From: a virus
Direction: 5' to 3' (one strand)
IMG/VR virus record: IMGVR_UViG_3300020197_000087
Span: 1 to 33,699 of that record
Length of the DNA: 33,699 nucleotides
Made by a program: the position numbers and the translations under genes. Below, piece by piece: positions 1 to 33,699 of the stretch (within the stretch, counting starts at the first letter, position 1; every line of letters begins with the position of its first letter). The notes under the pieces were generated by a model. The model was not told the DNA's origin, ran no database searches, and saw only the letters and a list, made by a program, of their open reading frames with translations.

Positions 1-351
1 CTGAGCCAGGGGCAGGGCCGCCTCAGGCCGCCAGCGGATCGGGGCTCCGCCCCATGGGTCCCGCTCCCACATCTGAGCCCCGCCATAGACCAGCCACACC
101 TCCGCAGCCGGGTAGCTGGAGGGCAACACCACCAGATCCCCGGCATCGTCTCGGATGTGGCCCGGACCATCGGGCATAGCGCGACCGCCTGCCATGGCCA
201 TTTCCCGCTCCATGGAAGCCTGCGCAGCGGCGTGCTGGCGAAAGTGCGCTTGCCAGTCAGGGGGGAGGTCTGCAGGGATCGTCACGTCTGCCGCGTCCTG
301 CTGGCATCTGCCACTCTGCCCCTGAAACCATTCCCAGGCGATCGCCCGGAG
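1..351 (-). CDS. Tail assembly chaperone, frameshifted GT extension (partial)
   Basis: This open frame of 117 codons runs to the left edge of the window. It has no start of its own in view. It lies in the -1 frame relative to the upstream chaperone (282-752) and joins it at a GGGAAAC heptamer at 357-351, so that codons continue as Leu-Arg-Ala-Ile-Ala-Trp-Glu-Trp-Phe-Gln. In lambda-like siphophages the G and GT proteins are made this way and chaperone the tape-measure protein during tail assembly. The gene's place, directly downstream of the tail tube gene, is where G/GT belongs. The 3' end and any tape-measure gene lie outside the window. Sequence identity to a known T domain was not recognised; the call rests on position and the slippery site. 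Confidence 0.75.
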
Positions 352-752
352 TTTCCCAAGGCCACCTCCCGAGACATTTCGTTTTCGCGGAACGCTTGAA
401 CAATCCACCAAGCGACACTCGGCCGGCTCAGCATTTCGTTGCGCCTCTCTTCAGTGCAATCAAGCGGCTTGCCGTCTTCATCGGTAACCCACAGGCTTTC
501 AGAATCGCCAGGACGATTAGCCCAGCCTAGAAAAATATCACTTGCCAAACTTTTGCAGGCTTCTCTGAACGCCTTTGCCTGATGGTTTTCTTCGCTCAGC
601 CTAACGGCCGCATCTACTCTCGCTTCCATTTCGCTTCTTTGGTCATCACTGTCAAGAGTGATAAATTTGCCAACAAAAGTAAATTCTTCCCCGTTAGAAG
701 CGCCAGTCACTTTGAGAAACTGAGCTTCTGGCTTCTTGAAAGTAAATCCCAT
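282..752 (-). CDS. Tail assembly chaperone, G-like
   Basis: A 156-residue acidic-to-neutral protein, starting at the ATG at 752, 39 nt after the tail-tube stop. The first 134 residues would be shared with the frameshifted GT form. The remaining 22 zero-frame residues are Gly/Arg-rich and look like an incidental tail. Codon 134 is the AAC of the slippery heptamer. No domain is recognised from sequence alone. The role as lambda gpG equivalent is inferred from synteny (tail terminator, tail tube, then this gene) and from the frameshift signal. In the family, the G:GT ratio set by slippage is important for tail length assembly. Confidence 0.7.
   Translation of the reverse strand: MGFTFKKPEAQFLKVTGASNGEEFTFVGKFITLDSDDQRSEMEARVDAAVRLSEENHQAKAFREACKSLASDIFLGWANRPGDSESLWVTDEDGKPLDCTEERRNEMLSRPSVAWWIVQAFRENEMSREVALGNSGRSPGNGFRGRVADASRTRQT
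351..357 (-). promoter_or_regulatory. -1 ribosomal frameshift site, GGGAAAC
   Basis: On the minus strand the zero-frame codons are TTG GGA AAC, which gives the X XXY YYZ heptamer G GGA AAC. After a -1 slip the next codon is CTC at 351-349. The new frame is open to the window edge, while the zero frame stops at 282. This is the classical signal for G/GT chaperone synthesis. Confidence 0.8.
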
Positions 753-791
753 GATTGTGAAAGTGCGGGTGAGTTTAAGTAAGGCAGAAAA

Positions 792-1745
792 TCAATCGCA
801 GACGATGTTCAACTCATCAAGCGTCCCAACAGTGTGCAGGACTTGAACCTCAAAGGTTCGATATGACAAGTCATTTACGCCCTCCATAGCAGGGGTGTTC
901 AGTACGATCTTCGGGAGGTTGATCGTGGTTCGTGCTCCTGCAGGGCCGTGAACGATTTGCATTGCCAATTCTTCGCGGCTTGCATATTTGAGCCAGTAGT
1001 CAAAATCAGCATAAGCTGTCCTTCGAACCGTGAAACTGGCTGTTACCACTCGGTTTGTAACTTCTGGCTTTTGAGCGCAGCCAGCATCATCACTGGTGAT
1101 AACACTGTTGCCAAGCGCCATCGAAAACTTATTCAAGCAATGCGTAACGCCACCAATCGTTACAGTTGGGGTGTTAATACTGCTCACGACTTTAGGGTCG
1201 GTTTGCGCTGTGAATGTAGGCGCTGCAGGATAAGCGGCTTGAGTTGGCTTGCTGTAAAGCGAAGTAAACTCCCATCCGTAGTACGGGAAGGCTCCAGCAG
1301 CCAGCTCAATAGAAAATGTGCCGCGTGCGTCAGTTCCGTAGAACCTATCACCCCCTACCCATGCCAATAAATCTACAAAATCTCCGGCCGTGTCCAGAGA
1401 GGCAATTGTGTAAGTGACCTTTGCCGTAGGCGTTGTTGCGATGGTTTCTGCCATTCCGCAAGCACGAATCAGCGGGCTCAGTCCCGCGTCTGGTGTTCCT
1501 GCGGTCCCGCTTCCTGCCATGTAAGAATTGAACTTCCAGGCAAGACGCTGATTGTAGATTTGGCTGGGGCGACATTCTCCGGGCAAGAGATCATCTTGCA
1601 TGATTACAACCTTTTCAGATTGCTCTTCGACACTCATGTCGTAGGAATAAATGCTATTGGCGCCAGTAGTGGGGAGCGCCAGGCCAGGGGTAGCGCCTCG
1701 GATGGCCATTAGCCACGAGCGGGCTTCAGCTCGGATCTTCGTCAC
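792..1745 (-). CDS. Phage tail tube protein
   Basis: A 317-residue protein starting at GTG 1745, chosen because GGAGG lies 9 nt upstream; an ATG at 1709 is the alternative. It contains a Gly-Ser/Ala-Gly-Thr-Ala-Gly-Thr stretch followed by a Leu-Ile-Arg-Ala-Cys-Gly-Met-Ala-Glu segment, a pattern seen in siphovirus tail tube proteins (a beta-rich fold forming hexameric rings of the tail tube). The rest is Thr/Ser/Ala-rich, consistent with beta sandwiches. It overlaps the preceding small gene by 20 nt and is followed by the G/GT chaperones, the normal order for long non-contractile tails. Confidence 0.75.
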   Translation of the reverse strand: MTKIRAEARSWLMAIRGATPGLALPTTGANSIYSYDMSVEEQSEKVVIMQDDLLPGECRPSQIYNQRLAWKFNSYMAGSGTAGTPDAGLSPLIRACGMAETIATTPTAKVTYTIASLDTAGDFVDLLAWVGGDRFYGTDARGTFSIELAAGAFPYYGWEFTSLYSKPTQAAYPAAPTFTAQTDPKVVSSINTPTVTIGGVTHCLNKFSMALGNSVITSDDAGCAQKPEVTNRVVTASFTVRRTAYADFDYWLKYASREELAMQIVHGPAGARTTINLPKIVLNTPAMEGVNDLSYRTFEVQVLHTVGTLDELNIVCD

Positions 1746-1890
1746 TGGTGGGGTCCTCCGTGGGTTGAGCAGGGTTCAGTAGTCCCACAACGGTGGGATC
1801 CGCTGACGGTTGTTGCTGCATCATATCGCCGTCCCAAATCCATCCACCTACGTCGGGGATGGGATGATCTGGCCTGATGGGTTGATTCAT
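1726..1890 (-). CDS. Small hypothetical protein between tail genes
   Basis: A 54-residue Pro/Asp-rich acidic protein beginning MNQPIRPDHPIPDVGGWIWD and ending in an Asp/Glu-rich tail. It is linked to the upstream gene by an ATGA overlap at 1890-1887 and overlaps the tail tube start. The close coupling on both sides and the plausible composition argue that it is real, although it is short. No family is recognised. The competing frame (1742-1933) is rich in His/Arg/Ser and looks like a shadow. Confidence 0.5.
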   Translation of the reverse strand: MNQPIRPDHPIPDVGGWIWDGDMMQQQPSADPTVVGLLNPAQPTEDPTSDEDPS

Positions 1891-2360
1891 GGGAATTGAG
1901 TGTAATCAGTTGAGGAAGTTGAGATGTAGACATAGAATAGCAGCCTCATGCGTGCTGCTGATCCTTCCTGAGCCAACTCACGGCCTGAGTATCTTACGCC
2001 TCCGACCATGGGCATTTGCTCAACAGTTGTATAGAATACATTTGTGATTGCCTGCCATTGCGGGTCTGAGATCTCATCGATGTTTTCAGATACTTTCAGA
2101 GTATAGAAGACGTCAACATGCAGGACAATGCCGTGCGTTGTGACGCCAATTCCATCAGACTCACCCGCAGGACGGCGAGGGTTAAAGCCCGGACTATCGG
2201 GTCCGCTTTCCGCCTCGCTTACGGCGATGACTGCTCCATCTGCTGTCTCGTTTTCTCCGACAGGCATGTATCGGCCCAGGTAGGCCGCCGAGACGCCGGG
2301 GATCGCAGCCAGCAGGGGGATCAGCGACTGCTTGAACTGAAGGGGGAGACTCGCGGTCAT
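1887..2360 (-). CDS. Tail terminator / head-tail completion-like protein
   Basis: A 157-residue protein starting at ATG 2360 (TGATG overlap with the preceding gene), beginning MTASLPLQFKQ. An upstream in-frame start at 2420 would overlap the preceding gene more. The pattern is an N-terminal helix, an internal segment with a Pro-Arg-Arg-Pro loop, then beta strands alternating hydrophobic residues (Ile-Val-Leu-His-Val-Asp-Val-Phe-Tyr). This and its place directly before the tail tube fit the gpU-type tail terminator, which caps the tail and docks to the head. No diagnostic motif is visible; the assignment is by synteny and size. Confidence 0.45.
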   Translation of the reverse strand: MTASLPLQFKQSLIPLLAAIPGVSAAYLGRYMPVGENETADGAVIAVSEAESGPDSPGFNPRRPAGESDGIGVTTHGIVLHVDVFYTLKVSENIDEISDPQWQAITNVFYTTVEQMPMVGGVRYSGRELAQEGSAARMRLLFYVYISTSSTDYTQFP

Positions 2361-2569
2361 CAGCGGGGGGATTGCCGCTGGTAGACCAGCGCCAGCAGGG
2401 TAACGGCCACACCGCGCCACTCGCCAACGGCCTCACCCTGCAGGGGTCTGCAGGCAATACCTCCCGCGTGCGCGTGGCAGGAAGCCCATGCCGCCGTGGG
2501 AATCAGTGCAGCGATGATCATGCACGCAATGGCAAATAGGATTGAGTATAGGGTGATTTGACTATTCAT
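2360..2569 (-). CDS. Small secreted or membrane-anchored protein
   Basis: A 69-residue protein that begins with a clear signal-anchor: after MNSQITLYS comes a hydrophobic run rich in Ile, Leu and Ala, ending Thr-Ala-Ala-Trp-Ala-Ser-Cys. The Cys could be a weak lipobox, but the residues before it are not ideal. The C-terminal half is small, Ala/Gly-rich and basic. It is coupled by ATGA to the coiled-coil membrane protein upstream. In phages such small exported proteins beside a holin-like gene are often spanin subunits or lysis regulators; this remains inference. Confidence 0.5.
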   Translation of the reverse strand: MNSQITLYSILFAIACMIIAALIPTAAWASCHAHAGGIACRPLQGEAVGEWRGVAVTLLALVYQRQSPR

Positions 2570-2958
2570 GGCTTGTAAAGGTTTCTTGCCCTAAGATGCT
2601 CAACCAATTTGGTCATTTCGTTTGCATCTTTTTCTGCATAATCTTCAAGTGCTTGGATCCTTGCTTTCATTTCAGGGAGTTCTCTTAACTCTCTCTTGAT
2701 GTCGCTTACATCGTTTCGCATCGTGATAGCAGCGCTGAATATCCCAACCAGCGCCAATGCCATCACTGCTCCAATCGCCTGCCCCAGAGCATTTGATCCA
2801 ACGCTGCTCCATGTTGTTGGTGGTGTGACTCCATTGGAGGACGGCGACGGCAGTTGTTCAGTCATTGCCGCGCAAAATCGAAGCAACCTCACACCCACTG
2901 TAGCGGGGCTTTGCGCGGGTGCTGAAACGCGAACGACACTGGGAGCCGTGATCGTCAT
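2566..2958 (-). CDS. Membrane protein with C-terminal coiled coil, holin-like
   Basis: A 130-residue protein starting at ATG 2958 (ATGA overlap with the upstream gene); a second start at 2865 is possible. Near the middle is one strong transmembrane segment (Ala-Ile-Gly-Ala-Val-Met-Ala-Leu-Ala-Leu-Val-Gly-Ile-Phe). It is followed by a charged heptad-like helix with Asp-Ile-Lys-Arg-Glu-Leu-Arg-Glu-Leu and Met-Lys-Ala-Arg-Ile-Gln-Ala-Leu-Glu. This layout occurs in many phage inner-membrane lysis or haemolysin-XhlA-like proteins. No endolysin gene is seen next to it, so a lysis role is a suggestion only. Confidence 0.5.
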   Translation of the reverse strand: MTITAPSVVRVSAPAQSPATVGVRLLRFCAAMTEQLPSPSSNGVTPPTTWSSVGSNALGQAIGAVMALALVGIFSAAITMRNDVSDIKRELRELPEMKARIQALEDYAEKDANEMTKLVEHLRARNLYKP

Positions 2959-3389
2959 GGCTGCGTCATGACGTCCTCCAGCGCTGCTAGGAAGGCGGGG
3001 TCCATATTGCGCGTGGTGGCAGCAGCTAGAAACTCTTCGGCCAGCAATGCCCCGTTTTCGGGATCGAGTTCTGCCAGGCCTGCCAGAAGAGCTGATAGAA
3101 ATGGCTGCCAATTTCCGTCCCTTCTCCAATCATCAAAACGCGAGACTTGCGCAATGGTTGAGAATGGGTTCAGTTCTCCCATTGCTACAAAGTATTCCTT
3201 AAAGCCGTTCGCGGTTTGCATGTCATTTGCTAGGCCATCCCAATCAGGCCCAGGGGGAGGGGGCGGCAGATATGCAGACAGGGCATTCTCTATTTCTGCA
3301 TCAGTTGAGGTGAGGGGCAGGATCAAAGGCTCGCGGCTTGGATTGTCGTCATCTGTTATGAAGATGCCGTCTTGTTGATAACTGATCAT
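2955..3389 (-). CDS. Hypothetical protein downstream of the fibre gene
   Basis: A 144-residue acidic protein, coupled by ATGA to the end of the fibre gene. The N-terminal 45 residues are acidic and Thr/Ser-containing and end in a run of five prolines. The C-terminal 90 residues look all-helical (Phe-Lys-Glu-Tyr-Phe, Leu-Ser-Ala-Leu-Leu-Ala-Gly-Leu-Ala-Glu-Leu). Small proteins at this position are often fibre-assembly chaperones or minor fibre subunits. I recognise no family. Confidence 0.5.
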   Translation of the reverse strand: MISYQQDGIFITDDDNPSREPLILPLTSTDAEIENALSAYLPPPPPGPDWDGLANDMQTANGFKEYFVAMGELNPFSTIAQVSRFDDWRRDGNWQPFLSALLAGLAELDPENGALLAEEFLAAATTRNMDPAFLAALEDVMTQP

Positions 3390-5257
3390 GGCAAAGAAGC
3401 GATGCGGAACACTGGCAGCGCACCCCGGTTGCCAGATATAAGAGTGGTTGAGGCGCCTGTCATATTAGGCCATGAGCCATATACTGATGTTAGTCTTCGT
3501 GTAATCGCTACAGTGGTATGACCGGTCCAAAACGAAAGATTTTCTACGCTTGTCTCGTAAAAGGACGATGCATCAGTCTGAGACTGTGTAGTCAGTGCGA
3601 TGTTTGAACTTCCGTATGCTACGGCGAACCAATAAAGGCGATAAGCTTCTAGGGTAGCGGTTGCGGGCGTTAGGCCCGTCGTTGCTTGGACTATTGTAGT
3701 TGATGCTGCCGACATATTGGCGGTATGTATTATAGGATTTCCAGTTATATCGCCTTGAGATGTAGATTCATAGATTGCCAATTGAAAGCTAGTCCCTGGT
3801 GATGAAGTTGTGACTCTTCCCGCCAGTCCGTCGATCACCATACTTCTTTGAACCCGAAATGGCATCATTTCTATGATGTTTGTAGCACCAGGAGTTGTGC
3901 CCTGGGCAGGGTTTGTTTGTGACCCACATGTCCAGCGCCCTGGCGCATACCCATCCACAATAGGAATGCTGCCCGTCGCCCCTGTTGCACTTAACTCCCC
4001 GCTATATATAGACAACCCGCTTCCAAGTGATAAGAACTCAAATCTGTTCGTTGCGTTATTCCAATACAGAAGTCTTGTTGCCCCTGGATTGATTGCGCTG
4101 ATTTGCGAGCTTAAAGCTCCATCAACCTCCAGAATTTGTCCTAGATTTGAATTAACAGAAATATCGCCCTGCAACATTGCTGTTCCGGACCAGTCTGGGA
4201 ACGCAATCACTTGCGGCTCTGTGAGCGCTGAAGCGTCGATAGTGAGCGAATTGCCGCCGACCCGCTGCAGGCCAAACCGGCCCGAGGTGTCCGCAAAAAG
4301 GCTGAACCCACTCGCCGGGGGTGCAGGAGCCGCGCCTGGCAGGAATGAAGCCAGGGTCAGACGCCCCGAGGCCTCGTCCACGGTCAGGCCCGACGCCCCA
4401 GCAAATGCTCCCGCAGACGATCGAAACTGAGTCTGGCCAGAGCTGCCGCCGGGGGATCCAGCCGCAGCCACTAGAAATCCGCCGGTCACGCTCAGGCCTG
4501 TCCCGAGGGGCAGGTGCTCCAGCCGGCTCGTGGAATTGTTCCAAAACACCAACCGATCTGCCGCAGGGTTCACGCCACCTATCGCCTGATTCGTGACGCT
4601 CAACACCTGCGACGCGCTTACCGCTGTTGTCACTGCTGCCAGGTGAGGCAGCGCCGCCACATGGCCGCTCAGGGCCGCCGCCGCCGCCCCAGCCGGCTCT
4701 GCACCGATCGCGCCAGGGGTCAGCGCATCCGCTCCGCCAGTTGCGTGGGTGCTGGCGTGGGCCGTGGGGGGACGCGCATTGCTCAGCCGGCTGTCATCCC
4801 CCGCCGCCACCGATCCGGCCGTGGTCCCAACGTTGCGAGTAGCGGAGTCCCCCAGCCCCAGCGTCCCGATCTGCGCGGTCACCTCTGCCTCGATCGCCGC
4901 TGCGTGAGCGGCTGGGTCCGCCAGATGAGTGCTGATTGCTGAACCAATCGCCCCTGCCGCCCGCGCTGCGATCTGATCGGGGGTCGTGCGGACCGTGGCC
5001 ACCCGGTTAGCCGTGCCGGTGCCGGTGCCCGCGGCGCTGCAAACGAACTGGAGGCCCGCCACGGCCGTCACACCCGCTGGCACGCCGCACGCCTGCCAGT
5101 TGGTGCCAACGCCAACAGAGACGATGCGGTAGCCCAGGCCTACCACCAGGGCTGTCGCAGCCACGGGGGAGCCGACCAACTGGTCGCACGGGACCGCCTC
5201 GCTGCCTACCAGTGGAGCCGTGGCCGGTGAGAGGTTGCCGAGAATGTTGTCAGGCAT
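3386..5257 (-). CDS. Tail-fibre-like receptor-binding structural protein
   Basis: A 623-residue protein beginning MPDNILGNLSPATAPLVGSE, overlapping the upstream gene by 8 nt. It has low-complexity Ala/Gly/Thr/Ser sequence typical of trimeric fibres. It carries the HAST-HATGGADALTPGAIGA-type motif (around residues 195-215) common in phage fibres, and two copies of a roughly 30-residue beta module (Arg-Leu-Val-Phe-Trp-Asn-Asn-Ser-Thr and Arg-Leu-Leu-Tyr-Trp-Asn-Asn-Ala-Thr). The C-terminal 170 residues are richer in aromatic residues and may form the binding tip. The 3' half is more AT-rich than the 5' half, consistent with domain exchange at the tip. Alternative: a baseplate or head-fibre protein. 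Confidence 0.65.
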   Translation of the reverse strand: MPDNILGNLSPATAPLVGSEAVPCDQLVGSPVAATALVVGLGYRIVSVGVGTNWQACGVPAGVTAVAGLQFVCSAAGTGTGTANRVATVRTTPDQIAARAAGAIGSAISTHLADPAAHAAAIEAEVTAQIGTLGLGDSATRNVGTTAGSVAAGDDSRLSNARPPTAHASTHATGGADALTPGAIGAEPAGAAAAALSGHVAALPHLAAVTTAVSASQVLSVTNQAIGGVNPAADRLVFWNNSTSRLEHLPLGTGLSVTGGFLVAAAGSPGGSSGQTQFRSSAGAFAGASGLTVDEASGRLTLASFLPGAAPAPPASGFSLFADTSGRFGLQRVGGNSLTIDASALTEPQVIAFPDWSGTAMLQGDISVNSNLGQILEVDGALSSQISAINPGATRLLYWNNATNRFEFLSLGSGLSIYSGELSATGATGSIPIVDGYAPGRWTCGSQTNPAQGTTPGATNIIEMMPFRVQRSMVIDGLAGRVTTSSPGTSFQLAIYESTSQGDITGNPIIHTANMSAASTTIVQATTGLTPATATLEAYRLYWFAVAYGSSNIALTTQSQTDASSFYETSVENLSFWTGHTTVAITRRLTSVYGSWPNMTGASTTLISGNRGALPVFRIASLP

Positions 5258-5648
5258 TGATGAACCCCTGCGCTGTGGTGATCGGATTGCCGGTGGCTGT
5301 GACAAGCCGCTCGCCGGTAGCAGTTGTGAGCACCCTCGGCCCATAAATTGGGGGAGGCGCTGCGATTGGACCGCTCACCGGCACGCGACAAAACGCAAAC
5401 GCCGCCGACGGCATCGGATCATGCTCAACCGTAAAGATTTCGCCGTCGTAAACCAACTGATCACCATATTTCAGATCAGCCAGTTGTGAAGCGAGGCCAA
5501 GGATGCTTTTGTTGTAAAAAGTCTGTTCTCCCTGAATCGCCATCGTTGATTCCCCCCGCAGGACGCCGAGACCGCCCACCCCTTTGACGCTGAGGGGTTT
5601 CCCCATGTCAGACAGGAACGCGGTCACGGCCTCCAGGGTGTCAATCAT
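5250..5648 (-). CDS. Head-tail joining protein, FII-like
   Basis: A 132-residue protein that starts at ATG 5648 with a TGATG overlap to its upstream neighbour. Residues 1-95 look like the small beta-barrel head-tail connectors (gpFII/stopper type), with a Lys-Tyr-Gly-Asp-Gln-Leu-Val-Tyr-Asp-Gly-Glu strand pair ending in a Val-Glu-His-Asp-Pro segment, as in proteins whose barrel is built round a 'gDxl...g..y.V' strand. The last 35 residues contain three short TATG/T-A-Q repeats. Position directly after the capsid genes supports a connector role. No catalytic residues are expected. Confidence 0.5.
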   Translation of the reverse strand: MIDTLEAVTAFLSDMGKPLSVKGVGGLGVLRGESTMAIQGEQTFYNKSILGLASQLADLKYGDQLVYDGEIFTVEHDPMPSAAFAFCRVPVSGPIAAPPPIYGPRVLTTATGERLVTATGNPITTAQGFINA

Positions 5649-5860
5649 CAGTCCTCACCACCCTTTGCCGGTTTGGCGGAGGGTTTGGCTGGAGCGTTGG
5701 CTGCAGCGTTGGCTGCAGCGTTGGCTGCAGCGTTGGCGATGACGCCAATCTTCAGCAGGTGGGCGGCCTGCTCCTCCGTCAAGGAGGAGATGGTATTGCC
5801 CTCCAAGAGAATCTCCCCGTCATGATTAACGGGGCCAAGATCAGTGACGATGTAGGACAT
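5648..5860 (-). CDS. Small capsid-proximal protein with Ala-Asn repeats
   Basis: A 70-residue protein starting at ATG 5860 (an upstream TTG at 5866 would overlap the capsid gene stop). The N-terminal 40 residues form a small acidic domain (Ile-Ser-Ser-Leu-Thr-Glu-Glu-Gln-Ala-Ala-His-Leu-Leu-Lys-Ile-Gly-Val-Ile). A repeated Asn-Ala-Ala-Ala linker follows, then an Ala/Pro/Lys tail. Proteins of this shape between the major capsid and connector genes occur in many siphophages (head completion or 'gpFI-like' assembly factors). The linker is encoded by a 12-bp tandem repeat that may vary in length. Confidence 0.5.
   Translation of the reverse strand: MSYIVTDLGPVNHDGEILLEGNTISSLTEEQAAHLLKIGVIANAAANAAANAAANAPAKPSAKPAKGGED
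5698..5738 (-). repeat. 12-bp tandem repeat coding Ala-Ala-Asn-Ala
   Basis: The plus-strand unit GTTGGCTGCAGC recurs three times in a row, with a partial unit, inside the small capsid-proximal gene. The period is a multiple of three, so copy-number change would lengthen or shorten the linker without breaking the frame. Confidence 0.85.
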
Positions 5861-5862
5861 AA

Positions 5863-6816
5863 TCAAATAACGTTTTGAAGAAAGTAGCCAGCATCAGACG
5901 CAATGATAAGCTCGTTCACAAACTCGCCGGCAACTGCAGAGCGCCCCCCGAGCAGTCCTACATGCGGTTGGCTAATCTCCCCAGCGACTGGGAGCCCCCA
6001 CTGAGCAGTAGCACCAAACGTCAGGCCACCAGTCCTCAAGCTGGTCAGAGGATTCTGATGCAAGAAGCACATGTGATTGCCCCAAAGCCTGGTGTAAGTC
6101 GGCGATTGACCCTCAACAGCACTGTTGTAGCGCCCTTCACCAATGTAAATGGCGTCAAGCTCAAACAACTCGGCAACCGCTTGAAGGCTGGCAGGCGCAC
6201 CTTGACCAGAACTATTCCCATTGCTGGGAGCGGTTAGGCATGACGTTAGCTTACTGTTGCGGCGTAACTTAATCCATGAGGGCCTATTGATGATTGCAAT
6301 GTTTGGCCGCACGTCCATGCCTTCCAGCGCTGTCATGACTAAATCAAAGGGATCTGAATCAGCGTGGCTGAATTGACTAGACCCGCTCAGTGTCTGACGG
6401 TTTGCGGCCGGATATGTTGCAGGGTTAAACAACAGATCCGCAACACGCTTTTCCCTGCCAAGTGCCACAACCTCTCGGATGGCAAGAATGTTGGAGCTGA
6501 CAGGATTGTATCCGGGAAGCGACTCGGCGGCTCTAACGTCCTGTTCGGGAATCAGGGTTTCCATCCCATATGCATGAACAATACCGGACTCCTCAGTGGC
6601 GCTGATTTCCATCTGGTTAGGGCGCCCTTTTCGTCCGACCTTGGTTTCCCGAAGCGTAAAGAGTTGCTCTTTGGCATACTTAAACCATTTGAAAGTTTCG
6701 GCTTCTACCGGAACCCGAGGCATGACATCGTCAGCGATAAATTGCCTATTACGATAAGAAAGCCAGACCGCCAGATACTGAGGAACTGATGGAAAGGGAT
6801 AGTTAAATTGAGCCAT
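5863..6816 (-). CDS. Major capsid protein
   Basis: A 317-residue protein beginning MAQFNYPFPSVPQYLAVWLS. The opening resembles siphovirus capsid subunits of the lambda-E/HK97-fold group: an N-arm, then 'Tyr-Arg-Asn-Arg-Gln-Phe-Ile-Ala-Asp-Asp-Val-Met-Pro' followed by 'Phe-Lys-Trp-Phe-Lys-Tyr' (residues 22-48), a pattern of the 'ia..v.P.vpv....y..y' type. The central part has a helix containing Ile-Arg-Glu-Val-Val-Ala-Leu-Gly-Arg-Glu-Lys (spine-helix-like). It ends with a beta-rich domain. It sits between the decoration-like gene and the connectors, as expected. It would form the icosahedral shell after proteolytic maturation by the S49 protease. Confidence 0.8.
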   Translation of the reverse strand: MAQFNYPFPSVPQYLAVWLSYRNRQFIADDVMPRVPVEAETFKWFKYAKEQLFTLRETKVGRKGRPNQMEISATEESGIVHAYGMETLIPEQDVRAAESLPGYNPVSSNILAIREVVALGREKRVADLLFNPATYPAANRQTLSGSSQFSHADSDPFDLVMTALEGMDVRPNIAIINRPSWIKLRRNSKLTSCLTAPSNGNSSGQGAPASLQAVAELFELDAIYIGEGRYNSAVEGQSPTYTRLWGNHMCFLHQNPLTSLRTGGLTFGATAQWGLPVAGEISQPHVGLLGGRSAVAGEFVNELIIASDAGYFLQNVI

Positions 6817-6840
6817 GGTAAGAGTTGGTTACCTCAGTGA

Positions 6841-7242
6841 TTAGGTGGCACCCTGGACATGGCCAGGATTGATCAAAACGGATCCAACGTCGCCGACGAC
6901 GCCAGATACAAGCGCAACGCCCCCGGTACGATTGTTCACGCCTGCTGCGGGTGCGGCGGTGATGGCTCGCCCGTCGCTGTCGGACACCAGAAGATCGCCT
7001 CTTGTTACGGTCCCGCCATAGACGATTCTGACCGGGCCTGTTACATGAACATCAACGGTCATGCCGGTTGAGGCATTGAGGTAGCCAGTCGTGACGCCAT
7101 CGCTAACGCCAAAAATCGCGTCAGTCGCTGCAGCGGCCTGCACGATTGTTCGATTGGCTGATCCAAATTTGACAAACCGGTTTGGCTTGACCGTTCCGCC
7201 TGCGTTGTAGGCAAGCGTCAGGAGAGGATTGTGCTGAGTCAT
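6841..7242 (-). CDS. Capsid decoration protein (gpD / DUF2190-like)
   Basis: A 133-residue Gly/Val/Thr-rich beta protein, coupled by ATGA to the protease gene. It contains Phe-Val-Lys-Phe-Gly, Gly-Val-Ser-Asp-Gly, Val-Asp-Val-His-Val-Thr-Gly and Arg-Gly-Asp-Leu-Leu-Val-Ser-Asp-Ser-Asp-Gly-Arg-Ala-Ile. This is the layout of small proteins that trimerise on the capsid surface and brace it after expansion. The gene lies between protease/scaffold and major capsid protein exactly as lambda D lies between C/Nu3 and E. Both gpD and DUF2190 families fit; I cannot separate them by eye. Confidence 0.7.
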   Translation of the reverse strand: MTQHNPLLTLAYNAGGTVKPNRFVKFGSANRTIVQAAAATDAIFGVSDGVTTGYLNASTGMTVDVHVTGPVRIVYGGTVTRGDLLVSDSDGRAITAAPAAGVNNRTGGVALVSGVVGDVGSVLINPGHVQGAT

Positions 7243-8708
7243 TTTCTGTTACCAAAGTGTTCGGTTTTGGCCATTTCAATCGCCTGAAGGGTGTTGATTG
7301 AACGACCCGCAGCCTTGGCCTCATCCTCAATCTGCTGGGCTCTGCTTGCCAAACTTTGAGCTAACGCGAAGTCAACGTTGGGATTGGCAACAGATTCAGA
7401 GCCTTTTTCCTTTTCAGGAGCAACGGCAAAGGCAAGCGGCGCAGGGGCCTGCTCATTACGAGTTGTGGAGGCGTTCGCCCGCAGCTGCCGTTCAGCCGCC
7501 AAGACCGCCTGAGCGGCTTCAGGGCCGGTGGTCCTGCCGTCAGCCGCCAGGCGTTCGATCAGGGCCTCATGGCCGGGCAGGGACTGAGCCCGCACCTCAG
7601 CAGCACGCTGAGCTTCGGACGCGGCGCCTTCAGCACGAGCGGTAGCTTTGGCGGCTTCCAGCTCGGGGGCGAATTTCTCGCGTTCGGACGCGGCGCCTTC
7701 AGCCCGTAGGGCGTTGGCTGCGTCCTGATTTTCGGCGGCCCAAGTGGCCACCTGTTCAGACAGGGACGACATAGAAGATTCAACAGGGGGCAATTGGGCC
7801 ACAACTGGGGGTGGGGGACCAGTCGAGGCCATTTGTTCCATTCTCGCACCACCCGCAATGGGCCGCCACTTGCCGCGATCCGTCATCTCTGCCACCAGCT
7901 CATCCATGGTCCGAAACCCATCTGCCAGGCCTGCGTCGATGGCCTGCTTACCGATGAACACCCGACCATCGGCCATGTCTGAAAGGACTTGCTCAACACT
8001 TCGCCCGCGATTCCTTGCTACGTCATTCACGAAGATGCTATAAAGAGTATCTACTCTATCTTGAATGACTGCTTTATCTTTATCGCTAAGTTTTTTGGCA
8101 TCTGATCCGACAGTTTTATATTTTCCCGCATAAATCTGAGTAACGTCAAGTCCTGCCGCTTCCATAGCTCGCGCCTTGCTCACATGACGGATCATCACGC
8201 CAATGGATCCGGCCAGAGCTACGGGCGAGCCCATGTAAACCTGCTCTGCCGCTGATCCAATCCAGTAGCCAGCACTTGCGGCCTGCTCGCCCACCAGTAG
8301 CGCCGTTGGCTTGATCTGTCTCGCCCTGAACAGCGCCGCCGTTGCGCCAGGAGTCCCCGCCACAGCGCCGCCGGGGGTGTCGGCGTCGATCACAATTGCT
8401 GAGATTTTTGGATCATCGGCTGCCGCTGTGATGTCTCGCGCCAACAGCTCCGAACTGGTGCCCCCCGAGACATCCGCCATCATGTTCATCCGTTGGCTGA
8501 TGACTCCCTGCATGGGAATGATTGCCACTCCATTGCGCACCTCATAGCCTCGCGACGGCCCAGCCAACGGCTTCCCGGTTCGAGCCTCAATGGCGGCCAT
8601 ATCCAAGGGCTCGCCTGATGCCCACCGTTCATAAATCGCATGCACATGATCCCCCCAATCCGGGAGGATGGCCCACGGCGCACAAATCAGGTCGATGATT
8701 TTGTTCAT
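7239..8708 (-). CDS. S49-family capsid maturation protease fused to scaffold
   Basis: A 489-residue protein. Residues 55-280 are an SppA/S49 (ClpP-fold) domain: Ile-Val-Ile-Asp-Ala-Asp-Thr-Pro-Gly-Gly (about 105-114), nucleophile Ser145 in Ala-Ser-Ala-Gly-Tyr-Trp-Ile-Gly, and a general-base Lys in Gly-Lys-Tyr-Lys-Thr-Val-Gly (about 195-201). Residues 290-489 are Ala/Glu/Arg-rich and helical, typical of a scaffold. In lambda the scaffold Nu3 is made from an internal start of gene C. Candidate internal ATG codons here are the Met in Arg-Met-Glu-Gln-Met and the one at Ser-Ser-Met-Ser-Ser-Leu. It lies between the portal and decoration genes, with ATGA overlaps at both ends. Confidence 0.88.
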   Translation of the reverse strand: MNKIIDLICAPWAILPDWGDHVHAIYERWASGEPLDMAAIEARTGKPLAGPSRGYEVRNGVAIIPMQGVISQRMNMMADVSGGTSSELLARDITAAADDPKISAIVIDADTPGGAVAGTPGATAALFRARQIKPTALLVGEQAASAGYWIGSAAEQVYMGSPVALAGSIGVMIRHVSKARAMEAAGLDVTQIYAGKYKTVGSDAKKLSDKDKAVIQDRVDTLYSIFVNDVARNRGRSVEQVLSDMADGRVFIGKQAIDAGLADGFRTMDELVAEMTDRGKWRPIAGGARMEQMASTGPPPPVVAQLPPVESSMSSLSEQVATWAAENQDAANALRAEGAASEREKFAPELEAAKATARAEGAASEAQRAAEVRAQSLPGHEALIERLAADGRTTGPEAAQAVLAAERQLRANASTTRNEQAPAPLAFAVAPEKEKGSESVANPNVDFALAQSLASRAQQIEDEAKAAGRSINTLQAIEMAKTEHFGNRK

Positions 8709-10309
8709 TGGTTCATGTTAGGGGGAGGATCCCCTCCAGGCTGGTCCCCTCCAGGCTGGTCTTCAAGGTCTTCAGGGTCATCCGCCGGATCAGGAGCCTC
8801 GGCTTGTGCCTGCGTGCCGAGGGGGGGGAGCTCACCATCTCTGCGGGATTTCGCCTCTCTCACCCGTAGTCGGTGGCGGGTGTCGTAGTCGCCGCCGTCG
8901 TACGCCAGGGACTCCTCAGCCTCCGATGTCAGGAACTGCGCTCGCAATTCTGCCGCCTTGGCCTCCTGCAGAGGATTAAGCACAAATTTGCCCGAGCCGG
9001 TCCAGGTCGCGCGGTTAAACGCAGCCCGCGTAAATGGATCAGCCAGATAGCCAGGGGCGTCAATGATCCCATCGACGACAGAATCAAACAGCCAGGTTTC
9101 ATAGGTAGGCTGGCAAAGGTCTGTAATTGCATCAGCTCTGTCGATAAAGACAGTCTGAAACCATTGCTGAAAAGCAGCTTGAGCTGCTGTATAAGATGTG
9201 GTGAATTTGCCGATCAGTATCTCCGACGGCATAGTTAAACCCATGGCGATAATCTCAAGCCACAAATGAAAAAATGGCGCTGCGTTTGGATTAGGCCGAC
9301 CTGGCGTGGGGCTGGTGATGGTTTCACCAGGCAAAGTGTTGACAATTCGCCCGCTTTGCAAGGCTGTGCCTGCTTGTCTGGCCTCTAGTCCAAGTTTAAC
9401 GTAAGCTAATTTTTGCTCTTCGCTATAGATTGCATCAAAACTATCCGGGTTCATCTGTGCAAAAATTGCATCCGTCGCGCAGTTCACCGCAGCGTCCAGT
9501 TCGGCATCCGCATAGCGTCCGGCTTGCTTCAGCGTGTCCGTAATGACGCTGGGCAAAGGCGTCCCGCGCGATTGTCCGGGGCGGCGCATGGTCTTCCACT
9601 GCGCAACCGCTTGTCTGCCGTTCCCGTCGCGGATTTGTATCTCAGTCCATGTCCTGTTGGATGGCAGATACGATGAAGACGGGTGATGATTTGCCACCCA
9701 TATTGACTGAATTTCACCGTCTACACTTCGCTGAATACCTTCAAAAAGTTGCGCTGTGTTTGCGCCGTTGTTGTCATTACACACCCTATCCGCTTCAATT
9801 AGCTGTACGGCGGTCCGAAAAGGCCAGTTACGACGCTCTTTTACTGTGAATACTGCAAAAATATCACCGCTAGACTTTGCAGAATGCGCCCCAAGTCGCT
9901 GCATTTGATAGAAGCTCTGATCACCTTCAACTGATGCACGCTTGTCTCTTGCCCACATGTCAAAACGCCTCTCAACTAATTTTTGCCATTCCTCCGCCCG
10001 CTCATCTGTCCATCCCAGCTCCTCCACATCAATTTGCGACTGCATCCGCAGCCCCTGGCCGATGACATACTCTGCCCATCGGATGACGCCAGCCGCCGCG
10101 ATCGGGTTGGTTCGCGACAGCTCGCGGCTAGCGGCCCGTTGATCCAGCAGTTCAAACTGATCGGCCCCGTTGGCGTCACTCGCCGTGGGTCGCCACAGGC
10201 CGAACACCTGCCGACCCAGGCCTGCATTGCCCATAATCGCGGTGGCTGCCGTCGTGGGCGCCGCCGTGGGGGGCGTGGGGGCAACGGGTTGGCGGCGACG
10301 CTTTCCCAT
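8705..10309 (-). CDS. Lambda-type portal protein
   Basis: A 534-residue protein from ATG 10309 (a GTG at 10312 is one codon earlier). After a Pro/Thr/Ala-rich N-tail come the core features of the lambda B portal family: 'Arg-Glu-Leu-Ser-Arg-Thr-Asn-Pro-Ile-Ala-Ala-Ala-Gly-Val-Ile' (N-terminal crown region), 'Ser-Gly-Asp-Ile-Phe-Ala-Val-Phe', 'Leu-Ile-Glu-Ala-Asp-Arg-Val', and a helix with 'Tyr-Ala-Asp-Ala-Glu-Leu-Asp-Ala-Ala-Val'. It would form the dodecameric ring at the packaging vertex. The C-terminus has a Gln-Pro-Gly-Gly-Asp repeat (at 8718-8765), apparently a tail of low complexity. Confidence 0.9.
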   Translation of the reverse strand: MGKRRRQPVAPTPPTAAPTTAATAIMGNAGLGRQVFGLWRPTASDANGADQFELLDQRAASRELSRTNPIAAAGVIRWAEYVIGQGLRMQSQIDVEELGWTDERAEEWQKLVERRFDMWARDKRASVEGDQSFYQMQRLGAHSAKSSGDIFAVFTVKERRNWPFRTAVQLIEADRVCNDNNGANTAQLFEGIQRSVDGEIQSIWVANHHPSSSYLPSNRTWTEIQIRDGNGRQAVAQWKTMRRPGQSRGTPLPSVITDTLKQAGRYADAELDAAVNCATDAIFAQMNPDSFDAIYSEEQKLAYVKLGLEARQAGTALQSGRIVNTLPGETITSPTPGRPNPNAAPFFHLWLEIIAMGLTMPSEILIGKFTTSYTAAQAAFQQWFQTVFIDRADAITDLCQPTYETWLFDSVVDGIIDAPGYLADPFTRAAFNRATWTGSGKFVLNPLQEAKAAELRAQFLTSEAEESLAYDGGDYDTRHRLRVREAKSRRDGELPPLGTQAQAEAPDPADDPEDLEDQPGGDQPGGDPPPNMNQ

Positions 10310-10545
10310 CACCAGGTGGGCACGCCGACGCGCACCCGTGATCGGCCCTGCGTCCGGGCTGTCACCTGCTCAATCTCAATCTCCAGGTCCTTGATCGCCT
10401 GTCTAACCTCCCGCAGGTCAGCACGACGGAACCGCGAACCGTCAGGCCCTGAGCTGATGTCATACTCCTGCCCGTTCTCCAGGATTTTGGCCTCTGCCGC
10501 CCGATATTCGGCCAGCCGTGTTTGGAGATCAGCCAGAGTTGCCAT
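10309..10545 (-). CDS. gpW / DUF6148-like head-tail joining protein
   Basis: A 78-residue protein from ATG 10545 (an upstream in-frame start at 10578 would overlap the terminase). It has two helices, 'Leu-Gln-Thr-Arg-Leu-Ala-Glu-Tyr-Arg-Ala-Ala-Glu' and 'Asp-Leu-Arg-Glu-Val-Arg-Gln-Ala-Ile-Lys-Asp-Leu-Glu-Ile'. Between them is a beta hairpin containing Gly-Gln-Glu-Tyr-Asp-Ile and Gly-Ser-Arg-Phe-Arg-Arg-Ala, then a basic tail. This is the layout of lambda gpW (68 residues), which docks under the portal. The position, terminase-W-portal, is exactly as in lambda. Confidence 0.75.
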   Translation of the reverse strand: MATLADLQTRLAEYRAAEAKILENGQEYDISSGPDGSRFRRADLREVRQAIKDLEIEIEQVTARTQGRSRVRVGVPTW

Positions 10546-10558
10546 GGCCCCATCATAC

Positions 10559-12529
10559 TCACGCGAAATGCAAACCATCCAAAAGACTGGGGGGCCTTTC
10601 TGGGGTGTTGCTGATCGTGGCCATGGCCTGGCGCTCTAGCTCGGCCCACATGGCGTCCATTCGGCCCCAGCGTCTGGAGTAGTGCTGCATCGCAGCATAG
10701 GCGTAACGCCTGCCGTCACCCGCTTCATCTCTGCATCCCCCTGGTAACTCCCATGTGTAGACGCCCGAACCGCGCTTAATCTCCCTGAGCTTCCACGGGA
10801 ACAATTCGCTCATTGTCTGCTCACTGCAGGCACGCCCCAGGTGAATGTAGCCAGGTCCGGGAGTCTTTACGTTTAGCTGGGCAAGCAAATGATTTACTGA
10901 TCGCTTATAGCCTACCGGATAATACATCACGTCTTTTCCTAGTCGATTAGCTTTTTTGTTTTTTGCTGTGTATTCAGCAGCCTGGCCCTGGCCCAGCAGG
11001 GGAGCGTCAATCTGCGGCATGCCCCGAACTGGCGCCCACTTGCCCAGTCGCTTGGCGCACCATCGCCTAACGCTTTCGGTGCTCAAGCCACCCTCATCGA
11101 TCATCCCAAAATGCATGGTCAACCGCGCGGCATCTTGGCGATGCCAGATTGCCTGGCTCACCACGGCATCGAGCCGATCGAGCGTTTCCTGCTGAGATGG
11201 GTCGCCATCAATAGAAAACTCCGCCAGGTGCCACGACTCTTCCCCACGTCCAAACCCCCAGACCTGAATCCTGAGACCCTCCCCTCGAGTCCCGCCACCG
11301 CCTTGAACATCCACGCCAACAAACACCGCCAGCACGCCTAGCGGGGCCTCCCACGCCGCTCCATCTGGCGGGTAGTTGTTGCCGGCTGTCACATCAAGAG
11401 CCCGTTTCGCCAGACCTTCGGCTGTGATCTGAGATGTAAACGCAGGTTCCCAAGGAATTCCCATGTCCGTGTTGTGAAACGTTTGCATGGGATCTGGATC
11501 CCCCTGGCGCAACTTCAGAGCAGCATTTCGCCAGCGTCTGGCAAGCTCCGTCCAGCTAGCGGCTCGGTGATAGCTCATGCCTGGGCCAACCTGCTGGGAT
11601 CGCCAGATAGGGTTGCCTTCGTCGTCTAGGATTTGATTAGTTCGATCGATATTTTTCCCAATTGGACAGGCCCAGCCGCCAGCTTCGTCCATTTTGCGAA
11701 GATGTTTGTATTCTATAAGCAAGTTGCAATGTTCACATTTTAATTTGCCTGCATCTTCTCCTTCTTTGATAAATCTTTGCCAAGCATCGCGAGTCATCAG
11801 CTCCTGATAGCCGCCGCAATGCGGACATGGATAATATCTAAACTGTTGATCTCCCATCTTAAAGCATTGATCCATGTAGTCGCCAGGATGGACAGGCGTT
11901 CCGCCAATAGTGAAAAACGGATCGACAGCAGTTCCTGCTCTTTGCAAAAATAATTGAATCGTGTCACCTTCTGAAAGCTGAGCATAGGCAGCAGGCTCCT
12001 CAAGGCAGATGACAGGTCGATTAACGCGACGAGCTGAGCCAGGAGATCCAGCATGCCGAAGGTCAATCAAGAAGCCGTTTCTGCCTTGTTTGTAGTTGTA
12101 ATTGTTTCTTAGGCTTGTTCTTGATTTGCTAGTACCTAGTGCACCATTCAAGCATGGCGCTCCATGCGCAGGATCAAAAAGTCCCCTGTCTAATTCTTCG
12201 TCGCTGTATTTTTTTACTTCTTCATCTGTTGGCTGGACAATCATTATCTTGGACGGTCGCCAGTGACAAAAGTATTGGATAACAAATTTGACATACTCAG
12301 ACCACCCGACGCGCGAAGGTTTCTGACATACGATGCACTGAACCATAGGATCGGTTGTTGCAAGCATCCAGTCACGCTGATACGGTCTAGTAAACCATTT
12401 CTGACGCCCTTCTGTGCGACTGCAGATATAATAATACTTATCGGCGTATTCAGTTCCCGGCAACGGCGGACGTGGTTTAAGTCTTGTCGCCAAAGATTTG
12501 GCAAGTGCTTTAACATTGCGGTCAATCAT
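10559..12529 (-). CDS. Terminase large subunit, GpA family
   Basis: A 656-residue packaging ATPase/nuclease. The N-terminal ATPase has a deviant Walker A in 'Gln-Lys-Pro-Ser-Arg-Val-Gly-Trp-Ser-Glu' (about 68-77), like lambda A 'SARVGYS', and a Walker-B-type 'Val-Ile-Cys-Leu-Glu-Glu-Pro-Ala-Ala'. A zinc-ribbon follows (Cys-Pro-His-Cys-Gly-Gly and Cys-Glu-His-Cys). The C-terminal nuclease begins near 'Val-Phe-Val-Gly-Val-Asp-Val-Gln' with the metal-binding Asp. Length equals the family norm (lambda A is 641). It is joined by ATGA to the small subunit and would cut and translocate concatemeric DNA, suggesting cos-type packaging as in lambda. Confidence 0.92.
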   Translation of the reverse strand: MIDRNVKALAKSLATRLKPRPPLPGTEYADKYYYICSRTEGRQKWFTRPYQRDWMLATTDPMVQCIVCQKPSRVGWSEYVKFVIQYFCHWRPSKIMIVQPTDEEVKKYSDEELDRGLFDPAHGAPCLNGALGTSKSRTSLRNNYNYKQGRNGFLIDLRHAGSPGSARRVNRPVICLEEPAAYAQLSEGDTIQLFLQRAGTAVDPFFTIGGTPVHPGDYMDQCFKMGDQQFRYYPCPHCGGYQELMTRDAWQRFIKEGEDAGKLKCEHCNLLIEYKHLRKMDEAGGWACPIGKNIDRTNQILDDEGNPIWRSQQVGPGMSYHRAASWTELARRWRNAALKLRQGDPDPMQTFHNTDMGIPWEPAFTSQITAEGLAKRALDVTAGNNYPPDGAAWEAPLGVLAVFVGVDVQGGGGTRGEGLRIQVWGFGRGEESWHLAEFSIDGDPSQQETLDRLDAVVSQAIWHRQDAARLTMHFGMIDEGGLSTESVRRWCAKRLGKWAPVRGMPQIDAPLLGQGQAAEYTAKNKKANRLGKDVMYYPVGYKRSVNHLLAQLNVKTPGPGYIHLGRACSEQTMSELFPWKLREIKRGSGVYTWELPGGCRDEAGDGRRYAYAAMQHYSRRWGRMDAMWAELERQAMATISNTPERPPSLLDGLHFA

Positions 12530-13089
12530 TCTGGCAGATCCTCAAACTCGCTAACTGAAACTTGCTCAAAGACATTAAGGACGATTTTCTCTATGATAAG
12601 CATTTGTTCCATTGTTAGGTCTGGTATCTGTAGCTTTATCTGCTTGGCTGCAGCATGGCCAAGTGTAAGCGCCTGGGCGTAGATTGCGGCGGTTGCGGTT
12701 TCAAAGTCTTCTCGAAACACAAGCAACCCTTCTGTGATGTCATTTTCCATTTTTTGTCTTCTGTTCTTTTCGTATTCCGTCCATGCTCGCTCGACGTTGT
12801 AATCGGGAACAGCTCCGCGACGATCCGAGTCTCTGGGCCTCGGATCTTGGTCTTTTTTTTGTGCTTGATCTGATTTTGGCTTTCTGCCAGATTTTTGACC
12901 AAGGCTTTGCATTGTCTTTTTGATTGGGCGGTTTGCCCATGCTTCTTCAAGCCCTTGCCTTGCCAGCACCCAATTTCCATTTTGCTGTTCATTTGGCAAA
13001 TAGCCTGAATCTCTGAGCCTGTAGAGCTGCTGCTTATGGCAGCCAAGGATCTGACAGGCCTCCGTGGGAGTCACAAAGTCTGGACCCAT
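12526..13089 (-). CDS. Terminase small subunit, Nu1-like
   Basis: A 187-residue protein from ATG 13089 (GTG 13098 is three codons upstream). Residues 5-50 form a winged helix-turn-helix of the MerR/excisionase/Nu1 kind: 'Val-Thr-Pro-Thr-Glu-Ala-Cys-Gln-Ile-Leu-Gly-Cys-His-Lys-Gln-Gln-Leu-Tyr-Arg'. A highly charged basic linker follows (Lys-Lys, Arg-Pro-Arg-Asp-Ser-Asp-Arg-Arg). Then comes a long helical segment that should bind the large subunit. In lambda, Nu1 recognises cos and hands DNA to gpA. Its direct overlap with the GpA-type large subunit makes the assignment firm. Confidence 0.85.
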   Translation of the reverse strand: MGPDFVTPTEACQILGCHKQQLYRLRDSGYLPNEQQNGNWVLARQGLEEAWANRPIKKTMQSLGQKSGRKPKSDQAQKKDQDPRPRDSDRRGAVPDYNVERAWTEYEKNRRQKMENDITEGLLVFREDFETATAAIYAQALTLGHAAAKQIKLQIPDLTMEQMLIIEKIVLNVFEQVSVSEFEDLPE

Positions 13090-13098
13090 TGACAGCAC

Positions 13099-13408
13099 GA
13101 CGATCTATTGAGTCACAATGTTACCGTGTTTGTGACTCGTTGGCTGTGACTCGTCTGTGACGGGGTAGGGGATGGTATGATTTTTGATCGCTTTTTATCC
13201 GGTAACATACTTTTTTTTGTCGTATCAACTTTTTGTCCGAGGTTCGAATATACCCACGGAAATTATAACTTGGAAGGACCCACAAAATATCAAACGATTG
13301 GAATTGATAGCATAACAAATAACAAACGATCGCAATTGAATGTGAGCAGTATAGTGCTCAACATTATTGGAATAGACAATAGATTGTAATAAGTCTGTGC
13401 TTTATTCT
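13099..13408. promoter_or_regulatory. Intergenic region with TGTGACTC operator cluster
   Basis: About 310 nt without a credible gene. Near the terminase start are an inverted pair, GAGTCACA at 13110-13117 and TGTGACTC at 13131-13138, then another TGTGACTC at 13145-13152 and TGTGACGG at 13157-13164. GTTACC lies inside the inverted pair. The remaining 13180-13408 is AT-rich with only a shadow open frame. This is the likely control region of the late operon. I could not identify a convincing -35/-10 pair. Confidence 0.6.
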
Positions 13409-14278
13409 TTATCCTTTTAATCTTCGCCGCTCAAGTTCTCTCGCTACGCCTCTCTCGAATGCAATAGGAAACTGTGCCATGTAGGTCTTGAGCGCTACTC
13501 TTTGAATGGGGAAGCGTATCTTATACTTTACGTCATCAACTATCCAAATGAATGGTTCATATCCGCGCTTGTCTTTGCCCACCCTTCGAGCAATGAACCG
13601 TGGTCGTTGTTGACCGCCCAGCATGAAGCGAGCCAGGCGGGTATCTCCTCCAAGCTCCTTGGCGGCACGCTTGACCATGGCTGGTGTAGGACCAGCCTTA
13701 CTGCGCATGATGAAGTAGTCGGCCTTCTTCCGCTTGGCTGCTGTCCTGCCCCTTGAGCCGGGGCCTTTCGGTGCGTTCTGTGTGCTGCCAGGGCTGGAGA
13801 TCATTCCAATCCGACTCATTGCCTGAGTCCACAGCGGGCCTGGAAGGTTGCCGTGTTGATCAATTTCGGCAAGATTTTGATTAGGTATAAGAAAGCTACG
13901 TCCAAATCGCTTTTCATACGATTTCTGCTGTCTTTTTCCTCCTCTGGCGTTGATCTCCATGTAACGGCCTGAGGGTGTGCCTGTCGCGGGGGGGCGTGCG
14001 TTGAAGTCGTCCAAGGCACCGCCGCCGTAGTTGAAGCCGACGGCGGAGGCAAGGCGCGTGGGGTGGGCATAGGTGGCGAGAAGACCGCGCCTGGTCCAGC
14101 GGTTGGGGCCGCCTTGGATCAAAGGGAAGATGTCCCGTTCGATGGCCACCTTGGCCATCTTGGCCGCCTCCGTCATGGCTCTGGCGGTGATCCAGTCGGT
14201 TTGGTTCATCAGCGCCGCTGCACGAGCTGCCAGGTCGTTGACCTGAGCGGTGTCAGCGGTGAACTGGATGGATGCCAT
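13409..14278 (-). CDS. Tail completion / minor tail protein (gp10- or gpZ-like)
   Basis: A 289-residue basic protein (MASIQFTADTAQVNDLAARA at the start). The N-terminal 60 residues form a helix containing 'Ala-Arg-Ala-Met-Thr-Glu-Ala-Ala-Lys-Met-Ala-Lys-Val-Ala-Ile', followed by 'Asn-Arg-Trp-Thr-Arg-Arg-Gly-Leu', a pattern of minor tail Z and gp10-type head-tail proteins. The middle has a Lys/Arg-rich stretch (Arg-Thr-Ala-Ala-Lys-Arg-Lys-Lys), and it ends in Glu-Leu-Glu-Arg-Arg-Arg-Leu-Lys-Gly. It lies upstream of the terminase instead of with the tail genes, separated by 310 nt, so it probably has its own transcript. The function is inferred. Confidence 0.5.
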   Translation of the reverse strand: MASIQFTADTAQVNDLAARAAALMNQTDWITARAMTEAAKMAKVAIERDIFPLIQGGPNRWTRRGLLATYAHPTRLASAVGFNYGGGALDDFNARPPATGTPSGRYMEINARGGKRQQKSYEKRFGRSFLIPNQNLAEIDQHGNLPGPLWTQAMSRIGMISSPGSTQNAPKGPGSRGRTAAKRKKADYFIMRSKAGPTPAMVKRAAKELGGDTRLARFMLGGQQRPRFIARRVGKDKRGYEPFIWIVDDVKYKIRFPIQRVALKTYMAQFPIAFERGVARELERRRLKG

Positions 14279-14298
14279 GCGCTGATCGTAGGCCCATG

Positions 14299-14325
14299 AA
14301 AAAGCCCCCGATGGTGGCCGGGGGC
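14299..14325 (-). terminator. Rho-independent terminator
   Basis: Minus-strand hairpin GCCCCCG / CGGGGGC with a short loop, followed by a T5 run. It ends the small gene at 14375-14656. It is nearly identical to the terminator at 14780-14806. Confidence 0.85.
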
Positions 14326-14374
14326 AGTGGGGTGGATGGTGCTGGGATTGAGGATTTTGGCTGGCCGTGGGGAA

Positions 14375-14656
14375 TCAGGCGGGGTGACGTAGGGTGCCAC
14401 CAGACCAGCGGATTGTGGTGTTGCCAAGGGTCCAGCCTTGGCGAGCCTTGTAGCAGGGTGCTGAGTTGTCATCAGCGGGGAGGGCGGCCAGCATTTGGGC
14501 GCGGATAGTTTCGTTGTCGAGCGCCACAGCGATCAGGGAGTTCTTGGTTTTGCGAGCTGTGTAGCCAGCGACTTGGCGGATCCCGTCGATTATCACTTCG
14601 ACTTCAAACTGAGTCGGACGATTGTGGCTGGCGTCGTGGGCGAGAGCAGTGATCAT
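14375..14656 (-). CDS. Small hypothetical protein, monocistronic unit 1
   Basis: A 93-residue protein from ATG 14656 (MITALAHDASHNRPTQFEVE). The longer upstream open frame runs through a conserved promoter-like element, so I reject it. It alternates strands (Phe-Glu-Val-Glu-Val-Ile-Ile-Asp-Gly, Val-Ala-Gly-Tyr-Thr-Ala-Arg) and ends with a Trp-Thr-Leu-Gly-Asn-Thr-Thr-Ile-Arg-Trp segment. No family is recognised. It carries its own upstream two-box element (14701-14765) and its own hairpin terminator, so it is transcribed alone. Confidence 0.6.
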   Translation of the reverse strand: MITALAHDASHNRPTQFEVEVIIDGIRQVAGYTARKTKNSLIAVALDNETIRAQMLAALPADDNSAPCYKARQGWTLGNTTIRWSGGTLRHPA

Positions 14657-14700
14657 CGGAGTCGGCGCGTGTGGTGGTGGAGGCCTTGCCTCCGATGCAC

Positions 14701-14765
14701 TTACTGTAACGCGCAGGAACCACTGCAACCATTGCCCTGTAGATTTGTTCACAAGCTGTCACAGT
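14701..14765 (-). promoter_or_regulatory. Two-box upstream element, copy 1
   Basis: Read on the minus strand: box A TGTGACAGCTTGTGAACA, then about 25 nt, then box B GGTTCCTGCGCGTTACAGTA, about 45 nt before the start codon. The same pair recurs before other small genes at 15057-15120, 15390-15440 and 16722-16782, and in plus orientation at 30393-30449. Conservation across unrelated genes marks it as regulatory. Confidence 0.75.
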
Positions 14766-14779
14766 GGTGAGCAGGCATG

Positions 14780-14806
14780 AAAAAGCCCCCGGTGGTGGCC
14801 GGGGGC
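14780..14806 (-). terminator. Rho-independent terminator
   Basis: Minus-strand stem GCCCCCGG / CCGGGGGC followed by T5. It closes the gene at 14830-15018 and is almost identical to the hairpin at 14299-14325. Confidence 0.85.
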
Positions 14807-14829
14807 GGTGGGATGGTGAAGGGCGGGGA

Positions 14830-15018
14830 TCAGACCGCGTCTTCGAGGATGGCTTGAATCAGCTCTTCACGGGATCGGCTGGCGAGCTCGCGGCTGCCGC
14901 CGAGGTTGAGGAGGATGCGGCGGAGGCCCAGGAGGCTAGTGGCTTCCAGGTTGCCGGCTGCGGGGTGGGTGGCGTCGATCTCGAACTGACGGCCGTTGAG
15001 GGTGATAGTGGCGGTCAT
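14830..15018 (-). CDS. Small hypothetical protein, monocistronic unit 2
   Basis: A 62-residue protein beginning MTATITLNGRQFEIDATHPA. It has an N-terminal beta hairpin, then a helix-loop-helix (Leu-Leu-Gly-Leu-Arg-Arg-Ile-Leu-Leu-Asn-Leu-Gly and Ser-Arg-Glu-Glu-Leu-Ile-Gln-Ala-Ile-Leu). The second half resembles short 'gly-x-arg/ser-arg-glu-glu-leu' SAP/Rho-N-type nucleic-acid-binding helices, but the match is too short to be sure. It is preceded by the two-box element and followed by its own terminator. Confidence 0.6.
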   Translation of the reverse strand: MTATITLNGRQFEIDATHPAAGNLEATSLLGLRRILLNLGGSRELASRSREELIQAILEDAV

Positions 15019-15056
15019 GGCTGGCGGGTGGTGGTGGGGTGTTCCCCTGATGAACC

Positions 15057-15120
15057 TACTGTAACGCGCAGGAACCGCTGCGGTGTCTCCTCTGTGGATC
15101 TGTTCACAAGCTGTCACAGT
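15057..15120 (-). promoter_or_regulatory. Two-box upstream element, copy 2
   Basis: On the minus strand, box A TGTGACAGCTTGTGAACAG and box B GGTTCCTGCGCGTTACAGTA, about 40 nt before the 15018 start. The boxes match copy 1 almost exactly, while the spacer between them differs. Confidence 0.75.
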
Positions 15121-15134
15121 TGCAGGAAGGCATG

Positions 15135-15156
15135 AAAAAAGGCCCCTTCAGGAGCC
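15135..15156 (-). terminator. Rho-independent terminator
   Basis: Minus-strand stem GGCTCC / GGGGCC with a GAA-type loop, followed by T6, immediately after the gene at 15165-15350. Confidence 0.8.
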
Positions 15157-15164
15157 TTTGTATC

Positions 15165-15350
15165 TCATTCATCCTGAGCGAGGGTGTCGTTCAGCTCATC
15201 GCAAGCGCTGAGCAGAGCAGCCAGGTTGGACGTGTAGAGCAGTTGCCACTGCTCCGGAGTGCAGGCCTCCGATAGTTCGCCGAACGCCTCAGAGACCGCT
15301 TGAGCGTTCTCCAAGACGCGCCCGAGATGGATGATCTGGTTGATATTCAT
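15165..15350 (-). CDS. Small helical hypothetical protein, monocistronic unit 3
   Basis: A 61-residue acidic protein beginning MNINQIIHLGRVLENAQAVS. It is predicted helical throughout, with Glu/Ala/Leu-rich helices and a central Pro-Glu-Gln-Trp-Gln-Leu-Leu-Tyr. It has its own two-box element upstream and its own terminator. I recognise no family. Small acidic helical proteins in this genome zone are often host-takeover or anti-defence factors, but nothing here proves it. Confidence 0.6.
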   Translation of the reverse strand: MNINQIIHLGRVLENAQAVSEAFGELSEACTPEQWQLLYTSNLAALLSACDELNDTLAQDE

Positions 15351-15389
15351 TTTGGAAGGTGCGGTGGGGGTGTTCCCCCGTGCAGCTAA

Positions 15390-15440
15390 TGTAACGGACA
15401 GGAACCACTGCTCCGTCTGCTGTTCACAGGCTGTCACATT
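15390..15440 (-). promoter_or_regulatory. Two-box upstream element, copy 3
   Basis: On the minus strand, box A TGTGACAGCCTGTGAACAG, then a shorter spacer than in the other copies, then GGTTCCTGTCCGTTACATTA, about 40 nt before the 15350 start. It overlaps the 3' end of the zinc-finger gene (15424-15615). Confidence 0.7.
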
Positions 15441-15615
15441 CGGAGACAGCGGTTTGCCGTTCGGCGTGACGCGCTCGATGCCGCGCCACTCGCTTGGCGA
15501 CAGCCGCAAGTCCTTCAGGCGTTGTCCGCTCCCAGCAGACAGAGCAGAGGCCTTCGTGGTCGTCTCTGCGCCGGGTGCGCCCGCAGCGCGAGCAGGGGGG
15601 CAGGGCTGGGGTCAT
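15424..15615 (-). CDS. Small zinc-ribbon protein
   Basis: A 63-residue basic protein starting at ATG 15615, ATGA-coupled to the membrane protein upstream. It has two Cys pairs, Cys-Ser-Arg-Cys-Gly and Cys-Ser-Val-Cys-Trp, 14 residues apart, forming a likely zinc ribbon. A basic helix (Val-Ala-Lys-Arg-Val-Ala-Arg-His-Arg-Ala-Arg-His) follows. It resembles the protein at 16777-16998, which also has a Cys pair flanked by Arg-rich helices. A nucleic-acid-binding role is likely; the target is unknown. Confidence 0.6.
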   Translation of the reverse strand: MTPALPPCSRCGRTRRRDDHEGLCSVCWERTTPEGLAAVAKRVARHRARHAERQTAVSECDSL

Positions 15616-15812
15616 GAAAAGGGACGCAAATAAGAAGTAAGCAAGAATATGATTAACGTGAGTGGCCAAAAAAGACCAGCAACAGTGCCAAGGCAAATGC
15701 ACTTAAAAGTTTGCATATAATTCTTAGGCGGAAAAAGACCCGCTGTCATGCCGCTAATCAAAAGAGCCAAACTATAAGCAATAAATAAGTAGCCACAAAC
15801 ATAATTTGACAT
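15612..15812 (-). CDS. Small two-span membrane protein
   Basis: A 66-residue protein (MSNYVCGYLFIAYSLALLIS at the start) with two hydrophobic segments, residues 5-27 and about 38-60, separated by a short Pro-Pro-Lys-Asn loop. It is AT-rich compared with its neighbours. The start is preceded by one of four related hairpin leaders. It could be a small phage membrane toxin, a superinfection-exclusion protein or a holin-like protein; nothing discriminates. Confidence 0.55.
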   Translation of the reverse strand: MSNYVCGYLFIAYSLALLISGMTAGLFPPKNYMQTFKCICLGTVAGLFWPLTLIIFLLTSYLRPFS

Positions 15813-15829
15813 AGTGGGAAATGCGGGTG

Positions 15830-15862
15830 AATGTTGTGCCCAACCTGGCGAGGCTGGGCAGG
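15830..15862 (-). promoter_or_regulatory. Hairpin leader, copy 4 of 4
   Basis: Minus strand GCCCAGCC-N6-GGTTGGGC followed by ACAACATT, ending about 18 nt before the 15812 start. There is no T tract, so it is not a simple terminator. The same sequence precedes the 16162 start, and related GGGCACA hairpins precede the 16381 and 16632 starts. Confidence 0.55.
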
Positions 15863-15865
15863 AAA

Positions 15866-16162
15866 TTAAGGAATCATATTGTCGGACCTAAAAATGCAGT
15901 GCCAGGCAGATGGCACTTGCTTGCGAATCGCTTCTGCTGCTGCTTCGCGAGATAGAAAAAAGTTTTTTGCTTCTAAATCTTCTGATCCTCCCGGCAGATT
16001 TTCAACATATTTAGCATAACAAGTGTAAGCGTGATAATAAAGCTCACCACACGCGCCATACTTAGCGCTTAAATGTTTAATTAGTGCAATGGCTGGGTAA
16101 GGCGCTTGATCCATGGGCATTTTAGCAAGCTGTTCAGCTCTTTCTGAAGCTGTAGTTGTCAT
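15866..16162 (-). CDS. Hypothetical protein, helical
   Basis: A 98-residue protein from ATG 16162 (MTTTASERAEQLAKMPMDQA). The longer frame to 16255 runs across the hairpin leader and is rejected. It has a helical N-terminus, a Cys-containing middle (Tyr-Gly-Ala-Cys-Gly-Glu-Leu-Tyr-Tyr-His-Ala-Tyr-Thr-Cys-Tyr-Ala-Lys) and an Arg-Glu-Ala-Ala-Ala-Glu-Ala-Ile-Arg helix. No family is recognised. It is more AT-rich than its surroundings. Confidence 0.55.
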   Translation of the reverse strand: MTTTASERAEQLAKMPMDQAPYPAIALIKHLSAKYGACGELYYHAYTCYAKYVENLPGGSEDLEAKNFFLSREAAAEAIRKQVPSAWHCIFRSDNMIP

Positions 16163-16179
16163 GGCAATAATGGCGATGG

Positions 16180-16223
16180 AAATGTTGTGCCCAACCTGGC
16201 GAGGCTGGCCGGGACTGGGCGGG
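16180..16223 (-). promoter_or_regulatory. Hairpin leader, copy 3 of 4
   Basis: Minus strand GCCAGCCTCGCCAGGTTGGGC followed by ACAACATTTCC, about 20 nt before the 16162 start. It is almost identical to the leader at 15830-15862, although the coding sequences downstream are unrelated. Confidence 0.55.
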
Positions 16224-16255
16224 TTAGGGGCGATGTGCTGGAGGCAGAAGGTCAC

Positions 16256-16381
16256 TTACGCACTCCACCACCAGTTGCCCCAAAAATCCCAGTCGCTGGC
16301 AATGCGGCGGGTATCACTGTTGACCCAGTGAAACCGACCAATATGGCCGTTGCCGTGCCTGTTGATGTAGATGAAAGCCAT
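16256..16381 (-). CDS. 41-residue aromatic-rich micro-protein
   Basis: A very small gene from ATG 16381 to TAA 16256. The product begins MAFIYINRHGNGHIGRFHWV and ends with a tryptophan-rich stretch containing six of its seven Trp residues plus two Phe/Ser. The His/Trp content and the leader hairpin in front suggest a real gene. No homologue comes to mind. Its position between two other leader-equipped small genes supports a cassette-like organisation. Confidence 0.55.
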   Translation of the reverse strand: MAFIYINRHGNGHIGRFHWVNSDTRRIASDWDFWGNWWWSA

Positions 16382-16400
16382 TGGTTTTTTAGGGGGTGGA

Positions 16401-16447
16401 AATAATGTGCCCGGAATGTTGACGATCCGGCAGGCTCCGGGCGGGCG
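16401..16447 (-). promoter_or_regulatory. Hairpin leader, copy 2 of 4
   Basis: Minus strand: CCCGGAGCCTGCC, then a variable stretch, then ATTCCGGGCACATTATTTCC, about 20 nt before the 16381 start. CCCGGA pairs with TCCGGG. It is closely related to the leader at 16651-16697. Confidence 0.55.
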
Positions 16448-16455
16448 AACGTTGG

Positions 16456-16632
16456 TCAGTCTAGCTGTACCAGTTCAACCCAGTTGGGAAAGTCGGGGTC
16501 AAAGGCGGCTTCCAACGCCGGGCGAAGGCGATCTTCCGAGATTCGGACAGTTCCGCCTTCTAATGCAAAATCGTGAAAACCGTTACTAACGACGGTCATA
16601 TCGAGAACATTCTGAACAGTGATGTTAGACAT
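16456..16632 (-). CDS. Small acidic hypothetical protein
   Basis: A 58-residue acidic protein from ATG 16632 (MSNITVQNVLDMTVVSNGFH). It begins with a short beta/helix segment, then Phe-Ala-Leu-Glu-Gly-Gly-Thr-Val-Arg-Ile-Ser-Glu-Asp, and ends in Trp-Val-Glu-Leu-Val-Gln-Leu-Asp. No family is recognised. It lies downstream of two-box element copy 4 and one hairpin leader. Confidence 0.55.
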   Translation of the reverse strand: MSNITVQNVLDMTVVSNGFHDFALEGGTVRISEDRLRPALEAAFDPDFPNWVELVQLD

Positions 16633-16650
16633 GGCGGGTGATGCGTTGGG

Positions 16651-16697
16651 AAATAGTGTGCCCGGAATGCCGACGATTTGGCAGGCTCCAGGCGGGA
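16651..16697 (-). promoter_or_regulatory. Hairpin leader, copy 1 of 4
   Basis: Minus strand: CCTGGAGCCTGCC, variable stretch, then ATTCCGGGCACACTATTTCC, about 20 nt before the 16632 start. It sits between two-box element copy 4 and the gene, so it would be in the 5' untranslated RNA. Confidence 0.55.
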
Positions 16698-16721
16698 TAG
16701 GGGACTTGCCCCATGAACACA

Positions 16722-16782
16722 ATGTAACGCGCAGGATCCGTCAGGGGGCCAGATCACTGGATCTGTTCACAACCTGTCACAG
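16722..16782 (-). promoter_or_regulatory. Two-box upstream element, copy 4
   Basis: On the minus strand, box A TGTGACAGGTTGTGAACAG, about 22 nt, then GGATCCTGCGCGTTACATT. It probably drives the leader-equipped genes from 16632 leftwards. It lies at the 3' end of the gene at 16777-16998. Confidence 0.7.
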
Positions 16783-16998
16783 TCGCGGTCTTAGCTTCTC
16801 CGCACGTAGGCGCCTCATGCGCTGGCGCTGTTCCTCCCGATATTCCTCGGTCTGCCGACCGCAGAAGCAGCAAAGCTGCAGATGTGCCCACCGCTTAGAC
16901 AAGGCGACCTGGCCGCACTCGGCGCAACGCGCTACGGACTCGCCAGCGGCCCGACGCTCACGATACGCCGCTGTGCGGTCAGCGCCGCTGGTTCCCAT
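16777..16998 (-). CDS. Small Cys-rich, Arg-rich zinc-ribbon protein
   Basis: A 73-residue protein from ATG 16998 (MGTSGADRTAAYRERRAAGE). Its Cys-Ala-Glu-Cys-Gly and Cys-Cys-Phe-Cys-Gly-Arg knuckles make a zinc ribbon between two basic helices. The N-terminal 'Asp-Arg-Thr-Ala-Ala-Tyr-Arg-Glu-Arg-Arg-Ala-Ala-Gly' motif is familiar from small cyanobacterial and phage HNH-neighbour or transcription-type proteins. It is divergent from the plus-strand OB-fold gene; operator-like TGTGACA and GCGAACA sequences lie between the two starts. Confidence 0.6.
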   Translation of the reverse strand: MGTSGADRTAAYRERRAAGESVARCAECGQVALSKRWAHLQLCCFCGRQTEEYREEQRQRMRRLRAEKLRPRL

Positions 16999-17055
16999 GT
17001 GACAAGTTGCGAACATGTTGCACAGCATAGGTGACAAATTGCGTACTGTGACGTG
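16999..17055. promoter_or_regulatory. Divergent control region with TGTGACA boxes
   Basis: The plus strand reads TGTGACAAGTTGCGAACATG then GGTGACAAATTGCG and CTGTGACG. The first matches box A of the two-box elements (TGTGACA-N2-TTGYGAACA). It separates the minus-strand zinc-ribbon gene from the plus-strand OB-fold operon and may control both. Confidence 0.6.
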
Positions 17056-17070
17056 GCCTGCATTCAATTC

Positions 17071-17403
17071 ATGCCAATTGCCATAACTGGCGTAAACGCC
17101 AAAAAAACAACGCTTACGGGTGTTGTTAGCAACATTAACATCGCTTCTCTGGAGACAATAGCGGGGGCCAGCTTTACGCTGTCTCACGGTCAGAGAATTC
17201 ACTGGCGATCCGAAAATAACGAATCAACTCAGTGTCAAGTCTGGGAGCGCTTTGGAGACATAAAATCGGTGCTAGCAATTGTGCGTAACCTAACGCCAGG
17301 AACGCGTGTGACAGTAACTGGAACCCTGCGAACAGGCCAAGTGGTAGGTGGGCAATCCCAGGGGTCGGTTTTGTTTGTTGAGACCGTGGAGGTGGTTTCA
17401 TGA
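17071..17403 (+). CDS. OB-fold / SSB-like protein
   Basis: A 110-residue protein from ATG 17071 (a GTG at 17053 is possible but lies in the operator). It shows a five-strand OB pattern: Leu-Thr-Gly-Val-Val-Ser-Asn-Ile, then Cys-Gln-Val-Trp-Glu-Arg-Phe-Gly, Val-Leu-Ala-Ile-Val, and Pro-Gly-Thr-Arg-Val-Thr-Val-Thr-Gly-Thr-Leu-Arg, which is the 'G..v.v.G.l' strand of SSB proteins. There is no acidic C-terminal tip. It may be a small phage ssDNA- or RNA-binding protein. It is the first gene of a three-gene plus operon reaching to 17854. Confidence 0.5.
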   Translation: MPIAITGVNAKKTTLTGVVSNINIASLETIAGASFTLSHGQRIHWRSENNESTQCQVWERFGDIKSVLAIVRNLTPGTRVTVTGTLRTGQVVGGQSQGSVLFVETVEVVS

Positions 17404-17573
17404 TCCCGGTTCTCCCCCTCCGACCGTGGCTAATCACGACCACCGCCGGATCGGCCTCCGTCCTGGCTCGGGGAGAGGCCGCCGCGATCCAGGCAGGCCT
17501 GGAACTGGCCCAACCACCGGTGGGCCAGCCGCGCGCCACCCTGATTTCAGCGATCCCGCAGGGGGAGTGGTGA
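17400..17573 (+). CDS. Small hypothetical protein
   Basis: A 57-residue protein linked by ATGA to the OB-fold gene. It has an N-terminal hydrophobic stretch (Ile-Pro-Val-Leu-Pro-Leu-Arg-Pro-Trp-Leu-Ile) and a helix with Gly-Glu-Ala-Ala-Ala-Ile-Gln-Ala-Gly-Leu-Glu-Leu-Ala. No family is recognised. The tight coupling on both sides supports translation. Confidence 0.5.
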   Translation: MIPVLPLRPWLITTTAGSASVLARGEAAAIQAGLELAQPPVGQPRATLISAIPQGEW

Positions 17574-17854
17574 GCCAGCCTTCAAGCGTGGCGGAGGCCC
17601 TGCAGGGGTGGCCAAACCCGGCCACGGTGCTGGCTCATGCCGACCGGGCGCTGGAGGGCCTGCAGCGGGCAGAGGAGCAGGTGGAGGAGCTGCGGGCGCT
17701 GTGTAGCCCAGCGAGCGAGGATCCCGCCGATCCTGGTCCTGTTGGCTCTGCCGGCGTGCTGGAGAACCTCGGGCGTGCTCGGCAGAAGATTCTCGCGTGG
17801 GCAGACACCGCCGCCGCTGCGGTTCAGGCGCTGAGCCCCCCCAGCAGCCAGTAG
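17570..17854 (+). CDS. Coiled-coil hypothetical protein
   Basis: A 94-residue protein from GTG 17570 (GTGA overlap with the gene before). It is Ala/Glu/Leu-rich with a heptad-like stretch (Ala-Leu-Glu-Gly-Leu-Gln-Arg-Ala-Glu-Glu-Gln-Val-Glu-Glu-Leu), a Pro/Asp break, then a second helix and a Pro-Pro-Ser-Ser end. It is followed at once by a strong terminator. It could be a structural partner of the OB-fold protein; its function is unknown. Confidence 0.5.
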   Translation: MSQPSSVAEALQGWPNPATVLAHADRALEGLQRAEEQVEELRALCSPASEDPADPGPVGSAGVLENLGRARQKILAWADTAAAAVQALSPPSSQ

Positions 17855-17885
17855 GGACGGGGGATCTGCCCGTCAAGCCCCAACC

Positions 17886-17919
17886 GCCCCCGGTGCCGCC
17901 ATGGTGCCGGGGGCTTTTT
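17886..17919 (+). terminator. Rho-independent terminator
   Basis: Stem GCCCCCGG / CCGGGGGC with a 13-nt loop, followed by T5. It ends the 17071-17854 operon just before the iteron region. Confidence 0.88.
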
Positions 17920-17928
17920 GCCGGCGGC

Positions 17929-18240
17929 CTGTCACTACCTGTCCCTACCTGTCCCTACCTGTCCCTACCTGTCCTGAGAGGTAGTGACAGCTTAAAACCA
18001 TTGCGCCGGAAGCGATCTCGGGCCTGTCACTACCTGTCCCTACCTTTTATAGAAGAAGAAATAGATAAGGGGAAGAGGAAGGGGGAGAAAAGGGCTTATA
18101 TACGAAAAAGGTAAGGACAGGTAGTGACGCCCCCCCCCCTGGCACAGAAAAACCCTGCCATAGACAGGGTTTACAGCCGTCACTACCTGTTGAGACAGGT
18201 AGTGACGGGGTAGGGACAGGTAGGGACAGGTAGGGACACC
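17929..18240. other. Candidate replication origin: iterons around a purine/AT tract
   Basis: The 10-bp unit CTACCTGTCC recurs in tandem at 17936-17975 (four copies) and once or twice near 18029-18045. It occurs in reverse orientation near 18112-18127 and three times at 18209-18238. Flanking units carry CACTACCT or AGGTAGTGAC. Between them, 18048-18110 is purine-rich and AT-rich (a possible unwinding element). At 18178-18209 there is a 14-bp perfect inverted repeat with a TGAG loop. The region has no gene, and it lies beside the AEP-primase/helicase gene. No experimental support is available here. Confidence 0.6.
18148..18171 (-). terminator. Rho-independent terminator of the primase-helicase operon
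   Basis: Minus-strand stem AACCCTG / CAGGGTT with a 7-nt loop, followed by T3-5, about 80 nt downstream of the helicase stop. It lies inside the iteron region. Confidence 0.7.
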
Positions 18241-18250
18241 TGGCGCCTCG

Positions 18251-20503
18251 CTAACCGCCCCCCTGGCTCTCCAGATACCAGCGCCAGGCCTTGACGCCAT
18301 CCACGCGGACTTGCCTCCTGCTCCATCCGTGAGGGCTGAGGATGCCGCCGACTTCCATCTGGTCTGCTCTGGTCTGACGGTCGATCGGCTTGTCTATGGC
18401 TTCTGTCAACACGTCAGCAGACGTGAAACCTGGCTGATTGCCTCGCAGCTGCAACCAGCGGAGGACAGCAGGCGTCCAAACGGACTCAATTCGATATAAA
18501 TCATTTTCGGTTTCAATTTTCTCTTCCAATTCAGAAGGCAGATAATTATGTGCGCCTTTCCTGTACTCTGCCATTGCACCAGCCCAAAGAGAGTCCCTCT
18601 GATTTGCCAACGTGTCACAATCAATAGGACAAGTCTTTGTGCAAGTTGTAGGAATGACCCAGAATCGCCTAGATCCTGTATCATCTAGCAAAAATCCATC
18701 TTTTCGATTAGTTGAACCTACGATAATTCCCCTTCTTGGAAAGGTGTTGGTTGCTTTTCCATAGGGGACCCGAAAAACATCAGAAGATTGTGATAAGAAG
18801 TTTTTGATCTGCCCCGCATGGCGGCGGCCCATGATGTGGTCTAGCTCTGCCCACTCCATAATCCAAGAGCGGTGAAGGATCATCAGGTCATCTTTGCTGC
18901 TGATGTCTCCAAGGCCATCAGAGAAGAAAGGCCCGCCAAGAATGCGCCAGAATGTAGATTTTCTAGCGCCTTGAGCACCTAGCAAAACACAGGCCGTGTC
19001 GTGTTTCCATCCAGGCTGAAAGGCCCTCTGCACTGCGCCGATCATGGTGCAGCGAATCATGTGATCATACAAAGTGGGATTGTCCAAGCCTTCTTGAGTG
19101 TTAGGCCTTAGATAACCACTCGCAATTCCTCCGATGTATTCAGGTTCACAATTATTCTCGCACCATTCTAAGTATTCTCTAACAGGATCATAAGGATTTT
19201 CTTTTGCCACTTCAACTAAGCAGTCAAGAGCAAGATCCTTGCTTGCTTTAATTCCAACTTGCGCGAGCTTAAGATAGTATCTATCACTGCCTTCTATTTG
19301 CTTTTCATTAAGCTCAATATTTTGCGTAAAAGTATTAAATCTTAAGCCTCCTTTTTGCCTGAGAAGTGTAAGCAATTCACCAGCTTCAACTTTCAGTGGT
19401 TTGGCTGTTGTGCCACCTTCTGGGGGCTCCGGCACCGGGGGGGGCGCCGTCGTGCCGGGATCTGCCGTCACGGGGCGGGGCTGAGGGCGCGTGTCGGGCG
19501 ATTGTTGACGCCGATGAATCCATGCCAGCCGGTTGGGCCAGCCTGGGTCAGGCGTCCGAGCCGTGCCGGTTGCGGATCGGATGGTGGCGGCAATCTCCTG
19601 ATCGTCCAGAGGTGGGGAGCACCGCGAGGCGAACGCGTGCAGGAGCTGCTCCAGAGTCCCATCAACGCGGAGGCCCTCGGCGACAGCGGCGGGAATCAAC
19701 GCGTGCGCCGTGGCGGCCAGTCGGAAGGCGTCAGCATTTCGGCTGCCGCTGGGGGCTCCTGCTGCGGCCAGGAGCCTGAGGGATCGGGGCAGGAGATCCT
19801 CCAGCGCCACGGTCTGAAAGCTGCTGATCGTTCCCGCCGGTGCCGCCGGTGCCGGTGCCGGTGCTGGTGGTGCTGGTGGCGGTGCTGCTGCTGGTGGCGT
19901 CTCTTCTGGCGAGACGAGCTCGTCAATGTCCTCAGGCCAGTAGCGGCTGCCGGTTTCGTTGATGATTCGTGCCACCCCTGCGGAAGTTCCATAGGCTCGG
20001 AGGTAGTGGCTGCCCGGGAGGCGCATGACGCGCGAGGGGTTGCAGCAGGAGCGGTCTGATTTGCAGTGGGCGATCAGGCGGGATGTGATGGCCCGCCAGT
20101 GATCAGGAGCAATGGGCCGATGAAGCACCCAGTAGCAATGAACGCTTTTCCCGCCCGTGGCCACCATGAAGGTGGGCTCTGGCAGCCTCAGCTCCCGCCA
20201 AGCATTTTGCTGCCAGGGGATCGGCCGGTCATCCCACTCAACAAACAGCGCCGGAACGTCAGTGATCGAGCGGTCCAGATCGCCGCCGTTCCCGACGACC
20301 ATGTAGCAGCCACGACCTTCGGTTTGCCATGAGTTGAACAGGCGGTTAGAGAAACCGCCTTTGCGGCCTCGATCGCGTGCCTTGTCCGGATGGCTGGCGG
20401 GGAGGAAAGCCCGAAACCGCGCGGTTCTGGTGTCTTTGTCCAGCAGCTCAAGGAAGCGGGTGACTTCTGAGATGTCCACCGCCAGGGAGGGGGCGGCCAC
20501 CAT
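18251..20503 (-). CDS. AEP primase fused to VirE-type (VapE) helicase
   Basis: A 750-residue replication protein. Residues 60-200 are an archaeo-eukaryotic primase/RepB-like domain: Ala-Leu-Phe-Val-Glu-Trp-Asp-Asp (85-92, metal ligands) and Gly-Gly-Lys-Ser-Val-His-Cys-Tyr-Trp (117-125). After a Pro/Ala linker comes a PriCT-like segment (255-312, ending Asp-Asp-Gln-Glu-Ile-Ala-Ala-Thr-Ile-Arg-Ser). Residues 370-720 are a virulence-associated-E SF3-type ATPase: Walker A Gly-Ala-Gln-Gly-Ala-Arg-Lys-Ser-Thr (509-517), Walker B around Met-Glu-Trp-Ala-Glu-Leu-Asp (549-555) and Thr-Gly-Ser-Arg-Arg-Phe-Trp (609-615). It probably opens and primes the adjacent origin. It follows the 51-residue RHH-like gene with a TAATG overlap. 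Confidence 0.88.
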   Translation of the reverse strand: MVAAPSLAVDISEVTRFLELLDKDTRTARFRAFLPASHPDKARDRGRKGGFSNRLFNSWQTEGRGCYMVVGNGGDLDRSITDVPALFVEWDDRPIPWQQNAWRELRLPEPTFMVATGGKSVHCYWVLHRPIAPDHWRAITSRLIAHCKSDRSCCNPSRVMRLPGSHYLRAYGTSAGVARIINETGSRYWPEDIDELVSPEETPPAAAPPPAPPAPAPAPAAPAGTISSFQTVALEDLLPRSLRLLAAAGAPSGSRNADAFRLAATAHALIPAAVAEGLRVDGTLEQLLHAFASRCSPPLDDQEIAATIRSATGTARTPDPGWPNRLAWIHRRQQSPDTRPQPRPVTADPGTTAPPPVPEPPEGGTTAKPLKVEAGELLTLLRQKGGLRFNTFTQNIELNEKQIEGSDRYYLKLAQVGIKASKDLALDCLVEVAKENPYDPVREYLEWCENNCEPEYIGGIASGYLRPNTQEGLDNPTLYDHMIRCTMIGAVQRAFQPGWKHDTACVLLGAQGARKSTFWRILGGPFFSDGLGDISSKDDLMILHRSWIMEWAELDHIMGRRHAGQIKNFLSQSSDVFRVPYGKATNTFPRRGIIVGSTNRKDGFLLDDTGSRRFWVIPTTCTKTCPIDCDTLANQRDSLWAGAMAEYRKGAHNYLPSELEEKIETENDLYRIESVWTPAVLRWLQLRGNQPGFTSADVLTEAIDKPIDRQTRADQMEVGGILSPHGWSRRQVRVDGVKAWRWYLESQGGG

Positions 20504-20658
20504 TAGCGGTTGAGCGCTGGGGAGGGGGCGGCCATGGCGCGGTCGATGGCGTCGCGGATGACGGCGGCCATTGGTCGGCCGGGCTGTGACTGGGTGCGGA
20601 TCCAGTCGCGCTGATCGGGCCTGAGGTGGACGAGTGTGGGCTGCATCCGCTGGGCCAT
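20503..20658 (-). CDS. Small ribbon-helix-helix-like protein
   Basis: A 51-residue protein from ATG 20658 (MAQRMQPTLVHLRPDQRDWI). A short strand (Pro-Thr-Leu-Val-His-Leu) precedes two helices (Arg-Pro-Asp-Gln-Arg-Asp-Trp-Ile and Met-Ala-Ala-Val-Ile-Arg-Asp-Ala-Ile-Asp-Arg-Ala). This is the CopG/Arc ribbon-helix-helix layout, in which the strand inserts into the major groove. It overlaps the primase start by 1 nt, so it may regulate replication. In front of it lies TATACA-like sequence. Confidence 0.65.
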   Translation of the reverse strand: MAQRMQPTLVHLRPDQRDWIRTQSQPGRPMAAVIRDAIDRAMAAPSPALNR

Positions 20659-20683
20659 GGCACCTATATAGGGTATGTATAGG

Positions 20684-20944
20684 TTAGCGCATGCCCTGGC
20701 CGCCGTCGCCGTCGCCGTCGCCGTCGCCGCCTGCCGGTGGGCGCCCGGCCCGTTCCTGCTGTCCCCGAGTTGACCGTCGTTTCCAGGGGGGCTCATCGGC
20801 ATCCCACTGAGCCATGGCGTCAGCCACCAAAAACCGTACAAAGCTGTCACGCGAGAGGCCCCCTAACTCCATCCGCATCTGGTCAATCCACTGGCGATGC
20901 TCGTCTGTGATCCTGACGATGGTGGATGTTTTTCGGGTGGCCAT
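20684..20944 (-). CDS. Ribbon-helix-helix DNA-binding protein, probable repressor
   Basis: An 86-residue protein. Residues 5-50 are Arc/CopG-like: strand Ser-Thr-Ile-Val-Arg-Ile-Thr, helix Asp-Glu-His-Arg-Gln-Trp-Ile-Asp-Gln-Met-Arg-Met, turn with Gly-Gly-Leu-Ser, then Arg-Asp-Ser-Phe-Val-Arg-Phe-Leu-Val-Ala-Asp-Ala. A basic linker and a Gly-Asp repeat tail follow, the tail coded by a GGCGAC-type microsatellite at 20699-20727. Its start lies 20 nt from the iterated operator at 20964-21002, so autoregulation and control of the divergent plus-strand genes is likely. RHH proteins bind such short tandem sites as cooperative dimers. Confidence 0.75.
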   Translation of the reverse strand: MATRKTSTIVRITDEHRQWIDQMRMELGGLSRDSFVRFLVADAMAQWDADEPPWKRRSTRGQQERAGRPPAGGDGDGDGDGGQGMR

Positions 20945-20963
20945 GGCTGGTCTGTTTCAAAAA

Positions 20964-21002
20964 GTGTAGCATCATGCTGCATCATGCTGCATCATGCTAC
21001 AC
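20964..21002. promoter_or_regulatory. Iterated palindromic operator O1
   Basis: Three tandem GCATCATGCT units with a 10-bp period, bounded by GTGTAGCAT and its inverted partner ATGCTACAC. TACACT at both ends could serve as -10 for divergent promoters. A two-unit version (GCAACATGCW) lies at 27474-27502. The 10-bp period puts each unit on the same helix face, as expected for ribbon-helix-helix binding. Confidence 0.8.
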
Positions 21003-21044
21003 TCTGGGCTATGGGGGATCTCTCCCCCTCCTGCTCACCCGCTC

Positions 21045-21180
21045 ATGGATCACATGGCGCGAATTGTTCGCGGCGGCTCTTGGTTCAACGATCCTCTCGA
21101 CTGCCGCTCGGCTTACCGCTTCAGTAGCCACCCGGTCGTCCGCAATCAGGCCAGGGGTTTTCGCGTCTGTTGCCTCTCCC
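21045..21180 (+). repeat. Variable cassette 1 (upstream, in frame with the FGE gene)
   Basis: An ATG at 21045 opens a frame reading Arg-Ile-Val-Arg-Gly-Gly-Ser-Trp-Phe-Asn-Asp-Pro-Leu-Asp-Cys-Arg-Ser-Ala, later Gly-Phe-Arg-Val-Cys-Cys. This is the C-terminal variable strand set of an FGE-sulfatase/C-type-lectin fold. No stop separates it from the FGE core start at 21213, so a 532-residue fusion is possible. It is most like cassette 8 (22645-22776), sharing most conserved bases. No hairpin or slippery heptamer accompanies it. Confidence 0.75.
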
Positions 21181-21212
21181 AGTCACGCCAAATCTTCACT
21201 CGCATTTCCCCC

Positions 21213-22643
21213 ATGACTGACTTTTCCAACCTGATTTCCATGGTTCAGGTCCCCGCCGGATCGTTCCTGATGGGCTCGCCGCCAGATGAGAAGGGGCGCT
21301 ACGCCGATGAAGGACCCCAGCATGAGGTGACGCTGGAGAGCTTCCTCATGGGCCGCACCCCTATCACACAAGCGCAGTGGCGGGTGGTGGCAGAGGAGCT
21401 GCCGATGGTGATGGGGGTGCTGAACCCTGATCCGAGTTTGTTTAAGGGCGACGATCGCCCTGTCGAGAAGGTGAGCTGGCACGACGCCGTGGAGTTCTGC
21501 GCCCGCCTGAGCCAGGCCACAGGTCGCGCCTTTTCCCTCCCTAGCGAAGCCCAGTGGGAATATGCCTGCCGAGCAGGCACTACCACGCCGTTTCCCTTCG
21601 GGGAAACGATCAGCCCGGAGCACGCCAACTTCAACTCAAATGCCACCACGCCCGTGGGGCAGTACTCCGCCAATGCCTGGGGCCTTCAGGACATGAACGG
21701 AAATGTCTGGGAATGGTGCAAAGATCACTGGCACGACTCGTACAACGGGTCTCCTGCCGATGGGAGCGCTTGGGAAGACTGCCTGGGAAAGCTTTCAGGC
21801 GCCTCAGGCGCGGCGGCTCCTGGTTCGACCTACACCGCCTCTGCCGCTCGGCCTGCCGGCGCAGCTACCACCCGGCCAACCTCATTGACTTCGTTGGGTT
21901 CCGCGTCTCTGTCTGTTGCCCAGGATGACACCCTGGGAAAGTACGTAGGCGCCTCCTTCGCGGCGGCTCCTGGTTCTACGAGCCCAACAACTGCCGCTCG
22001 GCCTCCCGGCTCAGGTGCCGCCCGGCCGTCCTCAGCGGCAACGTTGGGTTCCGCGTCTGCTGCCCAGGATGACTGCCTGGGAAAGACACCAGGAGCCTTT
22101 TGCGCGGCGGCTCCTGGTTCTACGAGCCCAACAACTGCCGCTCGGCCTCCCGGCTCAGGTGCCGCCCGGCCGTCCTCAGCGGCAACGTTGGGTTCCGCGT
22201 CTGCTGCCCAGGATGACTGCCTGGGAAAGTCCTCAGGCGCCTTTTGCGCGGCGGCTCCTGGTACGGCGGCACTCGCGACTGCCGCGCCGCCTACCGGGAC
22301 AGCGATCACCCGGCCAACATCGGCGCCAACGTTGGGTTCCGCGTCTGTGTCTGTTTCCCAGGATGACTGCCTGGGAAAGCCCTCAGGCGCCGCCTCTTGC
22401 GCGGCGGCTCTTGGTTCTGCGGTCCTCTCGACTGCCGCTCGGCTTCCCGCTACGGGTTTCACCCGGACAACCGCGATCGGGGCTTGGGGTTCCGCGTCTG
22501 TGTCTGTTTCCCAGGATGAACGCATCCTGCGCGGCGGCTCCTGGGAATTCGGCGCTCCCCGCTTCTGCCGCTCGGCCTTCCGGAACGGCGCCCACCCGGC
22601 CGACATCGACGCCAATGTTGGGTTCCGCGTCTGCCTCTCCTGA
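21213..22643 (+). CDS. FGE-sulfatase / C-type-lectin-fold variable protein
   Basis: A 476-residue frame from ATG 21213; the frame is open upstream to 20994. Residues 1-189 are a formylglycine-generating-enzyme-like core: Val-Pro-Ala-Gly-Ser-Phe-Leu-Met-Gly-Ser, Pro-Ile-Thr-Gln-Ala-Gln-Trp, Pro-Val-Glu-Lys-Val-Ser-Trp, Leu-Pro-Ser-Glu-Ala-Gln-Trp-Glu-Tyr-Ala-Cys-Arg-Ala-Gly and Asp-Met-Asn-Gly-Asn-Val-Trp-Glu-Trp. Residues 190-433 are a repetitive Ala/Pro/Ser/Thr linker made by reading cassettes 2-6 out of frame. Residues 434-476 are cassette 7 in frame (Arg-Ile-Leu-Arg-Gly-Gly-Ser-Trp). DGR target proteins use this fold to bind ligands. Slippage at GGGAAAG sites would give shorter forms ending in cassettes 2-6. 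Confidence 0.8.
   Translation: MTDFSNLISMVQVPAGSFLMGSPPDEKGRYADEGPQHEVTLESFLMGRTPITQAQWRVVAEELPMVMGVLNPDPSLFKGDDRPVEKVSWHDAVEFCARLSQATGRAFSLPSEAQWEYACRAGTTTPFPFGETISPEHANFNSNATTPVGQYSANAWGLQDMNGNVWEWCKDHWHDSYNGSPADGSAWEDCLGKLSGASGAAAPGSTYTASAARPAGAATTRPTSLTSLGSASLSVAQDDTLGKYVGASFAAAPGSTSPTTAARPPGSGAARPSSAATLGSASAAQDDCLGKTPGAFCAAAPGSTSPTTAARPPGSGAARPSSAATLGSASAAQDDCLGKSSGAFCAAAPGTAALATAAPPTGTAITRPTSAPTLGSASVSVSQDDCLGKPSGAASCAAALGSAVLSTAARLPATGFTRTTAIGAWGSASVSVSQDERILRGGSWEFGAPRFCRSAFRNGAHPADIDANVGFRVCLS
21812..21928 (+). repeat. Variable cassette 2 (-1 frame)
   Basis: In the -1 frame this reads Gly-Gly-Ser-Trp-Phe-Asp-Leu-His-Arg-Leu-Cys-Arg-Ser-Ala-Cys-Arg, later Val-Gly-Phe-Arg-Val-Ser-Val-Cys-Cys-Pro-Gly-stop. 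The stop is the TGA at 21926-21928. Fused by slippage to the core it would complete a 238-residue protein of normal FGE-domain length. Confidence 0.8.
21962..22072 (+). repeat. Variable cassette 3 (-1 frame)
   Basis: Gly-Gly-Ser-Trp-Phe-Tyr-Glu-Pro-Asn-Asn-Cys-Arg-Ser-Ala-Ser-Arg, ending Val-Gly-Phe-Arg-Val-Cys-Cys-Pro-Gly-stop. It is identical over its full length to cassette 4, 144 bp downstream, which points to a recent tandem duplication. Confidence 0.85.
22106..22216 (+). repeat. Variable cassette 4 (-1 frame, identical to cassette 3)
   Basis: Same sequence as cassette 3 from Gly-Gly-Ser-Trp to the TGA and on through the next GGGAAAG. Only the short stretch between heptamer and GGSW differs (ACACCAGGAGCC in place of TACGTAGGCGCC). 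Confidence 0.85.
22250..22366 (+). repeat. Variable cassette 5 (-1 frame)
   Basis: Gly-Gly-Ser-Trp-Tyr-Gly-Gly-Thr-Arg-Asp-Cys-Arg-Ala-Ala-Tyr-Arg, ending Phe-Arg-Val-Cys-Val-Cys-Phe-Pro-Gly-stop. Here Ser of the Cys-Arg-Ser-Ala motif is Ala. Confidence 0.8.
22403..22519 (+). repeat. Variable cassette 6 (-1 frame)
   Basis: Gly-Gly-Ser-Trp-Phe-Cys-Gly-Pro-Leu-Asp-Cys-Arg-Ser-Ala-Ser-Arg, ending Gly-Phe-Arg-Val-Cys-Val-Cys-Phe-Pro-Gly-stop. The heptamer-to-GGSW gap is one codon longer than in cassettes 2-5. Confidence 0.8.
22533..22643 (+). repeat. Variable cassette 7 (frame 0, terminal)
   Basis: Arg-Ile-Leu-Arg-Gly-Gly-Ser-Trp-Glu-Phe-Gly-Ala-Pro-Arg-Phe-Cys-Arg-Ser-Ala-Phe-Arg, ending Val-Gly-Phe-Arg-Val-Cys-Leu-Ser-stop. 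It is in the same frame as the core, so it is the default C-terminus if no slippage occurs. Confidence 0.85.
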
Positions 22644-22644
22644 T

Positions 22645-22776
22645 ATGCGAATCCTGCGCGGCGGCTCTTGGTTCGACGATCCTCGCTACTGCCGCTCGGC
22701 TTACCGCGACAGGGCCCACCCGGACGCCCACCTTCAGAACAGGGGTTTCCGCGTCTGTTGCCTCCCCAGGACTTGA
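22645..22776 (+). CDS. Variable cassette 8, separate small frame
   Basis: A 43-residue frame from ATG 22645 (two bases after the preceding TGA): Met-Arg-Ile-Leu-Arg-Gly-Gly-Ser-Trp-Phe-Asp-Asp-Pro-Arg-Tyr-Cys-Arg-Ser-Ala-Tyr, ending Gly-Phe-Arg-Val-Cys-Cys-Leu-Pro-Arg-Thr. Alone it is too short to fold as the lectin-like domain. It may be a reserve cassette, a remnant, or translated by re-initiation. Its conserved positions match cassette 1 best, and variable positions again tend to be NNC codons. Confidence 0.5.
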   Translation: MRILRGGSWFDDPRYCRSAYRDRAHPDAHLQNRGFRVCCLPRT

Positions 22777-22798
22777 TTCTTTACCCTAATGCTTAAAA

Positions 22799-23392
22799 AT
22801 GCTTAAGAATGATCGCTGGATTAAAGAGCAGGCCGCCCTGGGAATGCTCCAACCCTTCCAGCCCACCCTGGTCCGCCATCTAGAACCCGAGGCCCGTTCA
22901 GGCCCGGTGCTCAGTTTCGGCTGCAGCTCCTATGGCTATGACCTGCGGCTGTCGGCGAAGGAGTTTCTGATCTTTCGCCATGTGCCGGGCACGGTGATGA
23001 ATCCAAAGCGGTTCAATCCAGCCAATTTGGAGCCCGTTGTCCTGGAGCGCGATGGCGACGGCGCTTACTTCATCCTTCCCGCTCATCCCTACGGGCTGGG
23101 TGTGGCTTTGGAGCGCTTGCGGGTGCCGCCCAACATCACGGTGATCTGCCTAGGCAAGAGCACCTATGCGCGACTAGGAGTCATTGCAAACATGACGCCA
23201 GCCGAAGCTAGCTGGGAGGGCCATCTCACACTGGAATTCAGCAACTCATCCGGCGCTGATTGCCGAATCTACGCCGAAGAAGGCATCTGCCAGTTGTTGT
23301 TTTTTGAAGGCGATCCCTGCGACACCACCTATGAAGATCGGCAGGGCAAATATCAGAATCAACCCGAACAGGTCACCTTGGCAAGAGTCTAA
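22799..23392 (+). CDS. dcd: dCTP deaminase
   Basis: A 197-residue protein of full family length. Recognisable blocks are Ser-Tyr-Gly-Tyr-Asp-Leu-Arg-Leu-Ser (around residue 45), Gly-Lys-Ser-Thr-Tyr-Ala-Arg-Leu-Gly, Trp-Glu-Gly-His-Leu-Thr-Leu-Glu-Phe-Ser-Asn (the last Glu being the catalytic residue), and Tyr-Gln-Asn-Gln near the C-terminus. It converts dCTP to dUTP and ammonia, feeding dTMP synthesis. From memory it resembles the marine/freshwater picocyanobacterial enzyme closely. The start is ATG 22799; a near-duplicate ATGCTTAA lies 10 bp upstream. Phages often carry dcd to tune nucleotide pools. Confidence 0.9.
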   Translation: MLKNDRWIKEQAALGMLQPFQPTLVRHLEPEARSGPVLSFGCSSYGYDLRLSAKEFLIFRHVPGTVMNPKRFNPANLEPVVLERDGDGAYFILPAHPYGLGVALERLRVPPNITVICLGKSTYARLGVIANMTPAEASWEGHLTLEFSNSSGADCRIYAEEGICQLLFFEGDPCDTTYEDRQGKYQNQPEQVTLARV

Positions 23393-23574
23393 TGGATTCA
23401 CTTTTCTCGTTTATTTTCGGGGCGTTTTTCTGCTGGTGCTTAATGAAGCTTCGGCAAACGGCGGCACCAACGGCACCACGTTGGTGGCACTGTGACATTC
23501 ATGGCGGCCAACAGCACGCCTGGGGCTGTCCCGAGTGCCTGCGCGAGTTGCGCAAGGAGCTGCGCCGCCGATGA
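23392..23574 (+). CDS. Small membrane-anchored Cys/His protein
   Basis: A 60-residue protein overlapping the dcd stop by 1 nt (TAATG). It begins with a hydrophobic helix (Leu-Phe-Ser-Phe-Ile-Phe-Gly-Ala-Phe-Phe-Cys-Trp-Cys-Leu), then has a Cys-Asp-Ile-His ... Cys-Pro-Glu-Cys-Leu zinc-ribbon-like end followed by a basic helix. It is coupled by ATGA to the helicase. Function unknown. Confidence 0.55.
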   Translation: MDSLFSFIFGAFFCWCLMKLRQTAAPTAPRWWHCDIHGGQQHAWGCPECLRELRKELRRR

Positions 23575-25013
23575 ACACCCGCGACGATCTGCAGGCGGAT
23601 GTGATCGCCAGGGTGTTGGGCGCGTATGCTGATGGCGCTCGCGCCCCCGTAGCGGTCTGCGCCACAGGGTTTGGGAAAACGTTTCTGTCGGCCCACCTGA
23701 TGAAGCGCTGGGCCGCGGCCGGGCAGACGACCTGGTTTCTGGCGCCGCTGGACAGCATCATGCTGGCCACCGCTCGTCGGCTGGAGGCCAACGGCCAGCG
23801 GTTCGGCTGGATTTGGGGCCAACGGGAGCAGGATCCGGACGCGCCGATCCAGATTGTTTCGGCGATGACGGCCGTTCGCAGGCTGGGGAGCCTCCGCAGG
23901 CCTGACCGGGTGATCGTCGATGAATGCCACCTCGCGGTAGCGGTCAGCTACCAGCGCGTGTTCGATGCCGTGGGCCGTCCGCTGATGTTGGGCCTGACCG
24001 GCTCGCCTCAGCGGACAGATCAGCGTGGTCTGGCAGCTGGGGGCTTTGATCGGCTGGTGCTGGGGCCTGAGGCTGCTGATCTGGTGGATCTCGGTCTGGC
24101 GCCCCCGGTGCGGGTGTTTAGCCACCCCGAGCCGCGCGTCGACAGCATTTTTATGACGCCCTTTCAGCTAGGAAACGCGCTCGAAACCTGGCAGCGGCTC
24201 GCGATCGATCCGCAGCGAGGCCCCCGGCCAACGGTGGCATTCTGCGGATCAGTAAATGCAGCCGAGTGCACCGCAGCGGACTGGGCCGCTGCTGGCTACC
24301 GGGCAATGGCGGTTCATGGGGGCAGCTCGCGTGAAGTGCGAGCCAGGGCAGAGCGAGAGCTACAGGAGGGCCATTTGGACCTGGTCGCGTGTGCTGACCT
24401 ATGGATCTGTGGCATTGACATACCTGAGCTGAGCTGCGTGCTGTGGCTGCGCCACACGGATTCGGTTGTCGTTTGGATGCAGGGGAATGGCCGCAGTTAT
24501 CGCCCCTGCAGCTGGCCGGACACTTTAATTCTGGATCTGGTGGGCAATGCTCGCCGGCCAGGGATTGGTCATCCGCTGGCGCGGCGCAATCATTTGTGGG
24601 AACTGGGTGGCGATGGAGGAGTAAGCAAGATGAAGGTGCAGCTCGCGCCAGTCAGCGTGTGTCCGAAGTGCAGCAGCTGCCATAGGAACGGGCCATACTG
24701 CGTTGATTGTGGATATGATTATAGAGAGCTTAAGCTGCCGAGAGGGTTGCAGATTATAAACGGACAGATTGTAGAGATGAAAATTACGGAGGAGCAGAAA
24801 GAGGCAGAAAAAAAAGCGGCAAAAAAGCGACGACAAGCCGAAGAAAAAGCTTGCTTTGTTCGTGGTAACCCGGCTGAAAGTTACAAGCTCTTTATGGCGC
24901 TTGCTATAAAGCGTGCGCACAGGGATCCAGAGGGATGGGTATATCACCAGCTTCGTATACGAGATCCAGCGACGTATGCACGTCGCTATGGTTCTCATTC
25001 CCGTTCACGCTAA
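23571..25013 (+). CDS. SF2 DEAD/DEAH-type helicase with zinc knuckle
   Basis: A 480-residue protein from ATG 23571. Motif I is Ala-Thr-Gly-Phe-Gly-Lys-Thr (31-37), motif II Asp-Glu-Cys-His (117-120), motif III Thr-Gly-Ser-Pro-Gln-Arg (143-148), and motif VI Gln-Gly-Asn-Gly-Arg-Ser-Tyr-Arg (303-310). A Cys-Pro-Lys-Cys...Cys...Cys-Val-Asp-Cys zinc knuckle follows near 363-379, then a Lys/Ala/Glu-rich helical tail. It is a typical phage replication/recombination helicase. The last 350 nt are more AT-rich than the rest, which may mark a replaced C-terminal tail. Confidence 0.88.
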   Translation: MNTRDDLQADVIARVLGAYADGARAPVAVCATGFGKTFLSAHLMKRWAAAGQTTWFLAPLDSIMLATARRLEANGQRFGWIWGQREQDPDAPIQIVSAMTAVRRLGSLRRPDRVIVDECHLAVAVSYQRVFDAVGRPLMLGLTGSPQRTDQRGLAAGGFDRLVLGPEAADLVDLGLAPPVRVFSHPEPRVDSIFMTPFQLGNALETWQRLAIDPQRGPRPTVAFCGSVNAAECTAADWAAAGYRAMAVHGGSSREVRARAERELQEGHLDLVACADLWICGIDIPELSCVLWLRHTDSVVVWMQGNGRSYRPCSWPDTLILDLVGNARRPGIGHPLARRNHLWELGGDGGVSKMKVQLAPVSVCPKCSSCHRNGPYCVDCGYDYRELKLPRGLQIINGQIVEMKITEEQKEAEKKAAKKRRQAEEKACFVRGNPAESYKLFMALAIKRAHRDPEGWVYHQLRIRDPATYARRYGSHSRSR

Positions 25014-25028
25014 TCACCCGCAAAAACA

Positions 25029-25469
25029 ATGATTAACTCAATCCGCCGTGACGCCATGGAACAACACGCATCACCCGCTCAAGGTAATAGGCCAACAGAC
25101 GCCACCCCGTCGCTGGACGACCTGCTGAGCCCCACGGGTCCGTATCGCCTCCGCGTCGATGAGCCGCTGGCCGAAGATGCCCAGATGATCAATGGCGAGT
25201 GGTGGCAGCCGGAGTATGGCTGCGATTCGGTGGCACATCTCCTGGATCTGATCCGCAGCCGGATTCTGCCCCACCTGCGCCCGCCTGTGAAGGGGATCGA
25301 CGTGCCTGGCCCCGATGGGGACTGGCTGGACGTCAGTGACTTGTGCATTGCCGAGGGCGTTGACGTCGCGGCAGGCGCCCGGCTGCTGCGTCGCTACCAA
25401 GAGGCGCTCCCCGCCCACGCCCTGCCGCTGCCCACCACCACCACCACCACGGAGACGACTGATGACTGA
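25029..25469 (+). CDS. Hypothetical early protein with poly-Thr tail
   Basis: A 146-residue acidic protein from ATG 25029 (ATG 25056 possible). It contains Trp-Trp-Gln-Pro-Glu-Tyr-Gly and a helix with His-Leu-Leu-Asp-Leu-Ile-Arg-Ser. It ends in His-Ala-Leu-Pro-Leu-Pro followed by six Thr, encoded by an ACC repeat. The same end sequence recurs in the protein at 26247-26573. No enzyme motif is visible. Confidence 0.5.
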   Translation: MINSIRRDAMEQHASPAQGNRPTDATPSLDDLLSPTGPYRLRVDEPLAEDAQMINGEWWQPEYGCDSVAHLLDLIRSRILPHLRPPVKGIDVPGPDGDWLDVSDLCIAEGVDVAAGARLLRRYQEALPAHALPLPTTTTTTETTDD

Positions 25470-25863
25470 CTTTCGATCTGCCAAGTCGCCTGCTGAGAGG
25501 GAGGTGGCGGCTATTCCATGCAACTGCTGGCTTGATGATGAGCCACCGTGCCCGTCTCGTTGTGTATTTGATGACCCACGCGAAGAAGTCAACAATTGCA
25601 CCTTCGCAACAATGATTGAAAGTGCTAACAAGAAAAAAACAGACTGCAAGTATTATGGCGTGATGACTGATTTTCGCGTTGAACTGCAAGCGTTATTTGA
25701 TGCTATAGAGCACATGTCGGCTTACTGCTTCGATGTGGAGGCATGGGAAAGTGCGCTTGACCGTGCCCGCGCCGCCCTGGCCTCCGAGCCGCAGGCCGAA
25801 GAAGATGTCGAAGCTTTTTGCTGGCTGAGGCGATCCTGCGATAGCGAGGAAGTTGAGCGATGA
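25462..25863 (+). CDS. MTDFR-family small protein, possible tandem fusion
   Basis: A 133-residue protein starting MTDFR, 8-nt overlap with the gene before. Residues 1-67 include Cys-Asn-Cys-Trp, Cys-Pro-Ser-Arg-Cys and later Cys residues. At residue 68 a second Met-Thr-Asp-Phe-Arg (ATG at 25663, in frame) begins a helical unit with 'Leu-Gln-Ala-Leu-Phe-Asp-Ala-Ile-Glu' and 'Ala-Leu-Asp-Arg-Ala-Arg-Ala-Ala-Leu'. That unit resembles the separate gene at 26566-26871. Either two proteins are made from one frame or an insertion has split one gene. Confidence 0.5.
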   Translation: MTDFRSAKSPAEREVAAIPCNCWLDDEPPCPSRCVFDDPREEVNNCTFATMIESANKKKTDCKYYGVMTDFRVELQALFDAIEHMSAYCFDVEAWESALDRARAALASEPQAEEDVEAFCWLRRSCDSEEVER

Positions 25864-26234
25864 AACAAATCATTTTAGCTTATCACCAGATGACACAAGA
25901 TCAACTTTTTTGTTTTAGATTGCTGAGTGACTTACTTGGCGGATGCAAATGTGTCCCTCTCGTATATAAAGATGGTTCGGGTATTAAAATATATATGTTT
26001 AGTGGCAGGCTGTCTACATTTGATTCCATTCTGCTGACTAAGTTGGTTTTTCTCTGCCATGACCGTTGCGTCCGGGCAGAGATAACTTCAAGCGGGTCGA
26101 ATCGTGTCGGCATCGCTTTAAGCCGACGCTATAAAAGAGATGGCGCTTTTTATGAGCGTCATCCAACCATTGAGCAGGCTCTAGAGCAGCATCGCAAGGA
26201 CTGGGGCAACACCTTCATAGCAAATACAAATTAA
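25860..26234 (+). CDS. Hypothetical protein
   Basis: A 124-residue protein, ATGA overlap with the gene before. It has a hydrophobic, Cys-containing N-terminal half (Leu-Leu-Ser-Asp-Leu-Leu-Gly-Gly-Cys-Lys-Cys-Val) and a basic C-terminal half with Arg-Arg-Tyr-Lys-Arg-Asp. It is AT-rich relative to flanking genes, suggesting separate origin. Not recognised. Confidence 0.45.
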   Translation: MKQIILAYHQMTQDQLFCFRLLSDLLGGCKCVPLVYKDGSGIKIYMFSGRLSTFDSILLTKLVFLCHDRCVRAEITSSGSNRVGIALSRRYKRDGAFYERHPTIEQALEQHRKDWGNTFIANTN

Positions 26235-26246
26235 CGAATCAAACTC

Positions 26247-26573
26247 ATGAAACCCTTTTTCACTCAAAACACAGACATAGTCTGCAAGCCGACACTTGAG
26301 CAGCTTGCAAACATGGTTGCGCAAATGTGGAACACCATCGCACTGCTGCAGCAACAACAACCCCAGCCAGTGCCGGTGAGCGAGCGGCTGCCGGGGCCTG
26401 AGGATTGCGATGCGGAGGGGAGGTGCTGGATGCTGAGCAAGTGCACGCCCGAATGGCGATTGATCTCAACCAAAGATCCTGGTGTTCCACATTTGCGCTA
26501 CGCCTTCTCTCACTGGCTTTCCGCCCACGCCCTGCCGCTGCCCACCACCACTACCACCGAGGAAAATGACTGA
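26247..26573 (+). CDS. DUF551-like small protein
   Basis: A 108-residue protein. Residues 40-95 follow the pattern of DUF551 phage proteins: Ser-Glu-Arg-Leu-Pro, an Asp/Glu-rich turn, Cys-Trp-Met-Leu, then Phe-Ser-His-Trp-Leu followed by Ala-Leu-Pro-Leu-Pro. In DUF551 this is 'ERLP...V...vtHWmPLP'. The ending shares the His-Ala-Leu-Pro-Leu-Pro-Thr tail with the 25029 gene. The N-terminal helix contains a Gln/Pro-rich run. Function unknown in the family. Confidence 0.55.
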   Translation: MKPFFTQNTDIVCKPTLEQLANMVAQMWNTIALLQQQQPQPVPVSERLPGPEDCDAEGRCWMLSKCTPEWRLISTKDPGVPHLRYAFSHWLSAHALPLPTTTTTEEND

Positions 26574-26871
26574 CTTTCGAGCGCTGTGTGCTGAGCTGCT
26601 ACGCGGGCTTGACGAAAATCGCCACCCGGAGGTGCGCTATCCAGGCGACTTACGCATTGTTATGGCACGCGCCCGCGACGCCCTTCTCCAGCAGCAACAC
26701 CCCCGCGAGGTTGAGCGGAAGCAAGAGCGGCATCTCATGCCTGACGACCTGATCCGCCGATTGATGGAAGAGCTAAAAAACTTCGATGATGCTGATCCTT
26801 ACCATGACTGTGCCGATTTAATACTTGAGGCTAGGCTTTTTCTTGAGAGGGAAGAGGAAAGGGCAAGTTGA
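26566..26871 (+). CDS. MTDFR-family small helical protein
   Basis: A 101-residue protein overlapping the gene before by 8 nt. It starts MTDFRALCAELLRGLDENRH, then has a helix with Met-Ala-Arg-Ala-Arg-Asp-Ala-Leu-Leu, and a charged C-terminal half. It is paralogous to the second half of the 25462 protein. The start overlaps and the preceding ACC-repeat/HALPLP end are duplicated in both places. Function unknown. Confidence 0.5.
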   Translation: MTDFRALCAELLRGLDENRHPEVRYPGDLRIVMARARDALLQQQHPREVERKQERHLMPDDLIRRLMEELKNFDDADPYHDCADLILEARLFLEREEERAS

Positions 26872-26958
26872 GGCTCGCGCCAATGACCCCCTTTGCTCTA
26901 TGCTGTGACAGCGGGTGAGTGGCCGGTTCGCCGGCCGCCATTCGCGCCAAGCATTGCC

Positions 26959-26979
26959 CCCGCCAAGGCGGGTTTTTTT
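26959..26979 (+). terminator. Rho-independent terminator
   Basis: Stem CCCGCC / GGCGGG with an AA loop, followed by T7. A second hairpin, GGCCGGTTCGCCGGCC, lies at 26921-26936. Together they close the 22.8-26.9 kb operon. Confidence 0.85.
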
Positions 26980-27014
26980 GTGTGCGGCAGAATTGGCGCA
27001 CCCGCAGAAACTCG

Positions 27015-27479
27015 ATGAACAGCACCTCCCGGCTGGAAATCCCGATGTGCAAGGCCGTCCGAGGGGCGTTGTGCCGAGGCCCCCTGGGCCAGCCGGGTGC
27101 CGTCCGCCTGTGGGAAAACCGGGTTGGTTTGGGGTGGACCGGGCAGTTTCAACTTGTCACGCGCCACAACCTGCAGCAGCTGCGCGGTGCTCTGCGCTCC
27201 GAGGACATGATCATTCGTGGCCCGCGTGCGCTCCCGGCTGGGTTCGAGCCCGGTAGCGGGGATCTGCTGGGCTATCGCTGCGTGCGGATCGAGCCCCATC
27301 ACGTGGGGCGAGTGGTGGCCGTGTTCACGTCGCTGGAGGGGAAGCGCCCTGGCGGCGGTCGGCTGGAGCCCCGTCAGCGGCAGTGGCGCGAGAATGTGGC
27401 TGCCGCAGGGGGAATTGCGGGGGTGTTCAGGTGCGAGGAGGAGGCGCGGGGAATCCTCGACAACTGGCCAGGGGTGTAG
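27015..27479 (+). CDS. VRR-NUC-type nuclease
   Basis: A 154-residue protein from ATG 27015. The pattern is that of phage VRR-NUC domains (PD-(D/E)XK fold): Gly-Ser-Gly-Asp-Leu-Leu-Gly-Tyr (Asp83), then Val-Ala-Val-Phe-Thr-Ser-Leu-Glu-Gly-Lys (Glu108, Lys110), then Glu-Pro-Arg-Gln-Arg-Gln-Trp (Gln121) and Ala-Ala-Gly-Gly-Ile-Ala-Gly-Val. Such nucleases process replication or recombination junctions. It lies directly before the Rad52-type gene. The stop codon is within operator O2. Confidence 0.8.
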   Translation: MNSTSRLEIPMCKAVRGALCRGPLGQPGAVRLWENRVGLGWTGQFQLVTRHNLQQLRGALRSEDMIIRGPRALPAGFEPGSGDLLGYRCVRIEPHHVGRVVAVFTSLEGKRPGGGRLEPRQRQWRENVAAAGGIAGVFRCEEEARGILDNWPGV

Positions 27480-27502
27480 CAACATGCAGCAACATGCTAC
27501 AC
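27474..27502. promoter_or_regulatory. Iterated palindromic operator O2
   Basis: GTGTAGCAACATGCAGCAACATGCTACAC: two 10-bp units between the same GTGTAGCA / TGCTACAC ends as O1. A -10-like TACACT begins at 27498, just upstream of the recombination operon. It overlaps the end of the VRR-NUC gene. Confidence 0.8.
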
Positions 27503-27523
27503 TGATGGCGGTTGCAGCATCCC

Positions 27524-28342
27524 ATGGACCCACCAGCACCACCAGGGTTTTCCCCCGAGCAGATCGCCGCTCTCACCGCCCCGCTCGATCGGGCCAACGT
27601 TAGCTATCGCGAGCAAGGCCGGGCCTCTGTCCCTTACCTCCGGAGCTGGCATGTGATTGCGGAAGCAAACCGCATCTTTGGCTTTGATGGCTGGCAGCGG
27701 CAAACCATCCAGGTCAGCTGCGTTGCCCAGGCCGAGCGATCCATCGGCCGGGACCAGAGGCCCGGCTGGGGTGTGACCTACACCGCCCTCGTGCGCGTCA
27801 CCATCACCGCCGGTGAGCTCCCCTCTCTGGTCCGTGAGGGCAGCGGCGCCGGCCACGGCATCGACGTGGACCTGGGCCAGGCCCATGAGTCCGCCCTCAA
27901 GGAGGCCGAGACCGACGCCATGAAGCGGGCATTGATGACCTTCGGGAACCCGTTTGGCCTGGCCCTGTATGACAAGGATCAGCGGCATGTCGAGGGCGAC
28001 CAGTCGCCTTCCGCGACTGGTCGGCCGTCAACCCCCCGCCGCACTTCCCCGCCGGCCTCGCCACGCCCCCAGACGCAGGATGAGCCAGCCTACACATTAG
28101 TTCATCCTAGCTCTGTGCTGGTAGGACGTGCTGAGGACCTGGCAAAAAAAGCGGGCCTGACGAATGACGGTATAGCCAACTTAGCAAGAAATTTAGCAAG
28201 TCATTTTAACTTACCAGAGACAGAAAAATTAAGCGAGCTTTCAACAGAAGCTTTATCGAATCTTTTAAAAGTAGGTATCAACGCTGAGCGTGTTGCGGTC
28301 TATAATGGAAATGATGTAAACTTTTTACTACTTCCTCGATAA
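27524..28342 (+). CDS. Rad52/Rad22-family single-strand annealing protein
   Basis: A 272-residue protein from ATG 27524. Residues 10-150 contain the Rad52 core: Val-Ser-Tyr-Arg-Glu-Gln-Gly, Tyr-Leu-Arg-Ser-Trp-His-Val-Ile-Ala-Glu-Ala-Asn-Arg-Ile-Phe-Gly-Phe-Asp-Gly-Trp, and Glu-Gly-Ser-Gly-Ala-Gly...Ala-His-Glu-Ser-Ala-Leu-Lys-Glu-Ala-Glu-Thr-Asp-Ala-Met-Lys-Arg-Ala. It would pair complementary ssDNA, working with the SSB, helicase and VRR-NUC in this operon. The C-terminal 100 residues form a separate helical domain whose DNA is strikingly AT-rich, suggesting fusion or exchange. Confidence 0.9.
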   Translation: MDPPAPPGFSPEQIAALTAPLDRANVSYREQGRASVPYLRSWHVIAEANRIFGFDGWQRQTIQVSCVAQAERSIGRDQRPGWGVTYTALVRVTITAGELPSLVREGSGAGHGIDVDLGQAHESALKEAETDAMKRALMTFGNPFGLALYDKDQRHVEGDQSPSATGRPSTPRRTSPPASPRPQTQDEPAYTLVHPSSVLVGRAEDLAKKAGLTNDGIANLARNLASHFNLPETEKLSELSTEALSNLLKVGINAERVAVYNGNDVNFLLLPR

Positions 28343-28349
28343 TTTTATT

Positions 28350-28463
28350 ATGAACTGGACCACAAACAGTGATGCTTACGGAATATGCTCTGGCACAATA
28401 TGAAGAGTCGCATATTACAACGAAGATATTTTTGCAAAAACAGACGATAATCTAGCCCACTAA
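28350..28463 (+). pseudogene. Possible small gene with internal TGA
   Basis: From ATG 28350 the frame reads 17 codons (MNWTTNSDAYGICSGTI), then TGA at 28401-28403, then a further 19 credible codons (Arg-Val-Ala-Tyr-Tyr-Asn-Glu-Asp-Ile-Phe) to TAA at 28461. The second half has no start of its own. It may be a decayed small gene, a frameshift error or chance. Confidence 0.25.
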
Positions 28464-28494
28464 TCTCCACCATGTTTTCAGCTTTTAATCACTC

Positions 28495-29019
28495 ATGAAC
28501 TTATTTGATCTCACTGGCAAAGCGTTAAAAGTTGCAAGGCAAATTGAAGATTTTGCTGATCAGATGGAAGACGATCCATCTATCATTGAACAGCTGGAAG
28601 GTCTTCTCCTTGCAGAGGAACAAGCTCAAGATGCGCTCTTTGAAAAAGCTGACGCCTACTGCTGGGTCATTGAAAAGCTGCGAGCCACTGCCGCAGCTCG
28701 AAGTGATGCCGCTCAAAGACTCAAGGATCTTGCGACGCAAGATGGGCACAAAGCTGACAAGTTGGAGGAAAAGCTAATCCAATGCCTTCAAAAAGTTCAG
28801 CCAGACAAAACAAAATACATCCTTTCTAATCATAATATCATTTCCAGAAAGACATCTGTTCTTCAGCTTGAGTCAGATTTGTTGCCCGAAGAAATGCCTA
28901 AGCCGTATCAACGCATTAAAGTTGAATTTAATAGGCAAGCAATTAAGGATGCTCTTAAAGCCGGCAAGGATGTTGAAGGCGCTGCATTTGTCGAGCGCCG
29001 TTCTTGGTCCATCAAGTAA
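28495..29019 (+). CDS. Siphovirus Gp157-like protein
   Basis: A 174-residue helical protein of the Gp157 family. The sequence has Glu-Asp-Asp-Pro-Ser-Ile-Ile-Glu-Gln-Leu-Glu-Gly, a long helix with Glu-Lys-Ala-Asp-Ala-Tyr-Cys-Trp-Val-Ile-Glu-Lys-Leu, a coiled coil (Lys-Leu-Glu-Glu-Lys-Leu-Ile-Gln), a small beta region with Lys-Tyr-Ile-Leu, and a C-terminal 'Val-Glu-Phe-Asn-Arg-Gln-Ala-Ile-Lys-Asp-Ala-Leu-Lys-Ala-Gly-Lys'. The family is linked to phage resistance or recombination, always near SSB and annealing genes. That context is met here. Confidence 0.85.
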   Translation: MNLFDLTGKALKVARQIEDFADQMEDDPSIIEQLEGLLLAEEQAQDALFEKADAYCWVIEKLRATAAARSDAAQRLKDLATQDGHKADKLEEKLIQCLQKVQPDKTKYILSNHNIISRKTSVLQLESDLLPEEMPKPYQRIKVEFNRQAIKDALKAGKDVEGAAFVERRSWSIK

Positions 29020-29035
29020 CCATCAAGCAACCATC

Positions 29036-29713
29036 ATGAACAACTACATCATCACTCTTTCAGTAACCGAAAAGATCACTTCTGACCCAGTTGCTACAGT
29101 CAAAGGTCTTGTCGTGAACAAGGCCGGGACTACTGTCCCAATAGAGGTCCATGCGTGGAACCTCACTCAAGAATTTTTAAGAAATACAAATTACAATTCT
29201 TTGATTGTGCAAGGATCTCTTAGCTTTTGCAATCAAGAGCTGGTCATTTCGGCAACAGGAGCATGGCCAATTTCTCACATTGATCCTAATCGCCTGATCT
29301 CACAGGCCACCCTAGTCGGCCGTGCTGGGCGAGAACCGGCAGGGAAGTATTTTGAATCCGGGTCGAATCTGGCTGAGTGGTCAATGGCCACCAACACGCC
29401 CCCCCGCAGAGGAGAACCTCAGCCAGCCTCAGACTGGCACAACGTCAAGGCCTGGGGCAAAACAGCCGAGATCGCAATGGATTTTGTCCGCAAGGGCACG
29501 CTGATCGCTATCACCGGACGACTGGAGATTGAATCCTGGAACGATCGATTGACTGGAGGCGAGAGATTCAAACCGGTAGTCAACTGCCAGCGGTTGGAAC
29601 TGCTGGGCTCCAGATCAGACGACAGGAGGGAGGCCCCCGCCGCCGACGAGGAAGGCCACTACGACCCCGCGCCAGCCTCGGCCAGGCCGTCTGCCCCTTT
29701 CGGAGGCTGGTAG
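29036..29713 (+). CDS. ssb: Single-stranded DNA-binding protein with two OB folds
   Basis: A 225-residue protein from ATG 29036. Residues 1-80 form a first, divergent OB-like domain (Val-Thr-Glu-Lys-Ile-Thr, Val-Ile-Glu-type strands). Residues 85-195 are a clear SSB OB fold: Gln-Ala-Thr-Leu-Val-Gly-Arg-Ala-Gly, Trp-His-Asn-Val-Lys-Ala-Trp-Gly-Lys-Thr-Ala-Glu, Phe-Val-Arg-Lys-Gly-Thr-Leu-Ile-Ala-Ile-Thr-Gly-Arg-Leu. The tail ends Ala-Pro-Phe-Gly-Gly-Trp, not the usual acidic Asp-Asp-Ile-Pro-Phe tip, so interaction with host partners may differ. It coats ssDNA in phage replication and annealing. Confidence 0.88.
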   Translation: MNNYIITLSVTEKITSDPVATVKGLVVNKAGTTVPIEVHAWNLTQEFLRNTNYNSLIVQGSLSFCNQELVISATGAWPISHIDPNRLISQATLVGRAGREPAGKYFESGSNLAEWSMATNTPPRRGEPQPASDWHNVKAWGKTAEIAMDFVRKGTLIAITGRLEIESWNDRLTGGERFKPVVNCQRLELLGSRSDDRREAPAADEEGHYDPAPASARPSAPFGGW

Positions 29714-29716
29714 GTA

Positions 29717-30031
29717 ATGACTCTTTACGGTCTGCGCCGGGGGCGCATGTGGCTGTGCCTCCCCAGCCCCGAGAAGCGGGTCGCGATCCTGCTGGTGACC
29801 CCCTGGATCAACCGCGCCTGTCCGCCATGGGCAGACCCTGCCGCCGCGTGGGTGCCGGGCCTGAAGCTCGCCGCCGCGTCCGGTGCCGATGCGCATGAGC
29901 CATGGGACGCTTGGCTCACTCCCTCTCTGGATCTCGCGCGGCTGCGGCAACAGATCCTCGCAGCTCTGCCTCCGTCTGAGCTGTGCATGGGCGGCTCCTA
30001 CTCGATCGCTTCCATACCGGTGGATCCATAA
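29717..30031 (+). CDS. Hypothetical protein downstream of ssb
   Basis: A 104-residue Trp-rich protein (MTLYGLRRGRMWLCLPSPEK), 3 nt after the ssb stop. It has an N-terminal strand-turn-strand, then Ala/Leu-rich helices. It is unrecognised. It is the last gene before a region with a minus-strand terminator. Confidence 0.5.
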   Translation: MTLYGLRRGRMWLCLPSPEKRVAILLVTPWINRACPPWADPAAAWVPGLKLAAASGADAHEPWDAWLTPSLDLARLRQQILAALPPSELCMGGSYSIASIPVDP

Positions 30032-30058
30032 AAAAACGGGAGGCCTCTCAGCCTCCCG
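30030..30058 (-). terminator. Minus-strand rho-independent terminator
   Basis: Read on the minus strand: CGGGAGGC-TGAGAG-GCCTCCCG followed by T7. There is no T tract on the plus side. No minus-strand gene is apparent to its right, so it probably ends a small minus-strand RNA. Confidence 0.75.
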
Positions 30059-30200
30059 CGCGATCACACTTGCCTGTGCTATTGTAGCTCGTATCGACGG
30101 AGAGGCACTGAGCTGCCCCGTTGATCCCAGCACTAAACCGATCACCTGAGCCAGTAGCACCCGCTTCGACTGCTGGCGAATGGTTGCGCCTGTGTGCTGG
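30030..30200 (-). ncRNA. Candidate minus-strand small RNA
   Basis: A sigma70-like promoter on the minus strand, TTGAGC at 30235-30230, 17 nt, TAAAAT at 30212-30207, predicts a start near 30200. The strong terminator at 30030-30058 would give an RNA of about 170 nt. A minus-strand frame exists but runs through the terminator. The RNA would be antisense to the leader upstream of 30226. Not tested. Confidence 0.4.
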
Positions 30201-30225
30201 AGCCACATTTTACAGGATTTTTATC

Positions 30226-30393
30226 ATGGGCTCAAATGACATTCATGATGTCAGCGTTAAAGTGCGCCGCATTTTTTACATTTCATTGTTTCAAATCTTT
30301 TTGTATATCATCGGCATTCCGCTGCTGGTGATGTATGAGCGTGTCCCAGATTATGGTGGCAGATTGCCAGCGGTTCAGCAGTTGCAGAAATAG
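30226..30393 (+). CDS. Small single-span membrane protein
   Basis: A 55-residue protein from ATG 30226 (preceded by AGGA). It has a short charged N-terminus (Met-Gly-Ser-Asn-Asp-Ile-His), a strongly hydrophobic segment (Ile-Ser-Leu-Phe-Gln-Ile-Phe-Leu-Tyr-Ile-Ile-Gly-Ile-Pro-Leu-Leu-Val) and a polar C-terminus. Its start overlaps the minus-strand small-RNA promoter. Function unknown. Confidence 0.55.
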   Translation: MGSNDIHDVSVKVRRIFYISLFQIFLYIIGIPLLVMYERVPDYGGRLPAVQQLQK

Positions 30394-30449
30394 TGTGACA
30401 GTTTGCGAACAAAGGGCGGCAACTGGCTGCGGTAGGCGTTACGGTAGAT
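30393..30449 (+). promoter_or_regulatory. Two-box upstream element, plus-strand copy
   Basis: TGTGACAGTTTGCGAACA and, 20 nt later, GCGTTACGGTA. This is the same arrangement as the four minus-strand copies at 14.7-16.8 kb. It starts at the stop codon of the small membrane gene and precedes the 30496 gene by about 45 nt. Confidence 0.7.
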
Positions 30450-30495
30450 GCAACAGGCGGAGAGGCACACTGCCCCGCTTGTAACGCATTCCACT

Positions 30496-30921
30496 ATGTC
30501 AAAGCTCCAGCTTTTTCAGGACAGATTCCAGTCTTTGCTGAAAACAGATCCATCTTACGAAGATATAATCTTGGTTCCTCTTATCTTGACATTTGAAGCA
30601 GTCAGATACCTTATTGTTACGTTAGCGCCTATTGCGCTGGCGTTGTTGCTGGTGTTTACACCGTATGCCGTTGGCTGGGAAGATGCCGAGCCGGTGATGT
30701 TTGTGACTACGTTAAGCGCTGAACGAGCGCAGAAATACATTGAAAATCAAGCAACATATAAAAATACGCAACTTAATTTATTAAATTTTCCAAGCACAAA
30801 AAAATTTGTCTTGAGACAAGTTCCTAATACAGTCTTGGCCAGGTTGTGTGACATGCGGGGTATTGCTGGGGTTCATCCAACTGACCGCGACAACATGATC
30901 AACCGCCTGAGTCAGTCATGA
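30496..30921 (+). CDS. Hypothetical membrane protein
   Basis: A 141-residue protein from ATG 30496. It has an amphipathic N-terminal helix, a strong transmembrane segment near 40-62 (Leu-Ile-Val-Thr-Leu-Ala-Pro-Ile-Ala-Leu-Ala-Leu-Leu-Leu-Val-Phe), then a soluble basic domain with Cys-Asp-Met-Arg-Gly. It is AT-rich relative to neighbours. Controlled by the two-box element. Function unknown. Confidence 0.55.
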   Translation: MSKLQLFQDRFQSLLKTDPSYEDIILVPLILTFEAVRYLIVTLAPIALALLLVFTPYAVGWEDAEPVMFVTTLSAERAQKYIENQATYKNTQLNLLNFPSTKKFVLRQVPNTVLARLCDMRGIAGVHPTDRDNMINRLSQS

Positions 30922-31028
30922 CCACCCCGGATGCGTTGCTTGCTCTCTGGTGTCTCTGGGGCGCCTCTGTCGGCTGCCTCACCGCTCTGGTTCTCATTTA
31001 TGTTCTCCGCTATGCCGCCCGTGGCTGA
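30918..31028 (+). CDS. Very small membrane protein
   Basis: A 36-residue protein overlapping the previous stop (ATGA), beginning MTTPDALLALWCLWGASVGC, with one hydrophobic helix and a Tyr-Ala-Ala-Arg-Gly end. Too short to classify; the coupling suggests it is translated. Confidence 0.45.
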   Translation: MTTPDALLALWCLWGASVGCLTALVLIYVLRYAARG

Positions 31029-31380
31029 AACTATCGAAAGGTGTACAGAACAGCTTGCTGATGCGATCGCCGCTGATCATGCGCTGATTTATGCCATGGA
31101 TCCAGCCGAACGACTGGCCATGGGTCCCCGCGCTGTTGTTGCACTTCGCCTCATTGCCATCCTCCGCCATGCCGAGGGTGTGGCGCGGGGACTTCTGGAG
31201 GGGTGTCAGGAGGCTGGCCAGGATCTGCCGGTTAGCGCAGAGGTGGCGATCCTGGCGCCGATTGACGCTATGGAGCGACTGATCAAGTCTGCTGGTCATG
31301 TGACCCGGCCGCCGGCTGACGTGATCTCGTTTCCAGGGGGGCACAGGCTCCTCACCATGACTCGGGGGGATCTGCTGTGA
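31012..31380 (+). CDS. Helical hypothetical protein
   Basis: A 122-residue Ala/Leu-rich helical protein from ATG 31012, overlapping the previous frame by 17 nt. Residues 1-90 are amphipathic helices (Thr-Ile-Glu-Arg-Cys-Thr-Glu-Gln-Leu-Ala-Asp-Ala-Ile-Ala). The C-terminus has a Pro-Gly-Gly-His turn. No family is recognised. Confidence 0.5.
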   Translation: MPPVAETIERCTEQLADAIAADHALIYAMDPAERLAMGPRAVVALRLIAILRHAEGVARGLLEGCQEAGQDLPVSAEVAILAPIDAMERLIKSAGHVTRPPADVISFPGGHRLLTMTRGDLL

Positions 31381-31562
31381 CCAGACTTCGTTCCCTCCGT
31401 ACGGCTGACATGGTCGCCGCAGCCCATCGCCGAGCCAACCGTTGGCGATTCGGCTTCTGGATCCTGGCAGCGCTCACCGTCACCCTGGCGTGGGCAGCAT
31501 CCCTGGAGCGCCCCCTGAGCTGCGGAGGCCATGCGGCGCGAGACTGGCCCTCGCCTCGCTGA
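31377..31562 (+). CDS. Small single-span membrane protein
   Basis: A 61-residue protein from GTG 31377 (GTGA overlap). A basic N-terminus (Arg-Leu-Arg-Ser-Leu-Arg) precedes one transmembrane helix (Phe-Trp-Ile-Leu-Ala-Ala-Leu-Thr-Val-Thr-Leu-Ala-Trp) and a short Cys-containing end. Type-II topology is likely. Function unknown. Confidence 0.5.
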   Translation: MTRLRSLRTADMVAAAHRRANRWRFGFWILAALTVTLAWAASLERPLSCGGHAARDWPSPR

Positions 31563-31571
31563 CGGCCCGCC

Positions 31572-31745
31572 ATGCCTGCCCCTGCCCCATCACTGATCTC
31601 CTGGTCCGTTGCTGCCAATGCCGCCGGCTGTGCGTGCTGGGTGGCCTGTAGCGGGGGGCGGTGCGGCTGGGGGGCAACAAAAGCCGCTGCGCTGCGGGAC
31701 CTGGCCGGCCACAACAACAACCAAACCACTACTCACCCGCAATGA
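31572..31745 (+). CDS. Small Ala/Gly/Cys-rich protein
   Basis: A 57-residue protein beginning MPAPAPSLISWSVAANAAGC, with Gly-Cys-Ala-Cys-Trp-Val-Ala-Cys and a Asn/Gln/Thr-rich end. ATGA coupling to the next gene. Not recognised; real translation is probable but unproven. Confidence 0.4.
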   Translation: MPAPAPSLISWSVAANAAGCACWVACSGGRCGWGATKAAALRDLAGHNNNQTTTHPQ

Positions 31746-32020
31746 TCGGAGAACCTCACACCGGCCCTGGATTGTCGCCAGGCCCTGCCATCGGCCGGAA
31801 GCGCCGCAAGCGCCGGGCTCGTGGGCGTCGCCGTTTTGCCCGTTGCGTCGGCGCCGGCTGGGACGAGTGCGCAGATTGCCAGCGGCGCACGCTGCCAGGG
31901 GGCAGGACCAGGATCAAGCCGCCAATCGTGGCGCTCTGGTGTGAAAACTACCGCCCCCCGGATCGCCCCGAGGATCAGCGGCTGAGGGAGCTGGCTAGGC
32001 GGGCTGGGGTGGGGCCGTGA
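31742..32020 (+). CDS. Basic Cys-containing protein before the methyltransferase
   Basis: A 92-residue protein from ATG 31742. An Arg/Lys-rich stretch (Arg-Lys-Arg-Arg-Lys-Arg-Arg-Ala-Arg-Gly-Arg-Arg-Arg) is followed by Cys-Val...Cys-Ala-Asp-Cys, a likely metal knuckle, and a helical end. It overlaps the methyltransferase GTG start. A nucleic-acid-binding partner or regulator of the methylase is one idea, unproven. Confidence 0.5.
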   Translation: MIGEPHTGPGLSPGPAIGRKRRKRRARGRRRFARCVGAGWDECADCQRRTLPGGRTRIKPPIVALWCENYRPPDRPEDQRLRELARRAGVGP

Positions 32021-33201
32021 GCAGTCTTCATGCCTTGCACCTAGGCGACTGCCTGGAAGTGCTGAGCAGGCTGCCTGAGGCGTCGGTTGATTCTGTTGTC
32101 ACCGATCCGCCCTACGGCCTGTCATTCATGGGCAAGGGCTGGGACTACGACGTGCCCACGGTGGAGGTCTGGCGTGAGGTGTGGCGGGTGCTTAAGCCTG
32201 GTGGCCACCTGCTCGCCTTCGCCGGCACGCGCACCCAGCACCGCATGGCGGTGAACATTGAGGATGCGGGCTTCGAGATCCGCGACATGATTGCGTGGGT
32301 TTACGGCTCGGGATTCCCAAAGTCGCTGGATGTGAGCAAGGCGATTGACAAGGCTGCAGGCGCGGAACGGGAGGTGGTTGGCAGCCGGATAAAGGCAGGC
32401 ATCGGCGGTTCACAAACCTTTGCGCAGGATGCGTGGACGCAGGCTAATCGCGGCCCGATTGAACTGGACATCACCGCCCCCGCCACCGCTGCCGCCCGCC
32501 AATGGCAAGGCTGGGGAACCGCCCTGAAGCCCGCGCTGGAGCCGATCACCGTCGCACGCAAGCCCCTGATCGGAACCGTCGCGGAGAACGTGCTGCGGCA
32601 CGGCACGGGGGCGATCAACGTGGATGGGTGCAGGGTGGAGGGTGTGCCGCCAAGCGTTCCCCAGCCAGCCTTCAATAGTCCAACGGGGCGCACATATGGC
32701 ATGAAAACAGGCGAGGGACGCAACGGTGAGATGTCCCACGCTCAAGGCCGCTGGCCCGCGAACCTGATCCACGACGGCAGCGACGAGGTGGTGGGGCTGT
32801 TTCCGCAGACGACGTCGCGGGGACACACTCCATCGGCTCGTGGTGCTGGCGGGATCTCGTGCAACGGCCACAGCGGGCAGGATGAAATCAAAGAATTGTG
32901 GTTCGACTCCGGCTCCGCCGCCCGGTTCTTCTACACCGCCAAGGCTGCCAAGTCCGAACGCCAAGGCGTCACCCATCCCACGGTCAAGCCCCTCGATCTG
33001 ATGGCGTACCTGTGCCGCCTGGTGACACCACCCGGCGGGATCGTTCTGGATCCATTCATGGGCACTGGCACCACCATCATTGCGGCGCTGTCTGAGGGGT
33101 TTCAAGGTATCGGCATCGAGCGCGATCCCGCGTACTTCGCCATGGCTGAGCACCGTCTGAACGGCGCTCAGCTGGGTCTAGGGCTGGAGCTGCCAACATG
33201 A
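32017..33201 (+). CDS. Beta-class N4/N6 DNA methyltransferase
   Basis: A 394-residue protein from GTG 32017. Asp-Pro-Pro-Tyr lies at 30-33 and Phe-Met-Gly-Thr-Gly-Thr-Thr near 349-355; motif IV before motif I defines the beta class. The middle (Tyr-Gly-Ser-Gly-Phe-Pro-Lys-Ser and the Gly-Thr-Gly-Ala-Ile-Asn-Val-Asp segment) is the target-recognition region. It uses S-adenosylmethionine to methylate adenine-N6 or cytosine-N4. No restriction endonuclease is beside it, so it is an orphan, as often in phages evading host restriction. Confidence 0.9.
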   Translation: MSSLHALHLGDCLEVLSRLPEASVDSVVTDPPYGLSFMGKGWDYDVPTVEVWREVWRVLKPGGHLLAFAGTRTQHRMAVNIEDAGFEIRDMIAWVYGSGFPKSLDVSKAIDKAAGAEREVVGSRIKAGIGGSQTFAQDAWTQANRGPIELDITAPATAAARQWQGWGTALKPALEPITVARKPLIGTVAENVLRHGTGAINVDGCRVEGVPPSVPQPAFNSPTGRTYGMKTGEGRNGEMSHAQGRWPANLIHDGSDEVVGLFPQTTSRGHTPSARGAGGISCNGHSGQDEIKELWFDSGSAARFFYTAKAAKSERQGVTHPTVKPLDLMAYLCRLVTPPGGIVLDPFMGTGTTIIAALSEGFQGIGIERDPAYFAMAEHRLNGAQLGLGLELPT

Positions 33202-33267
33202 CCGCCCCTGCCCTGACCAGCTCATTACATACCCACACTAATTCCAAATAATCAAAAAAGTCACACC

Positions 33268-33603
33268 ATGAAAGACTCAACAGACGATCAACTCTTTGCA
33301 AAAGCAATTAAACTCATAACAGATAATTTAGACAATCGTGACTTTATTAAAGATCAACAACTTGCGGCAGTTATGCTGTGCTCAAACAGAACAGTTTATA
33401 GCCAATTCAATAAGCGTGTTGGAATGCCGCCAAAAGCGTATACGCGGCATCTACAAATGCTCCGCGTCAAGCAGCTATTGATAAATTCTCCCGAGTTGTC
33501 CTTATACGAAGTCTCCGCTAGATGTGGCCTCACCTACGATGCCATGGCAAAACAATTCAAGCGATCTTTGGGTATCACCCCCGCCCAAGCACGCCAACGC
33601 TAA
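33268..33603 (+). CDS. AraC-type helix-turn-helix protein
   Basis: A 111-residue protein consisting almost only of a double-HTH AraC/XylS DNA-binding domain: Ala-Ala-Val-Met-Leu-Cys-Ser-Asn-Arg-Thr-Val-Tyr-Ser-Gln-Phe-Asn-Lys-Arg, Tyr-Thr-Arg-His-Leu-Gln-Met-Leu-Arg-Val-Lys-Gln-Leu-Leu, and Ser-Ala-Arg-Cys-Gly-Leu...Phe-Lys-Arg-Ser-Leu-Gly-Ile-Thr-Pro-Ala. The ligand-binding N-domain of full AraC proteins is missing. It could regulate late or lysogenic functions of this phage. A terminator follows. Confidence 0.85.
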   Translation: MKDSTDDQLFAKAIKLITDNLDNRDFIKDQQLAAVMLCSNRTVYSQFNKRVGMPPKAYTRHLQMLRVKQLLINSPELSLYEVSARCGLTYDAMAKQFKRSLGITPAQARQR

Positions 33604-33656
33604 AAGCCTGCTACACTCTTTTCATTGGTCTTTGGTCAGACCGCCAACCCTTGAAC

Positions 33657-33695
33657 CCCTCTCCCGTGTCGCAAACGGGTGAGGGAATTTTTTTT
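33657..33695 (+). terminator. Rho-independent terminator
   Basis: Stem CCCTCTCCCGT / ACGGGTGAGGG with a 7-nt loop, followed after AA by T8. Ends the AraC-type gene transcript near the right edge. Confidence 0.88.
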
Positions 33696-33699
33696 GTAG

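Follow-up and report, generated by a model that had tools for sequence, protein, structure and literature searches.

The gap at 17854-18251 of the analysed sequence is very probably where phage replication begins, at an origin of the 'pri-rep-ori' type known from SaPIs and PICIs, which would be bound and melted by the adjacent primase-helicase. This assignment draws on sequence, structural modelling and analogy with known systems, and was supported by the repeats, symmetry and core of the region, by a matching arrangement at the 3' end of the primase-helicase gene in related phages, by covariation of the iterons with the C-terminal domain of the primase-helicase and by a full-length match of the helicase part to PriRep1. 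The original prediction of an iteron origin beside its initiator was therefore retained as the best reading and refined to a SaPI/PICI-type origin located 3' of a self-loading VapE helicase.

Genome context of the iteron region

The sequence analysed, referred to here as the window, is 33,699 bases long; it is a viral record from IMG/VR and is related to Synechococcus phage S-LBS1. The left part encodes a lambda-type large terminase (GpA-type), a lambda-family portal and a head maturation protease, and the right part carries replication and recombination genes. This gene content suggests a complete-looking tailed phage with its own packaging genes. PICI satellites need a helper phage for virion proteins; no such dependence was apparent in the window, where terminase, portal and head protease genes are all present, and it was classed as a phage carrying a PICI-type replicon and not as a PICI. 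Cyanobium records were among the named chromosomal relatives, and hence a picocyanobacterial host is likely. The gap is bounded by convergent genes, one ending at 17854 (+) and the primase-helicase gene ending at 18251 (-). Upstream of the latter gene are two overlapping small RHH-looking open reading frames (ORFs; 20503-20944, minus strand) and, at 20994-22643, an FGE-sulfatase-type gene followed by a repeat array (21773-22519). This array consists of about five copies, 80% alike, of a 144-bp unit, each of which encodes a variant of an RGGSW...CRSA...GFRV C-terminal segment with shifting frames. From its sequence the array looks like a cassette array or a diversity-generating target; no reverse transcriptase was noticed.

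Sequence and symmetry of the iteron region

In the region from 17926 to 18240, a GTC(C/A)CTACCTGT element was repeated about 12 times, with ten exact copies and two copies that had one mismatch. Exact copies of GTCMCTACCTGT were located on the plus strand at 17931, 17941, 17951, 17961, 18026 and 18179 and in reverse orientation at 18117, 18195, 18216 and 18226, while the one-mismatch copies were at 17977 (-) and 18036 (+). All matches in the 33.7-kb record were confined to the gap, and a backwards version of the pattern, used as a control, gave no matches with the 15-mer and one in the one-mismatch search. The features of the region and its borders were as follows.

17886-17919, plus strand: intrinsic terminator of the convergent gene ending at 17854, from the terminator scan
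17926-17975, plus strand: left outer array, GTCACTACCTGT followed by three GTCCCTACCTGT at 10-bp spacing
17977-17988, minus strand: inverted iteron with one mismatch (minus-strand sequence GTCACTACCTCT)
17993-18020, plus strand: spacer resembling the AAACC..TTGCGCTGCA box of some relatives (8/10 match in the window)
18024-18047, plus strand: left inner iteron pair at the core border, second copy degenerate
18048-18108, plus strand: polypurine core, 84% purine and 38% GC, proposed unwinding element; same core type in relatives
18109-18128, minus strand: right inner iteron pair in inverted orientation, with 96% complementarity to its left counterpart
18149-18172, minus strand: hairpin AAACCCTG..CAGGGTTT with T's after it on the minus strand, pairing in the fold; possible terminator of the primase gene, absent from the terminator scan output
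18177-18208, no strand assigned: 14-bp perfect hairpin formed by two head-to-head iterons (arms 18177-18190 and 18195-18208, 4-nt loop)
18209-18238, minus strand: right outer array, three inverted iteron units at 10-bp spacing, 100% complementary to 17940-17969
18251-20503, minus strand: AEP primase-polymerase/VapE helicase of 750 amino acids, proposed initiator, with a predicted C-terminal winged helix at about residues 677-744

The 10-bp spacing within the arrays corresponds to one helical turn. Over 30 bp, the right array (18209-18238) is a perfect inverted copy of the left array (17940-17969), and inner arms of 23 bp (18026-18048 and 18106-18128; 96%) bracket a 57-bp core. No other 46-mer in the window was as purine biased as one in this core, at 18049, which was 93% purine. 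The two sets of iterons flanking an AT-rich melting region that define the PICI arrangement were present, the core having a GC content of 38% compared to 57% for the window. Folding of the region as a single strand was far more favorable than that of shuffles (z score of -13.7), as expected because the arrays are inverted. No RNA family was matched in an Rfam search, no sigma-70-type promoter was found in the region, no DnaA box (TTWTNCACA, ≤1 mismatch) was found in 17855-18250, and the GC skew had no clean switch at 18 kb.

These results bear out the main elements of the original prediction while altering several details. The iterons were far above chance: within the 400 bp surrounding the primase stop, the top 7-mer count was 10, whereas 100 dinucleotide shuffles averaged 2.3 and never exceeded 3. 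The region was free of genes from 17926 to 18240, and the predicted 14-bp perfect hairpin was present. The repeats start at 17926 and not at 17929. An arrangement of direct iterons on the left and reversed iterons on the right holds overall but for an extra inverted copy at 17977 and an extra direct copy at 18179, and the core, described as purine/AT-rich, is purine-rich but, at 38% GC, not simply AT-rich. The primase-helicase does adjoin the region, with its stop (18251) and not its start abutting the array. The statement that the repeat was not a known one was fair, since L089 was the sole other viral contig in which the exact iteron doublet was detected, yet the repeat belongs to a family of related iterons. 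In L089 (4700-5700), the arrays were in the opposite order and followed an HNH-like gene.

Properties of the proposed initiator

Only 13 bp separate the end of the array from the primase stop, placing the probable origin immediately 3' of the gene for its proposed initiator. The 750-amino-acid protein matched the Pfam VapE-like_dom family (8.7e-61) and also PriCT-1, its AEP domain was most like the PrimPol of cyanophage S-2L (6zp9; E value of 5e-37) and its nearest named phage relative was that of S-LBS1, with 60% identity over the helicase part. A structure of the helicase was predicted from an alignment that left out S-LBS1 (pLDDT of 86; pTM of 0.82). This model matched SaPI PriRep1 (7pds) over its full length, with a Foldseek E value of 2.6e-21 and a Z score of 28 over residues 1 to 376, compared to much lower Z scores of 14 for NrS-1 and 13 for SaPI5; PriRep1 was also matched by phmmer (E value of 1e-22). 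The C terminus was predicted to contain three helices and two strands in the order H-H-H-E-E, a winged-helix arrangement, and hence the protein has the predicted features of a VapE/Rep-type self-loading AAA+ helicase with a C-terminal winged helix. The DnaA boxes and RepA-family initiator of an iteron plasmid (RepA type) origin were not found, the initiator being of the VapE type, and the absence of DnaA boxes from the gap is in keeping with a self-loading initiator.

Conservation of the layout in cyanophage relatives

Relatives were drawn from the best 80 related viral contigs together with the window, S-LBS1 and S-2L, and 57 nonredundant origins were kept. A repeated 7-mer in the 400 bp at the primase stop exceeded all 100 dinucleotide shuffles in 41 of the 57 loci, including the window, and these 400 bp were the best repeat interval of the locus in 30. 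The other 16 relatives failed this strict exact-7-mer test, although several still exhibited degenerate iterons by eye; the cluster in S-2L was weak and nonsignificant (P = 0.085). The iteron varied among phages (GTAGGGCA, TAGGAACA, GGTTGGAC, GGTTGGCA and AGGTTGGG, among others) while retaining an AGGTNGG theme. Iteron-like sites occurred at 27 per kb at the origin and 10 per kb elsewhere, with higher levels at the origin in 54 of 56 loci. Sites flanking an automatically chosen core were oriented alike (-+) in 35 of 55 loci, some of the exceptions being purine runs scored as sites, and the most purine/pyrimidine-biased 46-mer of the locus was in the origin region in 50 of 57. A G-quadruplex pattern was detected in 36 of the 57 origins and in 9% of control windows; this enrichment was dropped as evidence because G-rich iterons alone suffice to produce it.

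Other short elements were observed near the iterons. The AAACC..TTGCGCTGCA box, AAACCCCTTGCGCTGCA, adjoined the inner iterons in some relatives (for example, L064, L066 and L074; 17993-18020 in the window) and is possibly a host-factor site. A match of at least 9/10 to this box was present in 25% of the relatives' origins compared to 8% of control windows. A short conserved element (GGAAACTCTCTAAGGA or GTTTTCCTGCCTCCTAAG) was found beside the core, between the G-runs and the right iterons, in L009, L013, L030 and L045. The S-LBS1 record (L007, 7146-7551) breaks off inside another copy of some 125 bp from the origin, which may be an artifact of assembly at the repeats.

Covariation of iterons with the C-terminal domain

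Among 50 loci, iteron distance correlated most strongly with distance in the C-terminal domain (residues 675-750), the Mantel correlation being modest and the iteron measure alignment free (Spearman coefficient of 0.22; P = 0.002). This signal persisted after control for the AAA+ domain (0.20; P = 0.002) or the AEP domain (0.21; P = 0.002), while the AAA+ and AEP signals were nonsignificant when controlled for the C-terminal domain (0.05, P = 0.12, and 0.07, P = 0.06, respectively). Iteron sequence thus tracks the C-terminal domain better than the primase or AAA+ domains. SaPI Rep and SCCmec Cch2 are reported to recognize, through their C-terminal domains, repeats that immediately follow the genes encoding them (PMC7581432), and PICI origins comprise two iteron sets around an AT-rich region 3' of rep, deletion of the ori having lowered plasmid maintenance (PMC6092414).

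By homology and layout, a sequence of binding, melting and a bidirectional start can be proposed. The C-terminal winged helix of the primase-helicase would bind the iterons as duplex DNA and, as the literature on related proteins suggests for both binding and double-hexamer loading, two hexamers would assemble, one per inverted array. The hexamers would be moved onto the polypurine core that separates the arrays, the core would melt and the AAA+ rings would travel outward in both directions. The fused AEP domain would prime, and perhaps extend, synthesis, and DnaA would not be used.

The covariation also bears on an unlikely alternative in which the iterons are template-recognition sites of the AEP primase, like 5'-TTTGGTTA-3' for the NrS-1 polymerase, and not helicase sites. 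NrS-1 PrimPol initiates at particular motifs, among which GTG(A) was subsequently identified (PMC8718748), the NrS-1 genome has two central copies of its 8-nt site (PMC7102993), the window iteron contains GTGAC, and the C-terminal region of NrS-1 is structurally related to the window helicase (Z score of 14). However, iteron sequence follows the C-terminal domain and not the AEP domain, and about ten copies at 10-bp spacing are more readily explained by cooperative binding to duplex DNA than by priming on a single strand. The two roles, helicase binding and AEP template recognition, could coexist.

The original prediction had also named RHH proteins as potential binders, and it is very unlikely that the repeats are operator or partition sites for the small RHH-like proteins encoded upstream of the primase. 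Although two RHH-looking ORFs are present in the window and S-LBS1, L045 and L063 each have one as well, a Pfam search detected no RHH domain in the window ORFs, and five inspected relatives (L009, L013, L029, L036 and L069) have the iteron cluster without an RHH-like ORF upstream of the primase, which weakens this alternative. Operators would not be expected to have a polypurine core between inverted arrays, and the lack of a sigma-70-type promoter in the region also argues against them. A convergent-gene terminator or a packaging or recombination region, with tandem repeats arising from slippage, is extremely improbable: the gap does lie between convergent genes and has terminator hairpins inside it, but position and symmetry are the same in many diverged phages, in which the iterons are altered in sequence yet internally uniform.

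Occurrence of the layout beyond cyanophages

A 2018 study reported this layout only for small phage-parasite islands. Phage records encoding a VapE-type protein were sampled, and of these 17 records, 11 had a significant repeat cluster straight after the stop and 6 did not. Clusters followed the VapE-type stop in Marinobacter PS3 (GGGGTGA, 8 copies), Bacteroides Bacuni_F1 (CGTTTAC, 11 copies), Paenibacillus AJG77 (10 copies), Enterococcus AE4_2 (10 copies), Staphylococcus 2638A, Streptococcus Javan150 and Fusobacterium phiPaco, and also in the Streptococcus satellite Javan724, which served as a satellite-phage comparison. In APSE-7 (L105), a putative origin is annotated upstream of the VapE-type gene, and a seven-copy GTACCAA cluster lies directly after the stop. 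Across 66 nonredundant bacterial-genome loci, repeats peaked only in the helicase-stop bin, where 30% had at least 5 copies compared to 0 to 11% in other bins. Many alphaproteobacterial chromosomal VapE genes had no repeats after them, and hence the 3' location of iterons is not universal in the VapE family. These sequence comparisons suggest that the layout is common to complete tailed phages of several bacterial phyla. Searches of open-licence papers, to which earlier notice elsewhere would be invisible, yielded no match for a VapE-type protein, iteron and phage together and, among the papers containing both words, no title or abstract describing a cyanophage iteron origin.

Taken together, it seems reasonably probable that iteron and C-terminal winged helix change together, such that a recognition code could be obtained from natural pairs, and that the PICI replicon may derive from such phages or the reverse. 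If the origin assignment is correct, a large group of primase-polymerase phages, including the S-LBS1-related cyanophages, would gain a specific origin and initiator, origins of uncultured phages could be sought by the simple rule of looking just after the VapE-type helicase gene, and dozens of natural initiator-iteron pairs would be available for examining how these winged helices read DNA. The assignment would also bear on the source of the replicon of satellite islands.

Comparison with known systems

The closest likeness is to the pri-rep-ori of SaPIs and PICIs (SaPI PriRep1 and EcCICFT073), with which the window shares an AEP and VapE-type helicase, an origin immediately 3' of the gene and two iteron sets around a melting region; the structural model also matched PriRep1 over the whole helicase part, including the predicted C-terminal winged helix. 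In contrast to these satellites, the window has its own packaging and head genes, its polypurine core is strand asymmetric and contains G-runs, its AGGTNGG iteron family is specific to its clade and its AEP domain most resembles that of cyanophage S-2L. SCCmec Cch2 is likewise a helicase with a C-terminal domain that recognizes repeats located right after the gene encoding it (PMC7581432) but belongs to a different helicase subfamily (SaPI5 Rep type), with only three 5-nt iterons and a separate polymerase, CCPol-MP. The NrS-1 polymerase is likewise a phage PrimPol with a ring-forming and structurally related helicase region, but by its published description the genome has only two copies of an 8-nt site (PMC7102993). 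A term search of the S-LBS1 paper (PMC6157547) found no mention of an origin or repeat in the text covered. The S-LBS1 record differs from the window in its iteron (CTRCCYAACC) and in ending inside duplicated origin sequence, but it encodes a primase-helicase 60% identical over the helicase region and has the same origin layout after the stop codon.

What the first reader, a model, noticed from the sequence alone, without database searches (positions are those of the whole stretch)
21780..22520. Array of optional -1 frameshift exits feeding alternative variable C-termini
Seen directly: the FGE-fold gene (start 21213) meets five G-GGA-AAG heptamers, all in frame 0, at 21785, 21935, 22079, 22223 and 22373. 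In each case a -1 slip enters the Gly-Gly-Ser-Trp frame of the next cassette 21-24 nt on and stops at a TGA in GGATGA. Without slipping, translation crosses to cassette 7 in frame 0. Known: GGGAAAG is an X XXY YYZ-type heptamer, and AGGA 9 nt upstream and GC-rich stems downstream (GGCGGC with GCCGC) are typical stimulators; the same phage also has GGGAAAC in its tail chaperone. Inference: one mRNA yields up to six receptor-binding isoforms. I know of no described system like this.
Basis: partly seen in the sequence, partly recalled or inferred. Interest (0 to 1): 0.96.

Follow-up and report, generated by a model that had tools for sequence, protein, structure and literature searches.

The report
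Frameshift fork feeding hypervariable phage C-termini
Some phages that appear to infect cyanobacteria seem to use a programmed slip of the ribosome to finish one protein with alternative hypervariable tails, so that a single message could make several binding variants; relatives support the slip site, but no protein has been measured.

Summary
Observation confirmed: five G-GGA-AAG heptamers in the core frame, each with a -1 reading into a GGSW..CRSA..GFRV cassette ending at TGA, while frame 0 stays open to another cassette. Within the window this is one event copied by a tandem repeat, so relatives decide. Sixteen related gene copies in 15 IMG/VR records share a simpler fork: core, Shine-Dalgarno-like element, slip site, cassette A in -1, cassette B in frame 0 (B missing in one). 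GGGAAAG or AAAAAAG, two of the three most slippery E. coli heptamers, occur in 11 of 17 forks (window included) but in 1 of 164 single-cassette relatives. The cassettes are variable regions of a diversity-generating retroelement (DGR); a matching template sits beside a reverse transcriptase in a cyanobacterial genome. Best reading: -1 frameshifting lets one mRNA carry alternative hypervariable C-termini (0.68). Against: six forks have GGGGGAG, no canonical heptamer; the window's first exit lacks an SD-like element; DGR homing could keep untranslated cassettes intact; no product has been observed. 'Receptor-binding' is not supported: in the window the gene lies among replication genes. A new variant combining two known mechanisms.

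The parts
21054..21212 (+). Cassette 1: variable module with its own ATG, upstream of and in frame with the core (permuted position)
   Evidence: similar permuted layout in L025, L029, L032, L034
21213..21782 (+). FGE-sulfatase/C-type-lectin-like core lacking its own last strands
   Evidence: Pfam PF03781 E 1.3e-51 for the 476-aa frame-0 product; core in alignment A1
21785..21791 (+). Slippery heptamer G-GGA-AAG, exit 1 (no SD-like element at 6-17 nt)
21809..21928 (+). Cassette 2, read in -1 after exit 1, TGA stop
21922..21925 (+). SD-like AGGA before exit 2 (equivalents start at 22066, 22210, 22360)
21935..21941 (+). Slippery heptamer, exit 2
21959..22072 (+). Cassette 3 (-1 frame); R-to-V part identical to cassette 4
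22079..22085 (+). Slippery heptamer, exit 3
22103..22216 (+). Cassette 4 (-1 frame)
22223..22229 (+). Slippery heptamer, exit 4
22247..22366 (+). Cassette 5 (-1 frame)
22373..22379 (+). Slippery heptamer, exit 5
22400..22519 (+). Cassette 6 (-1 frame)
22530..22643 (+). Cassette 7, reached in frame 0 without slipping
22645..22776 (+). Cassette 8, +1 frame, own ATG just after the stop of cassette 7 (TGATATG)

Best explanation
The locus is a DGR target gene whose hypervariable C-terminal module exists in several copies, and the choice between them is made during translation. Ribosomes translate the FGE-fold core; at an SD-assisted slippery heptamer right after the core a fraction slips -1, reads the next cassette (which completes the fold) and stops. 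The rest continue in frame 0, where the same DNA is read as a Thr/Ala/Pro/Ser-rich flexible linker, into a further cassette in frame 0. The usual form is a two-way fork (A by -1, B by frame 0). In the window the heptamer-plus-cassette unit has been amplified to five successive exits; with slip probability p the n-th exit would get p(1-p)^(n-1). Shown: anatomy, conserved phase, heptamer and SD enrichment over single-cassette relatives, adenine-biased variation. Inferred: that slipping occurs, that both products fold and bind, and that a retroelement outside the phage supplies the diversity in trans.
For: Fork in 16 sequence-distinct gene copies of 15 phage records; A is -1 in 16 of 16, frame 0 is open through A in 16 of 16, and a cassette B lies in frame 0 in 15 of 16 (L001 lacks B). 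A-to-B spacing is 124, 127 or 130 nt, 1 mod 3 in 15 of 15. In-phase GGGAAAG or AAAAAAG within 60 nt before the cassette in 11 of 17 forks vs 1 of 164 single-cassette copies and 0 of 76 viral ones; any X_XXZ_ZZN heptamer 11 of 17 vs 10 of 164. These two are among the three most efficient -1 heptamers in E. coli (PMC4066793, section read; also PMC5009743, passage). L033 has A-AAA-AAG at the matching place. SD-like element by the published rule at 6-17 nt in 16 of 16 relatives; SD-like within the 21 nt from the core's last Trp in 16/16 forks vs 15/49 viral singles with a recognisable Trp. Heptamer invariant next to variable columns in the window's five units. The phage has another in-phase site, G-GGA-AAC, in a gene with chaperone-like layout. 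AlphaFold2 gives cassette B of L007 the same helix and strand order as the single cassette of L011 (pLDDT 70-94 over residues 231-270) and leaves most of residues 186-225 under pLDDT 50. On the core tree the fork label needs 6 changes, 2 of them forced by well-supported branches.
Against: Six of 17 forks (L005, L009, L015, L018, L050, L195) have G-GGG-GAG: the P-site can re-pair, the A-site only with a central G-U; the related G_GG.G tetramer was not shown to shift in E. coli (PMC4066793). Their A cassettes look no more decayed than the others. The window's exit 1 has no SD-like element in range. No clearly unusual downstream structure. The fork copies are related, so the enrichment counts are not independent; a single origin plus exchange is not ruled out. 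Intact A cassettes are weak evidence of translation because DGR homing renews them and NNC codons cannot be stops. The stop after A and indels in multiples of three are also expected if only B is made. AAAAAAG is a single case; scans for further AAAAAAG or CCCAAAG forks found none besides L033's own contig. No expression data.
Confidence: 0.68

Rival explanations
1. Cassettes in the -1 frame are an untranslated DNA reserve. Only the in-frame cassette is expressed; gain or loss of a 127-nt unit (1 mod 3) by unequal recombination changes which cassette is in frame 0.
For: L008 and L010 are 100% identical over 4,820 bp and appear to differ by one extra unit: in L008 frame 0 reads a copy of A, and the cassette that is B in L010 lies in +1. 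L011 is a single-cassette relative nested with the L007 forks. GGGGGAG forks may not slip.
Against: Does not explain enrichment of top-ranked heptamers plus SD-like elements at the fork, nor A-AAA-AAG in L033, nor L001, where the only cassette found is in -1. The L008/L010 difference could be an assembly artefact.
Confidence: 0.2
2. Passive duplication debris: the shared linker Ser-Leu-Gly-Lys and the frame are inherited from one ancestor and have no role.
For: The window's five sites are one tandem repeat; phase and SD could be inherited; Leu-Gly-Lys/Glu could be kept as protein sequence; starred branches force only 2 changes of the fork label.
Against: The most parsimonious count is 6 changes; L033 and the ERLGK linkers of L008/L010/L023 vary the amino acids while keeping the site; Gly is GGA in 20 of 274 Gly codons of fork cores, yet all 10 Leu-Gly-Lys fork sites counted (window once) use GGA.
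Confidence: 0.08
3. Cassettes are separate short proteins made by internal or coupled re-initiation and joined to the core as a split fold.
For: Cassettes 1 and 8 have their own ATG; in L247 and L257 the core ends in a stop and the cassettes start at an ATG. In the 15 codons before cassette A, the -1 frame of some forks holds a GTG (L002, both L007 copies, L005, L050), and L033 an ATG followed by a stop.
Against: No start codon in that stretch is shared by the forks; 5 of 17 (L009, L015, L018, L019, L020, and also L195 make 6) have no ATG, GTG or TTG there. The ATG in the window's GGATGA opens the +1 frame, not the -1 frame.
Confidence: 0.04

Closest known systems
DGR variable proteins of FGE/C-type-lectin fold (e.g. 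Treponema TvpA, cyanobacterial variable proteins)
   Same: Same fold (2y3c among the structure and sequence hits), C-terminal variable region, substitutions concentrated at adenines of a template next to an RT; remote targets are known in cyanobacteria (PMC7517822, passages).
   Different: Known multi-VR elements mostly put each VR in its own ORF; three tandem FGE paralogues in one ORF are reported once (PMC3521204, passages). Here several VR modules follow one core in different frames. Of 53 distinct virus records searched for an RT (window included), one had it (that of L059, a single-cassette gene); none of the 15 fork records did.
Bacterial and phage -1 programmed frameshifting (dnaX, lambda G/GT, IS elements; these examples partly recalled)
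   Same: Same heptamers (G_GGA_AAG, A_AAA_AAG) and SD-like element upstream (PMC4066793; PMC5009743).
   Different: There the shift gives one fixed alternative product; here it would select among interchangeable hypervariable modules, up to five exits in a row.
Shufflons and invertible tail-fibre genes (recalled, no call)
   Same: One constant part, alternative C-terminal modules.
   Different: Those switch DNA with a site-specific recombinase; no tyrosine integrase in 15 of 15 records searched (window and 14 of the 15 fork records), and the choice proposed here is translational.
Quimbyvirus DGR with a frameshifted RT (PMC8008677)
   Same: Frameshifting and a DGR in one phage (passages).
   Different: There the RT gene, not the variable protein, is proposed to be frameshifted.

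Membership tests
DGR variable region | Substitutions concentrated at adenines of a template repeat | tested here: met
   43 distinct cassettes vs the L277 template: A positions 637/1075 differ, others 350/3182; L026 11/25 vs 0/74. Leaving out the 14 codons fixed by my search motif: 637/1075 vs 243/1376. Six window cassettes fit less well: 93/150 vs 57/192
DGR variable region | Variable codons of AAC type (first two bases free, third fixed) | tested here: met
   In 9 of 12 fully variable codons entropy is at least 1.57 bits at positions 1 and 2 and at most 0.63 at position 3; codons 8, 10 and 19 have 0.93-1.43 at position 3
DGR | RT and template in the same element as the target | tested here: not met
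   No RT in the window nor in the 15 fork records, which are fragments. RT, template and an FGE core lie on one contig of genome G307
-1 programmed frameshift site | In-phase X_XXZ_ZZN motif followed by an open -1 frame | tested here: met
   11 of 17 forks incl. the window
-1 programmed frameshift site | Same, in the six Leu-Gly-Glu forks | tested here: not met
   G_GGG_GAG is not an X_XXZ_ZZN heptamer
-1 programmed frameshift site | Upstream SD-like stimulator at 6-17 nt | tested here: met
   16 of 16 relatives; window exits 2-5 yes, exit 1 no
-1 programmed frameshift site | Downstream stem or pseudoknot | tested here: inconclusive
   Stable stems; 17 forks mean z about -1.06 vs -0.40 in 76 viral single-cassette genes; pseudoknots not tested
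-1 programmed frameshift site | Detected trans-frame product | not testable with these tools
   No expression data held
Shufflon | Site-specific recombinase | tested here: not met
   Phage_integrase in 0 of 15 records, window and 14 of 15 fork records, all possibly incomplete; serine recombinases not searched
Shufflon | Recombination sites between modules | not tested
   Not examined

The most novel reading that the evidence does not exclude
A translational shufflon coupled to a retroelement: phages keep a stack of hypervariable modules behind one core, diversified in trans by a DGR of the cyanobacterial host, and use a series of -1 frameshift exits to display a graded mixture of binding variants from one mRNA, with NNC codons that cannot become stops in any of the three frames.
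Probability: 0.4. Interest if true: 0.95.

Novelty: new variant of a known kind. Interest (0 to 1): 0.82.

Why it matters
A DGR target normally shows one variant of its binding surface at a time. A frameshift fork would let a single gene express two or more diversified surfaces at once in a ratio set by the slip rate, which hedges the risk of hypermutation. It would also be an unusual use of recoding, to choose between interchangeable modules, and it may link a host retroelement to diversity in phages. The central step is testable with a short reporter.

Tried and rejected
Rejected: that the five sites are five independent observations (one tandem repeat). Rejected as evidence: openness of frame 0 (largely automatic with NNC codons), stops after A, downstream stems, intact A cassettes (renewable by DGR homing). 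No RT was found in the window or the fork records. The first template pattern gave 0 hits in viral contigs; the longer one gave 1 of 400 genomes, drawn evenly from a larger family. An exact 19-base search for the window's own unit found nothing. Scans for AAAAAAG and CCCAAAG followed by a cassette start gave 107 sites, of which only L033's own contig is a fork. The first pattern scan gave 39 stretches; the new forks or fork copies in it were L195 and L189, the latter a copy of L009. Dropped before counting forks: L152 and L257 (frame-0 stop soon after the core) and L176 (same contig as L007's second copy) from the 19 first-cassette-in-minus-1 copies; exact copies (L003, L022, L189) were counted once. 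First cassette in +1 in two copies, L129 and L247; L247 has a stop and its own ATG, L129 was not followed. The in-phase heptamer count gave 8 of 16 forks because the cassette start of L008 and L010 was misplaced; correct it. The two Fisher tests printed are not quoted as probabilities because the copies are related. Not pursued: receptor assignment, annotation of the relatives' neighbourhoods, phage taxonomy, the template of the window's own cassettes, forks in isolates (two Microcystis phage regions were fetched, annotation only).

Papers: PMC4066793 outline, passages and two sections; PMC5009743, PMC7517822, PMC3521204, PMC8008677, PMC8144416 passages only; all others search listings. Nothing like this was found in searches; the library holds only open-licence papers.

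Full report
Observation. Each -1 reading gives an FGE C-terminal module ending at the TGA of GGATGA, and frame 0 is open to a further module. Tandem Repeats Finder shows one array, 21773-22519, period 144, so within the window this is one event. In the five units CCTGGGAAAG is invariant and none of the next four columns is conserved, a small sign of constraint. The window is a 33,699-bp IMG/VR record.

What the gene is. The product matches PF03781. A single-cassette relative (L011) folds with pLDDT 88.9 and resembles PvdO, formylglycine-generating enzymes and Treponema TvpA, a DGR variable protein. The cassette supplies the last strands. Scanning the window and 26 loci gave 43 distinct cassettes of canonical length. 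In 9 of 12 fully variable codons the first two bases are close to random and the third is nearly always C, the DGR pattern; the conserved residues are fixed by my search motif.

Template. From those columns I deduced the template core and searched 400 genomes drawn from the family of a Synechococcus that carries close relatives. One genome (G307, unnamed) has it, with no mismatch. It lies beside a reverse transcriptase and an FGE core on the same contig. Against this template the 43 cassettes differ at 637 of 1075 adenines and 350 of 3182 other positions; L026 differs at 11 of 25 and 0 of 74. Without the codons fixed by my motif the figures are 637/1075 and 243/1376. The six window cassettes fit less well, 93/150 and 57/192, so their template is probably another one. 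Reverse transcriptase was found in 1 of 53 distinct virus records, not a fork record, and in 6 of 8 related cyanobacterial genomes. Diversification in trans by a host element is the simplest reading but is inferred: virus records are fragments, and the template contig might itself be a mobile element.

The fork. Of 219 distinct core copies in viral and cellular loci, 166 have the first cassette in frame 0, 19 in -1, 2 in +1; in the rest my motif found none close by. Three of the 19 were set aside (L152, L257: stop soon after the core; L176: same contig as L007). The remaining 16, in 15 phage records, have the same plan: core, Trp, SD-like element, heptamer-like site, cassette A in -1 with its own stop, and, except in L001, a cassette in frame 0. 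L007 has two such genes in tandem. L008 and L010 are the same phage apart from what looks like one extra unit, so there are at most 15 independent cases. The motif scan found no fork in the cellular loci. On the core tree the fork label needs 6 changes, 2 forced by well-supported branches.

Slip site. Ten forks including the window have G-GGA-AAG, one (L033) A-AAA-AAG at the matching place, six G-GGG-GAG. Top-ranked heptamers occur in phase in 11 of 17 forks and in 1 of 164 single-cassette linkers, 0 of 76 among viral ones. In E. coli CCCAAAG, GGGAAAG and AAAAAAG are the most efficient -1 motifs, and an SD-like element 6-17 nt upstream stimulates (PMC4066793). All 16 relatives meet that SD rule. 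In the 21 nt from the core's last Trp, 16 of 16 forks have an SD-like element and 15 of 16 a GGAGG or GGAGAGG, against 15 and 6 of the 49 viral single-cassette genes with a recognisable Trp. In the window only exits 2-5 have an SD-like AGGA in range. The phage also has an in-phase G-GGA-AAC in a minus-strand gene with the layout of a tail chaperone, though PHROGs gave no match for that protein.

Results against. The six G-GGG-GAG forks weaken the case; the P-site can re-pair, the A-site only through a central G-U, and G_GG.G gave no clear shift in E. coli. Their A cassettes are no more damaged. Downstream structure is at most slightly more stable than in single-cassette genes. Intactness of A says little, since homing renews it. 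L033 is a single case. Fork copies are related, so counts are not independent. Some forks have a GTG in the -1 frame before A, so internal starts are not excluded there. There is no protein evidence.

Mechanism. I think -1 frameshifting is the most likely purpose of the fork (0.68). The slipped product ends with A; the unslipped one reads A's DNA as a Thr/Ala/Pro/Ser-rich linker, which AlphaFold2 leaves disordered in L007, and ends with B, modelled with the same helix and strand order as a single cassette at pLDDT 70-94. NNC codons cannot be stops in their own frame, and read as NCN or CNN in the others. In the window the unit has been amplified to five exits; whether all five are used is open. 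Cassettes 1 and 8 with their own ATG, and related phages with N-terminal or split modules, show that the module takes several positions around the core.

Function. In the window the gene lies between a primase/helicase and dCTP deaminase. A role as receptor-binding protein is not supported; the ligand is unknown and the relatives' neighbourhoods were listed as ORFs only, not annotated.

Novelty. Both parts are known; I found no report of frameshifting used to choose between DGR variable regions (searches, open-licence papers only).

Noticed in passing
L277 (G307:C157:1058-1108): A template repeat deduced from phage cassettes was found with no mismatch beside an RT in one of 400 cyanobacterial genomes: phage variable regions may be diversified by a host DGR in trans.
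   Followed up: partly
L008 5001-5900 and L010 47-900: Apparently the same phage (100% over 4,820 bp) in two records differs by one cassette unit of about 127 nt; the extra unit moves another cassette into frame 0.
   Followed up: partly
L032 4700-5557, L034 4698-5555, L025, L029; window 21054-21212: Permuted layout: variable cassettes fused N-terminally to a core that, in those loci, stops right after its linker.
   Followed up: partly
L247 and L257 after the core: Split layout: core ends in a stop, variable cassettes follow as separate ORFs with their own ATG.
   Followed up: partly
L129 5001-5573: First cassette in the +1 frame with frame 0 open for 564 nt; possible +1 case or a frameshift mutation.
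   Followed up: no
window 357 (minus strand): G-GGA-AAC near the end of ORF 752-282 with the -1 frame open to the record end, as in lambda G/GT tail chaperones.
   Followed up: partly
window 20969-20998: Three perfect copies of GCATCATGCT just upstream of the locus, possibly operator sites.
   Followed up: no
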